64,000 nucleotides of DNA from Synechococcus sp. KORDI-100 (lineage in GTDB: Bacteria; Cyanobacteriota; Cyanobacteriia; PCC-6307; Cyanobiaceae): contig NZ_CP006269.1 in NCBI RefSeq assembly GCF_000737535.1, positions 1,116,001-1,180,000 of the forward strand, written 5' to 3'. The notes under the pieces are model-generated. The model saw only the letters and a list, made by a program, of their open reading frames with translations. It had not been told where the DNA came from and made no database searches. The position numbers and the translations under genes were made by a program. This document shows, piece by piece, positions 1 through 64,000 of the stretch (its first letter is position 1; each line of letters starts with the position of its first letter).

Positions 1-1110
1 GAAGGTGAGCACGACTTCGCTGAGACGCTTGGCTAGGCGTTTGCCGGTTCGGACATAGAAGGGAACACCCTGCCAACGCCAGTTATCGATGAACAGTTTC
101 AGAGCGACGTAAGTCTCCGTCGTGCTGTTGTGATCAACACCCGGTTCCTGGCGGTAACCGGCCAGAGGGGAATTTTGGGTGCCGCCGGGGCCGTACTGAC
201 CGCGGATGCAGCAATTCCAAGGCTCCAGCTCATCGGCCAGGCGAGCCGCCTGAAGGACCTTGGCTTTTTCATTGCGGATCGCCTCCTGATCGAACCGTCC
301 CGGAGCTTCCATGGCCGTGATGGCCAGCATCTGGGTGAGGTGGTTCTGCACCATGTCTCTGAGGGCACCCGATGATTCGTAGTAGCCGGCGCGTTCCTCA
401 ACTCCCACCGTTTCTGCGGCGGTGATCTGGACACTTGAGATGTAATTGCGGTTCCAGATCGGCTCGAAAATCGTGTTGGCGAATCGCAGCACCAGGATGT
501 TCTGGACTGTTTCCTTGCCGAGGTAGTGGTCGATCCTGAAAATCTGATTTTCCTGGCCGCAGCTCTGAACCACCTGGTTGAGGGCCTGGGCGCTGCCGTA
601 ATCACGACCGAAGGGTTTCTCAATCACCACCCGGCTTCGCTTGGGATCCTTCAGCAGGCCGGCGTCGGCGAGGGCCCGGCAGCCACTTCCGTAGAACTTT
701 GGTGACACCGAGAGATAGAAGGTTCGGTTTCCGCGCGTGGCGCACTGCTGGTCGATTGTCTCGAGGCGACCACCCAGGCGAACCACATCCTGCGGCTGCT
801 GCAGATCTACGGGTTCGTAGAAAAGCTTCGCGGAAAATTGTTCCCAGGCCTTGGGATTCTCCTCAATTTTTGAGGCCAGAGCTTCTGTCATCTTGCCTCT
901 GAACTCCTCATCACTCCAGGGGCGACGAGCACAGCCGAGCAGGGCGAATTCACTGGGCAGGCGCCGTTGTTTGAACAGTTCAAACAGGGCTGGAACAAGT
1001 TTTCGATGCGTCAGGTCACCGCTTGCTCCAAAGATCACCAGACACTGCGGCGAGATGACGCGTTCCTGACGAAGTCCAACCCGCAACGGATTGGTGATCG
1101 TGGCGGTCAT
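1..1110 (-). CDS. zwf: Glucose-6-phosphate dehydrogenase, C-terminus beyond the window
   Basis: First enzyme of the oxidative pentose phosphate pathway: it oxidises glucose-6-phosphate with NADP+ and supplies NADPH in the dark. The visible 370 residues include the nucleotide-binding GASGDL motif (residues 28-33, followed by HRK), EKPFG (164-168) and the substrate-binding RIDHYLGKE (192-200). The ATG at 1110 gives a normal N-terminus. The reading frame is still open at base 1, so roughly the last quarter of the protein is missing. In cyanobacteria opcA, the zwf activator, often follows zwf; it would lie to the left and cannot be seen. The neighbouring petH also makes NADPH, but by the photosynthetic route. 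Confidence 0.97.
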   Translation of the reverse strand, partial: MTATITNPLRVGLRQERVISPQCLVIFGASGDLTHRKLVPALFELFKQRRLPSEFALLGCARRPWSDEEFRGKMTEALASKIEENPKAWEQFSAKLFYEPVDLQQPQDVVRLGGRLETIDQQCATRGNRTFYLSVSPKFYGSGCRALADAGLLKDPKRSRVVIEKPFGRDYGSAQALNQVVQSCGQENQIFRIDHYLGKETVQNILVLRFANTIFEPIWNRNYISSVQITAAETVGVEERAGYYESSGALRDMVQNHLTQMLAITAMEAPGRFDQEAIRNEKAKVLQAARLADELEPWNCCIRGQYGPGGTQNSPLAGYRQEPGVDHNSTTETYVALKLFIDNWRWQGVPFYVRTGKRLAKRLSEVVLTF

Positions 1111-1209
1111 GGAGCATCGGCTTCTGCCGTCGGTTTAGGCACGGAAGCGGAAATGCACAGTGCTCCATGACATCCCGCCATGAATTGACGTTTTTTTGTG
1201 TCCAACCCC

Positions 1210-1237
1210 AAAAAAAAGCCCACCCGGGAGGGTGGGC
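1210..1237 (-). terminator. Rho-independent terminator of petH
   Basis: A perfect 8-bp stem (GCCCACCC/GGGTGGGC, 1218-1237, 4-nt loop) is followed on the minus strand by eight T residues (1217-1210). It lies about 50 bp after the petH stop and upstream of the zwf start, so it separates the two co-oriented genes. Confidence 0.9.
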
Positions 1238-1284
1238 GCATGGACATCGGGCTCATCGTTGATCCCGAGACCGTGTGGCTGGAT

Positions 1285-2601
<1,317 letters not shown>

Positions 2602-2685
2602 TCAGCATTGGTCCCCCACCAGGCACTCTTCCGCAACACCCTCAGGGATGCCTCCGGTCCAAGGGAGGACAGCATTCAGCAGACG

Positions 2686-3156
2686 ATGGAGCGGATGCCG
2701 CAAGGGGTCCGGCGTCTTGCTGTTCAGCTGCGCACGTCGATCCCGGTGGATGTGCTCTGGGAGGTTCTCACGGACTATGAACGGCTCGAGACGTTCATTC
2801 CCAACCTGGTCAGCAGTCGACTTGTCTACAAGGATGGTCAAACCGTGCGACTGCAGCAGGTCGGCAGTCAGCAATTCATCGGCCTGCGCTTCTCTGCCCA
2901 GGTTCTGCTCGAGCTCACCGAATACAGGCCCGAAGGCTTGCTCCAATTCCGGATGCTCAAGGGTGATTTCAGACGTTTTGAGGGATCATGGAGAGTTCGC
3001 AGTCTTCCCGGAGGTTCGTCACTGGTGTACGAACTCACCGTTCAGGGATGTCTCGGCATGCCGATCGGTCTGATTGAAGAACGCCTTCAGGACGATCTTT
3101 CCAGCAATCTGTCAGCGGTCGAGCGCGAAGGCTACCGCCGCTGTCAGGGCGACTGA
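2686..3156 (+). CDS. SRPBCC (START-like cyclase/dehydrase) family protein
   Basis: Predicted soluble protein of 156 residues with the helix-grip pattern of the polyketide cyclase/dehydrase (COQ10-like) group. It has an N-terminal strand, then LWEVLTDYERLETFIPN, the usual WxxLTDYxxxxxFxP signature, and a long C-terminal helix. These proteins bind hydrophobic ligands; the ligand here is unknown. An in-frame TTG at 2608 would add 26 residues with no family resemblance, so the ATG at 2686 is preferred. The gene ends 6 bp before the convergent tRNA-Glu. Confidence 0.75.
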   Translation: MERMPQGVRRLAVQLRTSIPVDVLWEVLTDYERLETFIPNLVSSRLVYKDGQTVRLQQVGSQQFIGLRFSAQVLLELTEYRPEGLLQFRMLKGDFRRFEGSWRVRSLPGGSSLVYELTVQGCLGMPIGLIEERLQDDLSSNLSAVEREGYRRCQGD

Positions 3157-3161
3157 AGTCA

Positions 3162-3234
3162 TACCCCCAAGGGGATTCGAACCCCTGTCGCCTCCGTGAA
3201 AGGGAGGTGTCCTAGGCCTCTAGACGATGGGGGC
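3162..3234 (-). tRNA. trnE: tRNA-Glu (anticodon UUC)
   Basis: A 73-nt cloverleaf reads on the minus strand. It has a GCCCCCA/TGGGGGT acceptor stem, anticodon loop CTTTCAC (anticodon TTC) and T-arm GGGGTTCGAATCCCC. CCA is not encoded. In cyanobacteria charged tRNA-Glu feeds both translation and tetrapyrrole synthesis through glutamyl-tRNA reductase. No other tRNA was found in the window. Confidence 0.97.
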
Positions 3235-3281
3235 GAGGCCGTGATCCGTGAACCTTCTGTGTTCCTTATCACGTCCAAAAG

Positions 3282-4433
3282 CTACGGGTCCGCCTCACCC
3301 TCCGTCAAGACAGCCTGCCCCCATTCCTGCCCCTGGCCCTGCCAGATCGGAACCGTGAAGTAGAAGCAGGCTCCTTCATCCGGTTCCGACACCACCCAGA
3401 TGCGTCCGCCGTGAACTTCCACGATCCGGCGGCAGACCGACAGTCCGACGCCGAAGCCGGTGGTGCGGTTGGACGTCTGGGGAAGCCGAACCCGATCCAG
3501 AAAAATTCTTTGCTGCTCTTCCGAGGGAATGCCGGGTCCGCTGTCACAGACGCTCACTTCAACCCACTGGCTGGTGCGATGAAGCATCGTCAGTGTGATG
3601 TGGCCACCGTTTCCGGTGTATTTCAGAGCATTTTCAAGCAGGTTGAGCAGCACCTGCCGCATCCGCCGTTGATCGGCGAACACCTTGGGTAAATCAATGG
3701 GAATATCCGTGCGGATCTCCACATTGCGGCCAAGCCACAGCTTCTCCAGTTCAAGGATCACTTCGGCAGACACGCTGGCGAGATCCAGTCGCTGGGGGTT
3801 GAACAGCGTTTCCCAGCGTGTGGTTCCAACCTCGAGCAGATCCTTGGAGAGGGCCTCCATCTCCTCCAGCCGCCGGGTGATCACATCCTGGAAACGATCC
3901 ATGTCGATCTGACCCAGCCGTTGACTCTGCAAAGCCAATGCAGCGGCTGTCAGAGGAGTGCGAAGTTCGTGGGCCACCATGCGCAGCAGCCGTTCCTGGG
4001 CGTGGATGCGATCGATCAGGGTTTCGTTTTCCTGACGCAGGACCAACAACTGATCTTCCAGCTGCAGTTCCTTCTGGGTTCTGCTGCCGTCGAGTTCAGT
4101 CGGTCGAAGGCTCAATCCCAAGCCGCTGACGACGCCGTCCTGCTGCCAACGTGGGACCCAGCCCTTCAGTTGCTGAAGGATGTTGCTGCCAGCGAAGACC
4201 TGTTTTGGGGATGGGGAGAGCTTGATCAAAGCCGGTGTCACCACCAATCGGTGCAGTTCGAGCAACTCAGGCTGTTGCATTGGATCAGCCAGCTGCAGCG
4301 TGACTTCGAAACCAACGTCCTCCCGTTCCAGATAGTGAACCAGGGAGCGCAGATTATTTCCAGAGAGATGATGGCGCGCTGCCACCAGCAGCAGCTGAAG
4401 CTGCTGGCGACCCTTGGGACCGGCCTCATTCAC
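3282..4433 (-). CDS. sasA: Circadian input/output histidine kinase SasA
   Basis: The clock-associated sensor kinase reads KaiC state through a KaiB-like domain and phosphorylates RpaA. The N-terminal thioredoxin/KaiB-like fold spans about 12-95, followed by a short coiled linker (115-150). The H-box is [10 protein letters not shown] with phospho-acceptor His155. The ATPase domain has [10 protein letters not shown] (N box), DSGPGIP (G1) and GVGLSVC (G2). The only usable start is GTG at 4433, because an in-frame TGA lies ten codons upstream. The length of 383 residues is normal for SasA. No clock partner (kaiABC, rpaA) lies in the window. Confidence 0.92.
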
Positions 4434-4539
4434 GCGGTATCCGGTCTGGAAATCGGAGGCTCACCTTATGGGTTTTTGACTCAGACGGCATCTGGGCTAA
4501 GACAACTAGGAAGGTTTCAGTGCGTATTGAGCGCCGGCC

Positions 4540-5115
4540 ATGTCGCTTTTCTCTGCGAACAACCGGGTGTCACTCACGGCCTCAGGCCATGTCACGGATT
4601 CTCCATCGATTCAGGTGGACAGCAATTTGCGACGGTGGTTCGCACGCAATCTCGGCGTCTGGCGTTCACGTCGTCAGTACCTGTTCAGTGACGACCAGGT
4701 GATGCACCTGGACATGAATCTGAAAATGGAGGCTTTTGCAGAGCCGCAGGCGGGAGAGACCCGCTACAGATTCAGCTGGTGGCCCGAGGCTGGCCAGTCG
4801 GATGAATTCTTTGCGCGTAAGCCCTGGTACGAACGCGAAGGGGTGATGGAAGCCACCCTCTGGGGGCATCAGCTGCAACGCAGTCGTGGCTACCTGAACG
4901 CTGATCCCGTCCGAACCCGACTCCGTCAGGTGGATGAGCATGAGACCATTCTTGAGTCTCATTACCAGCAATGGGACATCCTTGAACACATCCGACTGGT
5001 TGACCAGGACCGTTATCGCTATAGAGCGATTTACAGTTGGGAAAATGGGGAATTAGCCGTCGTTGAACATCATCACGAAATTCGTATGGAATCAGATTTG
5101 CCCTTGATCAATTAA
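4540..5115 (+). CDS. Conserved protein, possible CpcS/CpeS-like bilin lyase fold
   Basis: A 191-residue soluble protein of mixed strand character with no signal peptide. The C-terminal part, with ETILESHYQQW and the following aromatic/basic strands (about 130-180), resembles the beta-barrel end of CpcS/CpeS chromophore lyases, which attach phycobilins to phycobiliproteins. The N-terminal RRWFARNLGVWRSRRQYLF also recalls their opening helix. The match is by eye and weak; a general calycin-fold protein is an equally fair label. It is divergent from sasA, about 100 bp away. Confidence 0.5.
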   Translation: MSLFSANNRVSLTASGHVTDSPSIQVDSNLRRWFARNLGVWRSRRQYLFSDDQVMHLDMNLKMEAFAEPQAGETRYRFSWWPEAGQSDEFFARKPWYEREGVMEATLWGHQLQRSRGYLNADPVRTRLRQVDEHETILESHYQQWDILEHIRLVDQDRYRYRAIYSWENGELAVVEHHHEIRMESDLPLIN

Positions 5116-5275
5116 ATATGGCTGATCAATGGTTTCTCTAGTTGTACGCCAACGGATTTCTTGTTTCAGTATCAATTTCATTGAGCTCCTAAGCCATAGC
5201 CCAGTTTAAAAAGCGAGCCCATCCTCGAAGTCAATCAGTTCGGTTGGGTTAATGTATTGGAAATATTAAGCCGTC

Positions 5276-5695
5276 ATGTTCGGTTCCATCAAAAAGTCAC
5301 TGACTTGCGCCGCATTTTCATTGCTCTTTGCTGGAATGTCTCAGCCAGTGGTCAATGCCCAGGCCCAGCCTGCTAAAACCAAACCGGCGACCAATGTAGA
5401 ATTGAATACGTATTTGCAGATATCGGCTGTCACCTTCTGCGTTGCCCGCACGAGCGGTTTGGATTTTCGAAAATCAATGCAAGTTGCACTCGCTGGCGTT
5501 GGAAATGTCATTTTCTCCAAGCATGGCGGGGTCGTTGCTGGCAATCCAAAGCCCCTCACTGAGCAGCAATTTGCAAGTAACACCGCCTTGAACGTCGTCA
5601 GTGGAGCCCTGAGAGGATGTCCAAAGCAGGTTCCGGCGAAGCAGAAAGAGGAGTTCAATAAATTCCTTGAAGAGGCGAAGAAGTCTGGAGGCTGA
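5276..5695 (+). CDS. Small exported protein of unknown function
   Basis: 139 residues with a clear signal peptide: basic start MFGSIKKS, a hydrophobic core, and cleavage expected after VNA or AQA near residue 28. The mature part has two cysteines (in VTFCVAR and RGCPKQ) that could form a disulfide, and a basic C-terminal helix. I do not recognise the family. The 160 bp upstream are AT-rich and could hold its promoter. Confidence 0.7.
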   Translation: MFGSIKKSLTCAAFSLLFAGMSQPVVNAQAQPAKTKPATNVELNTYLQISAVTFCVARTSGLDFRKSMQVALAGVGNVIFSKHGGVVAGNPKPLTEQQFASNTALNVVSGALRGCPKQVPAKQKEEFNKFLEEAKKSGG

Positions 5696-6241
5696 GACCT
5701 TCTTCACCGGATGTTTCGATTCATTGGTTACGCATCGAGCGTCTCGCACTGGCTCGATTGCAATCCCTCAGTGTCTTCTTGGCCGGCTTGAGGCTTTCGT
5801 AATGGCCTTCAGGTGGCTCTGATTCTTGATCGTCTGCCAGGTCGATTGCTGGGATTTTGTAGACAAATCAAGTTGTTGTGCTTATCGGCTGCCGTTTTTT
5901 CGGTCTCTATTCAGGTTTCTACGTTGTTAATGCCCGTTCAAGGTTGGTGGTTGATGGATGGAATTGATCTGTAGAAGTGAGGTTGACATTCAATGATTAT
6001 GTCTTTGCATTTGCATCTGTCACCATTGGCCGGAGTTTGTTTGGGGTCTCTGGATTTGTCTGAAGCGTTGAATGGGACTGCTATCTGAATTGATGAACTC
6101 AAACCAAGAGCCTCGCCTGGGACGAGCAGTTGCATTCTGAAGCAGTTGTCTGAAGGTCTGGACGCATCTCAGTCGTTGGGACGAGCTTTTGTTGAGTGGT
6201 CCGGACATGGTCCGGGCTCACAGCCCTCAGACGATTGATCA
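5696..6241. other. Intergenic region with no supported gene
   Basis: About 545 bp between two plus-strand genes for exported proteins. Six-frame inspection gives only short, compositionally odd open frames. I see no tRNA, strong hairpin or repeat. The start of the following gene shows no clear Shine-Dalgarno sequence. Confidence 0.5.
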
Positions 6242-6613
6242 ATGAACAGGTTCGTCCCCTTCATGGCCCTCGCCATTGGTGGAGCGTTGTTGGCCGCGGC
6301 TCACCCTGCCAGGGCTCAGCCTTGGTCCGCTGCAGCTCCCGTTCAGATCTATCCGGTGGCCCCAGCAGTGCCGAGGCCTTACGCCACGCCCTATTCCGGG
6401 AATCCCTACGCCAATACGGCCTATCCAGATCCTTACCAGGAGGCTCAGCGGCGTTGCAACCGCGGTCGACTCATCGGAGGCATCATCGGAGGCAGTCTTG
6501 GTTACGCAGCGTCCCGAGATGACGGACGGAGCTGGGCTGTTCCGCTTGGTGCTTTGCTCGGTTCCCAGATGGGTTGTAATACCGGTGCCGGTCGCGGACC
6601 TCTGCCGTGGTGA
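6242..6613 (+). CDS. Exported glycine-zipper (2TM-like) protein
   Basis: 123 residues. A signal peptide (1-25, cleavage after ARA) is followed by a Pro/Tyr/Ala-rich linker, then a glycine-zipper segment (GRLIGGIIGGSLGYAAS and GALLGSQMGC). That pattern is typical of glycine-zipper 2TM outer-membrane or periplasmic proteins. Function unknown. It ends just upstream of pepN and may share its transcript. Confidence 0.7.
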   Translation: MNRFVPFMALAIGGALLAAAHPARAQPWSAAAPVQIYPVAPAVPRPYATPYSGNPYANTAYPDPYQEAQRRCNRGRLIGGIIGGSLGYAASRDDGRSWAVPLGALLGSQMGCNTGAGRGPLPW

Positions 6614-6655
6614 TTGATCCGCCAGGATCAAACCACTTTGCGTTCAGGCGTCGCG

Positions 6656-9259
6656 ATGGACGTTGCTGCTCCGATCCGCCTGGTGGATTACACCCCCTGG
6701 CCCTTCGCACTCCCTGAGATCCACCTCGATGTGGATCTCAGGTCCGATCATGTGCTTGTGACCAGTCGCCTGCTGTTGGAGCCACTGCAGGCAGGAGCAC
6801 CTCTGGAGCTCCATGGCATGGAGCTGTTGATCGAGTCGATTGCAATCGATGGAGAGGCTCTGGAGAGTCAGTGCTGGCAACAGACAGATGACCGTCTCAC
6901 CATCCCTGAACCGCCAGCGCTGCCGTTCGTTCTCAACCTTCGCTGCCGTATCGATCCGTATCGCAACACGTCACTGGAAGGCCTTTACGCCAGTGGCGGC
7001 ATGCTCACCAGTCAGTGTGAGGCTGAGGGGTTCCGTCGGATCACCTACCACCCGGATCGGCCCGACGTCCTGAGTCGCTGGAAGGTTCGGATCGAAGCGG
7101 ATCGCGCCGGTTTTCCGGTGTTGCTCAGCAACGGCGATGCGGCCGAAACGGAGGATCTTCCAGGCAATCGTCACGCCGTGATCTGGGAGGACCCCCATCC
7201 CAAACCCTCGTATCTGTTCGCTCTCGTTGCCGGAGATCTTGAGGAGATCCGCGATCACTACGTCACATCCGAGGGGCGCCAGGTCACGCTCCGTTTGCAT
7301 GTTGAGCGGGGTGATGAGCCCTACACAGCCCATGCGATGGCTTCCCTGAAGCGGGCGATGGCATGGGATGAAAAGGTCTACGGACTGGCGTACGACCTCG
7401 ATGAGTACAACATCGTCGCCGTACGCCACTTCAACATGGGCGCGATGGAGAACAAAAGCCTCAACATCTTCAATTCAAAGCTGGTGCTGGCTGATTCCGA
7501 AACCGCCACGGACGGAGAGCTTGAGCGAATCGAAAGCGTGATCGCCCACGAATACTTCCACAACTGGACCGGCAATCGCATCACCTGTCGAGACTGGTTC
7601 CAGCTCTCTCTGAAGGAGGGGCTCACTGTGTACCGCGATCAGTGCTTCACCGCTGATCTTCATTCCCCGGCCGTGAAACGGATCGAGGATGTCTCGATGC
7701 TTCGCAACACTCAGTTCCGGGAGGATGCCGGCCCGACCGCTCATCCGGTGAAGCCGAGCGAGTACCAGGCAATCGACAATTTCTACACAACGACGATCTA
7801 CGAAAAGGGTGCGGAGCTGATCCGCATGTTGCGCACACTGCTTGGCGAGGAGCGATTCATGAGGGGAATGGCGACCTATGTGAGTCGATTCGACGGGACA
7901 GCTGCCACCACAGAGGATTTTGCGACGGCGGTCATCGATGGTGCCTGTGAGGATGGCAAGCCTCTGGGTTTCGACCCTGAGCGGTTTCGTCGTTGGTATC
8001 ACCAGGCTGGAACACCGGTGCTCCAGGTTGAGCGTCGATGGGATTCCGACGCTGGACAGCTGACACTGCATTTCCGCCAGACCACGCCTGCGACTCCTGG
8101 CCAGAAGCAAAAACAACCTCTTGTTCTGCCTCTGGTTCTGGCGCTGATCGGTCCTGACGGACCTTTGACTGAGGAGCAGCTGTTCGTGATGGAAACAGAG
8201 GAAGCCAGCCTTTCCATCCAGGCGCCACCCCAGCCGCAGCCTCCGGCGCTGTCAGTGCTGCGTGGCTTTTCAGCGCCGGTGAATCTCACCATGGAGATGC
8301 CACTGGCGGAAACTCTGCAGATCCTTGCGGCGGATGACGACCCCTTCAGCCGCTGGGATGCCGGCCAGCGACTCTTCCGTCAGGTTCTGTTGGCTCGGTC
8401 CACCGGATCAATCGAGTCCGAGGTTGAAGAGGCACTCACGACGTCGATCAACCAACGACTCATGAACCCGGATCTGTCTGAAGGGTCCGAGCTGGCAACG
8501 CTGCTCAGCCTGCCCGGCCTGGCGGAATTGGAGGCACTTCAGTCCCCGGTCGACCCTCCAGCACTGTTTCAAGCATCACTTGATCTTCGCGCTGCCCTGG
8601 GCGCCCGTCTCCAGGAACCGATGCAGGCTCTGCTCAAGCGCTGCCGATCAGGCTGGGATCGTTCCTGGCCAGACGGACAGGGTGAACGTCAGCTCACGGC
8701 GGTGGCCTGGAGTTGGCTCGTGGCCGCTGGCCATCAGGAGGCGCGCCAGCAGGCATTGGAGGCGGTGTCCGGTTCGTCGATGACACTCGCCCGTGCTGCT
8801 CTCAGGGCGTTGCACCCGATCGCCTGCCACGAACGTGACCAGGCATCGGCTGTCTTCTTCAATCGCTGGCAGAACAAGCCGGTGATTCTCGATTCATGGT
8901 TCGCCCAGGAAGCTTCGATGCCGAGACCCGATGGCCTGGACAGGGTGCAAGCTCTGATGCAGCACCCGCGTTTCGACCCGCTCGCTCCAAACTCATTGCG
9001 GGCAGTCCTTGGTGGATTTGCCGCCAACGTTCTGGTCTTCCATGCCGAAGGAGGCGAGGGCTATCGCTTCATGGCCGAGCAGATCGCAGCTGTGGATCAG
9101 CGCAATCCGGTGACGGCTTCGCGAATGGCCAAAGTGTTCAGCCGCTGGCGCAGCTACGGCCAGCAGCGGCAGCAGGAGATGCAGGCAGCGATCGAAGCTC
9201 TGGCGTCTTTCGAGCTCTCAACGAACACCCGCGAGGTTGTGAGCATGTTGCTGGCCTGA
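6656..9259 (+). CDS. pepN: Aminopeptidase N (M1 family)
   Basis: Zinc metallo-aminopeptidase that removes N-terminal residues from peptides in the cytoplasm. The 867 residues match the E. coli PepN size class. The exopeptidase motif GAMEN is at 262-266. The zinc site HEYFH starts at His298, with the third ligand Glu321 in LKEGLT. C-terminal DUF3458-type domains are present. The frame is open back to a TTG at 6614, but the ATG at 6656 starts at the family-typical region just before the first beta-domain, so I chose it. Confidence 0.95.
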   Translation: MDVAAPIRLVDYTPWPFALPEIHLDVDLRSDHVLVTSRLLLEPLQAGAPLELHGMELLIESIAIDGEALESQCWQQTDDRLTIPEPPALPFVLNLRCRIDPYRNTSLEGLYASGGMLTSQCEAEGFRRITYHPDRPDVLSRWKVRIEADRAGFPVLLSNGDAAETEDLPGNRHAVIWEDPHPKPSYLFALVAGDLEEIRDHYVTSEGRQVTLRLHVERGDEPYTAHAMASLKRAMAWDEKVYGLAYDLDEYNIVAVRHFNMGAMENKSLNIFNSKLVLADSETATDGELERIESVIAHEYFHNWTGNRITCRDWFQLSLKEGLTVYRDQCFTADLHSPAVKRIEDVSMLRNTQFREDAGPTAHPVKPSEYQAIDNFYTTTIYEKGAELIRMLRTLLGEERFMRGMATYVSRFDGTAATTEDFATAVIDGACEDGKPLGFDPERFRRWYHQAGTPVLQVERRWDSDAGQLTLHFRQTTPATPGQKQKQPLVLPLVLALIGPDGPLTEEQLFVMETEEASLSIQAPPQPQPPALSVLRGFSAPVNLTMEMPLAETLQILAADDDPFSRWDAGQRLFRQVLLARSTGSIESEVEEALTTSINQRLMNPDLSEGSELATLLSLPGLAELEALQSPVDPPALFQASLDLRAALGARLQEPMQALLKRCRSGWDRSWPDGQGERQLTAVAWSWLVAAGHQEARQQALEAVSGSSMTLARAALRALHPIACHERDQASAVFFNRWQNKPVILDSWFAQEASMPRPDGLDRVQALMQHPRFDPLAPNSLRAVLGGFAANVLVFHAEGGEGYRFMAEQIAAVDQRNPVTASRMAKVFSRWRSYGQQRQQEMQAAIEALASFELSTNTREVVSMLLA

Positions 9260-9267
9260 CCTCAGGG

Positions 9268-9489
9268 TCAGAGAGCCGACAGCACTACCACCATCACAAG
9301 GACGATTGCCAACAGCACCAGCCAGAGCCGTCGCCGATGTCGGTCAGTCCGGCTTGGTCTCGCTCGCGCTGAACGTGCCGGGCGTGATCCGGCGGGAGTC
9401 CCGCAGGTCTGGCAGATCAGCCGACCGCCCAGAGAGCGATCGGCCCGGAAGGAGCGGCTGCCGCAGTTCTGGCAGACAGCTGGAGACAA
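9268..9489 (-). CDS. Small zinc-ribbon protein with C-terminal membrane anchor
   Basis: 73 residues with two CxxC knuckles (CQNCG and CQTCG), a basic Arg-rich stretch, and a single hydrophobic C-terminal helix (about 52-71). This suggests a tail-anchored cytoplasmic zinc ribbon. The start is TTG at 9489, because no ATG fits. It is convergent with pepN, with 8 bp between the stops. Its architecture resembles the small protein at 53926-54249. Function unknown. Confidence 0.7.
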   Translation of the reverse strand: MSPAVCQNCGSRSFRADRSLGGRLICQTCGTPAGSRPARSARARPSRTDRHRRRLWLVLLAIVLVMVVVLSAL

Positions 9490-9547
9490 GGATCGTCGTG
9501 GGCGTTCAGACCTGATCGCTAACTTATCGCTGATTCTTTAAAACACC

Positions 9548-10159
9548 ATGGCCGGCTGTTCTCTGGAAACGATCGATACCTTTTCAGCGTCCAAGCGTTC
9601 GGCCAAAAAACTGCCGATTGAGATTTCAGTCAGTGCCGGAACCTTGGATCAAGAACCCTTTTACATCTTTAAAAATTCCAAGGGAAAGACCATCAAGAAT
9701 CTGAAAATCAATCCCAAGAAAACATATGTCTTCAGCCGCGAGAAGATGGCTGAGTCTCATCCCTTCTTCGTCAGCGATAAGGGATTCAATCAAAAAAGTA
9801 CCAAAGCTATCCAACTAAAAGGTGATGGTTCGTTCAATGATGGCATTACGGGTGAAGAATCATTCCAGCTCAGTATCCGTAAGAAATACCGTTCGGATTT
9901 TGCAGATTCGGGAAAATTGGTGTTTTACTGCACATCCCATGAATCCATGTTTGGCGACTTCCTGATCAAATCCGGCCGTGTTCAATCATCAAGCTCTGAT
10001 TCGTCGAAAGCTGGAACTGACTCGACATCCATTTCGCCAACTGAAGAATCTGGAGTGCAACAAACCGCACAAACGCCATCCAACGAAACTAGCTACGGGG
10101 GATATGCGTACCGCTCCGCAGAAGAGATGAATCCAGCTGACATCGTCAATGCGGTTTAG
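9548..10159 (+). CDS. Cupredoxin-domain protein with amicyanin-type copper loop
   Basis: 203 residues. The copper-site ligands of a type 1 cupredoxin can be seen: His71 in ESHPFF, then Cys128, His131 and Met134 in FYCTSHESM. The C-x2-H-x2-M spacing is that of amicyanin rather than plastocyanin. No signal peptide is visible, and the C-terminal 60 residues are a Ser/Thr/Gln-rich tail, so secretion by another route or a cytoplasmic role is possible. The gene is clearly more AT-rich and Lys-rich than its neighbours. The electron-transfer or copper-binding role is inferred. Confidence 0.7.
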   Translation: MAGCSLETIDTFSASKRSAKKLPIEISVSAGTLDQEPFYIFKNSKGKTIKNLKINPKKTYVFSREKMAESHPFFVSDKGFNQKSTKAIQLKGDGSFNDGITGEESFQLSIRKKYRSDFADSGKLVFYCTSHESMFGDFLIKSGRVQSSSSDSSKAGTDSTSISPTEESGVQQTAQTPSNETSYGGYAYRSAEEMNPADIVNAV

Positions 10160-10189
10160 CCGACGCGGCTTGAGTCCGGCATCGGATGC

Positions 10190-10759
10190 TCAGTGCAGGG
10201 AGTCGTCATTCATGGATCCCGTCATACCCGGATCCCGATAGGTCGCCAGAGCAGCCAGCACGCCTCCGATGAACCCAGCTGCGTGGCCGATCCAGCTCAC
10301 TCCGGCTGGTGAGACCCCAGGAATCAGGGCAATCAAGGCGGAGCCGTACAGCCAGAACGCCAGCCCACCCAACAGGATTGGAAGGATCTTCCGTTCAAGC
10401 CAGCCGATCAACAGCAGATAGCCGAGCAGTCCATAGACCACTCCAGACAGCCCATGACTGGCTGAGGGCCAGGCCAGGGCGACGGGAATGCTGACGGTGA
10501 TCACCGCCGCCCAGACCGCCAGGTAGTCCCTGATCCCACGGGTCAGCACCAGCCAGCTCAGGGGCAGGAAAACAACACTGTTGGAGATCAGATGGGCGAA
10601 GCCGGAATGGCTGAAGGGAGCCGTGACAACGCCCCAGATCGGCAGCCCAGGTCCCATCGGCAGGTTCCATTGGCCAGCGAACAGGAGTTGATCGATAAGT
10701 TCCTGGCACCAGGCCAGGCCTAGCAGAACCACTGGTAACCAGAAACGTGACGGCACCAT
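10190..10759 (-). CDS. Rhomboid family intramembrane serine protease
   Basis: 189 residues with about six hydrophobic segments. The family signature is complete: HSGFAHLISN (51-60), nucleophile motif GLSG with Ser105, and catalytic His159 in WIGHAAGF. It should cleave transmembrane substrates within the bilayer; substrates are unknown. ATG at 10759. The start faces the oxidoreductase at 10804 across about 44 bp, so the two share a divergent promoter region. Confidence 0.92.
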   Translation of the reverse strand: MVPSRFWLPVVLLGLAWCQELIDQLLFAGQWNLPMGPGLPIWGVVTAPFSHSGFAHLISNSVVFLPLSWLVLTRGIRDYLAVWAAVITVSIPVALAWPSASHGLSGVVYGLLGYLLLIGWLERKILPILLGGLAFWLYGSALIALIPGVSPAGVSWIGHAAGFIGGVLAALATYRDPGMTGSMNDDSLH

Positions 10760-10803
10760 CGCGAGGCAATCGACACAATGATGACGAAAGCACTGGTCGG
10801 CGG

Positions 10804-12336
10804 GTGAGCGGCAAAGTCGACGTGGTGGTGATCGGCAGTGGCATCGGAGGTCTCTGCTGTGCCGGCCTCTGTGCCCGTGCCGGCAAAGAGGTTCTGGTGC
10901 TGGAGGCCCACAGCCAGCCCGGCGGCGCAGCCCATGGTTTTGAGCGCAATGGATACCAGTTCGAGTCCGGCCCGTCGCTCTGGAGTGGTCTCAGTGGCTG
11001 GCCCACCACAAATCCACTGGCACAGATCCTCAGAGCTCTGGATCAGCCCCTGCCTGTGATTCGTTACAGCGACTGGGATGTTCTGCTTCCTGAGGGACAG
11101 CTACGGGTCGGTGTTGGCAGCCACGACTTCGAGGCCGTGGTCCGAGATCTCCGTGGACCGGAGGCCGTCGACGAGTGGAGGACGTTTGGTGAGGTGCTTC
11201 AGCCGATTGCCGCTGCTGCTTCCGCTCTGCCCCTGCTCACCCTTCGTCCCGGCGCTGAGGTGTTGCAGCAGATGTGGAGCAGGGGCCGTCAGTTGCTGCC
11301 CCATCTCCCTGCCATGCGTCATCTGGCAGGAAGTTTTGGTCCACTGGTGGATCGCCATCTCCAGGATCCGTTTCTGCGCAACTGGGTGGACCTCCTCTGC
11401 TTTTTGATCAGCGGCATGCCGACGGCGGATACCAATGCCGCTGCGATGGCCACCTTGTTCGGAGAGTGGTTTCAGCCTGATGCCCATCTGGATTACCCCG
11501 TCGGTGGAAGTGCTGCGGTCGCAGCGGCTCTCGTTGAAGGTCTCGAGCGGCATGGAGGGGCCCTGCGCTGCGGCAGCCGCGTCGCTGCGCTTCAGGTCGA
11601 TGCTGATCGCGTCACTGGCGTGACCCTGAGCAGCGGTGAGCTGATCCAGGCTGATGCTGTGGTCAGCAACGCTGACATCTGGAGCACGCTCTCCCTGTTG
11701 CCGGAGGATGTCGCCAGAAGCTGGCAGCGCCAGAGAGCAGGCACACCGCACTGTCAGTCCTTTCTGCATCTGCATCTCGGTTTTGCCGCCGATGGCCTCG
11801 AGGATCTTCCGATTCACACCGTCTGGGTTGGCGATTGGCAGCGTGGGATCACGGCAGAACGCAATGCCGTGGTTCTGTCCGTCCCATCGGTGCTGGACCC
11901 CGGCATGGCACCGTCAGGTCAGCATGTGCTGCATGGGTACACACCGGCCAACGAGCCATGGCAGCTCTGGCGAGATCTGAAGCGAGGCACGAAGGCCTAC
12001 AACGCTCTGAAGCGTGACCGTTGTCAGGTGTTCTGGAGGGTGCTGGAACAGCAGATTCCAGACATTCGCGATCGCTGCCAGGTGGTGATGGAAGGGTCGC
12101 CCCTCAGTCACGGTCATTTTTTGAATGTCGATCAGGGAAGTTACGGACCTGCCCTGTCGGCGGCAAAGGGGCTGTTCCCCGGCGTGACAACGCCGTTGTC
12201 ACGCTTCTGGATGTGTGGAGCCAGCACCTTCCCCGGAATTGGCATTCCACCTGTCGCAGCGAGCGGAGCGTTGGCTGCCCACGCCATTCTCGGCCGTCAG
12301 GCTCAGGCTGAACTGTTGCGCGACCTCGGGATCTGA
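10804..12336 (+). CDS. CrtISO-like FAD-dependent oxidoreductase (phytoene desaturase superfamily)
   Basis: About 510 residues. The N-terminal dinucleotide-binding fold VVVIGSGIGGLCCAGL is followed by LEAHSQPGGAAHGF, and the C-terminal FAD motif lies in CGASTFPGIGIPPVAASG. This is the layout of carotenoid isomerases and desaturases. The exact substrate cannot be assigned: CrtISO-type prolycopene isomerase or an uncharacterised paralogue are both possible. The open frame reaches a GTG at 10747, but that would overlap the divergent rhomboid start; GTG at 10804 begins just before the Rossmann fold. Confidence 0.82.
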   Translation: MSGKVDVVVIGSGIGGLCCAGLCARAGKEVLVLEAHSQPGGAAHGFERNGYQFESGPSLWSGLSGWPTTNPLAQILRALDQPLPVIRYSDWDVLLPEGQLRVGVGSHDFEAVVRDLRGPEAVDEWRTFGEVLQPIAAAASALPLLTLRPGAEVLQQMWSRGRQLLPHLPAMRHLAGSFGPLVDRHLQDPFLRNWVDLLCFLISGMPTADTNAAAMATLFGEWFQPDAHLDYPVGGSAAVAAALVEGLERHGGALRCGSRVAALQVDADRVTGVTLSSGELIQADAVVSNADIWSTLSLLPEDVARSWQRQRAGTPHCQSFLHLHLGFAADGLEDLPIHTVWVGDWQRGITAERNAVVLSVPSVLDPGMAPSGQHVLHGYTPANEPWQLWRDLKRGTKAYNALKRDRCQVFWRVLEQQIPDIRDRCQVVMEGSPLSHGHFLNVDQGSYGPALSAAKGLFPGVTTPLSRFWMCGASTFPGIGIPPVAASGALAAHAILGRQAQAELLRDLGI

Positions 12337-12505
12337 CGATCTGCCCCAAACGTCGCTTGATGGATCAGATTCGTGCTGCCTTGGGACAAGGTCCCTTGAT
12401 CAGAGGTCGTGTTGATTTCATTGCTCGACCCTGAAGGTCAATGCACGGCACGGTGTGTTGGACCATGAGTTGTGTCATATCCTCCCTTCCGGTCGCCTGC
12501 CAGGC

Positions 12506-12712
12506 ATGAACAGCAACGCCAAGATTGATGCTCTTGAGCTGATGCTCACCGATCTGCGCACGCGCAACGAACCGATTCGCCACAAGGCTGCCTTCCGCGG
12601 TTGTCAACCGGAATTTCAGGCTCTGGTGTCCCGATTGATCGAACAGCTCGAAAACGAGCTGTTGGATGAGAAACACCGGTACAGGGAGGCGTCCCGTTCA
12701 GTTGTCTCCTGA
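12506..12712 (+). CDS. Small conserved-looking helical protein
   Basis: 68 residues from ATG 12506: acidic/basic, helical, no membrane segment. It is rich in Leu and Glu, with a likely amphipathic C-terminal helix (SRLIEQLENELLDEKHRYRE). A GTG at 12455 would add 17 residues with poor coding character. The gene overlaps the convergent cupin gene by 15 bp. Function unknown. Confidence 0.6.
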   Translation: MNSNAKIDALELMLTDLRTRNEPIRHKAAFRGCQPEFQALVSRLIEQLENELLDEKHRYREASRSVVS

Positions 12713-13203
12713 GGGCCGAAACAGATCACGCCAGCGTCGTTCCTGGTCCCGGGCCTCGGGTGTGAGTTCAACAGGGAAACCTGGCAAAAAATCCTTATCG
12801 CTGGCTGGTTGATAAGGGCCCTGCTTCAGCTCGAAAATGACGGTGTCATCCTCCAGAGCTACCAGGGTGTGAACCTGGTTCTCGGCCAGTTCGATACCCC
12901 GCAGTGGGCCGCCTGCATCGAGGCATTCCTTCTGGGTGATCTCGCCCTCCTGGTTCATCAACAGAAGTCCCACGGCTCCCTGGAGCACCACGAAGCATTC
13001 GAATCCACTCCCCTTGCCGCTGCGTACATGACGGTGGGGACGCACATAGGTTCCGGGTTGCAGCATATTGATGAAGAGCTGAACGAGATCCTCGGCCTGG
13101 TGCAGGTTGTGGTTCATGCGCAGCCTGGATGCTTGTAGTGCCGTTGCGCAACGCGATCGAAGAGACCCTGATCCAGGCGCTGCAGTGGCTGGGGTTTGGT
13201 CAT
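12698..13203 (-). pseudogene. WbuC-like cupin protein interrupted by a -1 frameshift
   Basis: The main frame encodes the cupin core (RMNHNLHQ, then PGTYVRPHRH, GAVGLLL, FELKQGPYQP), matching the WbuC family of cupin-fold proteins found in polysaccharide clusters. The expected N-terminal helix, starting MTKPQPLQRLDQGLFDRVAQ from ATG 13203, lies in another frame that stops soon after. Adding one base near 13145-13150 joins LFDRVAQ directly to ALQASRLRMNHN, as the family requires. Supporting this start, ATG 13203 overlaps the stop of the upstream gene (ATGA). This is either a recent frameshift or a sequence error. Confidence 0.72.
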
Positions 13204-13457
13204 TCGGCCTCGGGGAGGTTCCCATGGCGATAGGCCGCCGGCACCAGCACCAGAAACAGCGTCCACCAGGCGACAACGGCGAGCCCGAGCGGCAGCGTGA
13301 TCCAGATGCGTTGCGGCCACCACCATGAGCCGCTCACCACTGCAATGCCGGTGAGCAGAATGCTCCAGGGCTGACACCACCAGGGCTTCATCGACCAGAA
13401 GCGGGGTTGCTCTGTTGTCGTCGACTCAACGGAGGGCTTCGAGCTCACCGGATGCAT
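13200..13457 (-). CDS. Small two-helix membrane protein (DUF6737-like)
   Basis: 85 residues with the sequence MKPWWCQPWSILLTG followed by a short loop and two hydrophobic helices, resembling a cyanobacterial small membrane family (DUF6737 in my reading). ATG 13457 overlaps the end of the upstream PCC-glutaredoxin gene by 32 bp, and ATG 13391 would avoid this. Homologues I recall have residues before the PWWCQP motif, so the longer form is preferred. Its stop overlaps the cupin start, which suggests one transcript of three genes. Confidence 0.65.
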   Translation of the reverse strand: MHPVSSKPSVESTTTEQPRFWSMKPWWCQPWSILLTGIAVVSGSWWWPQRIWITLPLGLAVVAWWTLFLVLVPAAYRHGNLPEAE

Positions 13458-14037
13458 GCAGGGTCGTGAGGTCGTCGTAGCCACCGATCAGCTGTCCATC
13501 CACAAACACCTGGGGGAAGGTGCTCATGCCGCTGCGGCTCTGCCAACGCTTGAAATCGGCATCTCCATTCACGGTGTCCACCTGATGAGGGAGGTCCAGG
13601 GTTCTCAGCAGCCGCAGGGCGCGGGCACACCATGGGCAGCCGGGCAAGACAGCGATCTCCAGCCGTGGGTTCGTCATGGCATCAGGGGCCTTGGGCGGTT
13701 GGGATTCGCTCTGATCCGTGATGCCCAGCAGCAGATCAACCCCTTTCTGGACAAGGGTTCCTGGCTCGAGATGTCCCCCCCAAACCTGACAAGCCCCGTC
13801 CGAGAGGCTGAGGTGGAGATGAACCCCCTTGGGCGAGAAGTTGCCGTTCAGAGTGATGACCTCAAGATCACCTTTGAGAACTCTTGGCTCTGCCTGGCCA
13901 GGGCACTGAAACGAGGCCTGGGAGAGGTTTCCGACGACGCCGAGCACGAAGCCTGAGATCTGCTGTTCTGCGGCCAGTTGTTCGATGCTGAGGCGCAGAT
14001 CACTGCCGGGAGCCAGATTCAGCGGCAATGAAAGCAT
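13426..14037 (-). CDS. Fusion of PCC (DUF296) domain and glutaredoxin
   Basis: 203 residues. Residues about 4-107 form a PCC/DUF296 domain (LNLAPGSDLRLSIEQLA, SGFVLGVVGNLS, GVHLHLSLSD, WGGHLEPGT). A linker follows, then a glutaredoxin domain (about 125-200) with the redox motif CPWC (Cys134, Cys137), TFPQVFVDG and GGYDDL. Upstream ATG 14139 would add 34 residues unlike the family, so ATG 14037 is chosen. PCC domains are best known from plant AT-hook proteins and stand-alone bacterial proteins. Coupling to a thiol-redox domain suggests a redox-responsive role, which is inference. Confidence 0.85.
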   Translation of the reverse strand: MLSLPLNLAPGSDLRLSIEQLAAEQQISGFVLGVVGNLSQASFQCPGQAEPRVLKGDLEVITLNGNFSPKGVHLHLSLSDGACQVWGGHLEPGTLVQKGVDLLLGITDQSESQPPKAPDAMTNPRLEIAVLPGCPWCARALRLLRTLDLPHQVDTVNGDADFKRWQSRSGMSTFPQVFVDGQLIGGYDDLTTLHASGELEALR

Positions 14038-14142
14038 GGCATCGAAGAAATGACTGGCAAGATTACGCGCAGGACCATGAAAACCAGGTAAGGCCAATGA
14101 TGGCACGATATCGTTACTGAATGAGGCAATAATCTGCACGTT

Positions 14143-14397
14143 ATGGTGTCACTTCTCCAGCAGCTGGGGCTTGAGCTGCAGCAGCGGTTCGAGCAGGGAA
14201 CTCCCCCCCTCAGCACGGGAGAGGTGGCGGATGCCGCCAGCTCCGAGCGGATCAACGTCACCCTGCCGCGCGGGGTCATGGATGATCTCAAGCGTCATGC
14301 CCTGCATGAGGGACGAAGCTGTGGCAATTTGGCGTCCTTCCTGATCGAAGACGGTCTGCGCCGCCATGCACTGATCAGTCGAGTTCCTGATTCGTGA
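14143..14397 (+). CDS. Ribbon-helix-helix (CopG-like) protein
   Basis: 84 residues. The C-terminal half has the RHH pattern: strand RINVTLPRGVMDDL, then a helix and NLASFLIEDGLRRH. The N-terminal 30 residues form a separate amphipathic helix. It probably binds DNA as a dimer. There is no antitoxin-like partner beside it. It overlaps the 3' end of the convergent channel gene by 23 bp and is divergent from the PCC-glutaredoxin gene. Confidence 0.7.
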   Translation: MVSLLQQLGLELQQRFEQGTPPLSTGEVADAASSERINVTLPRGVMDDLKRHALHEGRSCGNLASFLIEDGLRRHALISRVPDS

Positions 14398-15457
14398 GCG
14401 TCTCGACGGTCCCGTTCCGCTGCAGTTTCAGGATCGAAACATCCAGTGGCATGTTCAGCTTGCTGCCCGTCTTGAACGCAAAGCCGTAGGTTTCCTCGGC
14501 CAGGGTGAAGGGAGCGAGCTTGACCTTCAACTCAGGATTCTTTTTCAGGTAATAACGGATCGCCGGCCGATCGAAAATCATGGCGTCCACGTCTCCCTCG
14601 TTCACCAGCCTGACGGCGGACTCCAGATCCCTTGCCATGACCTGTTCCATGTTGCCGCTTTCGGCGAGCCTGATGCCGCTGGTGCCCTGGATCACAGCGA
14701 CCCGCCGTTGGGCCAGATCCTTGGCTGAGGTGATCGGATTGTCTGCGGCACCGGAGAGGAAGAGGGTGAAAGCCGATGCAAGGCTGGCGGTGAGAGATGA
14801 GACAGCGATCAACGACATCACCATCCAGACAGACGTGATCGTGCGTCCCAGGCGTGTCACTGGAGCCTTATCGCCGTAGCCAACCGTGGTCAGTGTGACC
14901 AGGGCAAACCACATCCCACTGCTGATTCCCGCCAGGGCGGGCTTCGGGAATGCGTCCTCATTGCGGTGCCGTTCAGCAAGCCAGACCAGGGTTCCGACGA
15001 CGGCGAGAACACCGATCAGGACGAAGACCGATGAGATCACGGCTGTGCCGAAAAACACCTTGATGCGGCTGAACAGCGTTGGCGGACTGATCGGAACCAG
15101 GACCCCTGCTTTGGCGAAGAAGTATGGCTGTGTGAAATTGACGTCCGGCATGGCCAGACGCCTTGGCGTGATGCTGATCGGGCCAATCAGCAGATCAATG
15201 GTTTCACGGTCGACCGCCTCAATGCCCTCATCCGGTGACTCCTGCGGAATCAGCTCGTAGTTGAGCTTGTTTTCCTCTGCGACCGCGCGCCAGACATCAA
15301 CGCTGATCCCGCTGAATCCCGACTCAGCTTGGGTGACGAACGGTGGCGTTCCTGTGACGCCAACCCTCAGCGGTTTGGCCAGCAGAGGTGTCCCACTCCC
15401 GATCAACACCACAATCACGGCCGAGAAACCGCTGATCAGATGCCTGGGCCGGATCAT
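14375..15457 (-). CDS. GluR0-type ionotropic glutamate receptor / ligand-gated K+ channel
   Basis: 360 residues arranged like the cyanobacterial GluR0 receptor. It has a signal peptide (1-27), the first ligand-binding lobe (28-125), a helix (136-160), a pore loop with the potassium selectivity filter TTVGYGD (190-196), a second helix (205-235), and the second ligand-binding lobe (242-345). The lobes belong to the periplasmic solute-binding protein 3 fold. It should pass K+ when an amino acid binds outside. The ligand cannot be read from the sequence. Confidence 0.9.
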   Translation of the reverse strand: MIRPRHLISGFSAVIVVLIGSGTPLLAKPLRVGVTGTPPFVTQAESGFSGISVDVWRAVAEENKLNYELIPQESPDEGIEAVDRETIDLLIGPISITPRRLAMPDVNFTQPYFFAKAGVLVPISPPTLFSRIKVFFGTAVISSVFVLIGVLAVVGTLVWLAERHRNEDAFPKPALAGISSGMWFALVTLTTVGYGDKAPVTRLGRTITSVWMVMSLIAVSSLTASLASAFTLFLSGAADNPITSAKDLAQRRVAVIQGTSGIRLAESGNMEQVMARDLESAVRLVNEGDVDAMIFDRPAIRYYLKKNPELKVKLAPFTLAEETYGFAFKTGSKLNMPLDVSILKLQRNGTVETLTNQELD

Positions 15458-15564
15458 CCGCGCGTCGGACTCTCAGCGAACAGTGCCATACATTCCAGGC
15501 GACAAAAAGGTGCCTTGATCAGCCTGGATCCCTGGCCGGAGCGGAGGGCGACTCGAGGACCGGC

Positions 15565-15684
15565 TCATCGTTTCTCGAGGCGCCGGACAATCACGGCCAT
15601 CGCCGCCAGGGAGCCAGCCAGGGCGATCAGGAGGGCAACGGTCATGAACGGATCAGAGGGTCGCTGATTGGTCCAGGTTGCCAT
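15565..15684 (-). CDS. Very small single-helix membrane protein
   Basis: A 39-residue frame with ATG at 15684 and TGA at 15565. It reads a polar N-terminus (MATWTNQRPSD), one hydrophobic helix (MTVALLIALAGSLAAMAVIV) and a basic tail RRLEKR, a positive-inside pattern. It sits between the GluR0 gene and pdeM in otherwise unexplained sequence. The composition favours a real small membrane protein, but there is no clear ribosome-binding site. Confidence 0.45.
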   Translation of the reverse strand: MATWTNQRPSDPFMTVALLIALAGSLAAMAVIVRRLEKR

Positions 15685-15833
15685 CGTCCACCCGCAACTG
15701 CTGCGTTTCACTTGAACGGTGGTTCGGATCCAGGGAGCACGTCAAACTGTGGCTCCCGACAGCGGTTGAGCTTGATGGACGGAGCTTGCCTTCCGATTCA
15801 GTCAGCGTTGGATCCTGCTGCCGGGGCCGGTTG

Positions 15834-16508
15834 ATGGGAGAACTGGTCTGGACGTGGTGCTCAGAGGAGCTTGTATTCCTGCCGCAACGGGCCATCTGGC
15901 GTCCTCAGGGACGCGAGTTGCTGCTTGCAGATCTGCATCTGGGCAAGGCAGAAGCCTTTCAGGCTCATGGCATTCCAATCCCAAGCGATGCCGACAGTGG
16001 CACTCTGAATCCGCTGCTGGAGCTTTGCCATCGTTGGCAACCACGTCGGGTTCTTGTGCTCGGTGATCTGATTCACGCCCGTGTCGGTCTGACGCCCAGG
16101 CTGCGGGATACCTTGCGTGCCCTGCCGGATCTCAGTGGGGCCGAGGTCACCCTGATCGGAGGGAATCATGACCGCCACAGCTGGTTCGAAGGCCTGCCTC
16201 AGCAACCCTCATTGGCCCTGGGCCAGCTCTGGCTCAGTCATGCTCCAGAGACGTCGCCACAACCTGATCAGCTCAATGTCTGCGGTCATCTGCACCCCAT
16301 GACGAGGCTCCATGGGAGTGCGGATCGGCTCAGGCTTCCATGTTTCGCCTTCGACCCGAATGGTCCTCGTCTAGTGATTCCCGCCTTTGGAGAGTTGACG
16401 GGAGGCCATGACTGCGGCGAGCGTTACCGCCAATGGCTGGTGGCTGATGAGGCCATCGTTCCTTGGTTCAGTCCCCAACCCCAAACACAAGGGCGACGGT
16501 CGGCGTGA
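15834..16508 (+). CDS. PdeM-like metallophosphoesterase
   Basis: 224 residues with all calcineurin-like phosphoesterase motifs in order: LADLHLGKAEAF, LGDLIHAR, GGNHDRH, LSHAPE and CGHLHP. The overall layout matches the ligase-associated DNA damage response endonuclease PdeM (YkoQ/SbcD-like). ATG 15834 places the first motif about 30 residues in, as usual; the longer open frame to 15678 is not supported. No ligase or helicase partner is nearby, so the DNA-repair role is by family only. The gene overlaps the next gene by 4 bp (GTGA). Confidence 0.8.
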   Translation: MGELVWTWCSEELVFLPQRAIWRPQGRELLLADLHLGKAEAFQAHGIPIPSDADSGTLNPLLELCHRWQPRRVLVLGDLIHARVGLTPRLRDTLRALPDLSGAEVTLIGGNHDRHSWFEGLPQQPSLALGQLWLSHAPETSPQPDQLNVCGHLHPMTRLHGSADRLRLPCFAFDPNGPRLVIPAFGELTGGHDCGERYRQWLVADEAIVPWFSPQPQTQGRRSA

Positions 16509-17983
16509 CATCCCGACCCAACCCCCCACCGCAACCCCGTCGACCGCGGCGGCGTCGCTTGCGGAAGCGTTGGCTTGTGCTGACCTTGCCCTTGGTTGTC
16601 TTTGCCGGACTGGTGGCATTGGCCCCTGGGACTCCGGAACGCCGGGACGGTGAGTCCACGGAGTCATCCGCGACGCGTCCCGATCGTGGAGAGCCCTTCG
16701 ACTACATCCCTGACGACGAGGTTTACGCCCTTGAGCTGGATCCTCGCAAGGTTCGTTTTGATCTGCTTGAGGGTTGGGATCGGGAACAGGACGCCTACGA
16801 AGATCTCGCCGCCCTGGCTTATGTCTCAGGGCCCATGTACGAGCGCCACATCGATAGCGCCGGCCAGGAAATCACCGTTCCTCTCGGTGATCTGAAGTTC
16901 GGTGCCAGGGTCTGGAAAGGGCGTAATCGCACGGCGTCCAGGCAGCGTGCCTTTGTCGGAATCCGCCACGACGGCAGTGTTGATTTCGGGTATGGAGAGC
17001 TCACAGAGGAGCGCAGTCAGACCTATGACACCTTCATCGGTGGGCTGCACAGTCTTTACAACGATCTTGAAGAGCCTCCGGCGTCCTACCAGGGTGCCTA
17101 CAGCAAGAGCATGGGGCAGAGGATCCGCTACTACCTGCCGCGGATCCGCATGGTCATGGGTCTCCGCGATGATGGAAAGCTTGAGGTGTTGATGAGTCGG
17201 GACGGACTCACCCTAGAGCAAACCAAGGACCTGTCCCGCAGGCGTGGTTATCTCGCGTCCTACATGCCTGACCATGCCTCCAAGAGCCGCTTCATCATTC
17301 CCGGGATGAAGGGATTCACCGAGGAGGATGCCAACTGGATCAGTGGCGGGGCCACCAGCTTTGTCCACGTGCCCTACATGCTGCGGATGAGTCGCCGAAC
17401 GACACCGTTGCGGGGCAGTTTGTTGGATGGTTTGACGCCCAAATTGCCTGGAGAAAACCAGTGTGAGGGGCCACTCGATTGCGTTCAGGCTTTTGGGGCC
17501 CACCTCACCGATCGCGCTCTGGCCGGGCTGAATCGGGTGATGGAGCAAGGGGTCGAGCCCCTGGCCCGCATGATCTGGGCTCCTTCACCGACTCCCAAGC
17601 CACGGGAGGACCAGAAGGATCAGCCTCAGCAGGATCCCGACCGCTCACCGTTGCGGGAACCTCCGATCACGGCCGATCCCCTGGTGCTGCGTGATCAGCC
17701 CGCTGTGATGGATGACGATTGGGATGCTGGAGATGACAGTCTTCCCCTGCCACCGGATCTTCCTCCTCCGATTCTGCTCGAAGACGCTCTGGATCAGCCT
17801 CAACCGCCTGAACCCCTTGAGGAGTCGGTCAACGAAAAACCTCCTGTTCAGGAAACTCAGCAACAACCGGACGACACGCAGGCATCTGTTGAGGACGAGC
17901 TCATCGGAGCACCACCCCCTCCGGAGTTACCGCCTCTGCCGCCGGTGAATCCCATGCCGCTGACGCCAGCTCCCCTTGACTGA
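16505..17983 (+). CDS. Membrane-anchored protein with proline-rich C-terminus, unknown function
   Basis: 492 residues from GTG 16505, which overlaps the pdeM stop in a GTGA junction. An extremely basic N-terminus (Pro/Arg-rich) leads to one hydrophobic anchor (about 23-41). Next comes a globular domain (about 60-380) with short repeats of charged strands, such as RAFVGIRHDGSVDFGYGEL, that faintly recall phosphodiester glycosidase (NAGPA-like) proteins. The C-terminal 110 residues are very rich in Pro, Glu, Asp and Gln. The domain is probably on the far side of the membrane. Family not recognised with confidence. Confidence 0.7.
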   Translation: MTSRPNPPPQPRRPRRRRLRKRWLVLTLPLVVFAGLVALAPGTPERRDGESTESSATRPDRGEPFDYIPDDEVYALELDPRKVRFDLLEGWDREQDAYEDLAALAYVSGPMYERHIDSAGQEITVPLGDLKFGARVWKGRNRTASRQRAFVGIRHDGSVDFGYGELTEERSQTYDTFIGGLHSLYNDLEEPPASYQGAYSKSMGQRIRYYLPRIRMVMGLRDDGKLEVLMSRDGLTLEQTKDLSRRRGYLASYMPDHASKSRFIIPGMKGFTEEDANWISGGATSFVHVPYMLRMSRRTTPLRGSLLDGLTPKLPGENQCEGPLDCVQAFGAHLTDRALAGLNRVMEQGVEPLARMIWAPSPTPKPREDQKDQPQQDPDRSPLREPPITADPLVLRDQPAVMDDDWDAGDDSLPLPPDLPPPILLEDALDQPQPPEPLEESVNEKPPVQETQQQPDDTQASVEDELIGAPPPPELPPLPPVNPMPLTPAPLD

Positions 17984-18096
17984 CCAGCGTTGTTTAGGTG
18001 AACCCGGGTCTCAGGTCGTCGGGTGTTGGATCAGGGATTCTCAGGACTCACTCGAACCGAACGTCCATTCGATGTCTGAGATGGCCGTTGCTGAGA

Positions 18097-18366
18097 CTAT
18101 TTCTTGAAGACACCGTTGCATTCCCCTGCAGCGGGTTTCTGGAAGCAATGGCCTTCAGGGGACCAGTAGCCAAGAGCGGGAAATTGAAGACCCTGGGCAC
18201 GCGCTTTGGCATTCACACCGTCAATCCCCATCCCCTGAACAAGAACGTTTCCCTCACCGTCCACCAGATCCAGAAAATCATTCTCCTTGGTTTCCTGGGT
18301 GGGGCTGGCGAGCGTCGCAATCGGAACCGCGGCGGTCACGAGGGCGATCAGCAGGGCACGGAACAT
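18097..18366 (-). CDS. Small exported protein of unknown function
   Basis: 89 residues: a signal peptide (1-20, cleavage after LAS), then a small domain ending with two cysteines (GHCFQKPAAGECNG), a likely disulfide pair. ATG 18366 is preferred over the in-frame TTG at 18381. It lies 22 bp downstream of the L,D-transpeptidase on the same strand, so the two may form an operon acting in the periplasm. Confidence 0.65.
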   Translation of the reverse strand: MFRALLIALVTAAVPIATLASPTQETKENDFLDLVDGEGNVLVQGMGIDGVNAKARAQGLQFPALGYWSPEGHCFQKPAAGECNGVFKK

Positions 18367-18388
18367 GGTTTTGGGATGCAAGGAGAAT

Positions 18389-18856
18389 TCAGTTCGTGGT
18401 GACGACCACCGGTGTGCCGACCTTGACGCGATTGAAGACCTGAATCACGTCGTTGTTAAGCATGCGGATGCAGCCAAGGCTCACTGCAGAGCGAAGTTTG
18501 ACCCAGTTGGGCCAGGCGGTGCCATGGATTGCATACTCACCGGTCCCAATCTGCACATAGGCCATGTAACGAACACCGACCGGGTTCTTCGGCCCCGGGG
18601 CGATGATCTTTCCCTTTTTGTGGTATGTCGGGGCAGGGTCCATCTTTGTGATCGCATAACTGCCGGGGGGTGTCGGCGATTCCGGCGCACCGATGGCGAT
18701 CGGATACTTTCCGATCACCTTGCCGTCATCGAGAAGGGTGAGATAGCGGTTTTTCAGGCTGATCTGGACGGACGTCTCCGCCTGAGCCGGAGCCGCTGCG
18801 GCAACACCGACGGCTGAGCTGAGCAGGGAGGCCAGCAGAATCGGACGGATGCTCAT
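18389..18856 (-). CDS. L,D-transpeptidase (YkuD domain), exported
   Basis: 155 residues: a signal peptide (1-27, AQA cleavage) and then a single YkuD domain. The catalytic motif runs HGTAWPNWVK to SLGCIRM, with His111 and nucleophile Cys129. Such enzymes make 3-3 peptidoglycan cross-links or attach proteins to peptidoglycan. It is divergent from the tandem-repeat exported protein at 18942. Confidence 0.92.
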   Translation of the reverse strand: MSIRPILLASLLSSAVGVAAAAPAQAETSVQISLKNRYLTLLDDGKVIGKYPIAIGAPESPTPPGSYAITKMDPAPTYHKKGKIIAPGPKNPVGVRYMAYVQIGTGEYAIHGTAWPNWVKLRSAVSLGCIRMLNNDVIQVFNRVKVGTPVVVTTN

Positions 18857-18941
18857 GGACGTCTGCGACGGTCAACCGTCAGCATTTTGACCTATTTGAA
18901 AGGAGCTAGCGTCAGGCCGTCGAAATGACTGTCTCCGACCC

Positions 18942-20105
18942 ATGGTCCTGTCTTCCGGATTCCGTCGCGCTTTGCTCGCCAGCGGCGTGGCCGTCTTGTC
19001 TGCTCTGGTTGCAGGTGCGCCGGCACGGGCGGGGTTTTCGCCAGAGCAGCTGGCCGGTTTCGAGGTGACGCATATCCGCGGCACCGTCACAACCGTGCTT
19101 CCGGATCAGAAGGTTCTGGAAATTGTGGATCCCGAAGGCCACAAGGAGATCATCACCGTCGGCATCGACATGGCTCCGCTGGCAATTGAAGCGGGTGACG
19201 GAGTCGACGTTTCTGTTCTCGACGGCCTGGTGGTGGATCTCACGCGAAGCTCCTCCGATGAGCTGAGCTTCAACCGTGAAGACATCATCATGCCGACCGA
19301 TATGGGTCCGCTGAAACAGGGCATGAGGGTGGCCCTTGCCTCAGGCACCGCACGGGTGGTCAAGCTCTCTGGCACGGATCGCAGCATCAGCCTGATGGGC
19401 CCCCTCGGCGGCATTCACAACCTGGATGTTGTCGCTGATGCCAGTGACGATCTCTTCCCGACGTTGACGATCGGCGATCTGGTGGACTTCCGTCTGATCC
19501 AGCCCGTGGCCGTCGGTGTTGATCGCATCGCTGTTGCCGATGGAATCCCAGGCACGACCGATGTGCAGCCATTGGTGGCACGGATCGTCAACAGCGATGC
19601 AACGCTCAAGGCCGAACTGCTCCAGTCATTCGAAATCACCAAGGTGAAAGGGAAGGTGATGCGTCTTTCGCCGGCTGATCGCGTGCTGGAAATCCAGAGT
19701 CCTTACGGCCACTCCATGCTGATCACCAGTGGGGTGGATCTTTCATCCTCTGGTCTCAGGATTGGTGACACCGTGACGATCGATCTGCTGGATGGTCTGG
19801 TGGTGGACATGCGTCGCAGTCCTGTCAAACGCCTGAGCTTTCAACGTCAGGATATGATTCTTTCCGAGGACTTCGGACCCGTGCGGCAAGGCGCCAGGGT
19901 CGCCATGGCGACCGGGACGGCTGAAGTGGTGAAAGTCTCAGCCTCCGACCATGAGGTGAGTCTTCGAGGTCCGTTCGGTGGTGTTCACAATCTTGATGTT
20001 CGCGATGGGATCAAAGGTGATCCAACGACAACTTTGACTGTTGGGGATTACGTGGAGTTCCGCATGATCAAACCTATCGCGATTGCCATCCGCAAAGGCG
20101 GCTGA
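18942..20105 (+). CDS. Exported protein made of two tandem ~150-residue repeats
   Basis: 387 residues with a signal peptide (1-30). The mature protein is an internal duplication: repeat 1 (about 40-192) and repeat 2 (about 230-383) align along their length. Both carry a VLEI strand, LDGLVVD, LSF-R-D, GP-QG-RVA, and G-HNLDV followed by LT-GD-V-FR-I-P. Each repeat looks all-beta. There are no cysteines or catalytic motifs that I recognise. It may bind ligands or the cell envelope; this is inference. It is divergent from the L,D-transpeptidase, about 85 bp apart. Confidence 0.8.
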   Translation: MVLSSGFRRALLASGVAVLSALVAGAPARAGFSPEQLAGFEVTHIRGTVTTVLPDQKVLEIVDPEGHKEIITVGIDMAPLAIEAGDGVDVSVLDGLVVDLTRSSSDELSFNREDIIMPTDMGPLKQGMRVALASGTARVVKLSGTDRSISLMGPLGGIHNLDVVADASDDLFPTLTIGDLVDFRLIQPVAVGVDRIAVADGIPGTTDVQPLVARIVNSDATLKAELLQSFEITKVKGKVMRLSPADRVLEIQSPYGHSMLITSGVDLSSSGLRIGDTVTIDLLDGLVVDMRRSPVKRLSFQRQDMILSEDFGPVRQGARVAMATGTAEVVKVSASDHEVSLRGPFGGVHNLDVRDGIKGDPTTTLTVGDYVEFRMIKPIAIAIRKGG

Positions 20106-20109
20106 CGCC

Positions 20110-20580
20110 TCACTCCTTGTGCGAGGCCAGTGCGCGAACCACATCGCCCCTGGTCAGCACCCCGACCGGTCGGCGTTCCTCATCCAACACGAACAGGCGC
20201 TGCGTGCTCTTGTCGTGCAGCTGTGATGCAGCTTTCGGGAGAGGCATGCTGCCAAGACAGCTGTGGGTGTCACGGCGCATCAGATCTGCCACGCTGGTCC
20301 CAAGGACCTGGTGGACCTGGCGGTCCCAGTTCAGGGGATTGCGCAGGTAGATCACGCTGTCCAGCAGCATTACGTAGGGACCAGCATCCACGCTGCTCTC
20401 CCGCACCATCAGGTCCTGTTCGGTCAGCTCCCCGATCAAGGCTCCACTGCCATCCACAACAGGCAGACCACTGATGTGGTGATCGCTGATCAGCTGCACA
20501 GCATCCTGCAGTGAGGTCTCTGCTTGAACGCTGAGCACCGGCTGAGTCATCACATCAGCGACCGTCAGCTGCAGGACCAT
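20110..20580 (-). CDS. Tandem CBS-domain protein
   Basis: 156 residues holding a CBS pair: VADVMTQPVLSV, then ISGLPVVDGSGALIGELTEQDLM, then VADLMRRDTHSC and RLFVLDEERRPVGVLTRGDVVRAL. CBS pairs sense adenine nucleotides. There is no attached enzyme domain, so this is a stand-alone regulator of the CP12/CDCP type. ATG 20580 is chosen. It is convergent with the tandem-repeat gene (4 bp apart) and divergent from pgsA. Confidence 0.88.
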   Translation of the reverse strand: MVLQLTVADVMTQPVLSVQAETSLQDAVQLISDHHISGLPVVDGSGALIGELTEQDLMVRESSVDAGPYVMLLDSVIYLRNPLNWDRQVHQVLGTSVADLMRRDTHSCLGSMPLPKAASQLHDKSTQRLFVLDEERRPVGVLTRGDVVRALASHKE

Positions 20581-20612
20581 GATCTGGATACGTCTTTCCG
20601 CATTCTGCGCTG

Positions 20613-21149
20613 TTGGCATCCCTGCTTCGCTCGACAGCCAATGGCCTCACCGTGGCGAGGGCGTTGGTCGGCTTGCCATTGATCCTGGCGTTCCAGGCGG
20701 GCTGGTCTGGATTGGCCTGGTGGCTGCTGTTGCTGGCTGGCATGAGCGATGCCGCCGATGGCTGGCTGGCGCGCCGAGCCGGTGGAGGCTCCAGCTGGGG
20801 AGCTCGTCTTGACCCACTCACGGACAAGGTGCTGATTGCGGCGCCCCTCGTGTGGCTGGCTTCAACAGGAGCCTTGCCGCTCTGGGCGATCTGGTTGCTG
20901 CTGGCACGCGAACTTCTGATCTCCGGATGGCGTTCCCAGGCCAAGGACGGTGCTCCTGCCTCACTCGTTGGGAAGGCCAAGACGATTCTGCAGTTCGTGT
21001 CCTTGCTGCTGCTGCTCTGGCCTCCGCTCTGGATTGGGCACGCCGTGCTCGTGACCGTGGGCTGGTGGTTGTTCTGGCCATCGCTGCTGTTGGCGATGAC
21101 CTCAGCCGTGGCTTACCTCAAGCCCCGATCAGCTTCGCGTCCGAACTGA
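20613..21149 (+). CDS. pgsA: CDP-diacylglycerol-glycerol-3-phosphate phosphatidyltransferase
   Basis: Makes phosphatidylglycerol phosphate, the precursor of the only phospholipid of thylakoids. 178 residues, several membrane helices, and the CDP-alcohol phosphotransferase signature DAADGWLARR...GARLDPLTDK (about 46-70). The start is TTG at 20613. The 3' end overlaps the convergent epimerase gene by 32 bp. Confidence 0.9.
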   Translation: MASLLRSTANGLTVARALVGLPLILAFQAGWSGLAWWLLLLAGMSDAADGWLARRAGGGSSWGARLDPLTDKVLIAAPLVWLASTGALPLWAIWLLLARELLISGWRSQAKDGAPASLVGKAKTILQFVSLLLLLWPPLWIGHAVLVTVGWWLFWPSLLLAMTSAVAYLKPRSASRPN

Positions 21150-22038
21150 AATCAGGGTCTTTGGTTGGGTTGAGGGCGTAATCATTCCGGTAGCTGTCCG
21201 CCAACCCTGACGCCAGATCAAAGCTGGGCTGCCAGGCCAGTTCGCGTTGGACGCGGGTGATGTCGGTGAGGAAATGGCTGAGACGCAGCGGAAACGCCTT
21301 GCGAGCCTTCGGATCAAGGTCAGAGGGGTCGAACGACCGCATTTGAATCGCATCCGGATGTTTGCCACAGGCCACGGCTGCCGCTTGGATCAGCCCTTTG
21401 AAGCTGACGCCCTGGCTCCCGGAGCAGTTGTAGATGCGATTGGCCGACGTCTCGACATCGAGGCAGCGGGCCATGGCTTCCGCAAGATCCTCCACATGAC
21501 CGAGCTGGGTGATGGTGCTGCCATCTCCCGGCAGTGGAACAGGTCGGTCGTTCACGATTCGATCGAAAAACCAGCGCTCGATCGGGTTGTAATTCCCAGG
21601 TCCAAAGATGTAGGTGGGACGGAAGCTCGTGAAGGGAATCCCTTCGGAGCGAAGCCAGGTTTCCGTTTCCGCCTTGCCGGCATGGCGGCTCTGGGGGTCG
21701 GTGGGGCTGGCTTCCGTCAGGGGCCAGAGCTCTGAGGTGGCGTAGACCCCAGCGGAGCTCACGTAGACGAAACGGTGGTTGGGTGCGCCGGTGATCGCCA
21801 GCACGCGGCGACTGTCGTCGAGTTTGCGCCCGGAACTGTCGACGATGACGTCGTAACGCTGTCCCTGCAGTGCTGCCAGATCGTCATCGCTGCTGCGGTC
21901 ACCGCAGAGGTGCTCCACACCCTCCGGGACGGCGTTTGTTCCGCGGGTGAACAGGGTGAGCTGATGGCCCTGAGCCTGCAGACGCGCCACCAGGGGCTTG
22001 CCCACAAAACGGGTTCCGCCCATCACCAGAATCTTCAT
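21118..22038 (-). CDS. NAD-dependent epimerase/dehydratase, CSP41-like
   Basis: 306 residues with an extended SDR fold: MGGTRFVGKPL near the N-terminus, VYVSSAGVY, and FRPTYIFGPGNYNPIERWFFDRI. The layout matches the chloroplast stem-loop-binding CSP41 group, which binds RNA in plastids. A canonical YxxxK catalytic pair is not apparent, consistent with that group. Sugar-nucleotide epimerase activity is therefore uncertain. ATG 22038. Confidence 0.8.
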   Translation of the reverse strand: MKILVMGGTRFVGKPLVARLQAQGHQLTLFTRGTNAVPEGVEHLCGDRSSDDDLAALQGQRYDVIVDSSGRKLDDSRRVLAITGAPNHRFVYVSSAGVYATSELWPLTEASPTDPQSRHAGKAETETWLRSEGIPFTSFRPTYIFGPGNYNPIERWFFDRIVNDRPVPLPGDGSTITQLGHVEDLAEAMARCLDVETSANRIYNCSGSQGVSFKGLIQAAAVACGKHPDAIQMRSFDPSDLDPKARKAFPLRLSHFLTDITRVQRELAWQPSFDLASGLADSYRNDYALNPTKDPDFSSDAKLIGA

Positions 22039-22745
22039 GAATCAAGCCTCGAGAACGACCTGCGCAGGTGCAGCGACAGCAGGGCCAGGTTGGCTCATCG
22101 TCTGCCGACCCGGATAATGCATTGATCGCCAGAGCGATGACAATCTCGAATTGATTGCACCGTGATCAACGTTGCATTTGAACATATTGGCTGAGTACTT
22201 TTCATGGCTTTCATTGACACCTTTGCAAGCCATGCAAAATGCAATAGCCGGACATAATGTCTGTCATCAATACCGGATTGCAGCCCATGTTTTGAATGGA
22301 CCTTCATTTTGAAAGGTGTATGAGGTTGATGTCTAGATGGATCGATGGCGGACTGAAAAGTTCAAGAACCTTGCGTCCAATTCTTGGCATCTTCAGATGA
22401 CCGTCTTGTTTGGCAAATGCGTTCGATTGAAGACGCGCGCGTGTGAGAGATTCTGGGCATGCGACAGGATTTCTTTCGGCCACAATCCACCCACCAAGTC
22501 CTCCCAGTCCTGTTATGATTCTTGCTCAGAGCAGATCCATAAAGGAGTATCTGAAGCCTCTGATCGCAGTCAACATGTTGAATTCATGATTCCTTTTGGT
22601 GGTCGAAACGCCATGCGGGAAATTCATCCAGGCAGGGGCATCACCATCAAAATGTCCAACAAGGCCAAGCCGGCCATGACATCAGCGTTGGTGGATTCAC
22701 GTTGATTGTCTGCAAATGATGGGCGGAAGGCAGCCGATTTGTGAC
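22039..22745. other. Intergenic region at the edge of an accessory stretch
   Basis: About 700 bp with lower GC than the flanking core genes. The longest open frames (for example 22337-22705 on the plus strand) have no coding-like composition. No tRNA or clear terminator was seen. Confidence 0.5.
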
Positions 22746-23888
22746 CTAGAGGATCCTGGCGACCGTTGGAATTCGCCTGGTCTGATTGGTGATTCCGAAT
22801 GAGATGATGACTCCCAGTGCTGATGTTGCCAGTGCAACCAGCCAGTGATTGAGGCCAAAGAAACCAATGGCCCAGAGCACCATCACGAGCACCAGTGGAT
22901 GAATGATGTAGGCCCCGTAGCTGTCGACTCCTGCGGTGGCTAACCACCGGCCGCAGCGATGTTCATTCCGCTGGAACCATAACAACAGATAGCTGATCAT
23001 TCCCCAACCGACTGTGGGGTACAGCAGTGCGGTTAGGCCATAGAGTTTGTTGCCCTCAGTGGCGATGCTGCCGTTGAAGATCAGCACCAACGTGATGGTT
23101 GCCATGCATAAAACCAATGCGACGGAGAACCGAAACCACCGAACAACCAAATGGGCGTTGAGTTGCTCCAGCCAGTGATGATGTGATGCCTTGCACCCCA
23201 GAAAGAACAAGAAGGTATAAGAGAAAATGTGTATGCCCTGGTAGCCAAGGCCATTAAGCGGCGAACGGATCAGAGCAGCCCAGAGCTCAGTCTGCGTCGC
23301 CATCAAGACCTCAAGAATCCCGAGGACGATGGCGCTGGCCAGCCATGAGCGCAGCTGGGGAGTGGGCACAGTTGTGTCGACAGAGAAGTGATTCCCTCGC
23401 AGAGCAATCCATGCGCAATAGAGCAAATCGAAGCTAAAAAGAACAACCAGAAACCACAGCACCCCCACCCGATTGAATGGGATGTCGTCCCAGGGCAATG
23501 GCGCCAGAGGGCTTTCAGGGGAAAGGCTTCCAAACAGCACCGAGGTGTTGTTGATCAGCAGCAGGCCAATGATGAAGGGAACGCCTAAACGCAGGATGCG
23601 AGCTTTGAGGTAACGCTTGATGCCCTTGTTATGGACTGAACGCGGGACGAAATATCCCGAGAGCAGAAATAACATACACATGAAGAACGAGTTGCAGAAA
23701 CTGAACAACAAACCACCTGCAACTGGAAAGAATGGATCTGCAGACTCAATCGGGATACGGACACCATGCCAGCCCATCCCGCTGAATGCTGCTGGGACAT
23801 GCACGATGATGACGAGCGCGACCATAAACGCCTTGATCTGATCAAAGAAAAGCACTCGTTTATGGGTGCTGATTTGTTGGTATGTCAT
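22746..23888 (-). CDS. Acyltransferase family 3 membrane protein
   Basis: About 380 residues with roughly ten hydrophobic segments. The N-terminus carries the acyltransferase-3 signature (VLFFDQIKAFMVALVIIVHV, with the catalytic-type His), and LFLLSGYFVPRS follows. Members O-acylate sugars of lipopolysaccharide, exopolysaccharide or antibiotics. No polysaccharide genes lie next to it, so the acceptor is unknown. ATG 23888 is preferred over the upstream in-frame start at 23909. It lies in an AT-rich accessory region. Confidence 0.85.
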   Translation of the reverse strand: MTYQQISTHKRVLFFDQIKAFMVALVIIVHVPAAFSGMGWHGVRIPIESADPFFPVAGGLLFSFCNSFFMCMLFLLSGYFVPRSVHNKGIKRYLKARILRLGVPFIIGLLLINNTSVLFGSLSPESPLAPLPWDDIPFNRVGVLWFLVVLFSFDLLYCAWIALRGNHFSVDTTVPTPQLRSWLASAIVLGILEVLMATQTELWAALIRSPLNGLGYQGIHIFSYTFLFFLGCKASHHHWLEQLNAHLVVRWFRFSVALVLCMATITLVLIFNGSIATEGNKLYGLTALLYPTVGWGMISYLLLWFQRNEHRCGRWLATAGVDSYGAYIIHPLVLVMVLWAIGFFGLNHWLVALATSALGVIISFGITNQTRRIPTVARIL

Positions 23889-24552
23889 AGGACCAGTCTC
23901 GCCAGACATTCACAGTCTTGCCTCTCGAGATGGGTGACATCTGCCTGAGATCTGAGTGAATCATGTCGATCACAAAGTCAATTGAGTGACTCGAGGAATG
24001 GCATCACTCAATGGCGTGCATGATCTCCCGCGGAACCTGCATTGAGGGAGAAACATCTGAATTGCATGAAAAGCCCCGCCATAGCTGGCGGGGTCGTGTG
24101 TGTGAGGTTTTGTCGGGAGATGGACAGCGACAATCAACGCCCCCTGCTTTTCCCCGTAGGGTCTTGTATTGCTTTCAGCCTTGTGTTTTAGGCATCAGGC
24201 TTCCCGAACCGATTGATGACTGATAGGGATCGAAGGCTTCTTGATGTCTGCCTTCATTTGTGAGAAATCGGACTTTTTAAAATGTTTCCTCTTTGTGGAA
24301 CGAGTGTCCATCGTGTGCGTGGATTGTGAGGCTCTCGCACCGCGATCCAACGATCACACGTTGTCGATTTGCAAGCACTGGCACCAGGCAAGTGTTTCCT
24401 GAGTGTTCGATGAGAGCAGCCGTCGACTCCGGGGGAGCTTTTGGATCTCTCCCGTGAACACACCACCTGCCGTTTTGGCATGATCCTGTAGATCCAGGGC
24501 TTGAAGCTGCCAGGGCATTGGCAGCTCGTGCTGAACTGAGTTGGAGCGGCCG
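23889..24552. other. Intergenic region containing one strong hairpin
   Basis: About 660 bp with no convincing gene on either strand. It contains the inverted repeat annotated at 24069-24093. The remaining sequence has only shadow frames. Confidence 0.45.
24069..24093 (-). terminator. Orphan terminator-like hairpin
   Basis: A perfect 8-bp stem CCCCGCCA/TGGCGGGG (24074-24093) with a 4-nt loop is followed on the minus strand by GCTTTTC. The nearest upstream minus-strand gene is the small lipoprotein about 460 bp away, so it may end that transcript or an unannotated small RNA from 24100-24550. Confidence 0.55.
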
Positions 24553-24750
24553 TCATTTGGCGATGGTCCGGTACCTCTCTGTGGAATATTTCAAGGCTGA
24601 GATTGCGCCCACGCACTGGCTCACCGTCTGGACGGATTCGCCGTCGCAGGGCAGCACGTGATTGTCTTCGTAAGCCATGGATCCCACACAGCCTGACACC
24701 AGGGTGGTGGAGCAGAACACGGCTAGGAAAGCGAGAGGTCGAATGGTCAT
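24553..24750 (-). CDS. Small putative lipoprotein
   Basis: 65 residues: a hydrophobic N-terminus ending in a lipobox (LVSGC, Cys near residue 21), then a short mature part with two more cysteines (LPCDGES, SQCVG). This suggests a membrane-anchored periplasmic or outer-membrane lipoprotein with one disulfide. ATG 24750 is used, although the frame opens at 24765. Function unknown. Confidence 0.6.
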   Translation of the reverse strand: MTIRPLAFLAVFCSTTLVSGCVGSMAYEDNHVLPCDGESVQTVSQCVGAISALKYSTERYRTIAK

Positions 24751-25436
24751 GGGGATCACGATCAACTGATTTCAACGGTCGCTGAAGTCAGTTGAGAGGG
24801 GCTCGATCTCTCTCACCCCGGACTGTGATCTCTCTCACAACGCCTTCGATTCCTTGGGCACCCGGCCTTTCCACCCTCCTTGGGGATGCAGTTCGCTGGC
24901 TGAAAGCCATTCATGAACGATTGTCTGACGGATCGACAGGACGCCCTGTTGCCCTTTGTTCAACAACTGTTGCCAAGCTCCCCGCTGGGAATGGAGATGT
25001 GCTGGTGAAAGGATGGCCTTGTGATCCTTGATTGAAGAATCAAGGAACAGCGAGTAAAGGTTTTGGGGGCTATCCATCATCACTTGTTCCACTTCACTTG
25101 CAATCGCGACGAACAATCCGCATCCACCGTTGCCTGAGTTTTCCTGTCGGTGGCAAGATCGAATCCTTGCTGATCTTCTGCCGCTTTTAAAGGCATCAAT
25201 TGAATAACGTCTAAAATCATCGACCTCTGTAGTCACGGCGGTATCCATCCGCGAGGCACAGATCATCAATCAAGACAACCTTTGCCATCACAGGCGCCGT
25301 CGGGCCTGTGATAGTTGGCCATCAGGTAGCTTTACCAGTCTTTGATTGCAATTGTTGTTCGGTTTGCGGGCGGCTTCCCACCTCGCAGTCAGCCGTTGGT
25401 CTCGCGAAAGTTAAACAGTCATTTCTTCATAAGCGC
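24751..25436. other. Intergenic region with no supported gene
   Basis: Nearly 690 bp. A minus-strand open frame (24835-25269) exists, but its composition (repeated Ser/Arg/His, no fold pattern) does not look coding. No RNA gene is recognised. Confidence 0.4.
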
Positions 25437-25601
25437 ATGACAACTGAGATCCGCAATTGGGCTGTCGTCGCTGCGGCGATGGAAGCACAGGGTGCAACCA
25501 ACAGTGACATGTATCGTCGCGCCAAAGCCCTTGCTTCAGGGGAAGCTGATCCAATGCCGACAAGTTTCCCCGCTGCACCGTTCAGTATTTCCGCAGCCTG
25601 A
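25437..25601 (+). CDS. Small conserved-looking protein
   Basis: 54 residues from ATG 25437: MTTEIRNWAVVAAAMEAQG, then NSDMYRRAKAL and a Pro/Ser/Ala-rich end. It is soluble, with an Ala-rich helix. It is followed by a good terminator 16 bp after the stop, which supports a real transcript. Function unknown. Confidence 0.6.
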   Translation: MTTEIRNWAVVAAAMEAQGATNSDMYRRAKALASGEADPMPTSFPAAPFSISAA

Positions 25602-25617
25602 TCGTTGCACAATCATT

Positions 25618-25647
25618 AGCCCAGGTCTAATTCCTGGGCTGTTTTCT
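25618..25647 (+). terminator. Rho-independent terminator after the 54-residue gene
   Basis: Perfect 8-bp stem AGCCCAGG/CCTGGGCT (25618-25640) with a 7-nt loop, followed by GTTTTCT. It separates two small plus-strand genes. Confidence 0.8.
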
Positions 25648-25661
25648 ATCCCTTTTAACTG

Positions 25662-25886
25662 ATGACCAAGCATCGTTTGTCAATGGAACAACGCTTCCAT
25701 CTGGAAGCTGCATTCAGGGAGATTGATTACTGCGAGGATATTGAAAAACTACGAGCGCTCACAAAGCAGATTATTACCGCTCAGGAGAATGAGAAAGCAT
25801 TTGCTCGTGAGGCAATGCAGCAGATTCGCAAGGAGATGGAAGCTTCCGCGGCAAAACGTTTTGGTTTTGACTGGGGACAGAAGTAA
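25662..25886 (+). CDS. Small helical protein of unknown function
   Basis: 74 residues, highly charged and helical: LSMEQRFHLEAAFREIDYCED, then LRALTKQIITAQENEKAFA and a basic end. In size and in its LSxEQxFxLE opening it loosely recalls NblA-type phycobilisome degradation adaptors, but the rest does not match well enough to name it. It starts 15 bp after the preceding terminator. Confidence 0.6.
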   Translation: MTKHRLSMEQRFHLEAAFREIDYCEDIEKLRALTKQIITAQENEKAFAREAMQQIRKEMEASAAKRFGFDWGQK

Positions 25887-25915
25887 CTGCTGGGTTGGTT
25901 GGACGTGATTGGTCT

Positions 25916-26053
25916 TCAGCGTTGGCTTCCCCGGTGAAGCTTGTCGATCAAGAACCACCTCCAGCGTTCGGTGAGTGGAGTGCGTTCATGCAGCTGTTGC
26001 AGTTGCAGCGGAGTGACAGTGCTTGCGTTTGAGAGTCTCGACCTCGACCTCAA
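25916..26053 (-). CDS. Possible very small basic protein
   Basis: A 45-residue frame from TTG 26051-26053 to TGA 25916. The part LQLQQLHERTPLTERW, followed by RWFLIDKLHRG, has a natural protein-like pattern of Leu, Gln, Trp and basic residues that is unlike random sequence. No good start codon or ribosome site is present, so it may be a remnant of a longer gene. Confidence 0.25.
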   Translation of the reverse strand: MRSRSRLSNASTVTPLQLQQLHERTPLTERWRWFLIDKLHRGSQR

Positions 26054-26226
26054 GATGGTCAGGGTCCTCAATGGGCATAGCTTTGTTGCAAACCAATCGA
26101 CGGAGTCATCATTCTGATTCTGCTGTTATCTCTTGGAAACATGTCACGAAACAGTCCGTTAGCTGTTCAGATCATTGATAATCGCGGTTTTCTGAGTATG
26201 ATGCATTAATCAACGCTGTACCCAGG

Positions 26227-26529
26227 GTGGCGATCTCTGAGACTCTGTCCAAGCAGCTGATAAAAAGGAAAGAACTGCTTTACAACATTGGTGCCATCTC
26301 TTCGTACACATCGATGTTGATATTTTTATGGCATGGCATTGTTCTTTTGATGGCAAGGGAGCAACCGAAACACACCTTGGTGTTGTATGCAGCGTCAACA
26401 CTCTTTTCCATCCTGGTGATGGCTCCTTATAAATGGGATAAAAAATGGATGAGAATAAAAACGTCCGTCGGAATTTCTGTCTTCGGTGTGTCGCTTCTCA
26501 TCTATCTGGTCTGTCTTGTAATCTATTGA
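26227..26529 (+). CDS. Small three-helix membrane protein
   Basis: 100 residues from GTG 26227. After a basic N-terminus, three hydrophobic segments are visible (about 20-42, 50-66, 78-99), separated by short charged loops with Lys/Trp. Codon use is AT-rich relative to the core genes. Function unknown. Confidence 0.55.
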   Translation: MAISETLSKQLIKRKELLYNIGAISSYTSMLIFLWHGIVLLMAREQPKHTLVLYAASTLFSILVMAPYKWDKKWMRIKTSVGISVFGVSLLIYLVCLVIY

Positions 26530-26605
26530 TTTAGTCTATCGATTAGAGTTTGTTCGGTTGGCTCTTAACAGGTTCGGCGATGGTGAACATTATGGTGAAA
26601 ACAAT

Positions 26606-26941
26606 CTAGGTATTTTCAAGCAGCTTGTCTGCCGTGCTCTGCGAAGTCAGCACAGCAATCTCCAATTGCTTCAGGCTTTCGAGGCATTCCAGTTTGTTTT
26701 GCGACTCGGTCAGCATTTGTCGACCATGCGGCACGCAATCTGCGATCAACGAGGCTGCTTCTGATACATGCGCTTTCAACAGCTCCATACACCGGGTCAG
26801 TCGTGCGCCAGGATCGCCGGCCATGGCAGCGGTTTGTTGAGCCTGGCCTGGCGCCAGCACTTGCAGCAACTGGTTGAGCGCATGGTCCGTCATGGATCGA
26901 TCAGATTGCAAGGTCACGATGGAAGGAGTGATATTCATCAT
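26606..26941 (-). CDS. Helical protein of unknown function
   Basis: 111 residues from ATG 26941. It has a Leu/Ala/Gln-rich helical body (for example MTDHALNQLLQVLAPGQAQQ and ASLIADCVPHGRQML) and no membrane segment. The regular amphipathic pattern supports a real gene. The frame opens at 27022, but the extra N-terminus is poor. It is followed by nothing on its strand. Confidence 0.5.
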   Translation of the reverse strand: MMNITPSIVTLQSDRSMTDHALNQLLQVLAPGQAQQTAAMAGDPGARLTRCMELLKAHVSEAASLIADCVPHGRQMLTESQNKLECLESLKQLEIAVLTSQSTADKLLENT

Positions 26942-27030
26942 GACCACAGTGATGGTCTGATTGTGGATCTTTCGTGAAACGATCGGCCTGTGTCTGGATG
27001 GATTGCGTGTTGAGGCGATCAATTAGATTG

Positions 27031-27450
27031 TCATCGGTCAAGAATTTTGATGTCTTGCTCAATCGGAGGATTTTGCCCATTACCATTCGAAATGAACCTT
27101 ATTTTTCGGTCATTAAACTCAAGGATACGGTATTTTTCCGGGCCTTGAACATATCCAAAGTCTGGTCCGACGATTGAACAGCCTTTGCGAAAACAGGTTG
27201 TCGTAAATGTGCGTAGCAAGGCCCCCTCTACGCCTGGTGGCGACCAGAGATGAAAGGCATTGCTTTGTCGATCGACTTTGACTTTGCAATAGTTTGGACG
27301 CTCCCCTCCGTATTGACATAGTGCGTCGACTGAACCGTCAAGGGGGCGATCGCCTGGGTAAGCCAAAGCACGATGTGGATTGATCATGCAATGACTGAAC
27401 GTCACTACTCCAAGCGATAAGAGAAATGTTGTTTTGATGACATCGTTCAT
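27031..27450 (-). CDS. Exported small protein of unknown function
   Basis: 139 residues from ATG 27450. A signal peptide (about 1-31, ending ALA) precedes a mature domain with four cysteines (DALCQYGG, NYCKVKV, TTCFRKGCSI), likely two disulfides, and several short beta strands. No family recognised. It is the last gene of the AT-rich accessory stretch before hisA. The 319 bp to hisA hold no gene that I can support. Confidence 0.55.
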   Translation of the reverse strand: MNDVIKTTFLLSLGVVTFSHCMINPHRALAYPGDRPLDGSVDALCQYGGERPNYCKVKVDRQSNAFHLWSPPGVEGALLRTFTTTCFRKGCSIVGPDFGYVQGPEKYRILEFNDRKIRFISNGNGQNPPIEQDIKILDR

Positions 27451-27769
27451 GGATCTTTTTTGTTCGTCACGTGCTGCCTGCAACTAGATTACATGAACCA
27501 TCCCGAACGGATTGTCTTACGACGGATTTTCAACTGACGGTTTCTCCGCTGACAGATAACGGTGACTTAGTTGCCTCTGTCCAACACGCTTAATCCCGAA
27601 GGAACAGTCTTGATCTTGACCTGCTGATTGCCATTGATCTGCTCAGTTGAATGAAACGCATGGCCTGGCTGCCTTGGTTCCCCTCACCGTGTTCGTCATG
27701 CTCGACCGAAGCCAATCCGGTCGCTTGAAGCATGGCCCTGCAGGATGGATGCTCTCCTGTAAGCCGGTT

Positions 27770-28537
27770 ATGGAGATCATCCCTGCCATCGACCTGCTCG
27801 ATGGTGCTTGTGTCCGCCTTCATCAGGGGGATTACGAGCAGGTGACTCGCTTCAGTGATGATCCCGTCGACCAGGCCATGCGATGGCAGCAGCAGGGTGC
27901 CTCGCGACTTCACCTGGTTGATCTCGACGGTGCCAAGCGGGGTGAGCCTGTGAACGATGCAGCCGTTCGCGCCATCACAGCGGCTCTCGACATCCCCGTG
28001 CAGCTCGGCGGAGGCGTGCGTTCACGGCAGCGAGCTCAGGAGTTGCTTGCCTGCGGCCTCGATCGCGTGATTCTCGGCACCGTGGCCATTGAACAGCCCG
28101 ATTTGGTGCGTGAGTTGTCAGCGCTCCATCCAGGCAGGATTGTGGTCGGGATCGATGCCAACAATGGTCGGGTCGCGACCCGCGGCTGGCTTGAGCAAAG
28201 CGATGTGTTGGCTACCGATCTGGCTCGCCTGTTCAGCAGTGAAAACCTGGCTGCGATCGTCAGCACGGACATCGCCACCGATGGCACCCTTGCGGGTCCG
28301 AATCTGACGGCCCTTCGCGAGATGGCCGAAGCCAGCCATGTTCCTGTGATCGCTTCGGGTGGGATCGGCTGCATGGCCGATCTGCTGTCGCTTCTGGCCC
28401 TCGAGCCCCTTGGGGTGTCCGGAGTGATCGTCGGACGAGCGCTGTATGACGGTCGCGTCGATCTGTCCGAGGCGATTCGTGCCCTCGCCGAGGATCGCCT
28501 GCAGGATGTCACGGGCCAGTGGGCTGACCTGGCCTGA
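27770..28537 (+). CDS. hisA: HisA, ProFAR isomerase of histidine synthesis
   Basis: Isomerises the phosphoribosylformimino intermediate in the fourth step of histidine biosynthesis. It is a 255-residue half-barrel with catalytic Asp8 in IPAIDLLDG, LVDLDGAK, LGGGVRS, and the second catalytic Asp in STDIATDGTL. The C-terminal phosphate site is VIASGGIG and SGVIVGRALYDG. The ATG at 27770 is the family start; the open frame extends further upstream without coding support. Confidence 0.97.
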   Translation: MEIIPAIDLLDGACVRLHQGDYEQVTRFSDDPVDQAMRWQQQGASRLHLVDLDGAKRGEPVNDAAVRAITAALDIPVQLGGGVRSRQRAQELLACGLDRVILGTVAIEQPDLVRELSALHPGRIVVGIDANNGRVATRGWLEQSDVLATDLARLFSSENLAAIVSTDIATDGTLAGPNLTALREMAEASHVPVIASGGIGCMADLLSLLALEPLGVSGVIVGRALYDGRVDLSEAIRALAEDRLQDVTGQWADLA

Positions 28538-28586
28538 AGCTTCCATTGGCGAAACGTTTTAAGGTGATGTCATCGAGATCCCCTCT

Positions 28587-29042
28587 GTGGTATCGCGTCA
28601 GACCTCAACATCAGCATCGGCAGCTCTCAATCAGGGGTTGATGGAGGTGTTCGAGCGTTGCCGAACCCTTGGAATGCGATTGAGTCGTCAGCGCCGCATG
28701 GTGCTTGATCTGCTCTGGAGTGAACGTAGTCATCTGAGCGCACGCGACATTTTCGAAAAACTGAACGCCCGTGGCCGCAGCATTGGACACACCTCCGTCT
28801 ACCAGAACCTTGAAGCGCTCCAGTCCGCAGGAGTGATCGAGTGTCTCGATCGCGCCAATGGACGGCTCTACGGCTACCGCAGCGACCCCCACAGTCATCT
28901 CACCTGTCTGGACAGTGGCTTGATCGAAGACATCGATGTGGAGTTGCCGCCGGATCTCCTGGAGCAGATCGAACGACGCACCGGTTTTCATATCGAGTCC
29001 TACACCCTTCAACTCAACGGACGCCGCACTCTGGAGACGTAA
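28587..29042 (+). CDS. Fur-family transcriptional regulator
   Basis: 151 residues (GTG start). The winged helix (about 28-95) has LSARDIFEKLNARGRSIGHTSVYQNLEAL, typical of Fur/PerR/Zur. The metal-sensing part is sparse: the structural CxxC pair is missing, and only HSHLTC with one Cys and several His remains. This suggests an altered metal site, nearer to the PerR or Irr style than classical Fur. Which metal or signal it senses cannot be read. It lies between hisA and the DUF3685 gene on the same strand. Confidence 0.85.
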   Translation: MVSRQTSTSASAALNQGLMEVFERCRTLGMRLSRQRRMVLDLLWSERSHLSARDIFEKLNARGRSIGHTSVYQNLEALQSAGVIECLDRANGRLYGYRSDPHSHLTCLDSGLIEDIDVELPPDLLEQIERRTGFHIESYTLQLNGRRTLET

Positions 29043-29103
29043 CACCCTGGAGGATTGAGCAGAGGCTCGTTACCTTGACGGTCTGACCTGCTCGGACTGC
29101 CCC

Positions 29104-30729
29104 TTGGCTGCCTCCAAACCGGTGAGGATTCTTCTTCTGGCACCGGTCCTACTGGGTGAATCGCTTGCGTTGCAGCTCACTGCAGCCGATGAGGAGCTCG
29201 AGGTGTTTCTGCAGGCCGATCAACTCAGGGGACATCCAGCCCTTGTGATCTGGTCGATCGATGCAATCGCGAGTTTCAGTGCCATCCGACGCGAAGCGTT
29301 ACTGCTTCAGGAGCGCTGGACTCCCTCTCCGCTTCTGTTGCTGTTGCCTCCCAAGGTTCCAGTCAGTCGTGATGATCTCCTGACCGTGCCGGCGTCAGGC
29401 CTTCTGCAGAACAGCTCGGTGGCCACGCTTCAAGCGGCGATCAAAACCCTGATCGGTGGTGGCCGCGTTGTGGAGATTCACTCGGGAGAAACCGGACGCA
29501 CCGAGACGCCCGCGGCCATGGGGTTCGGCCAGTGGCTGCTGATCAACGGCCTGCAACAGATCAGCGACGATCTGCGGGTCATGACCAGCATGCTGACGCC
29601 CCCGCCGGAGCATCCGCTGTTGCGGCTGATGCTGGAAGGTCGTTGCCGCGAGCTTCGCTGCGCCCGATCGTTTCTGCTCTGGCTGTGGGGGCCGCTTCAG
29701 CTGGGATTCGACGATCCCGTGTCGCTGCAGTCCGTGCCCGACCCCGCCGATGGTGTCGACGATTCGACAGCGATCACCTTGCAGGAACGCAGCGCAGTGG
29801 CTGTCTGGACCGCCATCCGGGAGCGTTTGGATACGTCCGTTCAGAGCGGCCTGACCAATGCCACCGGCCGCTTGCTGGCCATCGACGGGCTCAACCCGGA
29901 GCGTCGTCGCGATCTTCTGTTGGCTCTTCTGCAGCAACTCGATCAGGTGCTCGACGAACTCCGCTGTGGCGACGACTCACGGTTGTTTGCTCAGGCCTGG
30001 ATCTCCCTGCAGCCGGAACTTCGTCGTCAGGCCCTGACATGTGTGGCCGGTCGCTACGTGCAGCTGCCCCAGGGTGATGAGCTGTTGCCGGTCGCCGATC
30101 AGCTGCTCGCACAGGCCGATCTCAACGGAACAGACGATGAACTGCCTGATGCCAGCAGCATGTTGACGCCTTTGCTGGTGAATCAGCCGGTGCTCGTCAA
30201 TGGCCAGCTCCTGCCCGCTGATGACCCCCGGGCACTGCTGCAGCTGGAAACCCTGGTGAGCAACTGGCTGGTGAGAACCGCTGAATTGATCGGCGCTGAG
30301 CTCCTTGATGCCTGCGGAAACTGGCCGGAGTTGCGTCGTTACATGTTGCGGGATGCCCTGGTGTCCACCAGGGAGCTGGAGCGACTGCGGAACAGGCTGA
30401 ACACCCAGCTACGCATTGCTGATTGGATCGAGCGGCCGATTCAGCTCTACGAAAGCCGTCGCACCTTGTTCCAGCTCCGGCATGGACAGATCGAGCCATT
30501 GCAACTCACGGAGCCCCGTGATCAGGAACTGAATCAACTGGGCTGGTGGCCGCGACAGGTGGCGTTGCTCGTGGAGACCCGCGATGCCCTCGCGCCCCAG
30601 GTTCAGGCCTTGGTCAGGCGTTTCGGCGATCTAATGGTGGTGCTGCTGACGCAGGTGGTCGGCCGAGCCATCGGTCTGATCGGCCGTGGAATCGCCCAAG
30701 GAATGGGACGCAGCCTGGGACGCGGCTGA
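29104..30729 (+). CDS. DUF3685-domain protein
   Basis: 541 residues from TTG 29104. The N-terminal 120 residues look like a degenerate response-regulator receiver (RILLLAPVLLGESLALQL, later LLLLPPKVPVSRDDLL). A long helical region follows, matching the cyanobacteria/plastid DUF3685 family (Ycf55-like). It ends with a Gly/Arg-rich hydrophobic tail. Function unknown. It is part of a co-directional run with the next genes. Confidence 0.7.
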   Translation: MAASKPVRILLLAPVLLGESLALQLTAADEELEVFLQADQLRGHPALVIWSIDAIASFSAIRREALLLQERWTPSPLLLLLPPKVPVSRDDLLTVPASGLLQNSSVATLQAAIKTLIGGGRVVEIHSGETGRTETPAAMGFGQWLLINGLQQISDDLRVMTSMLTPPPEHPLLRLMLEGRCRELRCARSFLLWLWGPLQLGFDDPVSLQSVPDPADGVDDSTAITLQERSAVAVWTAIRERLDTSVQSGLTNATGRLLAIDGLNPERRRDLLLALLQQLDQVLDELRCGDDSRLFAQAWISLQPELRRQALTCVAGRYVQLPQGDELLPVADQLLAQADLNGTDDELPDASSMLTPLLVNQPVLVNGQLLPADDPRALLQLETLVSNWLVRTAELIGAELLDACGNWPELRRYMLRDALVSTRELERLRNRLNTQLRIADWIERPIQLYESRRTLFQLRHGQIEPLQLTEPRDQELNQLGWWPRQVALLVETRDALAPQVQALVRRFGDLMVVLLTQVVGRAIGLIGRGIAQGMGRSLGRG

Positions 30730-30768
30730 ACTGCCAGCAGTCAGGATGGTCGCTTGCAGCAACCTCCC

Positions 30769-31317
30769 ATGGCCTTTCTGGTCTCTGCACTGATCAGTGT
30801 TTGTCTGTCCCTGTTGCTGCTGGCCTCTCCGGTTGGCGCTGCTCGGGACAGCAACAGTTACGACGGCAATATCTACGCGTTGTACGCGGGCAATGGATCG
30901 CTGGTTCCACCGGCTGGGACCCTCGCTGATGCACTCGAGGCCGGACGGACCAGTGTGCTGGTGTTTTATCTGGATGACAGTGCCGACTGCAAACGCTTTG
31001 CCCCAGTGGTGTCTGAGTTGCAGCGGCTGTGGCTCCGCAACATCGAGTTGTTGCCTTTGACGATTGACCCCCTACAGGGGCGTCGCCCGAATGGCCCGCA
31101 GGATCCCGCCACCTATTGGAAGGGAGAAATTCCGCAGGTGGTGGTGATCGGACCGGATGGATACGTCCTGCTCGACCGGGCTGGGCAGGTGCCTCTCGAC
31201 GTCATCAATGAGGCCATCAGCCAAGCCACAGGGTTGCCTGCCCCAGAGCTGCAAGCTGTCAATCCAGGTGGCAACTTCAACGAAGTGAACATTGAGGTGG
31301 AGGTGGTCCCTGGCTGA
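30769..31317 (+). CDS. Thioredoxin-like thylakoid protein (photosystem I accumulation factor type)
   Basis: 182 residues. A signal or anchor segment (1-24) precedes a thioredoxin-like fold: TSVLVFYLDDSADCKRFAPV at the active-site position, EIPQVVVIGPDGYVLLDRAG after it. Only one cysteine remains where a CxxC would be, so it is not a normal disulfide reductase. The layout recalls proteins annotated as thylakoid photosystem I accumulation factors. The N-terminal YDGNIYALYAGNGSLVPP segment supports this. ATG 30769 is preferred over TTG 30754. Confidence 0.6.
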   Translation: MAFLVSALISVCLSLLLLASPVGAARDSNSYDGNIYALYAGNGSLVPPAGTLADALEAGRTSVLVFYLDDSADCKRFAPVVSELQRLWLRNIELLPLTIDPLQGRRPNGPQDPATYWKGEIPQVVVIGPDGYVLLDRAGQVPLDVINEAISQATGLPAPELQAVNPGGNFNEVNIEVEVVPG

Positions 31318-31365
31318 GCCGCCTACGCTGCCGCCGGTTTTGACGGCTGTTGGCCGAACGCTCCT

Positions 31366-32535
31366 GTGGTTGTGCTGATCCTCCTGCTCCTGCTCGGCCT
31401 TGCCGTGGCCTGGATTGAGCTGCGCCATCGCCTGCGGCCCGCTTCGCCCCTCACCATGCGCGCGTTCGACTGGACGGTGGTGCCCCTCGGCAGCGAGGTG
31501 CGCGTCTTGGGTGTGCTGGAGATCAGCAATCCCCATCGCCGTATGGAGGTGTTCGTGCCGGAACTGCGGGTGGATCCTGTTTTGTTGGGCAAGGCGGCTC
31601 CAAGCCAGCTTCAGGTGACGACATCCATCGAGGCAGACCACCCCGATGAGGACAGCAGGGCAGATGGTTACTGGGCTGCCTACATCGTGAAAGGTCGCAA
31701 GTCGACCCGCGCCAGAGTCACCATCACCCTTCGTGATCCATCTGGGACGAATCCACTGGATCGATTCGACAGCCTCTGGGCTGATGTGCACTGGATCAAT
31801 TACGGGCCGTTCGGACGTCTCGCGCGTCGTCAGGGGCTTCTCGTTTCGCTCAAACGGCCGCAGCCGCTGTCAGCCGCAAACGCCGAGTTCCGCGTCGGTG
31901 ACGGATGTCGGGTTCTGCCCCTGCGTACCCATCTGCTCGGCTCCCTTGATGATCCGATCGACGTTCTTCGGACCTACGCCTCCGATCTTCTCCAGCCTGG
32001 AGATGTCCTCACGATCGGTGAGACGCCGGTGGCTGTGATTCAGAGCCGTTACCGCCACCCGAGCGAAGTGCAGCCGGGAATGGTGGCGCGCCTTCTCTGT
32101 CGGGTGTTTCATCCCACCAGCAGCCTCGCCACGGCCTGCGGCTTGCAAACCCTGATCGACCTTGTTGGCCCCACCCGCGTTCTCGTTGCCTGGATCGCTG
32201 GCCTGTTGCTCAAGTTGGTGGGGATTCCCGGGGGCTTCTACCGGCTGGCGGGAGATCAGGCCCGTCTCATCGACGACATCACCGGCACCACGCCTCCCTA
32301 CGACCAGACGATCGTTCTCGGCCCGGATGAGCCGGAGGCTCTCTGTTACAGAGCGGCGATGGAGCTTGGGGTTGCCGTTGCGATTGTTGACGTCAACGAT
32401 CTCGGTCGCGTCAAGGTGCTGGCCTCCAGCCGCGGTTGCGATGAGGAGCTTCTGCAGCGTGCACTGCGTCCGAATCCAGCCGGCAATGCCAATGAACGAA
32501 CCCCTCTTGTGCTCGTCCGCCCCGGCATTGCCTGA
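31366..32535 (+). CDS. CofE-like (F420-0:gamma-glutamyl ligase-like) membrane-anchored protein
   Basis: 389 residues. After an N-terminal hydrophobic anchor (2-18) comes a beta-rich domain, then a CofE-like region (GDVLTIGETPVAVIQSRY; QARLIDDITGTTPPYDQTI; AVAIVDVNDLGRVKVL). CofE adds glutamate to coenzyme F420. No other F420 gene is present here, so the real substrate is open. GTG start at 31366. It is followed after 22 bp by the GNAT gene. Confidence 0.7.
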   Translation: MVVLILLLLLGLAVAWIELRHRLRPASPLTMRAFDWTVVPLGSEVRVLGVLEISNPHRRMEVFVPELRVDPVLLGKAAPSQLQVTTSIEADHPDEDSRADGYWAAYIVKGRKSTRARVTITLRDPSGTNPLDRFDSLWADVHWINYGPFGRLARRQGLLVSLKRPQPLSAANAEFRVGDGCRVLPLRTHLLGSLDDPIDVLRTYASDLLQPGDVLTIGETPVAVIQSRYRHPSEVQPGMVARLLCRVFHPTSSLATACGLQTLIDLVGPTRVLVAWIAGLLLKLVGIPGGFYRLAGDQARLIDDITGTTPPYDQTIVLGPDEPEALCYRAAMELGVAVAIVDVNDLGRVKVLASSRGCDEELLQRALRPNPAGNANERTPLVLVRPGIA

Positions 32536-32557
32536 GCGATACATTGAACCCATTGCG

Positions 32558-33598
32558 ATGGAGGGTGATCTGGATCTGAACGCTCCTCCGACCCTGAAAA
32601 TCGAACCGCTTGCGATTCGTCACCTGCAGCAACTGCAGATGTCGTCCGAGGCCGGTCAGCTGTCACGGCTGCAGGCGGCGCTGCTGGGCGATTGGCTTGC
32701 TCGGATTGAACAGCGTTTTCCGGATCTGTTGCCCAGTCGCTCACCTCGCTGTCTTGTCGCTCTCGAGGACATGCATCTGGTCGCCGCTGTCGTGGTGCGG
32801 CCCTACAACCGGCGCGGTAGCTGCTGGTCGGTGCAGGTGCCGGAAGTCCTGTCCTCGTCAACGACCTGCAGTGTTCGTAACATCCAGCTCAACCTGCTTC
32901 AGCAGGCTCTTCAGCTGGGAAGCCCGCTCGTGCGCAGCTGGGTTGTCCGTTGCCCTGTCGCCGATGCCGATCGCGTTGCATTGATGCGCGAACTCGGATT
33001 TCAGCCGCTGCGTTCCCTTCAGGCCTGGCATCCCCCCGATTCCTGCTCAGCAGCCGTTGCGGATCCCGACCTGCCCGAGGGTCTGAGTTGGCAGGCGATC
33101 AACCGCCGCACGGCCCAGTTGCTCTGGCCGATCGAGCTGGGGGGCAGTTTCAGTCACCTTCGTCAGATCACTGATCGTCACTGGCTTGATCTGCTCGATC
33201 GCACCGGCCCAGGTTGTGGGGTGCTTCTGGCTGAGGATGCTGTTCTGGCCGGCTGCCTGCAGCTGGGAGAGGGCGGTCGTGGGGATCAACTCGAGCTGTT
33301 GCGCGACCTGGCCTGGGATCCGCGTTTGGAAGAGGCGCTTCCCGCCTTGCTGAAACGTATTCAGCGGGACGCCAGCCCCTCGATGTTGATCACTGCACTG
33401 GAGGACGAGCCTCTCTCCGACGTGCTGCTGGCCGAGGGCTGGCAACGAGGCGACGAGCAGTTGCTTCTGGGCCGCAGCATGTGGAGGCGGCAGACCAGTC
33501 CCCGCAATCTGCAGCTTGTACGGCCGCTCGGTCAGGTGTTCAGCCGGCTTCGCCCTGGGCAGGCTCCCCTCCCGACCCCAAGCCTGGGTCGGCGCTGA
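32558..33598 (+). CDS. Cyanobacterial GNAT-like protein
   Basis: 346 residues. The N-terminal half resembles an acetyltransferase fold (HLVAAVVVRPYNRRGSCWSV as the core strands, then VADADRVALMRELGF). The second half (about 185-320) looks like a further, degenerate GNAT-type unit. The acetyl-CoA loop is not clearly conserved, so enzymatic activity is uncertain. ATG 32558 lies 22 bp after the previous stop; ATG 32492 is an alternative that would overlap it. Confidence 0.65.
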   Translation: MEGDLDLNAPPTLKIEPLAIRHLQQLQMSSEAGQLSRLQAALLGDWLARIEQRFPDLLPSRSPRCLVALEDMHLVAAVVVRPYNRRGSCWSVQVPEVLSSSTTCSVRNIQLNLLQQALQLGSPLVRSWVVRCPVADADRVALMRELGFQPLRSLQAWHPPDSCSAAVADPDLPEGLSWQAINRRTAQLLWPIELGGSFSHLRQITDRHWLDLLDRTGPGCGVLLAEDAVLAGCLQLGEGGRGDQLELLRDLAWDPRLEEALPALLKRIQRDASPSMLITALEDEPLSDVLLAEGWQRGDEQLLLGRSMWRRQTSPRNLQLVRPLGQVFSRLRPGQAPLPTPSLGRR

Positions 33599-33603
33599 CG
33601 GCT

Positions 33604-34077
33604 TTGCAGGCTCCTTGTTCCGTTCTCAGCCTCGATGTTGGCCGTCGCAGGATTGGCTTGGCCGGATGCGATCCGCTTGGAATCACGGTGACGCCGTTGC
33701 CGCCGTTGCATCGCGGCCGCTTCCAGGAGGATTTTGAAGTGCTGGTGGCCCATTGCACGAACCGACTGGTGCGGGGTCTGGTGGTTGGGCTTCCCCTTGA
33801 TGCCGCTGGAGCTCCGACGGCTCAGGCCGTTCACTGTCGCCGTTATGGACTTCGGCTCGCTGCAGCGTTGAAGCTGCCCCTGGCCTGGGTGAACGAGCAC
33901 AGCAGCACCTGGGCAGCAGGGGAACGCCATGGATTGTCAGGTGATCGCAGCGGCCGCCTCGACAGTGCTGCTGCCGCCCTTCTGCTGGAACAGTGGCTAC
34001 GCGAAGGCCCTTCCCTCAAACCGGTCGATTCGGCGGCCCCTACCCCGGGCGTGGAATTCGATCATGGTGGATCCTGA
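33604..34077 (+). CDS. ruvX: Putative pre-16S rRNA nuclease / Holliday junction resolvase RuvX (YqgF)
   Basis: 157 residues with the RNase H-like YqgF fold: LSLDVGRRRIGLAGCDPLG at the N-terminus with the first catalytic Asp, RGLVVGLPLDAAG, then VNEHSSTWAA and the last catalytic Asp in RLDSAAAALLLE. YqgF matures the 5' end of 16S rRNA in E. coli. No ATG fits; TTG 33604 is the best start, 5 bp after the previous stop. The C-terminal extension (about 20 residues) is unconserved. Confidence 0.85.
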   Translation: MQAPCSVLSLDVGRRRIGLAGCDPLGITVTPLPPLHRGRFQEDFEVLVAHCTNRLVRGLVVGLPLDAAGAPTAQAVHCRRYGLRLAAALKLPLAWVNEHSSTWAAGERHGLSGDRSGRLDSAAAALLLEQWLREGPSLKPVDSAAPTPGVEFDHGGS

Positions 34078-34098
34078 AGCGACCGAGGATTTGGTCCC

Positions 34099-34650
34099 AT
34101 GCGCGATTCAGGGCCCAGTGGCAGTGGCGACGTTCCGACCGTGCTGGTCCGTGATGCGGAAGGCCGTGATCTGCTCTGTTTCCTTGAGCAGCTCATTCCT
34201 CTCGATGGCAGCGACTACGCCCTGCTGACCCCCGTGGACACGCCGGTGTCCCTGTTCCGCCTCAAGGATGGTGATGAGCCGGAACCGATCACCACCATCA
34301 CCAGCAGTGAACCGATCCTTTCGGTGGCGGATGTGGTGCTGCAGGAACATGACCTCACCCTGGTGCGTTCGGCGGTGACGCTGACGGTGAGCGGAGAGCT
34401 GGATGAACCCGATCCGGAGGATCTGGAGGATGAGGAAGAGGATGAGGCGGACGAGGAATCGGAGACCTACGAGTTGCTGGTGAGTTTCATGGTGGAGAAG
34501 GGGGAATACGGTCTTTACATCCCTCTCGATCCCTTCTTCGTTGTGGCTCGCATGGTCGATGGACAGGCGGAGCTGGTGGAGGGTGAGGATTTTGATCGGA
34601 TTCAGCCCCGCATCGAGGCGGAACTGGATGAACGCGAATGGCCGGATTGA
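34099..34650 (+). CDS. DUF3727 protein
   Basis: 183 residues. The N-terminal domain is DUF1292/DUF3727-like (VLVRDAEGRDLLCFLEQLI, YALLTPVDTPVSLF). The middle is a very acidic stretch of Asp/Glu (about 110-128), followed by a second beta domain (YELLVSFMVEKGEYGLYIPL). Function unknown. It overlaps yqeG by 13 bp, so the two are translated from one message. Confidence 0.75.
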   Translation: MRDSGPSGSGDVPTVLVRDAEGRDLLCFLEQLIPLDGSDYALLTPVDTPVSLFRLKDGDEPEPITTITSSEPILSVADVVLQEHDLTLVRSAVTLTVSGELDEPDPEDLEDEEEDEADEESETYELLVSFMVEKGEYGLYIPLDPFFVVARMVDGQAELVEGEDFDRIQPRIEAELDEREWPD

Positions 34651-35159
34651 GTCCCCAGCACTGGCTGCATCCCGATTGGGAACCGGGGCTCACGATCGCC
34701 CATCTGCCGTTGTCGCATCTGATCGGCTGCGACATCCGCGCTGCTGTCGTGGACGTCGATCGAACCCTGTTGCCCGGTCGTGATGTGAGGCTCCCCGACA
34801 GTGTTCGAGCCTGGATGCAGCACGCCGGCAGCAGCCTGGCGCTGCACCTGTTCAGCAACAACCCATCAAGGGCCCGGATCTCAGCGGTGGCTGACCAGCT
34901 GGGGCTCAGCTTCACCTGTGGTGCGGGCAAGCCCCGACGGGGAGCCCTTCGCCGGGTGATGGCTGAGCTTGCGCTGGATCCACGTCAGGTGGCGATGGTG
35001 GGTGATCGATTGTTCACGGATGTCCTGTGTGGCAATCGACTTGGTCTCTACACCGTGCTGGTGCGCCCCGTCAGTGAGGATGGCTCGCCGTGCCATCACG
35101 ATGGTGTGCAGCGGTTGGAACGACGGCTCGCCCGCTGGATGGGGGCGCCTGCGGCATGA
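34638..35159 (+). CDS. YqeG-family HAD-type phosphatase
   Basis: 173 residues. HAD motif I is VVDVDRTLLPG (first two Asp near 39-41), motif II is in LFSNNPS, and motif III/IV is GKPRRGALRR...VAMVGDRLFTDVLCGN. It is a subfamily IIIA phosphatase; members are linked to phosphatidylglycerol phosphate or ribosome-related roles in other organisms, and the substrate here is unproven. Its stop overlaps the proB start (ATGA). Confidence 0.85.
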   Translation: MAGLSPQHWLHPDWEPGLTIAHLPLSHLIGCDIRAAVVDVDRTLLPGRDVRLPDSVRAWMQHAGSSLALHLFSNNPSRARISAVADQLGLSFTCGAGKPRRGALRRVMAELALDPRQVAMVGDRLFTDVLCGNRLGLYTVLVRPVSEDGSPCHHDGVQRLERRLARWMGAPAA

Positions 35160-36238
35160 CGCTGTGGGTGTTGAAGCTGGGGACAAGCCTGCTGCGGGGA
35201 GATGCTGCATCCGCTATTGAGGGCTACTGCGACTGCATTGCGTCGGCCATCGAACGTGGTGATCGGGTTGTCCTGGTGACCAGTGGGGCCGTCGGTCTCG
35301 GTTGTCAGCAATTGCAGCTGGATCAGCGTCCTGATCGGGTGGTTGCTCTGCAGGCAGCCGCAGCGATCGGTCAGGGGCACCTGATGGCCCTTTACGACCA
35401 GGCGATGGCCCGCCACGGCATCTCCGTGGCCCAGGTGTTGCTGACCCGTTCCGATCTTGCCGATCGTCGCCGCTACACCAATGCGTCAAGCACGCTTATG
35501 CAGTTGCTCGAGTGGGGGGTGATGCCCGTCATCAACGAGAACGATGCGCTGTCACCGGCGGAACTCCGCTTCGGGGACAACGACACCCTTTCGGCTCTGG
35601 TGGCCGCAGCCGTGACCGCTGATCAGCTGATCCTGCTGACCGATGTGGATCGTCTGTACTCGGCGGATCCTCGGACGGATGCCCACGCACAACCGATTCC
35701 GGATGTTCGCCATCCCCGGGAACTGCAGGAGCTTGAGGCTGTTGCCGGCGAAGGGGGGCGTTGGGGAACCGGAGGGATGACCACCAAGTTGGCGGCTGCA
35801 CGAATCGCCACGGCGAGCGGAATCACGGTGCATTTGGCCGATGGACGTGACGCGTCACGTCTTGATCAGCTGCTCAAAGGTGGGCGGGGTGGCACTGTCT
35901 TCCATCCCAGCGGCCACCCCCTTGGCAATCGGCGCAGCTGGTTGGCCCATGTGCTGCAGCCCGTGGGTGAACTGCATCTTGATGACGGAGCCTGCCGGGC
36001 GATCCGTGACCGGGGCGCCTCGTTGCTGCAGGTGGGCCTGACCGGTATCCGGGGGGAGTTCGAAGCGAACCAGCCGGTCACGCTTCGTGATCCGGAGGGC
36101 AATGAGCTGGGTCGTGGCCTCTGCTCCCGGACCAGCCATGAGCTGCAGCAGGCCCTGCAGGCTTCCGTCAGGGACGGTGCGTCACCCGTCGTGGTGCATC
36201 GCGATGTACTCGTCCTGAGTGATCAGTATCGGTCGTGA
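35156..36238 (+). CDS. proB: Glutamate 5-kinase with PUA domain
   Basis: First step of proline synthesis, phosphorylating glutamate. 360 residues: the amino-acid kinase fold (LKLGTSLLRG, VTSGAVGLG, INENDALS, FGDNDTLSALVAA, LTDVDRLYSADPR, GTGGMTTKLAAA) and a C-terminal PUA domain (about 275-350). It starts within an ATGA overlap with yqeG, indicating coupled translation. proA is not in the window. Confidence 0.97.
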   Translation: MTLWVLKLGTSLLRGDAASAIEGYCDCIASAIERGDRVVLVTSGAVGLGCQQLQLDQRPDRVVALQAAAAIGQGHLMALYDQAMARHGISVAQVLLTRSDLADRRRYTNASSTLMQLLEWGVMPVINENDALSPAELRFGDNDTLSALVAAAVTADQLILLTDVDRLYSADPRTDAHAQPIPDVRHPRELQELEAVAGEGGRWGTGGMTTKLAAARIATASGITVHLADGRDASRLDQLLKGGRGGTVFHPSGHPLGNRRSWLAHVLQPVGELHLDDGACRAIRDRGASLLQVGLTGIRGEFEANQPVTLRDPEGNELGRGLCSRTSHELQQALQASVRDGASPVVVHRDVLVLSDQYRS

Positions 36239-36280
36239 TCCTGCATCGCCTCTACGATCCGGCCGCCACTCCGCCATCCC

Positions 36281-37324
36281 ATGCGTTTCAGCACACTGAT
36301 CACGGCTCTGCAGCAGGGCCAGGCTGGTCTCAAACGTGCTGAAGCGGCCGGAGATCCATGGCTCGCAAGCGCTGCTGCTCTCGATCAGGCCTGCTCTGAT
36401 CAGCTCAGCTTTCTGGAGAAAGGCAACGCTCTCACCGTTGCTCTCGGCAACAGTTCGGTCGGTGCCGTGTTGTTGCCGGATCAGGAGGACCTGATTGCCA
36501 TCGCCCTGGAGCGTGGTCAGGCTTTCGCGGTTCTTGCCGATCCCCGTCTCGCTTTTGCCGAGTCGCTGGAGCTGTTGCACCCACGTCGTCGTCCCCAGGC
36601 CGGGGTTCACGCCAGTGCCGTGCTGGATGAGCGCGCGGTGATCGAGCCTGGGGTGTCCATTGGCCCTCGTGTCTGCGTCGGGGCTGACAGTCGGATCGGC
36701 GCCGGCAGCGTGCTCCACCCCGGCGTGGTGATTTACGACGATGTGATCGTCGGTGAGAACTGTGAACTGCATGCCAACGCTGTTCTGCACCCTGGCTCGA
36801 GGCTTGGCAGAGCCTGCGTGGTTCATTCCAATGCGGTCGTCGGGTCGGAAGGATTCGGGTTCGTGCCAACCGCCCAGGGTTGGCGAAAGATGCCGCAGAC
36901 CGGTCTGGTGGTTCTTGAAGACGGTGTTGAGGTGGGCTGTGGCAGCACCATCGACCGTCCTTCAGTCGGGGAAACCAGAATTGGTGCCGGCAGCAAGATC
37001 GACAATCTTGTGCAGGTTGGCCATGGCGTGACCATGGGCCGTGGATGCGCCCTCGCCTCCCAGGTGGGCATCGCCGGAGGGGCCAGGCTTGGTCATGGAG
37101 TGATCCTTGCGGGGCAGGTTGGCGTCGCCAATCGGGCGGTGATCGGTGATCGTGCGATTGCCAGCTCCAAGAGTGGGATCCATGGCGAAGTCGCTGCTGG
37201 AGAGGTCGTCAGCGGTTATCCAGCGATTCCCAATCGGCTCTGGTTGCGTTGTTCAGCGGCCTTCAGCAAGCTTCCGGAGATGGCGAAGCTGCTTCGGGAG
37301 TTGAAGCGCAGCACCGCTCAGTAG
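36281..37324 (+). CDS. lpxD: UDP-3-O-acylglucosamine N-acyltransferase
   Basis: Third step of lipid A synthesis. 347 residues. The N-terminal uridine-binding domain (about 1-100) precedes a left-handed beta helix of hexapeptide repeats (about 105-300; for example [20 protein letters not shown]). The catalytic His region is [20 protein letters not shown]. The normal terminal helices follow. It implies lipid A-based LPS. It precedes leuB by about 29 bp. Confidence 0.95.
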
Positions 37325-37353
37325 CCTCAGCGGCTGTCCGGTTGGTCCTCTCC

Positions 37354-38427
37354 ATGGTTCAACACCGTGTCGTTCTCCTGTCTGGTGATGGCATCGGCCC
37401 TGAGATCACGGCTGTTGCCCGCAGGCTTCTCGAGGCCGTGAGCGAACGGCATGGTTTCAGCCTCACGTTTGATGAGCAGCTGATCGGTGGTGCTGCCATC
37501 GATGGCACCGGGGAACCATTGCCCGCTACCACTCTCGAGGCATGTCGAGCTGCCGATGCCGTGTTGCTGGCGGCGATCGGCAGCCCTCGATTCGACAGCC
37601 TCCCGCGGGGCAAACGTCCTGAATCCGGTCTGCTGGCCCTGCGCTCAGGGCTGAAGCTGTTCGCCAATCTGCGTCCCGTCAAGATCGTTCCTGCCCTGAT
37701 GGAGGCCAGCACGCTTCGGCCTGAGGTGATCGAGGGTGTCGATCTGATGGTGGTGCGTGAACTGACGGGAGGGATTTATTTCGGGCAGCCCAAGGGCCGG
37801 ATCGAAGCGGATGGTGATATCCGTGGCTTCAACACCATGACCTATTCAGGCAGCGAAGTGGATCGCATCGCCAAGGTGGCCTTCGAGATCGCCCAGGAGC
37901 GGCGTGGACGGTTGTGCTCGGTGGACAAAGCGAACGTTCTCGACGTGAGCCAGCTCTGGCGTGACCGTGTGGATGCCATGGCCCTCGCTTACGCCAGTGT
38001 CGATGTGAGCCACATGTATGTGGACAACGCGGCGATGCAGCTGGTGCGCGATCCCCGTCAGTTCGATGTCCTACTCACCGGCAATCTCTTCGGTGACATC
38101 CTCAGCGATGAGGCTGCGATGCTGACTGGTTCGATCGGCATGCTCCCATCGGCATCTCTGGGCAGCGATGGGCCGGGGTTGTTTGAGCCGGTGCACGGCT
38201 CAGCGCCGGATATCGCTGGACAGGACAAGGCGAATCCCATGGCGATGGTCTTGTCTGCAGCGATGATGCTGCGCATCGGTCTTAAGCAGGCTGAGGCGGC
38301 TGAGGCGTTGGAGCAGGCCGTGGATCGAGTGCTCGCAGAGGGATACCGCACGGGTGACCTGCTCTCTGAGGGGTGTACGGCTGTGGGCTGCAGCGCCATG
38401 GGCGATCACCTGCTCAAGGCGCTTTGA
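37354..38427 (+). CDS. leuB: 3-isopropylmalate dehydrogenase
   Basis: NAD-dependent oxidative decarboxylase in leucine synthesis. 357 residues with LLSGDGIGPEI, RELTGGIYFGQPKG, YSGSEVDRIAKVAFEIA, DKANVL, the metal-binding YVDNAAMQLVRDPRQFD and NLFGDILSDEAA, and the NAD-specific EPVHGSAPDIAG. ATG 37354; the longer frame overlapping lpxD is not used. Confidence 0.97.
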   Translation: MVQHRVVLLSGDGIGPEITAVARRLLEAVSERHGFSLTFDEQLIGGAAIDGTGEPLPATTLEACRAADAVLLAAIGSPRFDSLPRGKRPESGLLALRSGLKLFANLRPVKIVPALMEASTLRPEVIEGVDLMVVRELTGGIYFGQPKGRIEADGDIRGFNTMTYSGSEVDRIAKVAFEIAQERRGRLCSVDKANVLDVSQLWRDRVDAMALAYASVDVSHMYVDNAAMQLVRDPRQFDVLLTGNLFGDILSDEAAMLTGSIGMLPSASLGSDGPGLFEPVHGSAPDIAGQDKANPMAMVLSAAMMLRIGLKQAEAAEALEQAVDRVLAEGYRTGDLLSEGCTAVGCSAMGDHLLKAL

Positions 38428-38485
38428 GACCGGCATTGGTGATTTAGGGCCCTGATCTGGCAAACTCGCCGAACCTTGTTTCCCA

Positions 38486-39394
38486 GTGTCGATGTCGAAG
38501 CGTCACCCGGTTGTTGCTGTTACGGGTTCTTCCGGAGCTGGGACCAGCACCGTCAAGCGCGCCTTCGAGCACATCTTTGCCAGGGAAGGCATCACGCCGG
38601 CTGTCGTTGAAGGCGATAGCTACCACCGTTACGAGCGGACACCGATGAAGGAGGCCATGGCGGATGCCCTGGCCCGCGGCGAGAACTTCTCCCACTTCGG
38701 ACCGGAAGCCAACCTCTTCAACAAACTGGAGGAACTGTTCCGCACCTACGGCGAAACCGGTGGCGGGCAGAAGCGTTACTACCTCCACAGCCCTGAGGAG
38801 GCGAAGGAGCACAACGCTCGCCTGGGAGTTGATCTGGGGCCTGGTCAGTTCACCCCTTGGGAGGACATTCCGTCAGGAACAGACCTTCTCTTCTATGAGG
38901 GGTTGCACGGCGGCGTCAAAAGCGATGGCTATGACGTGGCGGCCCTCGCCGACCTGCTGGTGGGTGTCGTGCCGATCACAAACCTGGAGTGGATTCAGAA
39001 GATCCACCGTGACAATGCCGAACGGGGCTACTCCGCTGAGGCCATCGTGGACACGATCCTGCGACGCATGCCTGATTACATCAACCACATCTGTCCTCAA
39101 TTCAGTGAAACGGATATCAATTTCCAACGGGTTCCCACCGTTGATACGTCCAATCCTTTCATCTGTCGCAACATTCCCTCGCCTGACGAAAGCTTCGTGA
39201 TCATTCACTTCCGCAAGGGAGCTCGTGAGAAGTGGGGCATTGATTTTGGTTATCTGCTGAGCATGATTCACGATTCATTCATGTCCAGCCCTACCAGCAT
39301 TGTGGTCAACGGCGGAAAAATGGGCTTTGCGATGGAACTGATTCTCACGCCAATCATTCACCGCATGATTGAAGAGAAGAAAAACATCGGTTGA
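38486..39394 (+). CDS. prk: Phosphoribulokinase, proteobacterial-type (class I-like)
   Basis: Makes ribulose-1,5-bisphosphate from ribulose-5-phosphate with ATP. 302 residues: P-loop VTGSSGAGTSTVKRAF (12-27), then EGDSYHRYERTPM, HFGPEANLF and FYEGLHGG. This matches the shorter proteobacterial PRK type rather than the usual cyanobacterial/plant type beginning with a GDSGCGKST loop. GTG 38486 or ATG 38492 are both possible starts. It sits with Calvin-cycle-related genes elsewhere in the window (two aldolases), but not in an operon with them. Confidence 0.88.
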   Translation: MSMSKRHPVVAVTGSSGAGTSTVKRAFEHIFAREGITPAVVEGDSYHRYERTPMKEAMADALARGENFSHFGPEANLFNKLEELFRTYGETGGGQKRYYLHSPEEAKEHNARLGVDLGPGQFTPWEDIPSGTDLLFYEGLHGGVKSDGYDVAALADLLVGVVPITNLEWIQKIHRDNAERGYSAEAIVDTILRRMPDYINHICPQFSETDINFQRVPTVDTSNPFICRNIPSPDESFVIIHFRKGAREKWGIDFGYLLSMIHDSFMSSPTSIVVNGGKMGFAMELILTPIIHRMIEEKKNIG

Positions 39395-39466
39395 GTTGGA
39401 TCAAGGCTTCAATTCGTCTCTACAATTCACCCATCTGAGTGATCAGGTGGGTTTATTTCTGTTCCT

Positions 39467-39748
39467 TTGCCCTCCTTTGTGATCAACGGTGCAGGTGCTC
39501 CGTCCAACGCACCACGTTGGGATCGTGTGAACAGTCGGGAGCTGATTCAACTGGCTCGGTCGGTGTATTTCAACTATCTCTCGAACACACCATCTGCCCC
39601 TGACCCGATCGGTGTTGTGGTTGACCAGGGCCGCGCCGATGGCCGCGTTGTCTTCGAGTCCCCTGTTCTGCTGCCGAACGAGGACTACATCGGTTTTGAT
39701 CTGATTCGCCAGCGAAGCTCCCGCCACAGGAGCCGATGCAAGGGCTGA
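39467..39748 (+). CDS. Small protein of unknown function
   Basis: 93 residues starting at TTG 39467 (GTG 39479 also fits). It is soluble, with a helix NSRELIQLARSVYFNYLS, a strand-rich middle and a basic C-terminus. It overlaps the prepilin peptidase start by 13 bp, which suggests co-translation. No family recognised. Confidence 0.55.
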   Translation: MPSFVINGAGAPSNAPRWDRVNSRELIQLARSVYFNYLSNTPSAPDPIGVVVDQGRADGRVVFESPVLLPNEDYIGFDLIRQRSSRHRSRCKG

Positions 39749-40536
39749 TGCTGCCGCTCTGGCTGGGCTTGACCGGAGCCTGTGTGGGCAGTTTCACCAA
39801 TGTGGTGGCCTGGCGCCTGCCCCGGGATGAATCCGTGGTCCACCCAGGCAGCCACTGTCCCCGCTGTGGTCACGCCATTCGCTGGCATGACAATCTCCCG
39901 GTGCTGGGATGGCTGTTCCTCGCGGGTCGCTGCCGCGACTGCCGGACCCCGATCAGTTGGCGCTATCCGGCGGTTGAAGCCCTGAGTGCCTTGCTCTGGC
40001 TCAGCTCATTGCTGGTGGGTCCTGCAGCGGGAGGGGGTCTGCCGATCTGGCTCCAGCCATGGGCTGGGGTTGTGCTGGTGGCGTTGCTGCTCCCCCTCGT
40101 CCTGATCGATCTGGATCATCTGTGGTTGCCCGAGCCCCTCTGCCGCTGGGGTTTGGTGATCGGGCTTATGTTCAGTTCGGCAGCGGGGGTGCCCCTGTTG
40201 GCAGACCATCTCATCGCTGCCTCGCTGGCGCTGCTGTCACTGGAGGGACTCAGCGCACTGGGGGAGCGACTTCTGGGCCAACCAGCCCTCGGCCTCGGTG
40301 ATGCCAAGCTTGCTGCGCTGGGTGGTGCCTGGCTGGGGCTCCCCGGTATTGCTGCTGCCATGGCCGTTGCGGTGATCACCGGGGCCGTCATCGGCAGCAT
40401 CGCCAGACTGACGGGGCGGTTACAGGCAAGGCAGGCTTTTCCCTTCGGCCCCTTCATCGCGCTCGGCATCTGGCTTGTCTGGCTTGCCGGGCCGATCTGG
40501 TGGTGGGATCAGTGGCTGGCGATGTTCAGGTTCTGA
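39736..40536 (+). CDS. pilD: Prepilin peptidase / methyltransferase (A24)
   Basis: 266 residues, about eight membrane helices. The N-terminal domain GSFTNVVAWRLPR is followed by a zinc site of two CxxC pairs (CPRCGH and CRDCRT). The two catalytic aspartates are in LIDLDHLWLPE and GLGDAKL. It cleaves and N-methylates type IV pilin-like precursors, supporting pili or DNA uptake. No pilin genes lie nearby. Confidence 0.95.
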   Translation: MQGLMLPLWLGLTGACVGSFTNVVAWRLPRDESVVHPGSHCPRCGHAIRWHDNLPVLGWLFLAGRCRDCRTPISWRYPAVEALSALLWLSSLLVGPAAGGGLPIWLQPWAGVVLVALLLPLVLIDLDHLWLPEPLCRWGLVIGLMFSSAAGVPLLADHLIAASLALLSLEGLSALGERLLGQPALGLGDAKLAALGGAWLGLPGIAAAMAVAVITGAVIGSIARLTGRLQARQAFPFGPFIALGIWLVWLAGPIWWWDQWLAMFRF

Positions 40537-40553
40537 ACAAAGGAACCTGTTGT

Positions 40554-41180
40554 TCAAGTTCGCTTCGGCGTGCATTGATCCAGACGTTGAATCAGAGCAT
40601 CAAAGCTGCGGGGGCGATCCGGCGTACTGTCTCTGGACTTGAAAGGTATGCGGACAGCGGAATCCGGAATCTTCACCGGCAATTGTCCCCTTGGGGCAAG
40701 CCGGGGCTCAAATACCAGATTTTGATAAGCAACAAACTGCCCATTCCTGAACCAGCCAACCCGTTCTGCAAAATCCTGAAATCTGACGGATTGATCTGTT
40801 TCCGTCGTTGCTTCCTGTAGTTGCTGATAAACCTCCCGCTGCGCAGACAGGCCAAATTGACCATTTGAATGCACCATCATCAGATTATCGATATAATGCA
40901 AATCCGGGCAGGGAAAACGCGAAGCTGCATTGGCATCAATCCACCCTTCGTTGTTGCGACCCGTGACATCCAGAGCAATCTCTGCGATGGCGGTGTTGGC
41001 ATCTTTCCATTGGTTGTTTTCGAGAAGCTCTTTGAGTTTCAAGTACTTCTCTGATGGATCGTGGCGGAAGATATGGCCTGAATGGTTGTTGTGGCTGGCA
41101 TGTTGCTGCCAGGTGAATCCACAAACAGCAAGTGCGATGAACCCCAGGCCGATGAACGTTTTGCTGGTTTTGAAGTTCAT
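40554..41180 (-). CDS. Membrane-anchored GUN4-domain protein beside feoB
   Basis: 208 residues. A short N-terminal hydrophobic segment (about 8-24) is followed by a His-rich stretch (HASHNNHSGHIFRHD), then the GUN4 core. Recognisable GUN4 elements are YLKLKELLENNQWKDA, GWIDANAASRFPCPDLHYID, SNGQFGLSAQREVY and RVGWFRNG. GUN4 binds porphyrins and stimulates Mg-chelatase. It starts only 5 bp downstream of the feoB stop, so it is probably cotranscribed with Fe(II) uptake. The His-rich linker could bind metal; this is inference. It is a distinct paralogue from the usual soluble chlorophyll GUN4. Confidence 0.82.
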   Translation of the reverse strand: MNFKTSKTFIGLGFIALAVCGFTWQQHASHNNHSGHIFRHDPSEKYLKLKELLENNQWKDANTAIAEIALDVTGRNNEGWIDANAASRFPCPDLHYIDNLMMVHSNGQFGLSAQREVYQQLQEATTETDQSVRFQDFAERVGWFRNGQFVAYQNLVFEPRLAPRGQLPVKIPDSAVRIPFKSRDSTPDRPRSFDALIQRLDQCTPKRT

Positions 41181-41185
41181 GAGGA

Positions 41186-43039
41186 TTAAAAAATGAGGTT
41201 AAAAATGTTGTAAAATGAGAAACTTATGACCCAAGCAACGCACAAGGAGAGTGTGGCTGAGAACACTGTAAACTTGATCGATTTTGATTCCCCAAAGATT
41301 GTTCCAAGAGTTGTAAGGCAGGGAATATAAAGAAGGCTGAATAGGAGATAGCTGAATCCTTGAGCGAGTGTGAGATCCATTGCCAGCTGGGCTTGAAGTG
41401 CATCATTCGACAACCCATAGACAGTCGCAAGAGCTGCAAGCTGGACTTCCTTGGCAACAAAACCGATGATCAGTGAAACGGTCAGGAAAGGACTGATTCC
41501 AATTGGATTCATCACCGGCGCGAAGAAACTTCCGAGTTGACCGGCGTAAGAGTCAATACCTTCTGCTGAACCTTCAGGGAAATTTGTCAGAAACCAAGTT
41601 ATGGTTGTACCCAGAATCATGAACATCATGACTTTGGTCATGAATGATTTCATTTCATTCCAGACATTGAAAAAAACCTGTTTTGCCGTCGGTATTCTGT
41701 AAGGTGGTAACTCAACCACAAAGGGCTCTTCATTCTTGAATTGGCCTGTAAAGTTGAAGATTGTCGCGATCAGATAAGCAACGACAAAGCTCATTATGTA
41801 AAGACCGAACAAGGCCATCGCGCCTGAAGGGCCAGGCAAGATAACAGCTAAAATAAAGACAAAAACTTGTAGCCTTGCTGAACATAATGAGAAGGGAATT
41901 ATTAACATCGAAAGCAGTCTCATTGCTCTGGATCGCATCACACGTGTTCCCATGACGGCAGGAACATTGCAGCCAAAACCCATTAATTGCAGAACAAATG
42001 CTCTTCCATCCAGCCCGCATTTTTCCATCAGAACATCAATCAAGTAGGCAGCTCTGGACAGATATCCACTGTCTTCCAAAGCCGTCATCACAACAAAGAA
42101 AAGAGCAACAAGCGGTACAAATGAAAAAACGGTTGCAATCCCTGAAAAGGGTCCCTCCACAACGAAGTCCTGAACAATTGAGGGGAAGGGGCTTAAGGCT
42201 GGTTCGAGCAGAGATTCCTGAAACCATCCAGTTAGTTCGTCGACAGGATCGGCTGTTGGAATACCGATGGACCAGATGAACCAAAACACGAGGAACATGG
42301 TTGCAAAAAAGATCGGCAACCCAAAACCAGGATGCAGCAGCCATCGATCAATACGATTGGTCAACGTCGTGATGTTGACGGCGGGCATGTTGATCGATCC
42401 CTCGATCACCTGATCAAGCTCGGCCTGCTGGGTTGGATGTTCCTTGAAATATTCAACGACGCTGTCAATGGTGACGCTTTGATCAACTGTCTCAAGAGAA
42501 GATAAAATTGATTCATAAGCCTTATCGCAGCCAGTTCCATATTTTGCGCTTATTGCGTGCGTAGGAACGTTTAGATTTTTTTGAAGTTTAACAAGATCAA
42601 TTCCCACATTGAATCTCTTAGCCTCATCGGCCATATTCAGAATGACGATGATCGGCAATCCCAATGCTTTTAGTTGAAGGGGGATCCTGATCTGTCGATC
42701 AACCTGAACAGCGTTTAAAACCACCACCACGAGGTCGACAGAATTGGTTTCTAAGAATGTTTGGACAACTTTTTCATCGTCTGTAAATCCATCAAGATCA
42801 TAGATGCCAGGAAGATCAACGAACTCAACTACTTGATCATTCAGATTTAATTCGGCTCGCATCAAATCAACCGTCAGACCAGGCCAATTCGCTACACCTG
42901 CGCCGGCCTTTGTGATTTTGTTGAAAAGAGTTGATTTTCCCGTGTTTGGTTGACCGATGAAAGCAACGCGTTTTGGTTTGTTTTTCGGTTCTCGTGGACT
43001 ATCGTTTTGGAATTGATTCGGCGGAGCTGTAATTGTCAT
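41186..43039 (-). CDS. feoB: Ferrous iron transporter FeoB
   Basis: 617 residues. Cytoplasmic G domain first: G1 GQPNTGKST (29-37), G3 DLPGIYDL, G4 NMAD. The membrane domain with about eight to ten helices follows, including the Gate motif GFGCNVPAVMGTR and a second gate in the C-terminal half. It imports Fe(II). Codon use is AT-rich relative to flanking genes. It follows feoA by 36 bp. Confidence 0.97.
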   Translation of the reverse strand: MTITAPPNQFQNDSPREPKNKPKRVAFIGQPNTGKSTLFNKITKAGAGVANWPGLTVDLMRAELNLNDQVVEFVDLPGIYDLDGFTDDEKVVQTFLETNSVDLVVVVLNAVQVDRQIRIPLQLKALGLPIIVILNMADEAKRFNVGIDLVKLQKNLNVPTHAISAKYGTGCDKAYESILSSLETVDQSVTIDSVVEYFKEHPTQQAELDQVIEGSINMPAVNITTLTNRIDRWLLHPGFGLPIFFATMFLVFWFIWSIGIPTADPVDELTGWFQESLLEPALSPFPSIVQDFVVEGPFSGIATVFSFVPLVALFFVVMTALEDSGYLSRAAYLIDVLMEKCGLDGRAFVLQLMGFGCNVPAVMGTRVMRSRAMRLLSMLIIPFSLCSARLQVFVFILAVILPGPSGAMALFGLYIMSFVVAYLIATIFNFTGQFKNEEPFVVELPPYRIPTAKQVFFNVWNEMKSFMTKVMMFMILGTTITWFLTNFPEGSAEGIDSYAGQLGSFFAPVMNPIGISPFLTVSLIIGFVAKEVQLAALATVYGLSNDALQAQLAMDLTLAQGFSYLLFSLLYIPCLTTLGTIFGESKSIKFTVFSATLSLCVAWVISFSFYNIFNLIF

Positions 43040-43075
43040 AGAGCATTTCTGAAAATGACCAAAAAATTAGATGCT

Positions 43076-43414
43076 TTAGTTTGCTTGTGAATAAATTTGT
43101 GGTTTCAAGATTACATTTTTTGCTTCTGAACGTCTGATGGCTAGCTCTGTGGTGCTACCAACTCTGATTGCAATGGGGCCGCCCATGAATGCCTTTTTCA
43201 TGACAAGGATTGTTTTATTTTCAATGAGTCCCATTGCAATCAGTCGTGTTCGCAGGCCATCTTCGACCGTTGAATTATTGCTTGAAATTTGGTGAATGAT
43301 ACCGATTTCACCGATCTGAAGCTTGTCCAGAGTCAGTGGTGAACTATTGCTGTCCAGGTCGAATTCGACGACTCTGAAATCTTCCGGAACTGATGAGAAA
43401 TGTCTAAGAACCAT
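43076..43414 (-). CDS. feoA: FeoA-domain protein
   Basis: 112 residues with the SH3-like FeoA fold: LDKLQIGEIGIIHQI, RTRLIAMGLIENKTILVMKKA, GGPIAIRVGSTTELAIRRSEA. FeoA is the small partner that modulates FeoB. An N-terminal 25-residue extension precedes the fold. It sits directly upstream of feoB and about 48 bp after the ferritin gene. Confidence 0.95.
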   Translation of the reverse strand: MVLRHFSSVPEDFRVVEFDLDSNSSPLTLDKLQIGEIGIIHQISSNNSTVEDGLRTRLIAMGLIENKTILVMKKAFMGGPIAIRVGSTTELAIRRSEAKNVILKPQIYSQAN

Positions 43415-43462
43415 GATCTTGATTTCATTGTGGATAAAGATTGTGTTGCATACTTTTAGATT

Positions 43463-44020
43463 TCAAGCCGCCCCAGTCCCATTGCCAGTTGCTGTGGATC
43501 CTGCACTAAATGCTCCACCAGCTTTGACATTGGCAAGCAATGTTCCATCTAAAAATTGTTGATCAAGCAGTATTAGTGCTGCCGTATTAGAGTCAGCTAG
43601 TCGTAATCTTTTTAATACAAAACGTGCTTCAGATTCCTCTTTTACCTGCTCCTCAATGAACCAGTCGAGCATTGCGGTTGCGGCACGATCACCTTCTTGC
43701 TCTGACAATGTATAAATGTTGTTAATTGATTCCGTGACTTGTTTCTCCATTGTATAAACTGTTTCAAATAGATGCTTAACTGTTTGAAACTCTCGCTCTG
43801 GAGATTGAATGGTTGGTAGTTGTACTTTGCGCTCACTGTCGACGAGATAAGCAATCATCCTTGAGGCATGTCCACGTTCTTCAATACTCTTTTCAAGCAT
43901 ATAATCAGAGAACCCGATTAGATCTTTCTCGCGAAGCCAGATTGACATGGCCAGATATGCATGACTAGCTTGAAATTCAAGAGCTAGATGATCGTTGATC
44001 GCAGCTGTGTGTGACGTCAT
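43463..44020 (-). CDS. Ferritin, ferroxidase-type
   Basis: 185 residues of four-helix bundle. All the expected ferroxidase ligands are present in register with the E. coli FtnA pattern: Glu15, Glu48, His51, Glu92, Gln125 and Glu128, with Tyr22 nearby. It should store Fe(III) after oxidising Fe(II). A C-terminal Gly/Ala/Thr-rich tail is present. It is first in a likely ferritin-feoA-feoB-GUN4 order, linking storage with Fe(II) uptake. Confidence 0.95.
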   Translation of the reverse strand: MTSHTAAINDHLALEFQASHAYLAMSIWLREKDLIGFSDYMLEKSIEERGHASRMIAYLVDSERKVQLPTIQSPEREFQTVKHLFETVYTMEKQVTESINNIYTLSEQEGDRAATAMLDWFIEEQVKEESEARFVLKRLRLADSNTAALILLDQQFLDGTLLANVKAGGAFSAGSTATGNGTGAA

Positions 44021-44054
44021 TTTTCGGTATATCCAATCTTTTTATAGGCATGGG

Positions 44055-44073
44055 CAGTGAAAATCATTCCAAA
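44055..44073. promoter_or_regulatory. Weak Fur-box-like sequence
   Basis: The stretch around AGTGAAAATCATTCC has a core resembling half of the Fur consensus (AATCATT). It lies between the divergent ferritin and porin genes, where an iron-controlled promoter would be expected. The match is partial and the overall region is AT-rich, so it is only a candidate. Confidence 0.25.
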
Positions 44074-44361
44074 TTAAATGTTAAGGCGGCAATAAAATCA
44101 CTCCTGCTGTAAAATTTGATATTTCAAAGAGTGCTTTTCTGTCCTCTGTTTTTTATTCCCTCGAAAGGTAGGTCTTTTTTTATTTTTTACTGCGATCTGT
44201 ATCGTCTTCGAGATCTCTTTCGTTGTAAGGCTTTTGGCGAAAAAGTCTCCGTGGAAACCTGTTCACGGTCGAGATTTTGAGCAATTCGTGCGGTCGTGTG
44301 CGAGTTGTTTTTGTTGTCGTCACTACAGTTATTTCGTTATGTCTTTTCGCGCACCTGCCTT

Positions 44362-46002
44362 ATGCGCCCTTTCTTAAACTCTTTTTCCGATATCAATCAG
44401 CCTCAGCTGCATCCTGGTTCCCGAAGTTTCAAGTGTTGCACGTCTTTGTTTGGGGGGATGGCGCTTGCTGTTGCAGGAACCTGCGGATTGAGTCAGCCAG
44501 TATCCGCTGAAATTGTCGATCTTGAGTCGGTCAATCGTTATGTTTCTGGCAAGGCATCGGCTCGAGACCAGGTCACCAGCATCACCCAGTTCTCTGACGT
44601 CTACCCGACCGACTGGGCTTACCAGGCTCTCGCCAGCTTGATCGAGCGCTACGGCTGTATCGCCGGTTACCCAAACGGCACCTTCCGCGGCAACCGGGCC
44701 ATGACCCGTTACGAGGCAGCTGCCCTTCTCAACGCCTGTCTCGACCGCATCACTGAGGTCACCGACGAACTGCGTCGTCTGATCAAGGAATTCGAAAAAG
44801 AACTCGCCATCATCCGCGGCCGCGTCGATGGCCTCGAGGCCCGCGTCGGCGAACTGAAAGCAACCCAGTTCACCACCACCACGAAACTGGATGGACTGGC
44901 CACATTTGTGGTGGGTGCGAATCGCTTTAAAGGGTCTGCTGGTCGGCTTGGAGATGAGAACAACGGCAGATACGGCGCCACCGTTTTCAACTATGACCTG
45001 CAGCTCAATCTCGAGACTTCCTTCACCGGTAAGGACATGTTGACAACCGTGCTGCGCTCAGGAAATTTTGATGAAGACGGCAGTCCTTTTGGGAGTGGTG
45101 GCCCCTCAGGACTCGCAACCCTGGAAACAGCCTTCCAGGAAGGAGATGAACCCAACCGAGTGGCGATTGAAAAAATTTATTACTCCTTTCCAATCGGTGA
45201 TTCCCTCACACTCACTGTCGGTCCACTTGTCGGTCAGGAGGACATGCTCGCATTGTGGCCGAGCACTTACCCCACTGATCCGATTCTTGAAGTGATGACG
45301 ATGAATGGTGCCCCTGCTGCTTACAACGAAAATCTTGGTGCAGGTGCGGGGATCAGCTGGGAGCTTGAGAATGGTTTCAGAATGTCGGCAAATTATGTTT
45401 CCGCAAATGGAGCATTAGGTAACAGTGATGAAGGTGGTATCGCCACCGATCAGTCTGGAAGCTCCGCGACTGTTCAGCTGGGTTGGGAGGCTGAGAACTG
45501 GAATATTGCCGCGATCTATTCAAAAATTCAAAACGGTCATGATCTGATCCCTTACATCACTCCTTTTGTTGATGATCATTCTTACGGGAAGGGAACAACC
45601 AGTGCCTTTGGCCTGGCTGGTTCATGGTCCCCTGAAGACAGCGGCTGGATTCCCTCCGTGTCCGCAGGTTGGGGCTACAACAGCATGAACACCGACAAAC
45701 GTGGACAGGCGGAAACCAGTCAGTCCTGGAGTGTTGGCCTTGAATGGAATGATGTTTTCTTGCTGGGAAACAACGCTGGCATGGCCGTTGGCCAACCGGT
45801 TTTTGCCACCAGCTTGCGTGGGGGTGGTAGCGCTGCTGATGGGCAGTTCATCTGGGAGTGGTGGTATCAGTTCCAGGTGACAGACAACATCAGCATTACT
45901 CCTGCACTTTTTTACCTTTCACGTCCTCTCGGAGAAAACACGCCGTCTGACAAGACCTTTCAGCAATTGGGCGGTCTGGTCAAGACGACCTTCACATTCT
46001 GA
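44362..46002 (+). CDS. SLH-domain outer-membrane porin (iron-uptake porin type)
   Basis: 546 residues from ATG 44362. It has an unusually long signal-type N-terminus (cleavage after PVSA near 49), then one SLH domain (about 77-125: DVYPTDWAYQALASLIERYG, PNGTFRGNRAMTRYEAA). A coiled coil follows (LRRLIKEFEKELAIIRGRV), then a long beta-barrel of alternating strands ending in Phe. This is the standard cyanobacterial SomA/iron-stress porin architecture. Its position opposite the iron-uptake genes suggests iron-linked expression, though the substrate is not proven. Confidence 0.9.
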   Translation: MRPFLNSFSDINQPQLHPGSRSFKCCTSLFGGMALAVAGTCGLSQPVSAEIVDLESVNRYVSGKASARDQVTSITQFSDVYPTDWAYQALASLIERYGCIAGYPNGTFRGNRAMTRYEAAALLNACLDRITEVTDELRRLIKEFEKELAIIRGRVDGLEARVGELKATQFTTTTKLDGLATFVVGANRFKGSAGRLGDENNGRYGATVFNYDLQLNLETSFTGKDMLTTVLRSGNFDEDGSPFGSGGPSGLATLETAFQEGDEPNRVAIEKIYYSFPIGDSLTLTVGPLVGQEDMLALWPSTYPTDPILEVMTMNGAPAAYNENLGAGAGISWELENGFRMSANYVSANGALGNSDEGGIATDQSGSSATVQLGWEAENWNIAAIYSKIQNGHDLIPYITPFVDDHSYGKGTTSAFGLAGSWSPEDSGWIPSVSAGWGYNSMNTDKRGQAETSQSWSVGLEWNDVFLLGNNAGMAVGQPVFATSLRGGGSAADGQFIWEWWYQFQVTDNISITPALFYLSRPLGENTPSDKTFQQLGGLVKTTFTF

Positions 46003-46710
46003 TCAATTGTTGTCGGACCAGTCGCGCCGTTCAATCGAGTTCGACTGGTTCAGGCGCAATTCTTCTAGTAAGGGGGGGTGAGTATTTCGAGATTTTGATG
46101 TTATTTGGTTCGCATTGTTGACTGAATCAGGCGACTCTGTTTGATCACTGTTCTGTGGTTTATCGATTTTGCCTGTAGCTCAAGTCCTTGATCGATCAAT
46201 GCAGTTCAATTTGAATTAGTTTGCGAATCCATATCTCGTGCTGCTGTGCTTCTGATGGGCTGGATGAGGTGAAATGGCTTCTTTGATGGTTTTGGTGGTG
46301 CATTTTGTGTTTTCTGTTTGTTGTCCATGATGGTTCGTATGTGTTTCAATCCCTGCCTGAAATAACGCTTCGGACTGGATCAGTATTGGGCTTGCGATTG
46401 GGATTGGCAAAATTCGGTTTCACCTCAAGTGTGCGAACTGACTTCACTCTCCCCGTGAATTGATGATCCAAAGCACGGTTGATGATTCAAAGCACGGTTT
46501 CAGTCGGCCAACTTGCGTGCATTGGTCTGTGTTTCATGGGCTCTGGGACTGCGTAACGCCAGGTACCATTGGCGACGGCCTTTCCAGCGTTGTCGAGCTG
46601 TCTTCTGTTGAAGGATCAGATCCAGAGATGGCTCTGTTCCTGCTGTCAGGGCTGGTTAGCAACGCCCGGTTCTGACCACATCCCAGTCGTTACCAAGGGA
46701 GCTTGAGCTG
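46003..46710. other. Intergenic region between porin and accD
   Basis: About 700 bp. It contains the short tandem repeat annotated below and an inverted repeat shortly after the porin (GACCAGTCG...CGACTGGTT, 46015-46052) without a T-run, which may serve as a weak terminator. No gene is supported. Confidence 0.45.
46462..46499. repeat. Two tandem copies of a 19-bp unit
   Basis: GATGATCCAAAGCACGGTT is immediately repeated as GATGATTCAAAGCACGGTT, with one mismatch. It lies about 210 bp upstream of accD. It might be a duplicated regulatory site or simply slippage. Confidence 0.9.
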
Positions 46711-47592
46711 ATGTCACTCTTCGACTGGTTTGCGGATCGCCGCAAAGGTCAGTTCGTCGGCAAGGTGAATCAGGAGTCCGACGAGGGGGATGGGCTTTGG
46801 AGCAAATGTCCTGAGTGTGGCCAGGTGGTCTACATGAAGGATCTCAAGGCCAACGCCAGCGTTTGCACCAACTGTGGGTACCACCACCGCATTGACAGTC
46901 AGGAGCGCATCGCGGTGATTGCCGATCCGGGAAGTTTTGAGGCGCTCAACGAAGAACTGATTCCCACCGATCCGCTGTTGTTCAAAGACCGGCGTGCCTA
47001 TGCCGATAGGTTGCGCGAAAGCCAGGCGGGAACGGGGCTGAACGATGCCGTCGTCACAGGGCTTTGTCGGGTTGAGGGTATCGCCATGGCACTGGCGGTG
47101 ATGGATTTTCGCTTCATGGGTGGCTCCATGGGATCCGTGGTGGGGGAGAAGATCACACGCCTGGTGGAACAGGCCACCGAGCGTCACCTTCCCCTCTTGA
47201 TCGTTTGCGCCTCCGGAGGTGCCCGCATGCAGGAGGGCATGCTCAGCCTGATGCAGATGGCCAAGATTTCTGGGGCACTCGAGCGTCACAGAGAGGCAGA
47301 ACTCCTGTACATGCCCTTGCTCACCCATCCGACAACGGGCGGTGTGACGGCGAGTTTCGCCATGCTCGGAGATTTGATCCTGGCTGAGCCGAAGGCGTTG
47401 ATCGGTTTCGCCGGGCGTCGTGTGATTGAGCAGACCCTGCGCGAGAAACTTCCCGACAATTTCCAGACGGCTGAATATCTCCAGGATCACGGTTTTGTTG
47501 ACGCGATTGTGCCGCGCGTCCAGCTGCGCAGCACTCTGGCTCGACTGTTGCGATTGCATGGTTGCCGGGCCCTGGAGCTGGCCAGCGCATGA
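46711..47592 (+). CDS. accD: Acetyl-CoA carboxylase carboxyltransferase beta subunit
   Basis: 293 residues. An N-terminal zinc ribbon (Cys33, Cys36, Cys52, Cys55 in CPECG and CTNCG) precedes the crotonase-like carboxyltransferase fold ([54 protein letters not shown]). It makes malonyl-CoA for fatty acids together with accA, which is not in the window. Its stop overlaps the next gene start (ATGA). Confidence 0.97.
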
Positions 47593-47963
47593 CACGCCGC
47601 TTGATCGTCCTGTTCGCTGCCCTGGTCCTTGCCTGGGCGGGACCCGTATGGGCGGGACCCGTTGAGTGGGTTGAGGTTCCGCCCAGTGAGGCCGGCCAGC
47701 AATGGTGGGATCGCGGCAGTGTGCGGGCCGACGGTACGGGGATGCGCACTGTGTTGAGTCGTTTCACCCCGGCGGTTGTGGACGGGGAGTCAGCCCGTCA
47801 GGGCTCGCTGTATGTGATGCAGATCGATTGTGCTCAGCAGCTGTATCGCGACAAACAGGTCAACGGCATTCCGCGTTTTCGGGCGGATTGGCAGGCGGCA
47901 GGATCCGACGACCTGATCGTTTCGGTGATCAATGCTGTCTGTGATGTCCCCTTATCGAGCTGA
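47589..47963 (+). CDS. Small exported protein, adhesin-E-like
   Basis: 124 residues. Signal peptide (1-22, cleavage after VWA), then a mature domain with two cysteines ([10 protein letters not shown] and NAVCDVP). The [11 protein letters not shown] pattern resembles surface-adhesin-E-like lipocalin-type proteins, but the match is weak. ATG overlaps the accD stop, and the next gene starts 2 bp after its stop, so it is tightly embedded in an operon. Confidence 0.65.
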
Positions 47964-47964
47964 G

Positions 47965-49026
47965 ATGACAGCGACGCGTCCGATCGGAGTGGCGATTGCC
48001 GGGTTGGGTTTCGGGGATGCGGTTCATCGACCTGCCCTCGCCGCCAATTCCGGTCTTGAGGCTGTCGCTCTGTGGCATCCACGTCAGGAACGTCTGGATC
48101 AGGTCAGTTCCGAGTCAGGACTGAAGGGATACACGGACTGGGATGCTCTTCTGGCCGATGAGTCGGTGGATGCGGTGATCATCGCGACCCCTCCGGCGCC
48201 ACGCCATAACCTGGCTCTGCGGGCGCTTCAGGCCGGCAAGCATCTGCTGCTGGAGAAGCCCGTTGCTCTCGATGCCCAGCAGGTGGCGAACCTGCAACGG
48301 GAGGCCATCAGTCGACGTCTCAGCGTGGCGGTCGATTTCGAATACAGGGCTGTTCCTCTTTTTCAACAGGCTGCTCGCCTTCTGCAGAGCCGGGCTGTGG
48401 GAGATCTCTGGCTGGTGAAGATGGACTGGCTGATGAGCAGCCGCGCCAACCCGAATCGAGCCTGGAGCTGGTATTCACAGGCGGATCAAGGTGGTGGCGT
48501 CATTGGAGCGCTGGGGACCCACGCCTTCGACACCCTGGCCTGGCTTGTGGGCCCTGTTCAACAGCTTCAGTCCATGACTCGGACGGCGATCGCGGAACGT
48601 CCTGGTGCTGATGGTCGACAGCAGCCCGTTGACGCCGACGACATCGCCTTGATCAACGCAGAGCTCGCCACCGATCAGGGCGTGTTGGTGTCAGCTCAGA
48701 TCGCGCTGGCATCGGTGGCACGCCACGGGAGAGGCTGCTGGCTTGAGATCTACGGATCAGAAGGAAGCCTGGTCCTCGGCAGTGGGAACCAGAAGGATTA
48801 CGTCCATGGCTTTTCACTCACCTTGCATCGCGATGGTGAGTCAGCGCGCAGCATTCAGGCCGATGATGATCTTCGTTTTCCCACCACCTGGAGCGACGGG
48901 CGTGTGGCTCCTGTGGCGCGCCTGCAGAGCTGGTGGGCCGACAGCATCATCAGTGGCCATCCAATGGTGCCGGGTCTTGCCGAGGGACTGGTCAGCCAAC
49001 AGGTTTGCGACCGCGCTCTTGCGTGA
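47965..49026 (+). CDS. Gfo/Idh/MocA family oxidoreductase
   Basis: 353 residues. An N-terminal Rossmann fold (VAIAGLGFGDAVHRPAL) carries the family motif LEKPVALD with the usual Lys, followed by the C-terminal alpha/beta domain with GGGVIGALGTHAFDTLAWLVG. It probably oxidises or reduces a sugar-like substrate with NAD(P). The specific substrate is unknown. It is the last gene in the accD group. Confidence 0.9.
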   Translation: MTATRPIGVAIAGLGFGDAVHRPALAANSGLEAVALWHPRQERLDQVSSESGLKGYTDWDALLADESVDAVIIATPPAPRHNLALRALQAGKHLLLEKPVALDAQQVANLQREAISRRLSVAVDFEYRAVPLFQQAARLLQSRAVGDLWLVKMDWLMSSRANPNRAWSWYSQADQGGGVIGALGTHAFDTLAWLVGPVQQLQSMTRTAIAERPGADGRQQPVDADDIALINAELATDQGVLVSAQIALASVARHGRGCWLEIYGSEGSLVLGSGNQKDYVHGFSLTLHRDGESARSIQADDDLRFPTTWSDGRVAPVARLQSWWADSIISGHPMVPGLAEGLVSQQVCDRALA

Positions 49027-49194
49027 TCCCTATCAACGTCCTGGCATTGAGTTGCTGGATTGCAACGTGTTGAACGTTTGAGCGGAACGGACAATTGATG
49101 CATTTGTTGTGCAGCAAATCGCACATGCATTGGTAAAGACGGAATGGAGGGAGCTTCAAGCAGCCACGAAAATTTTCCTCTGCAAAATTTTCAA

Positions 49195-50262
49195 ATGGCA
49201 TTGTCTGATTATCAGTCGGAGCTCATCGCAACGGCTCAGTCGCTTGCGAGTCCCGGCAAAGGAATCCTTGCTGTCGATGAATCCACCAAGACGATTGGTA
49301 AACGACTGGGTTCAATCGGTGTCGAAAACACTGAAGCCAACCGTCAGGCTTACCGGGGGATGTTGTTCACAACATCAGGTCTTGGAGAGTTCATCAGCGG
49401 CGCCATTCTTTACGAAGAGACCCTTTTTCAGAACCATGCCGATGGTGAATCGATGGTCAGAAAGCTCAATCAGCTCGGCATCATCCCGGGCATCAAGGTT
49501 GACAAGGGCCTGAGGCCCCTGGCCGGGGCCGGATCTGTCGAAACCCTGTGTACGGGTTTGGATGGCCTGGTTGAACGTGCTGCCGATTACTACGCCCAGG
49601 GAGCCCGTTTCGCCAAATGGCGTGCGGTACTTCAGATCACGGCAGATGGCTGCCCATCCGCCCTCTCTGTCAGAGAAAACGCCTGGGGCCTGGCCCGGTA
49701 CGCACGTTCAGTTCAGGAGTCGGGCCTGGTTCCCATCGTCGAGCCGGAAATCCTGATGGATGGGCAACACACGATTGAAACCACGGCACGCATCCAGGAG
49801 CACGTGATTCAGGAGGTGTATCACGCCTGCCACGCCAATGGTGTGCTTCTGGAAGGATCCCTGCTGAAGCCCTCGATGACGGTGCAGGGTGCCGATTGCA
49901 CGCAAAAAGCCGATCCCGCCCAGGTTGCTGCCACCACCGTTCGCACGCTGGAGCGAAGCGTTCCCGCCAGTGTCCCTGGCATCGTTTTCCTCTCAGGGGG
50001 ACTCAGCGAGGAAGCTGCCTCGGTCTATCTCAACTCCATGAACACCATTGAGCGCAAGGCCAAGTGGAACCTTGGTTTCTCCTACGGGCGAGCCCTGCAG
50101 CATTCCTGCCTCAAAAGCTGGGCGGGCTCGAATGTTGAAGCGGGTCAGAAAGCATTGCTTGCACGGGCCCAGGCCAACTCGGAGGCGTCCCTCGGTCGCT
50201 ACGTGGCGGGTTCTCAGCCGTCATCGGATGAGCAGTTGTTTGTTGCCGGTTACACCTACTGA
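49195..50262 (+). CDS. Fructose-bisphosphate aldolase class I
   Basis: 355 residues with the Schiff-base aldolase fold. ILAVDES carries Asp28, ARFAKWR carries Lys141, IVEPEIL carries the paired Glu residues, and LLEGSLLKPSM carries the Schiff-base Lys225. It interconverts fructose-1,6-bisphosphate and triose phosphates. ATG 49195 is preferred; an upstream in-frame ATG at 49144 has poor coding character. It is followed by the class II enzyme of unrelated fold. Confidence 0.95.
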   Translation: MALSDYQSELIATAQSLASPGKGILAVDESTKTIGKRLGSIGVENTEANRQAYRGMLFTTSGLGEFISGAILYEETLFQNHADGESMVRKLNQLGIIPGIKVDKGLRPLAGAGSVETLCTGLDGLVERAADYYAQGARFAKWRAVLQITADGCPSALSVRENAWGLARYARSVQESGLVPIVEPEILMDGQHTIETTARIQEHVIQEVYHACHANGVLLEGSLLKPSMTVQGADCTQKADPAQVAATTVRTLERSVPASVPGIVFLSGGLSEEAASVYLNSMNTIERKAKWNLGFSYGRALQHSCLKSWAGSNVEAGQKALLARAQANSEASLGRYVAGSQPSSDEQLFVAGYTY

Positions 50263-50388
50263 CGTCTCTCAGGTGAGAAGCCGATGCGGATTAAGAGACT
50301 CTTCAACGTGACATTTTGAAGGTCTCATGGGTAAAGTCGCTGCCCTACGGACTTTGCGTCCGCTAAGGCTCTTCATTGGACATTCTTT

Positions 50389-51462
50389 ATGGCGCTCGTT
50401 CCGCTTCGGCTTCTGCTTGATCACGCCGCCGAAAACGGCTACGGCATTCCTGCGTTCAATGTGAACAATCTTGAGCAGGTGCAGTCCATCATGGAAGCGG
50501 CTGATGAGACCGACAGCCCCGTGATCCTGCAGGCGTCGCGTGGTGCACGCAGCTATGCCGGAGAAATCTTCCTGCGTCACCTGATCCTGGCCGCCACCGA
50601 GACCTATCCCCACATTCCCGTGGTGATGCATCAGGACCACGGCAACGCCCCTGACACCTGCTACTCAGCTGCCATCAACGGCTTCACCTCCGTGATGATG
50701 GACGGTTCTCTTGAGGCTGACGCCAAGACTCCAGCCAGCTACGAGTACAACGTTGATGTGACCAAGAAGGTCGTCGACTTCGCCCATGCCGTCGGCGTGA
50801 GCGTCGAAGGCGAGCTTGGTTGCCTCGGCTCACTGGAGACAGGCAAGGGTGAGGCCGAGGACGGCCATGGATTTGAGGGTGAGCTGTCCAAGGACATGCT
50901 GCTGACCGATCCTGCGGAAGCTGCTGACTTCGTCGCCAAGACCAAGTGCGATGCTCTGGCCATCGCCATCGGCACCAGCCACGGCGCTTACAAGTTCACC
51001 CGCAAGCCCACCGGTGAAGTGCTGGCCATCAGCCGTATCGCTGAAATCCACAAGGCCATCCCCAACACCCACCTGGTGATGCATGGTTCCTCCTCTGTTC
51101 CCCAGGAATGGCTGGAGATGATCAACAAGCACGGTGGCGCCATCCCGGAAACCTATGGCGTTCCTGTCGAGGAGATTCAGGAAGGTATCCGCAACGGTGT
51201 TCGCAAGGTCAACATCGACACTGACAACCGTCTGGCTTTCACCGCTGCAGTGCGCGAAGCGGCCATGGCTGATCCAGCCAACTTCGACCCACGCCACTTC
51301 AACAAGCCAGCTCGCAAATACATGAAGCAGGTGTGTCTGGATCGTTATCAGCAGTTCTGGGCTGCCGGCAACGCCAGCAAGATCCAGCAGCAGAGCATCA
51401 CCTACTACGCCGGTCTCTATGCCAAGGGCGCTCTCGATCCCAAGGCTGCTGTTGCCGCCTAA
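50389..51462 (+). CDS. Fructose-bisphosphate aldolase class II (Calvin-cycle subtype)
   Basis: 357 residues of zinc-dependent aldolase: [11 protein letters not shown], the zinc-site [30 protein letters not shown] and [12 protein letters not shown], and [11 protein letters not shown]. It is the subtype common in cyanobacteria and likely also acts on sedoheptulose-1,7-bisphosphate. A strong terminator follows. Its start is about 127 bp after the class I gene. Confidence 0.96.
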
Positions 51463-51489
51463 TCACTTCGTTCGAGAGATGAACCAGAA

Positions 51490-51511
51490 GGGGCCGTCAG
51501 GCCCCTTTTTT
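51490..51511. terminator. Rho-independent terminator after class II aldolase
   Basis: Six-bp stem GGGGCC/GGCCCC (51490-51505) with a 4-nt GTCA loop and a T6 tail (51506-51511) on the plus strand. It sits between the convergent aldolase and LD-carboxypeptidase genes; preceding A residues could let it work on both strands. Confidence 0.88.
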
Positions 51512-51515
51512 GATG

Positions 51516-52487
51516 TCAGTTCAGCAGGTTCAGTTCTCCCCGCCCCCCATCAAGACGTGCTTCCTGCCCAATCGGCAAGGCCATGTTGGGGCGTCCATGA
51601 CCGAGGGGGAGATTCATCACCAGGGGTATGCCAAGGTCCCCGAGCCGCTGTTCAAGGATTTCATCCATCGTGAAATCTCCGGGCAGGATGTCGTCTTTTT
51701 TCCAGCTGAAGCGTCCACAGGCCACTCCCGCCAGATCGCGCAGCAGACCGGCGCTGCGCCAGTGCGTGAGCATGCGGTCAACGCGATAGGGAGCTTCGCC
51801 TACATCCTCCAGAACCAGAATGGCCCCTGTGAGCTTGGGTAACCAAGGCGTTCCGATCAGATGGGTCGCCACGGTGAGATTGGTCACGATGAGCGGTCCG
51901 ATGCCCACTCCTGAGCGCACCGGGCTCCCGATCAGCGCCGGAACCGGTTCTCCGCCGAGCAACGCTGCAGTGCGCTGCCAACGTTCGTCCGGTCCACCAC
52001 TGGATCCGTGGATCGCGCCTGCCAACCCCGCGGCCCACTGGGCCAGCAGCAGGGAACTGGAGTCGGAGAATCCCACAGTCCAGATGGCGCGTTGAGGAAA
52101 GCGGAAACCCGCCTCCAGAACCCGGGCCCCACCCCAGCCTCCGCCGACGTAGAGCACCCCCTCAATCGAGGGATCATTCCAGGCCGCCTCCAGCTCCCGA
52201 ACGCGGTCTGCATCGGTTCCGGAGAAATAGCGCCACTGCTGGCGGACGGCCTCTGGAATCTCCAGCTGCCAGCCACGTGCTTCACAGCGCTGCTGCAGGG
52301 CGGAGAAGTCCGTCTCAGGATCCATCCATGTGCCTGGATTCACCGCCCGAAGTTTTGATCCCCGTCGCAGTGGCGGCGGTGCTTTTCGATGACCCTGGAA
52401 CCGGGTGATGCTGGCCCCGGGACGGGACAGCAGGGACGCCGTGATTGCGGTCATCCCCGAGATCAGGAGCCGGCGGCGGCCGAACAT
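51516..52487 (-). CDS. LD-carboxypeptidase-like (peptidase S66) protein, Tat-type start
   Basis: 323 residues. The N-terminus is twin-Arg-like ([16 protein letters not shown]), so export by Tat is possible. The S66 body has LYVGGGWGGARVLE, the nucleophile motif TVGFSDSSSLL, VLEDVGEAPYRVDR, and PLGHGRPNMALPIG with the catalytic His. LD-carboxypeptidases recycle murein peptides; MccF-type relatives inactivate microcin C. Its start overlaps the purQ stop by 1 bp, an unusual operon partner. Confidence 0.88.
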   Translation of the reverse strand: MFGRRRLLISGMTAITASLLSRPGASITRFQGHRKAPPPLRRGSKLRAVNPGTWMDPETDFSALQQRCEARGWQLEIPEAVRQQWRYFSGTDADRVRELEAAWNDPSIEGVLYVGGGWGGARVLEAGFRFPQRAIWTVGFSDSSSLLLAQWAAGLAGAIHGSSGGPDERWQRTAALLGGEPVPALIGSPVRSGVGIGPLIVTNLTVATHLIGTPWLPKLTGAILVLEDVGEAPYRVDRMLTHWRSAGLLRDLAGVACGRFSWKKDDILPGDFTMDEILEQRLGDLGIPLVMNLPLGHGRPNMALPIGQEARLDGGRGELNLLN

Positions 52488-53140
52488 CAGCTCAACAGGG
52501 CCTGCAGCAAGGCGCGTCCGTCGAGGCCGCCGGTGGCTGGATCACAGGCACGTTCGGGGTGGGGCATCAGCCCCAGAACATTGCCGGCCGAATTGGTAAT
52601 TCCAGCGATATCGGCAACCGATCCATTGGGGTTGTTCAGATAGCGGAGAGCGATGGCATCTTTATCCTGCAGTTGTTTGAGGGTTTCTTCACTGCACTGG
52701 AAGCGCCCTTCACCATGGGCGATTGGAAGAACCAGGCGATCGCGCTTGTTGTATGACTGCAACCAGGGACTGCGCGCACTCATGATTTCGAGGGGTGCGT
52801 TCTCGCAGATGAAATGCAGCTCCTGGTTGCGAGTCAGAGCTCCTGGGAGCAATCCCAGCTCGGTGAGCACCTGAAAGCCGTTGCAGATGCCGAGGACGCG
52901 GCCACCCTTTGCAGCAAAGTCCACAAGCGATTGCAGAACCGGCGCGAATCGGGCGATCGCTCCGCAGCGCAGGTAGTCGCCATAACTGAATCCTCCCGGC
53001 AACACCACGGCATCCAGTCCAGCCAGATCCGTTTCCTCATGCCAGAGGCGACGGCTGGACATGCCGAGACAGCCTTCCACTGCCCAGCGCACATCCCGAT
53101 CGCAGTTGGACCCTGGGAAGACAACGATGCCGATGCTCAT
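52487..53140 (-). CDS. purQ: FGAM synthase glutaminase subunit PurQ
   Basis: 217 residues of class I glutamine amidotransferase. The N-terminal FPGSNCDRD is followed by [17 protein letters not shown], nucleophile Cys in LGICNGFQ, and MPHPERA near the C-terminus. It releases ammonia for the fourth step of purine synthesis, with PurL and PurS. It overlaps purS by 4 bp (ATGA). Confidence 0.97.
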
Positions 53141-53391
53141 GGTTTGTCCAGCTCGAGGGACCAGTCCTCGATCACAGGATTCGCCAGCAGGCGGTCGCTC
53201 AGCAGCTCCAGGCGTCGGCGGGCTTCCTGCTCATCAGGCGCTTCGAGTTCCATCTCGACGGCCTTACCAATGCGAAGGCGTTGCAGTCCTTCGATTCCCA
53301 GTCTGGCGGCTGCAGAGCGCGTGGCTTCTCCAGCGGGGTCCAGCACGGAGGGCCGCAGGTGCACCAGAACGCGAGCTTTGAAACGCGGCAC
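53137..53391 (-). CDS. purS: FGAM synthase subunit PurS
   Basis: 84 residues from GTG 53391: [20 protein letters not shown], then [20 protein letters not shown] and [12 protein letters not shown], the full PurS pattern. GTG 53427 would add 12 residues and is less likely. PurS is needed for complex formation with PurL and PurQ. Confidence 0.93.
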
Positions 53392-53508
53392 GGGGTTCAA
53401 GGGTGCTGGAGGAATCCTGACAGACACCGAACCTTTAAAACATTCATCGGCTCGCTGGTTCTGCTCGGCTTCATGGACGCATGTTGACGATGGCGGTGTC
53501 GCCCTTCC

Positions 53509-53871
53509 GTGTTCCACGTCTCTCCAGATCCACGCCTGGTCCGCAGGCTGCTTGGGCTTGTGATGCTCGCTGTCAGCAGCCTCGCTGTCAGCAGCATTGC
53601 CGAAGCCGTTCATGCCGCTGCGGATGACCTGCAGTGCCGCCATGGCGATCAACAGTGGACCGCCTGTCGCATGCGTCAGCCGTCTCCAGGGGAACACTGG
53701 TTCCTTGAGATGAACAGGGAGCGCATTGAGTTCCGCCACGATGGCAGCGGTCGGGTCCGCATGCGCATAGGCGACGATGCGTCCTGGGTCGTTGTGGAAC
53801 CCCGCTGGACCAGCGGGCGCAATCTCTGCTGGGGATCAGTCTGTGCTCGAGGGCCAATCCCACTGGATTGA
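53509..53871 (+). CDS. Small exported protein of unknown function
   Basis: 120 residues from GTG 53509 (ATG 53563 is a shorter alternative). A signal peptide ends near AVHAA. The mature part has four cysteines (LQCRHGDQQWTACRM and RNLCWGSVCARG), likely two disulfides. Divergent from purS, about 117 bp. No family recognised. Confidence 0.6.
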   Translation: MFHVSPDPRLVRRLLGLVMLAVSSLAVSSIAEAVHAAADDLQCRHGDQQWTACRMRQPSPGEHWFLEMNRERIEFRHDGSGRVRMRIGDDASWVVVEPRWTSGRNLCWGSVCARGPIPLD

Positions 53872-53925
53872 GCCTGTTTGGAGCGAAACACGGGTCTCTG
53901 CCAGTGTGGACCGAGTCCTGACGGA

Positions 53926-54249
53926 ATGGCTGTGTTCGCGCTGACCTGCCGCGACTGCGGTGCTCCCGTTGAGATTCCCGGTCGTTACGGCTTCAAGCTC
54001 AAGAACACGGGGATCAGCACCACATTGTGCTCCGCCTGCCGTCAAGCGAACTTCCGGGAATCCCGTGCGGATGGAATCGCCTCATCCGATCAACTCGGTG
54101 TGGCGGGAGAGCGGCGGCGTTGGATCCCCCTGATGGTGGTCGTCGTGAGCGTGGCGTTGATTGTTGTTGGACTGTGGATTCGCAGGGACCTTGCCGGGCC
54201 GCCGAACGATCAGGACGCTTTGCCGAGAACAGCGTCTCCTTCCAAGTAA
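53926..54249 (+). CDS. Small zinc-ribbon protein with C-terminal membrane helix
   Basis: 107 residues from ATG 53926. CRDCGAPVEIPGRYGFKLKN is followed by CSACRQ, making a two-knuckle zinc ribbon. A basic linker (GERRRW) and one hydrophobic helix (IPLMVVVVSVALIVVGLWI) follow. Same architecture as the protein at 9268-9489. It overlaps the convergent MscS gene by 40 bp. Confidence 0.6.
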   Translation: MAVFALTCRDCGAPVEIPGRYGFKLKNTGISTTLCSACRQANFRESRADGIASSDQLGVAGERRRWIPLMVVVVSVALIVVGLWIRRDLAGPPNDQDALPRTASPSK

Positions 54250-55229
54250 ATCGTTTGGGTTGGGAATGCAATTTCAATCCCACGCTCTGCAAACGCTTTG
54301 AGGATGTCGAGGTTGATCTGCTGCTGAGCGTTGAGCGCAATCGTGTAATCCCGTGTATCGATGTAATAGACGAGTTCGAAGTTGAGACTTGAATCGGCAA
54401 ATTCAGTGAAGTGACAACGGTTGAAATCCGTATGTTCAACGGCGGTTACGATGCCCTCAATTAGGGTTGGTATTTTTTCCATGAGATCGGGCGACGTGTC
54501 GTAGGCCACTCCGATTTTGTAAATCATCCTGCGCTGGGCCATGTCGGCGAAGTTGTAAATGATGCCGCTGATCAGTGTTGAGTTGTTCATCACAATGATT
54601 TCTCCGCGCAAATTGCGCAGCCGAGTTGATCGAACTCCAATATGTTCAATCGAAGCCCAAACATCGCCGATATTGATGAACTGTCCAACGGTGAAAGGTT
54701 TGTCCAAAAGGATCATCAGATAGGCGAACAATTCCTGGGCTGGTTCCTTCAGGGCGAGGCCGATTCCGATGCCGCCTGCACTCAGCAGGCCCCAGATGAC
54801 TCCCATGCTGACGCCCAAGCTCTGGAGAAAGATGAGAAGTCCGACTCCCCAAATGATGGCTTGGATCAGGGGCATTAATGCCTCTGCCAGGAGCGTCAAT
54901 TCGTCGTCGCCTGTTCGTCTGGCCAGGCCTTTCAGGAATCTGGCCGTAAAGCGATTGGCAAATCGGACGAACACCAGGGTCAGCATCACCCTGAGAACAA
55001 TCTCGTAACCCTGCTGGAATTCTGCGCTGAGTCCAAGGTCTGCCTTGATTAAATATAAGGTCAGAACAATGCCCAGCGGTATGATTGATTGCCCCAGTGA
55101 ACTGACAATGAAATCGTCGAAACTGGTTTTTGTTCTCTTTGTGAGTCGAGGCAGTACCTGACTGAAAATCAGTGAGGCTGCAAATGTAATTCCGACGCCT
55201 ATTAATAGGTCTATTCCAATTTTAATCAT
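54210..55229 (-). CDS. MscS-type mechanosensitive channel
   Basis: 339 residues. About four membrane helices lead to the pore helix GLLSAGGIGIGLALKEPAQE, then the beta domain (FTVGQFINIGDVWASIEHIGVRSTRLR) and an alpha/beta C-terminal domain. It relieves turgor on hypo-osmotic shock. The first helices are longer than in E. coli MscS. Its 3' end overlaps the zinc-ribbon gene by 40 bp. Confidence 0.93.
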   Translation of the reverse strand: MIKIGIDLLIGVGITFAASLIFSQVLPRLTKRTKTSFDDFIVSSLGQSIIPLGIVLTLYLIKADLGLSAEFQQGYEIVLRVMLTLVFVRFANRFTARFLKGLARRTGDDELTLLAEALMPLIQAIIWGVGLLIFLQSLGVSMGVIWGLLSAGGIGIGLALKEPAQELFAYLMILLDKPFTVGQFINIGDVWASIEHIGVRSTRLRNLRGEIIVMNNSTLISGIIYNFADMAQRRMIYKIGVAYDTSPDLMEKIPTLIEGIVTAVEHTDFNRCHFTEFADSSLNFELVYYIDTRDYTIALNAQQQINLDILKAFAERGIEIAFPTQTIYLEGDAVLGKAS

Positions 55230-55277
55230 GCTCCTTTAGATTCGTGATCTGTTAATCATCATGCTGTGAAAATGCCT

Positions 55278-55919
55278 TCAGGGCAATGATTGGTTGCGAC
55301 TCAGCACGATGGACAGGTTGTTGGCCGGCATGCTGATGCATGCTTCGAGTTCAAACGCGTTCTGTTCGGTTGCCAGCTCAAGGACCCATTCCAGGTCACG
55401 CACGCCCCAGCACGGATTGCGCTCTTTCAGGGATTGGTCAAAGTCGGCGTTGCTTTCGCTGGTGTGGCATCCCCCTCGTTTGAAGGGGCCGTAGATGATC
55501 AGAGGTGCTGCCTGAGGCAGGAGTCGTTCCGCCTGTTCGAGCAAGGAACGTGTGCAGTCGGCAGGACTGATGTGGAGAAGATTGATGCAGACCAGAGCTG
55601 CCAGATCAGTCACGACTGACTCGGGAAGGTCCCAGGGTTGTTTCAGCACATCGAGATCCAGCGCGGTCGGCATCCGGGCGCTCAGCCCAGACGATGCGAT
55701 CCAGGCATCGATGCTGCGCCGGTGCTGCGGATCCGGGTCGCTGGCTTGCCAGCGGATTCCTGGAAAGCGCGTCTGAAACGCGATGGCATGTTCGCCGCTG
55801 CCGCTCGCGATTTCCAGCACGGCCCCGGATGCCGGGAGCCAGTCAGAGAGAACGTTGGCGATCGGTTCACGGTTGCGAGCCGTGGCGGGGAAAACAAGGC
55901 GCGCGTCATCGTCGACCAT
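55278..55919 (-). CDS. DUF938 family SAM-dependent methyltransferase-like protein
   Basis: 213 residues from ATG 55919. Motif I is VLEIASGSGEHAIAF. It also has ASDPDP (motif II position) and VCINLLHISP (motif IV). The family is named DUF938 and its substrate is unknown. It starts 4 bp after the arsR stop, so the two are probably one operon, which could link it to the arsenic response, although it is not ArsM. Confidence 0.85.
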   Translation of the reverse strand: MVDDDARLVFPATARNREPIANVLSDWLPASGAVLEIASGSGEHAIAFQTRFPGIRWQASDPDPQHRRSIDAWIASSGLSARMPTALDLDVLKQPWDLPESVVTDLAALVCINLLHISPADCTRSLLEQAERLLPQAAPLIIYGPFKRGGCHTSESNADFDQSLKERNPCWGVRDLEWVLELATEQNAFELEACISMPANNLSIVLSRNQSLP

Positions 55920-55923
55920 CTGA

Positions 55924-56265
55924 TCAGTCCTGGCAGGGCTTGGCCGCTGTACCGCACTGTTCACGGAGCTCGCCCAGCCAGTGCTGCAGAGCCTCGATGG
56001 CATCGGGTTGGAGCCGGTAATAAATCCATCGCCCGCTTTGACGATCGGCCAGGAGGCCGGACTCTTTCAGCACCCTGAGGTGAAAGGACAACTTCGACTG
56101 GGCAAGGTTCAGGGCACCGGTCAGTTCGCAGACGCAACGTTCGCCGGAGGCGAGACAGAGCAGGATGCGCTGCCGGTGTGGATCCGCCAAGGCCTTGAGC
56201 AGCAAGGTCGCCTGCTGATTTTGTAGCGGCCCAGAGGAGGCAGGAATCGCCGTTGGTTGTTGCAT
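55924..56265 (-). CDS. arsR: ArsR-family metalloregulator
   Basis: 113 residues from ATG 56265. Winged-helix fold with an As(III)-type thiol site in ERCVCELTGAL (Cys44 and Cys46), and a C-terminal Cys pair (REQCG, KPCQD). It should repress its own and the divergent arsenate genes until arsenic binds. Its start codon overlaps the candidate operator at 56264-56279. Confidence 0.92.
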   Translation of the reverse strand: MQQPTAIPASSGPLQNQQATLLLKALADPHRQRILLCLASGERCVCELTGALNLAQSKLSFHLRVLKESGLLADRQSGRWIYYRLQPDAIEALQHWLGELREQCGTAAKPCQD

Positions 56266-56279
56266 CAAAATAAATTGAT
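56264..56279. promoter_or_regulatory. Candidate ArsR operator
   Basis: ATCAA-N6-TTGAT is a perfect 5-bp inverted repeat in the 45-bp gap between the divergent arsR and GAPDH genes. It resembles the ATCAA/TTGAT boxes of ArsR/SmtB regulators and overlaps the arsR start, fitting autorepression. Confidence 0.6.
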
Positions 56280-56285
56280 TGGTAG

Positions 56286-57332
<1,047 letters not shown>

Positions 57333-57336
<4 letters not shown>

Positions 57337-58605
57337 CGCTCACAGCACTGCAGCAATACGGCATTGTCACGCTGAATTACTGGGCCTTCACACTCACAGA
57401 CGGCGCATTGCGGATGCTGGTGGTCTTCCATTTCCACCAGCTGGGCTACAGCACGCTCGAGATCGCCTTTCTGCTTTCTGTTCCTCTTCTACGAATTGTT
57501 CGGCGTCATCACCAACCTCTACGGCGGTTGGATCGGTGCCAGATACGGGTTGCGGCTCACCCTCTGGGTGGGCACTCTCCTGCAGATTCTCTCGTTGGTG
57601 ATGTTGATTCCAGTGGCCGCCACCTGGCCCAGGCTGATCAGCGTCTTCTACGTGATGGTGGCTCAGGCCATCAGCGGCATCGCCAAGGACCTCAACAAGA
57701 TGAGCGCCAAGAGCGCCATCAAGACGGTAATGCCGGACACTCCGGACAATGAGCAGCTGGCTCAGAAGCAGTTGTTCAGGTGGGTCGCGATTCTCACGGG
57801 CTCCAAGAACGCCCTGAAGGGCCTGGGCTTTTTTCTCAGCGCCGTTCTGCTCAGCGTGCTTGGGTTCAACGCTGCTGTTGCCTGGATGGCCACCGGGCTG
57901 GCCATGGCTTTTCTCATCACGCTGGTGCTTCCTCGGGATCTCGGCAGGATGACAACAAAGCCATCGTTCACGGCGATCTTCTCGAAATCCGAAGGCATCA
58001 ATGTGCTGTCGCTGGCTCGCTTCTTTCTCTTTGGAGCCAGGGTTGTGTGGTTTGTGGTGGCCCTCCCTGTTTTTTTGGAGATGTCCCTGGGCTTGGGGTT
58101 CAAGCAGGTTGGTGCCTTTATGGGCATCTGGGTGATCGGTTACGGGATTGTGCAGGGCACGGCCCCAGGTCTGCGTCGTCTCTGGGGGCAAACAGGCACG
58201 CCTGGAGCGTCAGCTGTCCAATTCTGGAGTGCTGTTTTGACAGCGATCCCAGCGTTGATCGGCGTCTCTCTCTGGAGGGAGGCCGATGTGGCTGTGGCGA
58301 TCACGGCAGGGCTTGCAGCCTTCGGTGTCGTGTTTGCAATGAACTCCTCCATTCATTCGTACCTGGTGCTGGCCTACACCGATGCCGAGAGAGTCAGCCT
58401 CAATGTGGGCTTCTATTACATGGCCAATGCTGCAGGCCGCCTGATCGGGACCCTGCTGTCCGGTGCTGTTTTCATGCTGGGGCAGACAGCGGCCGTGGGA
58501 ATGCAGGCCTGTCTGTGGTGTTCATCGCTGCTGGTGCTGCTGGCCTGGATCAGCAGTTTGCGGTTGCCGCCGCTTCAGCGGCCTGAGTTCCTGAGTGGAG
58601 TCTGA
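57333..58605 (+). pseudogene. arsJ: ArsJ organoarsenical MFS exporter, frameshifted
   Basis: Starts at GTG 57333 inside a GTGA overlap with the GAPDH stop (QQYGIVTLNYWAFTLTDGAL). At 57475-57477 the frame is off by one: dropping one T from CTTTCTG gives IAFLLLFLFYELFGV, the normal helix. The rest, including KMSAKSAIKTVMPDTPDNEQ and about ten helices, is intact to the stop at 58605. Together with the GAPDH gene it would export 1-arseno-3-phosphoglycerate. Confidence 0.88.
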
Positions 58606-58682
58606 AACTTGCCGTCGTGGTATGGATGCATACAGCTCACTTTCGTCGGCATGGCGTGAATGGAAGGGCTGCTCACCGATCA

Positions 58683-58996
58683 ATGATTGACGAACCCGGG
58701 AGCCCTGATTGCCGACTGGTGATCGAGGCGAAGCGATCATTAGAAGATGTGCTGCGGGTGCTGGACGGTCTGCCCCACACCGATCACATCCGTCGCCAGT
58801 TGCTCTCGGTGTACAACCAGCTGGAAGGGATGCATGATCTCAAGCGTGCTGGCGGCGCCGGCGTGTCCTTCCGCTCTTCCGACTGGTGTTCGAAAACGAC
58901 CGACGTCCCGGCTGGCTGAACTGGCTGTTCCTGGTGATGTTCCTCTGGTCGACCTGGCAGCTGGCGGGATTTTGGTTTGAGCGTCTCGGCGGCTGA
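58683..58996 (+). pseudogene. Small membrane protein gene with an apparent -1 frameshift
   Basis: From ATG 58683 one frame reads CRLVIEAKRSLEDVLRVL, then LYSVYNQL-type helices and KRAGG, and then runs to a stop at 58919. Another frame, open to 58996, gives VLPLFRLVFENDRRPGWLNW and a single membrane helix ending WFERLGG. Inserting one base near 58855 joins them into a plausible 105-residue protein with a C-terminal anchor. The alternative is two unrelated short frames. Function unknown. Confidence 0.45.
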
Positions 58997-58997
58997 G

Positions 58998-59291
58998 TCA
59001 GGCCAATCCAAGACCTGTCAGACGGACGGTTCCCCAAAGGTCGAAAACGCAGAAAATCAACCCAATCACGATCAGATCCCAGGCACGGTGTCGAACGGCC
59101 CAGGGGGCGAGAAAGAGTTCGGCGACCCCATGCAGAGCGGTGCCGACAGCGATGTGTTCAAGCACCAGCAGGCCATGAGCCAGCAGGAACAACCCACTGG
59201 CCACGCATCGCATCAAGACCTGCCACGACCCGCTCAAATTCTCCTGGTAGAGAAAGGTCAGCACCTTAAGGGTGATGGAGCCACAGCTCAA
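58998..59291 (-). CDS. Small membrane protein of unknown function
   Basis: 97 residues with three hydrophobic segments (about 27-47, 51-66, 74-92). The start is TTG 59291, or GTG 59264 for a shorter form. It is convergent with the frameshifted gene above and divergent from the gene at 59336, with an 18-bp palindrome between them. Confidence 0.6.
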   Translation of the reverse strand: MSCGSITLKVLTFLYQENLSGSWQVLMRCVASGLFLLAHGLLVLEHIAVGTALHGVAELFLAPWAVRHRAWDLIVIGLIFCVFDLWGTVRLTGLGLA

Positions 59292-59309
59292 GGGGCATCT
59301 TCGGCATAA

Positions 59310-59327
59310 TGTAACGAATTCGTTACA
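59310..59327. promoter_or_regulatory. 18-bp perfect palindrome between divergent genes
   Basis: TGTAACGAATTCGTTACA is its own reverse complement. It lies 9-19 bp from the start codons of two divergent small genes, so it is a strong candidate operator for a dimeric regulator. It does not match the NtcA, LexA or CRP consensus spacing. Confidence 0.6.
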
Positions 59328-59335
59328 AACTTCTC

Positions 59336-59563
59336 ATGACAGTTGGTGAGGTGTTCCTTGAATCGCTCAACAGCGGTGTCATCACCCCAGGTGAAGTGGA
59401 CTGGATGGCATCCCATCAGGATGATTTCAGCCGTGCTGAAGTTGCCACGGCCCTGCGCCTCGGTCGTTTGATGGATGAAGGTCAGGTCAATCTTGGGTGC
59501 CGCATCCCCGCTCGAGCGATCGAGCACGCCCAGGTCAGAGTGGACTGGATTGAGCCACTCTGA
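59336..59563 (+). CDS. Small protein of unknown function
   Basis: 75 residues from ATG 59336: TVGEVFLESLNSGVITPGEV, WMASHQDDFSRAEVATALRL. Soluble and helical, resembling small conserved cyanobacterial proteins. Function unknown. It starts 9 bp after the palindrome and ends 10 bp before the convergent ppk2. Confidence 0.65.
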   Translation: MTVGEVFLESLNSGVITPGEVDWMASHQDDFSRAEVATALRLGRLMDEGQVNLGCRIPARAIEHAQVRVDWIEPL

Positions 59564-59572
59564 CCCAGAACG

Positions 59573-60490
59573 TCAGTCCTTGTACGGGTAGTTGTTCGGA
59601 ACGAAGAACTGCTCGTTGAATGGGGGGCGTATGTAGTCGCCCTGGGGAGGACGTTCAGGCATCTCGATCGGTTCCGGGGTCATGTCCTCGTAGGGCACTT
59701 TGTTCAGAACATGGCTGAGACAGTTCAGACGTGCACGACGCTTGTCGTTGGCCTCCACGGTGAACCATGGGGCTTCTGGGATATGTGTTTTGGAGAACAT
59801 CACGTCTTTCGCCCTGGAGTACTCAACCCAGCGATTGCGGGATTCAATATCCATGGGGCTGAGTTTCCAGCGGGTTTCCTCATTCTCAATACGTGCTTTG
59901 AAGCGTTTTTCCTGTTCCTCGTCGTTGACTGAAAACCAGTACTTCAGGAGCAGGATTCCGTCCTGAACGATCATGCGTTCGAATTGAGGACAGGTGACAT
60001 AGAACTGCTCCACCTGTTCCGGGGTGGCGAAGCCCATGACGCGTTCAACGCCCGCCCTGTTGTACCAGCTGCGATCAAAGATCACGATCTCACCTGCGCT
60101 TGGAAAATGTTCCACGTAGCGCTGGAAATACCACTGGGTTTTTTGTTGATCCGATGGCGTTCCCAGTGCAACCACCCTGCAACCTCGGGGATTCATCGGT
60201 TCAGTCAGGCGTTTGATCGCACCACCTTTCCCAGCTGCATCCCGTCCCTCGAACAGGATGATCATGCGGTAGCCGGTCGCTCTGACCCAGTACTGCATCT
60301 TGACCAGCTCCGATTGAAGCTTGGCCAGGTCTTTTTCGTATTTTTTCTTCTCTAGGCGCTTGTGGTCGCTGGAGAAACCTTCTTGGAGCTCCACAAGCAG
60401 TTCCTGCGGGTGGTCAACGTCATTATCGCTGTGATCCAAAGCATCGAGCACGGCGTCCATATCCTTTTTGTGGTGCTTGTGCTTGCTCAT
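59573..60490 (-). CDS. ppk2: Polyphosphate kinase 2
   Basis: 305 residues from ATG 60490. Class I PPK2 with Walker A FEGRDAAGKGGAIKR, RGCRVVALGTPSDQQKTQWYFQR, Walker B region FDRSWYNRAGVERVMGF, and the lid arginines. It uses polyphosphate to phosphorylate nucleoside diphosphates. A His/Lys-rich N-terminus (SKHKHHKKD) precedes it; the first ATG at 60520 may add 10 residues. Confidence 0.95.
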   Translation of the reverse strand: MSKHKHHKKDMDAVLDALDHSDNDVDHPQELLVELQEGFSSDHKRLEKKKYEKDLAKLQSELVKMQYWVRATGYRMIILFEGRDAAGKGGAIKRLTEPMNPRGCRVVALGTPSDQQKTQWYFQRYVEHFPSAGEIVIFDRSWYNRAGVERVMGFATPEQVEQFYVTCPQFERMIVQDGILLLKYWFSVNDEEQEKRFKARIENEETRWKLSPMDIESRNRWVEYSRAKDVMFSKTHIPEAPWFTVEANDKRRARLNCLSHVLNKVPYEDMTPEPIEMPERPPQGDYIRPPFNEQFFVPNNYPYKD

Positions 60491-60540
60491 CAAGGAAGAG
60501 GTGAAATCCGCCCCCTTCATGCCAGCGATAGGTTAAGAAG

Positions 60541-61893
60541 TCATTGATGCTTAGATTTTTTGAACATTCCCCGTCCCGAACTGTCGAGGGGAATGCATAA
60601 AGCAGCACAAAAGCGACCGGGGGATGGCCCCACCGATCCGTCGGCTTGTTGGAATTGGAGCGTGCCGCCATGGCGCTCGACCACATGGTTGACGATGGCC
60701 AGTCCCAGGCCGCAGTGACCCTGTTCGCCACGGGCTTCATCGAGTCGCTGAAAGGGTTGAAGGGCCCGGTCCCACTGATCGGCAGACATGCCCTTGCCTT
60801 GATCCCAGACCTCAATCCGAAGCTGCACCCCGTCCTTCCTCAGGCGAACAACGATGGGTGGCGTGCCGTAAGTGAAAGCGTTGTTGATCAGGTTTGATAC
60901 GGCGCGGCCAAGCGCGACCGGCCGGACGGGTGCGTTGACCGGCTCCAGGTTGAGCTCAAGTTGGTCGGGGGAGTAGCCGGCCACCACCTCCGCCAGCCAT
61001 TGATCGAGTGGACAGGTGACCAGTGCTTCGTTTTCTCCCCCTTCGGCATACAACAAAAACTGGTCCGTAATCCTTTCCAGAGCGTCAAGATCTCTGCTGC
61101 AACGTTCCTTTTCGCTGGCATCAAGAGACGGCATCGAAAGCCGGAACTGCAGCCTGGTGATCGGTGCCCTGAGGTCGTGGGCAATGCCCGCCAGCATCGT
61201 GGCCCGTTCGCGGCGATTGGCGGCCAGACGCACCACCATGGCATTGAAGCGGGAGGTGATCCGCTGCACCTCAGGGGCTCCACGTGCGGGAACAGCGGGT
61301 GGATCGGAGCCCTCGCCCACGCGAGACAGGGCTCGTTCAAGACCTCGCAGCGGCCGCTCCACTTCCACAAGCAGGTAAACAACGCCGGTGATGATCACGG
61401 CACCGGCCAGCCCAACCATCAGCAAGGTCGGTTCAGGTGGCCAGGCGCGCACCGTGGGCAGTTCAGCCCGAAGCCAGACCGGCTCCAGTGGTGAGATCAA
61501 TTCGATCCACACCTGGTCGCTCGTACCTGATCGGCGTGCTGGCACCAGCAATGGGCAGTGGGACAGGCGGGCGCACAGTTCTCGTTGCAAGCCGGTGATT
61601 CGCGAATCGCGTTCCCCTCGGGTCCTTGTCGGCCGAGGCGGTCGGATGATCACCGCCAGCTGAAGACCAGTCAGTTCATTGATCAGGATCGGCGGGTAAC
61701 GCTCGAGAGTCAGCTCAGTGAGGCGGATGCTCAAGGCCAGCTCCCGACCGAGTTGAACGGTCTGAAGTCGTTCAAGTTGACGGCCGAACAGCGCCTGCAG
61801 CAGCAGCAGGCACAGCATCCAGCTGCCCAGCAGCAATCCGCTCCAGAGGCTGAGCCTGAGGATCAGCCGCCACCAGGGGATGGCCCGGTTCAT
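60541..61893 (-). CDS. EnvZ-like sensor histidine kinase
   Basis: 450 residues from ATG 61893. One helix (about 10-35), a periplasmic sensor domain, a second helix (about 157-177), HAMP, then the H-box IAHDLRAPITRL (His239). The ATPase domain has SNLINNAFTYG and EVWDQGKGM and GHCGLGLAIVNHVVERHGG. The periplasmic domain has no recognised fold. No response regulator is adjacent, so it is an orphan kinase. The longer open frame to 62013 is not used. Confidence 0.88.
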   Translation of the reverse strand: MNRAIPWWRLILRLSLWSGLLLGSWMLCLLLLQALFGRQLERLQTVQLGRELALSIRLTELTLERYPPILINELTGLQLAVIIRPPRPTRTRGERDSRITGLQRELCARLSHCPLLVPARRSGTSDQVWIELISPLEPVWLRAELPTVRAWPPEPTLLMVGLAGAVIITGVVYLLVEVERPLRGLERALSRVGEGSDPPAVPARGAPEVQRITSRFNAMVVRLAANRRERATMLAGIAHDLRAPITRLQFRLSMPSLDASEKERCSRDLDALERITDQFLLYAEGGENEALVTCPLDQWLAEVVAGYSPDQLELNLEPVNAPVRPVALGRAVSNLINNAFTYGTPPIVVRLRKDGVQLRIEVWDQGKGMSADQWDRALQPFQRLDEARGEQGHCGLGLAIVNHVVERHGGTLQFQQADGSVGPSPGRFCAALCIPLDSSGRGMFKKSKHQ

Positions 61894-62183
61894 TTCAATG
61901 GTCAGCGGGAGAGAAGCGTGCGCCCGGTCTAAAGAACTGGAAAGCCAATCATCCGTGAGCGCGTTACTCATAAGTTGCCGCAACGAGGTCCTGGATCCGT
62001 ACAAAAAATCCAAAGACAGCTGGAAAACGACGTTATTTTTTTTGATTCAATCCACAGGTGCCCGCTGGCCTTGCGCGCTGAGTTGAACTAGCGGAGGCCG
62101 AAATGTGATTCAGAGCCTGTAAAAAATGTCACACCAAGACCGGTTTACATCTCTTTACAATTGCGTTGCTCTCTAGGTCTTTT

Positions 62184-62327
62184 ATGGCACCCACACCCGA
62201 TCCGACCAAGGTCTTCAACGAAAAACTGAATGGCAGACTCGCAATGCTTGGGCTGTCCATTGGGTTAATCACTGAATGGATTACAGGCCAGGGAATTATT
62301 CAACAGGTATTTGGAATCTTCAATTGA
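62184..62327 (+). CDS. hli: High-light-inducible protein (Hli/Scp)
   Basis: 47 residues missed by longer ORF thresholds. The chlorophyll-binding motif EKLNGRLAMLGLSIGLITEW has the conserved E-x-N/-G-R-A/M pattern of the ELIP/CAB family, in one helix. Hli proteins bind chlorophyll and protect photosystems under excess light. It lies in an AT-rich region near a small membrane protein and psaL. Confidence 0.93.
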   Translation: MAPTPDPTKVFNEKLNGRLAMLGLSIGLITEWITGQGIIQQVFGIFN

Positions 62328-62718
62328 ATTGACCATCTAGATGGATTCAGCTGAAGATTGAAAAAGGTTGTCTTATTCGCAAACTGCATGATCTCGTAAA
62401 AAAAGTCTCATAACGTAAAACATTAATATTATTCCTCTTGGTTGTGATTCTGTCATTCACAAATTATTTGCGAAAAGTTTTCTGAACTCCAAAAATCAGA
62501 ATTTATTTTTGTGATTGATTGAAACGTATATAGAAATGGATAGGGCATCACGATTAGCTGCTATAACAGTTCAAATTGGATTAAATGGCCTAAGGCACTC
62601 GCAAGAAAGTCAGATGTACTCTGCGTCCGTCTACTCAATGATGGTCCACCAGCTCTGATTCAAAAACCATAAAAACTTTTCCAATTTAATAACTTAATCA
62701 AAAGGTGATTGAAATTTT
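62328..62718. other. AT-rich intergenic region
   Basis: About 390 bp of AT-rich sequence with no coding frame, tRNA or terminator that I can support. Confidence 0.5.
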
Positions 62719-62904
62719 TTACTGATTATCAAGCTTTTCAACGGCTGATTCGATCAGACCCTGAGTATCTGTGTTGAGCGTAGCCACCACGAAAAAAATA
62801 ATAGAAACCACTCCTGTCAAAGCAATTGCAAAAGCACTGAGATTGCTCATCTCGAGATTGCCGTAGCTGAATGCGAAATCAGTCATTGATCTCAGGAGGG
62901 TCAT
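62719..62904 (-). CDS. Small single-helix membrane protein
   Basis: 61 residues (or 55 from ATG 62886). A polar start is followed by one strong hydrophobic helix (ALTGVVSIIFFVVATLN) and an acidic C-terminal helix (LIESAVEKLDNQ). It could be a small photosystem-associated subunit given its neighbours, but it matches no named Psa or Psb protein that I can recall. Confidence 0.55.
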   Translation of the reverse strand: MTLLRSMTDFAFSYGNLEMSNLSAFAIALTGVVSIIFFVVATLNTDTQGLIESAVEKLDNQ

Positions 62905-63215
62905 AATTTATTTGTGTGCTTAGCATACTTTAATGAGGTCATTCAGTACAGGGGTTTTCTGATTTTTGTAACTTGGAGTTCCAGCACATAACAAAGAGAG
63001 AATTTGAACTTAAAAACTTATAATCTTGATGATCGATCTGAAATTTTCCCGTTTGAGCTGAGATTTTGTTTCACCAAAATAAATGAATAAACAGATGGTT
63101 TATTAATAGCGGTGGGGGATCTGGCATGATTCGTTTCTCGATTACTAACGATTCAATTTTATGGATAAAGCTTTATTGGAAATGGTTGTTTGAAATTACA
63201 ATGAGTTAAAGGATG

Positions 63216-63719
63216 TCATTCAAAGAAGACGCTGTAGATCTCTCGAACAAAAGCGTTGGTGTAAACGAACCAAGCGAATACTGCTCCGCCACAGCCTCCT
63301 AACCAAAAACCGTTCGTGAATTTCCCCCAGCTTGATCGATTGAACAGTTCAAGGGGTGGTTGGGTAACAGTTGGGCCGGGAAGAGGGCTATAAAATGACC
63401 CACCGGCTTGGCCGTAGAGAAAAAACAAGGCAGTGAGAATGTGAATGGCACCAACCGTAGAAAACAGACCGATCAGTGTTCCAAATTCACTTGATCGCAT
63501 TGGTCCCAGGAGTGTGAAGGGCCCATACAGGATGTAGCCGAAGGATGCACCCAGCTGGGCCCCTCTTGTGAAAGGCGAAAGGCCTTGTCGGTACACCGGC
63601 AACTGATTGATCAGAGACTTGATCAGAAAGCTGCTGTTCACTGGTGTAACAAGATCACCGACGCATGGGTCCTGAACCGGCTGGACAAGACTTTTTGGGA
63701 GTCTTGGATTGTTGTTCAT
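63216..63719 (-). CDS. psaL: Photosystem I subunit PsaL, distinctive form
   Basis: 167 residues with the PsaL helices and signatures: CVGDLVTPVNSSFLIKSLIN, LPVYRQGLSPFTRGAQLGAS, FGYILYGPFTLLGPMRSSEF, and FWLGGCGGAVFAWFVY. PsaL holds PSI trimers together. An N-terminal extension (MNNNPRLPKSLVQ) and a divergent C-terminus, plus AT-rich codon use and an isolated position beside hli, make it look unlike the PsaL sequence I recall from marine Synechococcus. It may be a second copy, but the rest of the genome is not visible. Confidence 0.9.
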   Translation of the reverse strand: MNNNPRLPKSLVQPVQDPCVGDLVTPVNSSFLIKSLINQLPVYRQGLSPFTRGAQLGASFGYILYGPFTLLGPMRSSEFGTLIGLFSTVGAIHILTALFFLYGQAGGSFYSPLPGPTVTQPPLELFNRSSWGKFTNGFWLGGCGGAVFAWFVYTNAFVREIYSVFFE

Positions 63720-64000
63720 TATTTTCGAAGGTTTACCCCTGATCCATTTATGACAAAAACCTGATTGTTCAAGAGAACTTTTGATCTAGAAACGCGTAAC
63801 AAAAGTTCCTGCTCAAGAAATATTTTAATTCCAATACTGACAAAGACAGCCCATGTTTTAATCGTAATTAACTTGCGCGGATAATAAATGATATGCCTGT
63901 ATGGTAATTATGTATCACTCGTGATGATAATAAGTTCTGCATGAGAATCAAGCGTGGATAAAATAAAATAAAAATGACTTACCTCAGCGCGATTATTGGG
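63720..64000. other. AT-rich end of window
   Basis: Mostly very AT-rich non-coding sequence, probably holding the psaL promoter. At 63974 an ATG begins a frame (MTYLSAIIG) that stays open to the window end and may be the start of a plus-strand gene; too short to judge. Confidence 0.35.

Follow-up and report, generated by a model that had tools for sequence, protein, structure and literature searches.

A GUN4-paralog gene behind feoB in a putative ferrous-iron uptake and storage operon of Synechococcus sp. KORDI-100

Why should a gene with a GUN4 domain lie directly behind feoB? The window that we analyzed, 64,000 nucleotides of Synechococcus sp. KORDI-100 (contig NZ_CP006269.1, positions 1,116,001 to 1,180,000), holds a block in which the minus strand encodes ftn, feoA, feoB and gun4 head to tail (Table 1). 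A sequence-only reading of this DNA had suggested that the block was transferred as a unit and that its GUN4 gene could link the supply of iron to the synthesis of heme or chlorophyll. Neither suggestion fared well, while the description of the block itself held.

Layout of the block and its iron genes

Pfam and NCBIfam matches bear out all four gene families on the one strand. The gaps had been given as about 48, 37 and 5 bp; by ORF coordinates they are 48 bp (ftn-feoA), 36 bp (feoA-feoB) and 5 bp (feoB-gun4). The divergent SLH porin, placed 340 bp away by the reading, begins 341 bp from ftn when counted between start codons and is of the iron-uptake type: it passes the NCBIfam model NF033921, 'iron uptake porin', with 289.5 bits (cut-off 100), and an SLH domain, PF00395, was also found. 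The block is indeed AT-rich against its flanks. GC content is 42.8% in ftn, 42.2% in feoA, 44.2% in feoB, 50.2% in gun4 and 53.5% in the porin gene, compared with 56.0% in PRK, 59.4% in accD, 61.9% in leuB and 65.5% in pilD. The AT-richness is graded, however, without a sharp boundary.

Table 1. Features of the ftn-feoAB-gun4 locus (positions within the window)
Feature	Position	Strand	Match or remark
Short stem-loop, 3' end of gun4 at junction with convergent pilD	40543..40561	-	weak terminator candidate
gun4 paralog (P0001), 208 aa	40554..41180	-	PF05419 92.8 bits, cut-off 29.2
feoB, Fe(II) transporter family, N-terminal G domain, 617 aa	41186..43039	-	TIGR00437 537 bits, cut-off 316
feoA, FeoA domain protein, 112 aa	43076..43414	-	PF04023 63.7 bits
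ftn, non-haem ferritin, 185 aa, first gene of putative operon	43463..44020	-	PF00210 114 bits
Divergent intergenic region ftn/porin	44021..44361	.	
SLH/OprB porin, 546 aa, divergent from ftn	44362..46002	+	NF033921, PF04966, PF00395

FeoB carries the motifs GQPNTGKST, DLPGIYDL, NMAD and GFGCNVPAVMGTR, and joins a G domain to a Gate/FeoB_C permease core (PF02421, PF07670, PF07664). The locus resembles FeoAB ferrous iron uptake operons in this domain content and in having feoA directly upstream of feoB; many FeoB loci examined in other cyanobacteria also have a FeoA match beside feoB. It differs in the ferritin gene before feoA, in the GUN4-domain gene after feoB and in its type of FeoB. In a midpoint-rooted tree of 56 tips (29 further FeoB from the family and 26 from outside it, X standing for stops in stretches taken from tblastn), the KORDI-100 protein falls in a 22-tip clade with support 0.998 that holds none of the 29 family FeoB. 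The closest match is 63% identical. By this placement, its FeoB belongs with those of non-family cyanobacteria. FeoAB is described, in an excerpt of PMC3475125, as largely absent from picocyanobacteria; a passage in PMC9723758 reports feoAB in Synechococcus CC9311.

The ftn product carries the motifs EERGHA and EEQVKEE, which we take to be ferroxidase-centre residues, and the PDB chains that it matches best bear the name ferritin (2x17, 2jd6, 7ohf and 6gka, for example). It scores 66.7 bits against the equivalog model for non-heme ferritin, NF007638, below the cut-off of 178. Judged by these matches, the protein is a ferritin, yet outside the NF007638 equivalog.

The spacing of the four genes suggests that they would be cotranscribed. 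Are there signals to match? When three Fur-box consensus strings were scored on the 341 bp between ftn and the porin gene and on the two larger gaps of the block, 20-94% of shuffles matched the best scores, which gives Fur regulation of the operon no support. A promoter scan gave fewer sites than in shuffles, and four terminator-like sites were found against 6.4 expected. The stem-loop at the end of gun4 is almost identical in the sister genome (G203), and alone it is not evidence of a terminator. The ferritin upstream regions of three other genomes (G213, G211 and G222) gave no useful alignment with that of ftn. That no promoter, Fur-box or terminator signal rose above shuffles counts against the operon reading that we favor below.

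The GUN4 protein encoded behind feoB

Is the product of the last gene, P0001, the Gun4 of chlorophyll synthesis? A second, canonical gun4 lies elsewhere in the same genome (G000:C1:1775630-1776049) and scores 182 bits against the GUN4 model, versus 93 bits for the operon copy. True Gun4 is marked by the bilin-binding motif LxNxLR, according to a passage in PMC10156173. Within a 94-row alignment, the motif is present in 23 rows: all 11 canonical sequences chosen (about every fourth was kept, as the CAN rows) and 12 of the 71 found with P0001. It is found in none of the nine coiled-coil paralogs and in no P0001 row, two copies of the window gene being counted as P0001 and one weak paralog (G076) having been left out. 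P0001 has VKIPDS where the motif aligns; the other copy in the genome has LVNQLR. In the midpoint-rooted GUN4 tree, P0001 sits in a 63-tip group that holds none of the 23 LxNxLR rows, among neighbors with support of 0.57-0.73. P0001 thus agrees with the definition of a GUN4 paralog, having PF05419 without the Asn of LxNxLR next to a separate canonical copy in the genome. We conclude from motif and tree that the operon gene encodes a GUN4 paralog and not the Mg-chelatase cofactor Gun4.

Comparison with known proteins points the same way. P0001 shares PF05419 with canonical Gun4 (Synechocystis sll0558, 1Y6I) and is similar to 1Y6I at E 3.3e-07; it differs in aligning to 1Y6I only from residue 92, whereas the genome's canonical copy aligns from residue 53, and in a predicted N-terminal membrane segment. 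The best 25 matches of P0001 in 386 phylum genomes, from a match list reaching down to about 7e-19, share 35-42% identity with it and belong to accessory GUN4 domains. Cyanobacterial GUN4 paralogs are of the sll1380 type or fused to kinase, caspase, trypsin or TIR domains (PMC7159879). Identity to matches in its own family is 25-31% (201 genomes), with one match at 36% (400 genomes). P0001 shares with the paralogs an FPCxDL-type motif (51 of 59 non-canonical rows), the lack of LxNxLR and a hydrophobic N-terminal start, which 4 of 27 others also have. It departs from them in standing alone, in sitting behind feoB, in a His-rich linker and in a Met where all 91 other rows have Trp. We know of no function assigned to the cyanobacterial GUN4 paralogs.

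The N-terminal segment bears on where P0001 might act. Hydropathy reaches 2.2 over residues 9-23, a signal- or anchor-like stretch; the GUN4 domain follows at 43-169, and RLDQC lies near the C-terminus. Because of this segment, we think that P0001 is probably anchored by its N-terminus with the domain outside the cytoplasm, facing the periplasm or lumen. L193 and L195, two small GUN4 proteins whose starts clearly resemble signals, group apart from P0001 in the tree, and hence there is no sign of an exported family behind it. Residues 27-40, beside the membrane segment, include five His; at least five His in 14 residues also occur in 3 of the 99 long frames of the window, and we regard the stretch as only a weak hint.

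Other leads on P0001 were less useful. We abandoned the idea of a Cys pair made up of FPC and RLxxC near the C-terminus, since 28 of 59 non-canonical rows have both patterns and RLxxC is also seen in 8 of 23 canonical rows. The PADLOC assignment to the defense protein PD-T4-6 was rejected, as P0001 covers only positions 303-448 of the 450 in that model and Pfam finds GUN4 alone. Single-sequence AlphaFold gave a mean pLDDT of 38. Scans of genome contigs and viral contigs for close relatives of P0001 found none. A scan of genome contigs for close relatives of FeoB also found none, and it missed FeoB genes that exist, so that these scans do not argue for absence.

Could P0001 nonetheless regulate the tetrapyrrole branch point in the manner of Gun4, and so link haem or chlorophyll synthesis to the supply of iron? 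Its Pfam domain and the short step from feoB to gun4 speak for this, and Chlamydomonas GUN4 still bound porphyrin after losing the bilin-binding Asn (PMC10156173). The canonical copy elsewhere, the missing motif, the grouping and the predicted topology of P0001 argue against it, as does its Met in place of Trp; loss of the Synechocystis paralog sll1380 gives no gun4 phenotype (PMC10156173). Hence, we judge Gun4-type coupling to chlorophyll synthesis very unlikely.

Rarity of the feoB-gun4 pair and history of the locus

How often does GUN4 accompany feoB? By coordinates, one of the 57 family genomes that carry feoB (FeoB at E<=1e-30) has a GUN4 gene next to it, against none of 28 feoB genomes outside the family (E<=1e-140 in the phylum), counts that are limited by fragmented assemblies. 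The sequence-only reading was right that such a neighbor is unusual for feo; that gun4 is separate from feo in most relatives speaks against the coupling that it proposed. Among the genomes examined, the intact pair is present in one only, and the adjacency could be accidental. Pairs of ferritin and feoB are more widespread in the family: a ferritin gene lies at most 0.5 kb upstream of feoB in 16 of 56 other feoB-bearing genomes. The FeoB of those 16, however, are only 41-44% identical to the one here, and none has GUN4 beside feoB.

We looked at the same pilD-accD site in the genus, where 30 of 34 genomes gave a locus (3 of these ended before the neighboring gene, and in G221 the contig stops inside ferritin). 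Six of the 30 loci have a ferritin gene without feoAB or gun4, and these ferritins are 76-93% identical to that of KORDI-100. Related species have ferritin alone at this site, or nothing. In the sister genome G203, the flanks are 85-87% identical and ftn-feoAB is missing, yet the 3' end of gun4 survives over 173 bp, with a 1-base gap, and the porin is truncated. The decayed gun4 tail and truncated porin suggest that the cluster predates the divergence from G203; most simply, it existed earlier and was lost in that species.

These observations bear on the claim that the whole of ftn-feoA-feoB-gun4 came from a single donor as one AT-rich piece. Its composition and the outside-family type of its FeoB would fit such a transfer. 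Against it stand the congeners' same-site ferritins without feo, the lack of GUN4 beside feoB in any other feoB genome examined, and the scar in G203. We consider this origin extremely unlikely; the block probably arrived otherwise than as one unit. A search for element-type flanking repeats showed nothing obvious, and the single tRNA in the window is far from the block. The locus looks like a mosaic in which feoAB of the kind seen in cyanobacteria outside the family and an accessory-type gun4 lie between ferritin and pilD.

Is gun4 then merely a passenger, an accessory-type gene placed after feoB by accident and unconnected with iron? The rarity of the pair would be expected, and accessory GUN4 domains, being numerous in other cyanobacteria and present on 27 plasmid records, could become chance neighbors. 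Most of gun4 was also lost along with feo in the sister. However, the 5-bp gap and shared strand suggest coupled expression, and the gun4 frame is open and intact in KORDI-100 (G000), whereas the tail decays in G203. We consider a passenger possible but less likely than not.

A possible role for the GUN4 paralog

We favor, as reasonably probable, a ferrous-iron uptake and storage operon with an anchored GUN4 paralog as an accessory of Feo, at a locus of mosaic origin. From the functions of the known families, the porin would let iron through the outer membrane, FeoA and FeoB would carry Fe(II) through the inner one, and ferritin would oxidize and store what is imported. The anchored paralog would most likely serve Feo as a small accessory protein, with its domain in the periplasm or lumen. 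Its candidate ligands are iron, haem, porphyrin or another compound, and it may handle iron or haem.

A more specific version makes P0001 a dedicated partner of FeoB, in which the His-rich linker and the GUN4 pocket, lying in the periplasm or lumen, take up Fe(II), haem or an iron-porphyrin on the far side of the inner membrane and feed or gate import. We regard it as improbable; if true, it would give the GUN4 fold an iron role beyond chlorophyll synthesis.

That an operon encodes a GUN4 domain is, alone, no evidence of chlorophyll regulation. A paralog in an iron operon, as the KORDI-100 locus appears to hold, gives a testable context for paralog function. With its outside-type FeoAB joined to ferritin at an existing site, and with the apparent later loss of the cluster from the sister species, this lineage illustrates well how genes for an iron niche turn over.

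A ferritin-feo cluster with a GUN4-domain gene at its tail

The genes for ferritin (ftn), FeoA, FeoB and a 208-residue GUN4-domain protein are transcribed in that order, with intergenic gaps of 48, 36 and 5 bp (ORF coordinates; Pfam/NCBIfam profiles). Divergent from ferritin, 341 bp upstream, lies an SLH/OprB porin assigned to the "iron uptake porin" family of NCBIfam. GC content is 42-44% in ftn, feoA and feoB, 50% in gun4, 53.5% in the porin and 56.0-65.5% in the neighbours PRK, accD, leuB and pilD; cluster and porin are AT-richer than the neighbour genes, and the change is graded. ORF coordinates, profile matches and GC thus bear out the four-gene, AT-rich, same-strand iron/GUN4 block with a divergent porin described in the sequence-only reading.

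Features of the cluster and its counterparts at the pilD-accD site
Feature	Genome	Coordinates (strand)	Identity to KORDI-100 ferritin	Remark
ftn-feoA-feoB-gun4	KORDI-100 (G000)	40554-44020 (-)
gun4 (operon copy)	KORDI-100 (G000)	40554-41180 (-)
Truncated porin	G203, sister species	L062:5489-5884
Ferritin	G211, G213, G222		93%
Ferritin	G221		87%	contig ends inside ferritin
Ferritin	G004		76%
Ferritin	G061		80%

How common is this arrangement? FeoB was found in 57 of 201 family genomes (E<=1e-30), and we mapped PF05419 matches in these and in the sister-species genome G203; 57 of the 58 have a match. GUN4 adjoins feoB in KORDI-100 only, a count that contig ends limit, and the next-smallest distances read from coordinates are 8.4 kb (G189) and 27 kb (G062). 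Outside the family, no GUN4 lay within 100 kb of feoB on the same contig in 28 genomes with FeoB at E<=1e-140, again by coordinates and within the limits of contig ends. The survey of feoB neighbourhoods that had been proposed from the sequence therefore finds the link rare (1/57 family genomes, 0/28 outside). We found no description of it in the open-access library searched, including for Synechococcus; the sole paper returned was the review PMC7133116.

Counted from coordinates, 16 of the other 56 family genomes with feoB carry a ferritin no more than 0.5 kb upstream of it. Several ferritin matches (e.g., G062, G142, G076, G113) have one internal stop, where the match may overrun the gene end. 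Since ferritin-feo recurs in the family, it is an ordinary arrangement, as is feoA-feoB; the odd part of the cluster is the gun4 tail. We conclude that the locus is real and odd in composition, its iron genes being mostly ordinary, with one rare and unexplained partner.

Paralog status and predicted location of the GUN4 protein

In the single-contig, 2.79-Mb KORDI-100 genome there are two PF05419 matches: the operon copy (93 bits, profile positions 5-124) and another copy (182 bits, positions 2-141). According to Rockwell and Lagarias (PMC10156173), the motif LxNxLR is largely kept in Gun4 orthologs, its Asn is required for bilin binding by Chlamydomonas GUN4 and is retained by no member of their paralog clade, and Synechocystis lacking the paralog sll1380 does not show a gun4 phenotype. 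In our 94-row alignment, this place reads LVNQLR in the other KORDI-100 copy but VKIPDS in the operon copy. The motif is present in 23 rows, including all 11 chosen as canonical and none of the 9 coiled-coil paralogs. The midpoint-rooted tree places the operon copy inside a 63-tip group that holds none of the 23, its closest neighbours being weakly resolved (support 0.57-0.73). It also has Met at a position that is Trp in the 91 other rows. By motif and tree, the operon gene is a paralog. On these grounds, and with a second GUN4 copy present, the suggested coupling of iron supply to chlorophyll is unlikely. Since porphyrin binding need not vanish with loss of the Asn (PMC10156173), the operon copy may still have a tetrapyrrole ligand.

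Matches to the operon copy at E<=1e-12 occur in 99 of 386 phylum genomes, the best 25 being 35-42% identical and many lying within far longer open frames. Own-family matches are 25-31% identical in 201 genomes, with one at 36% in 400. Those 400 family genomes held no intact close relative beyond KORDI-100; the other matches there (E<=1e-8) are a remnant in G203 (87% over 47 residues) and six at 27-36%. Similar domains, every one below 60% identity, lie on 27 plasmid records from filamentous and other cyanobacteria. Of these records, eight are predicted to be conjugative and nine to be mobilizable; transfer of GUN4 paralogs among cyanobacteria is therefore possible.

Two observations concern GUN4 domains more widely. 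The family's coiled-coil GUN4 paralogs lie near AcrB/AcrD/AcrF RND pump genes at the nine loci checked (L092-L100; G189, G124, G051, G084, G113, G030, G182, G142, G155), at most 0.7 kb away and convergent in seven and about 3.1 kb away in G189 and G030; a tenth locus, in G076, was left out of the count. We know of no report of such a link. The operon copy matches the PADLOC model PD-T4-6 through the model's C-terminal third only, and some cyanobacterial matches of this type may be GUN4 domains, not defence kinases. PMC7159879 mentions GUN4 domains fused with kinases, caspases, trypsin and TIR.

The N-terminus of the paralog (mean hydropathy 2.2 over residues 9-23, preceded by two lysines) resembles a signal anchor or a signal peptide. 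Val precedes Cys20, which we take to speak against a standard lipoprotein site. The hydrophobic segment is followed by HASHNNHSGHIFRH, with 5 His in 14 residues; because three of the window's 99 long frames match this density, the stretch is weak evidence. The GUN4 domain is predicted to lie outside the cytoplasm. This would not be unique, since the same crude hydropathy measure finds a hydrophobic start in 4 of 27 other GUN4 proteins, including two small stand-alone ones (L193, L195). These two fall outside the tree group of the operon copy; hence, no exported subfamily stands behind it.

History of the pilD-accD site

FeoB occurs in 1 of 34 genus genomes, of which 19 reach a completeness of 90% or more. 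The pilD-accD site, where pilD is convergent with the gun4 3' end, is readable in 30. There, pilD and accD are direct neighbours in 19, and ferritin adjoins pilD with no feoAB or gun4 match in six; three loci end too early, and the last two are KORDI-100 and G203. The G203 flanks are the most similar (accD 98%, PRK 98%, pilD 91%). G203 retains a 173-bp piece from the 3' end of gun4, with a one-base gap, within a 227-bp alignment; ftn-feoA-feoB is missing from the site, and two ferritins lie elsewhere in that genome. The G203 porin aligns over residues 1-85 with the bulk of the rest gone, a second deletion besides the iron-cluster loss. The simplest account of these sequences is that the cluster was present in the common ancestor and was then deleted in G203; only the gun4 tail and porin start are seen directly in G203, which would once have carried feoAB. 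The prepilin peptidase gene beside the site seems broken (internal stops or split matches) in the six congeners G202, G197, G174, G215, G212 and G219; its match is whole and stop-free in KORDI-100 and G203.

The KORDI-100 FeoB shares 63% identity with its G344 counterpart, 56-59% with several more from outside the family and at most 50% with those inside it. In a midpoint-rooted tree of 56 tips (29 family members; some inner nodes weak, 0.16-0.37), it groups with eight outside-family sequences in a 9-tip clade (support 1.0); a 22-tip clade that includes it (support 0.998) holds none of the 29 family members. The ferritin is 87-93% identical to the same-site ferritins of four congeners, 76-80% to those of two more and 68% to a second ferritin of its own genome. 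Judged by these comparisons, the ferritin is of the family type, and with FeoB of an outside-family type the locus appears to be of mosaic origin.

Proposed role in iron use

From the known functions of these families, FeoAB would import Fe(II), ferritin would store iron and the porin would let it pass. The four genes would form one transcript, the paralog being a putative accessory located outside the cytoplasm; the GUN4 gene may instead be a passenger without an iron role. No Fur-box-like site scored above shuffles. FeoAB is reported to be largely absent from picocyanobacteria (PMC3475125), and FeoA appears among the CRD1-clade-specific genes in PMC7522525. A metatranscriptome study that does not bear on KORDI-100 itself (PMC9723758) mapped reads onto feoAB of CC9311; it reports that feoB transcripts were more abundant in the presence of an iron chelator and that some Synechococcus ferritins were higher at low iron. 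On that pattern, a ferritin-feo operon would make sense under low iron.
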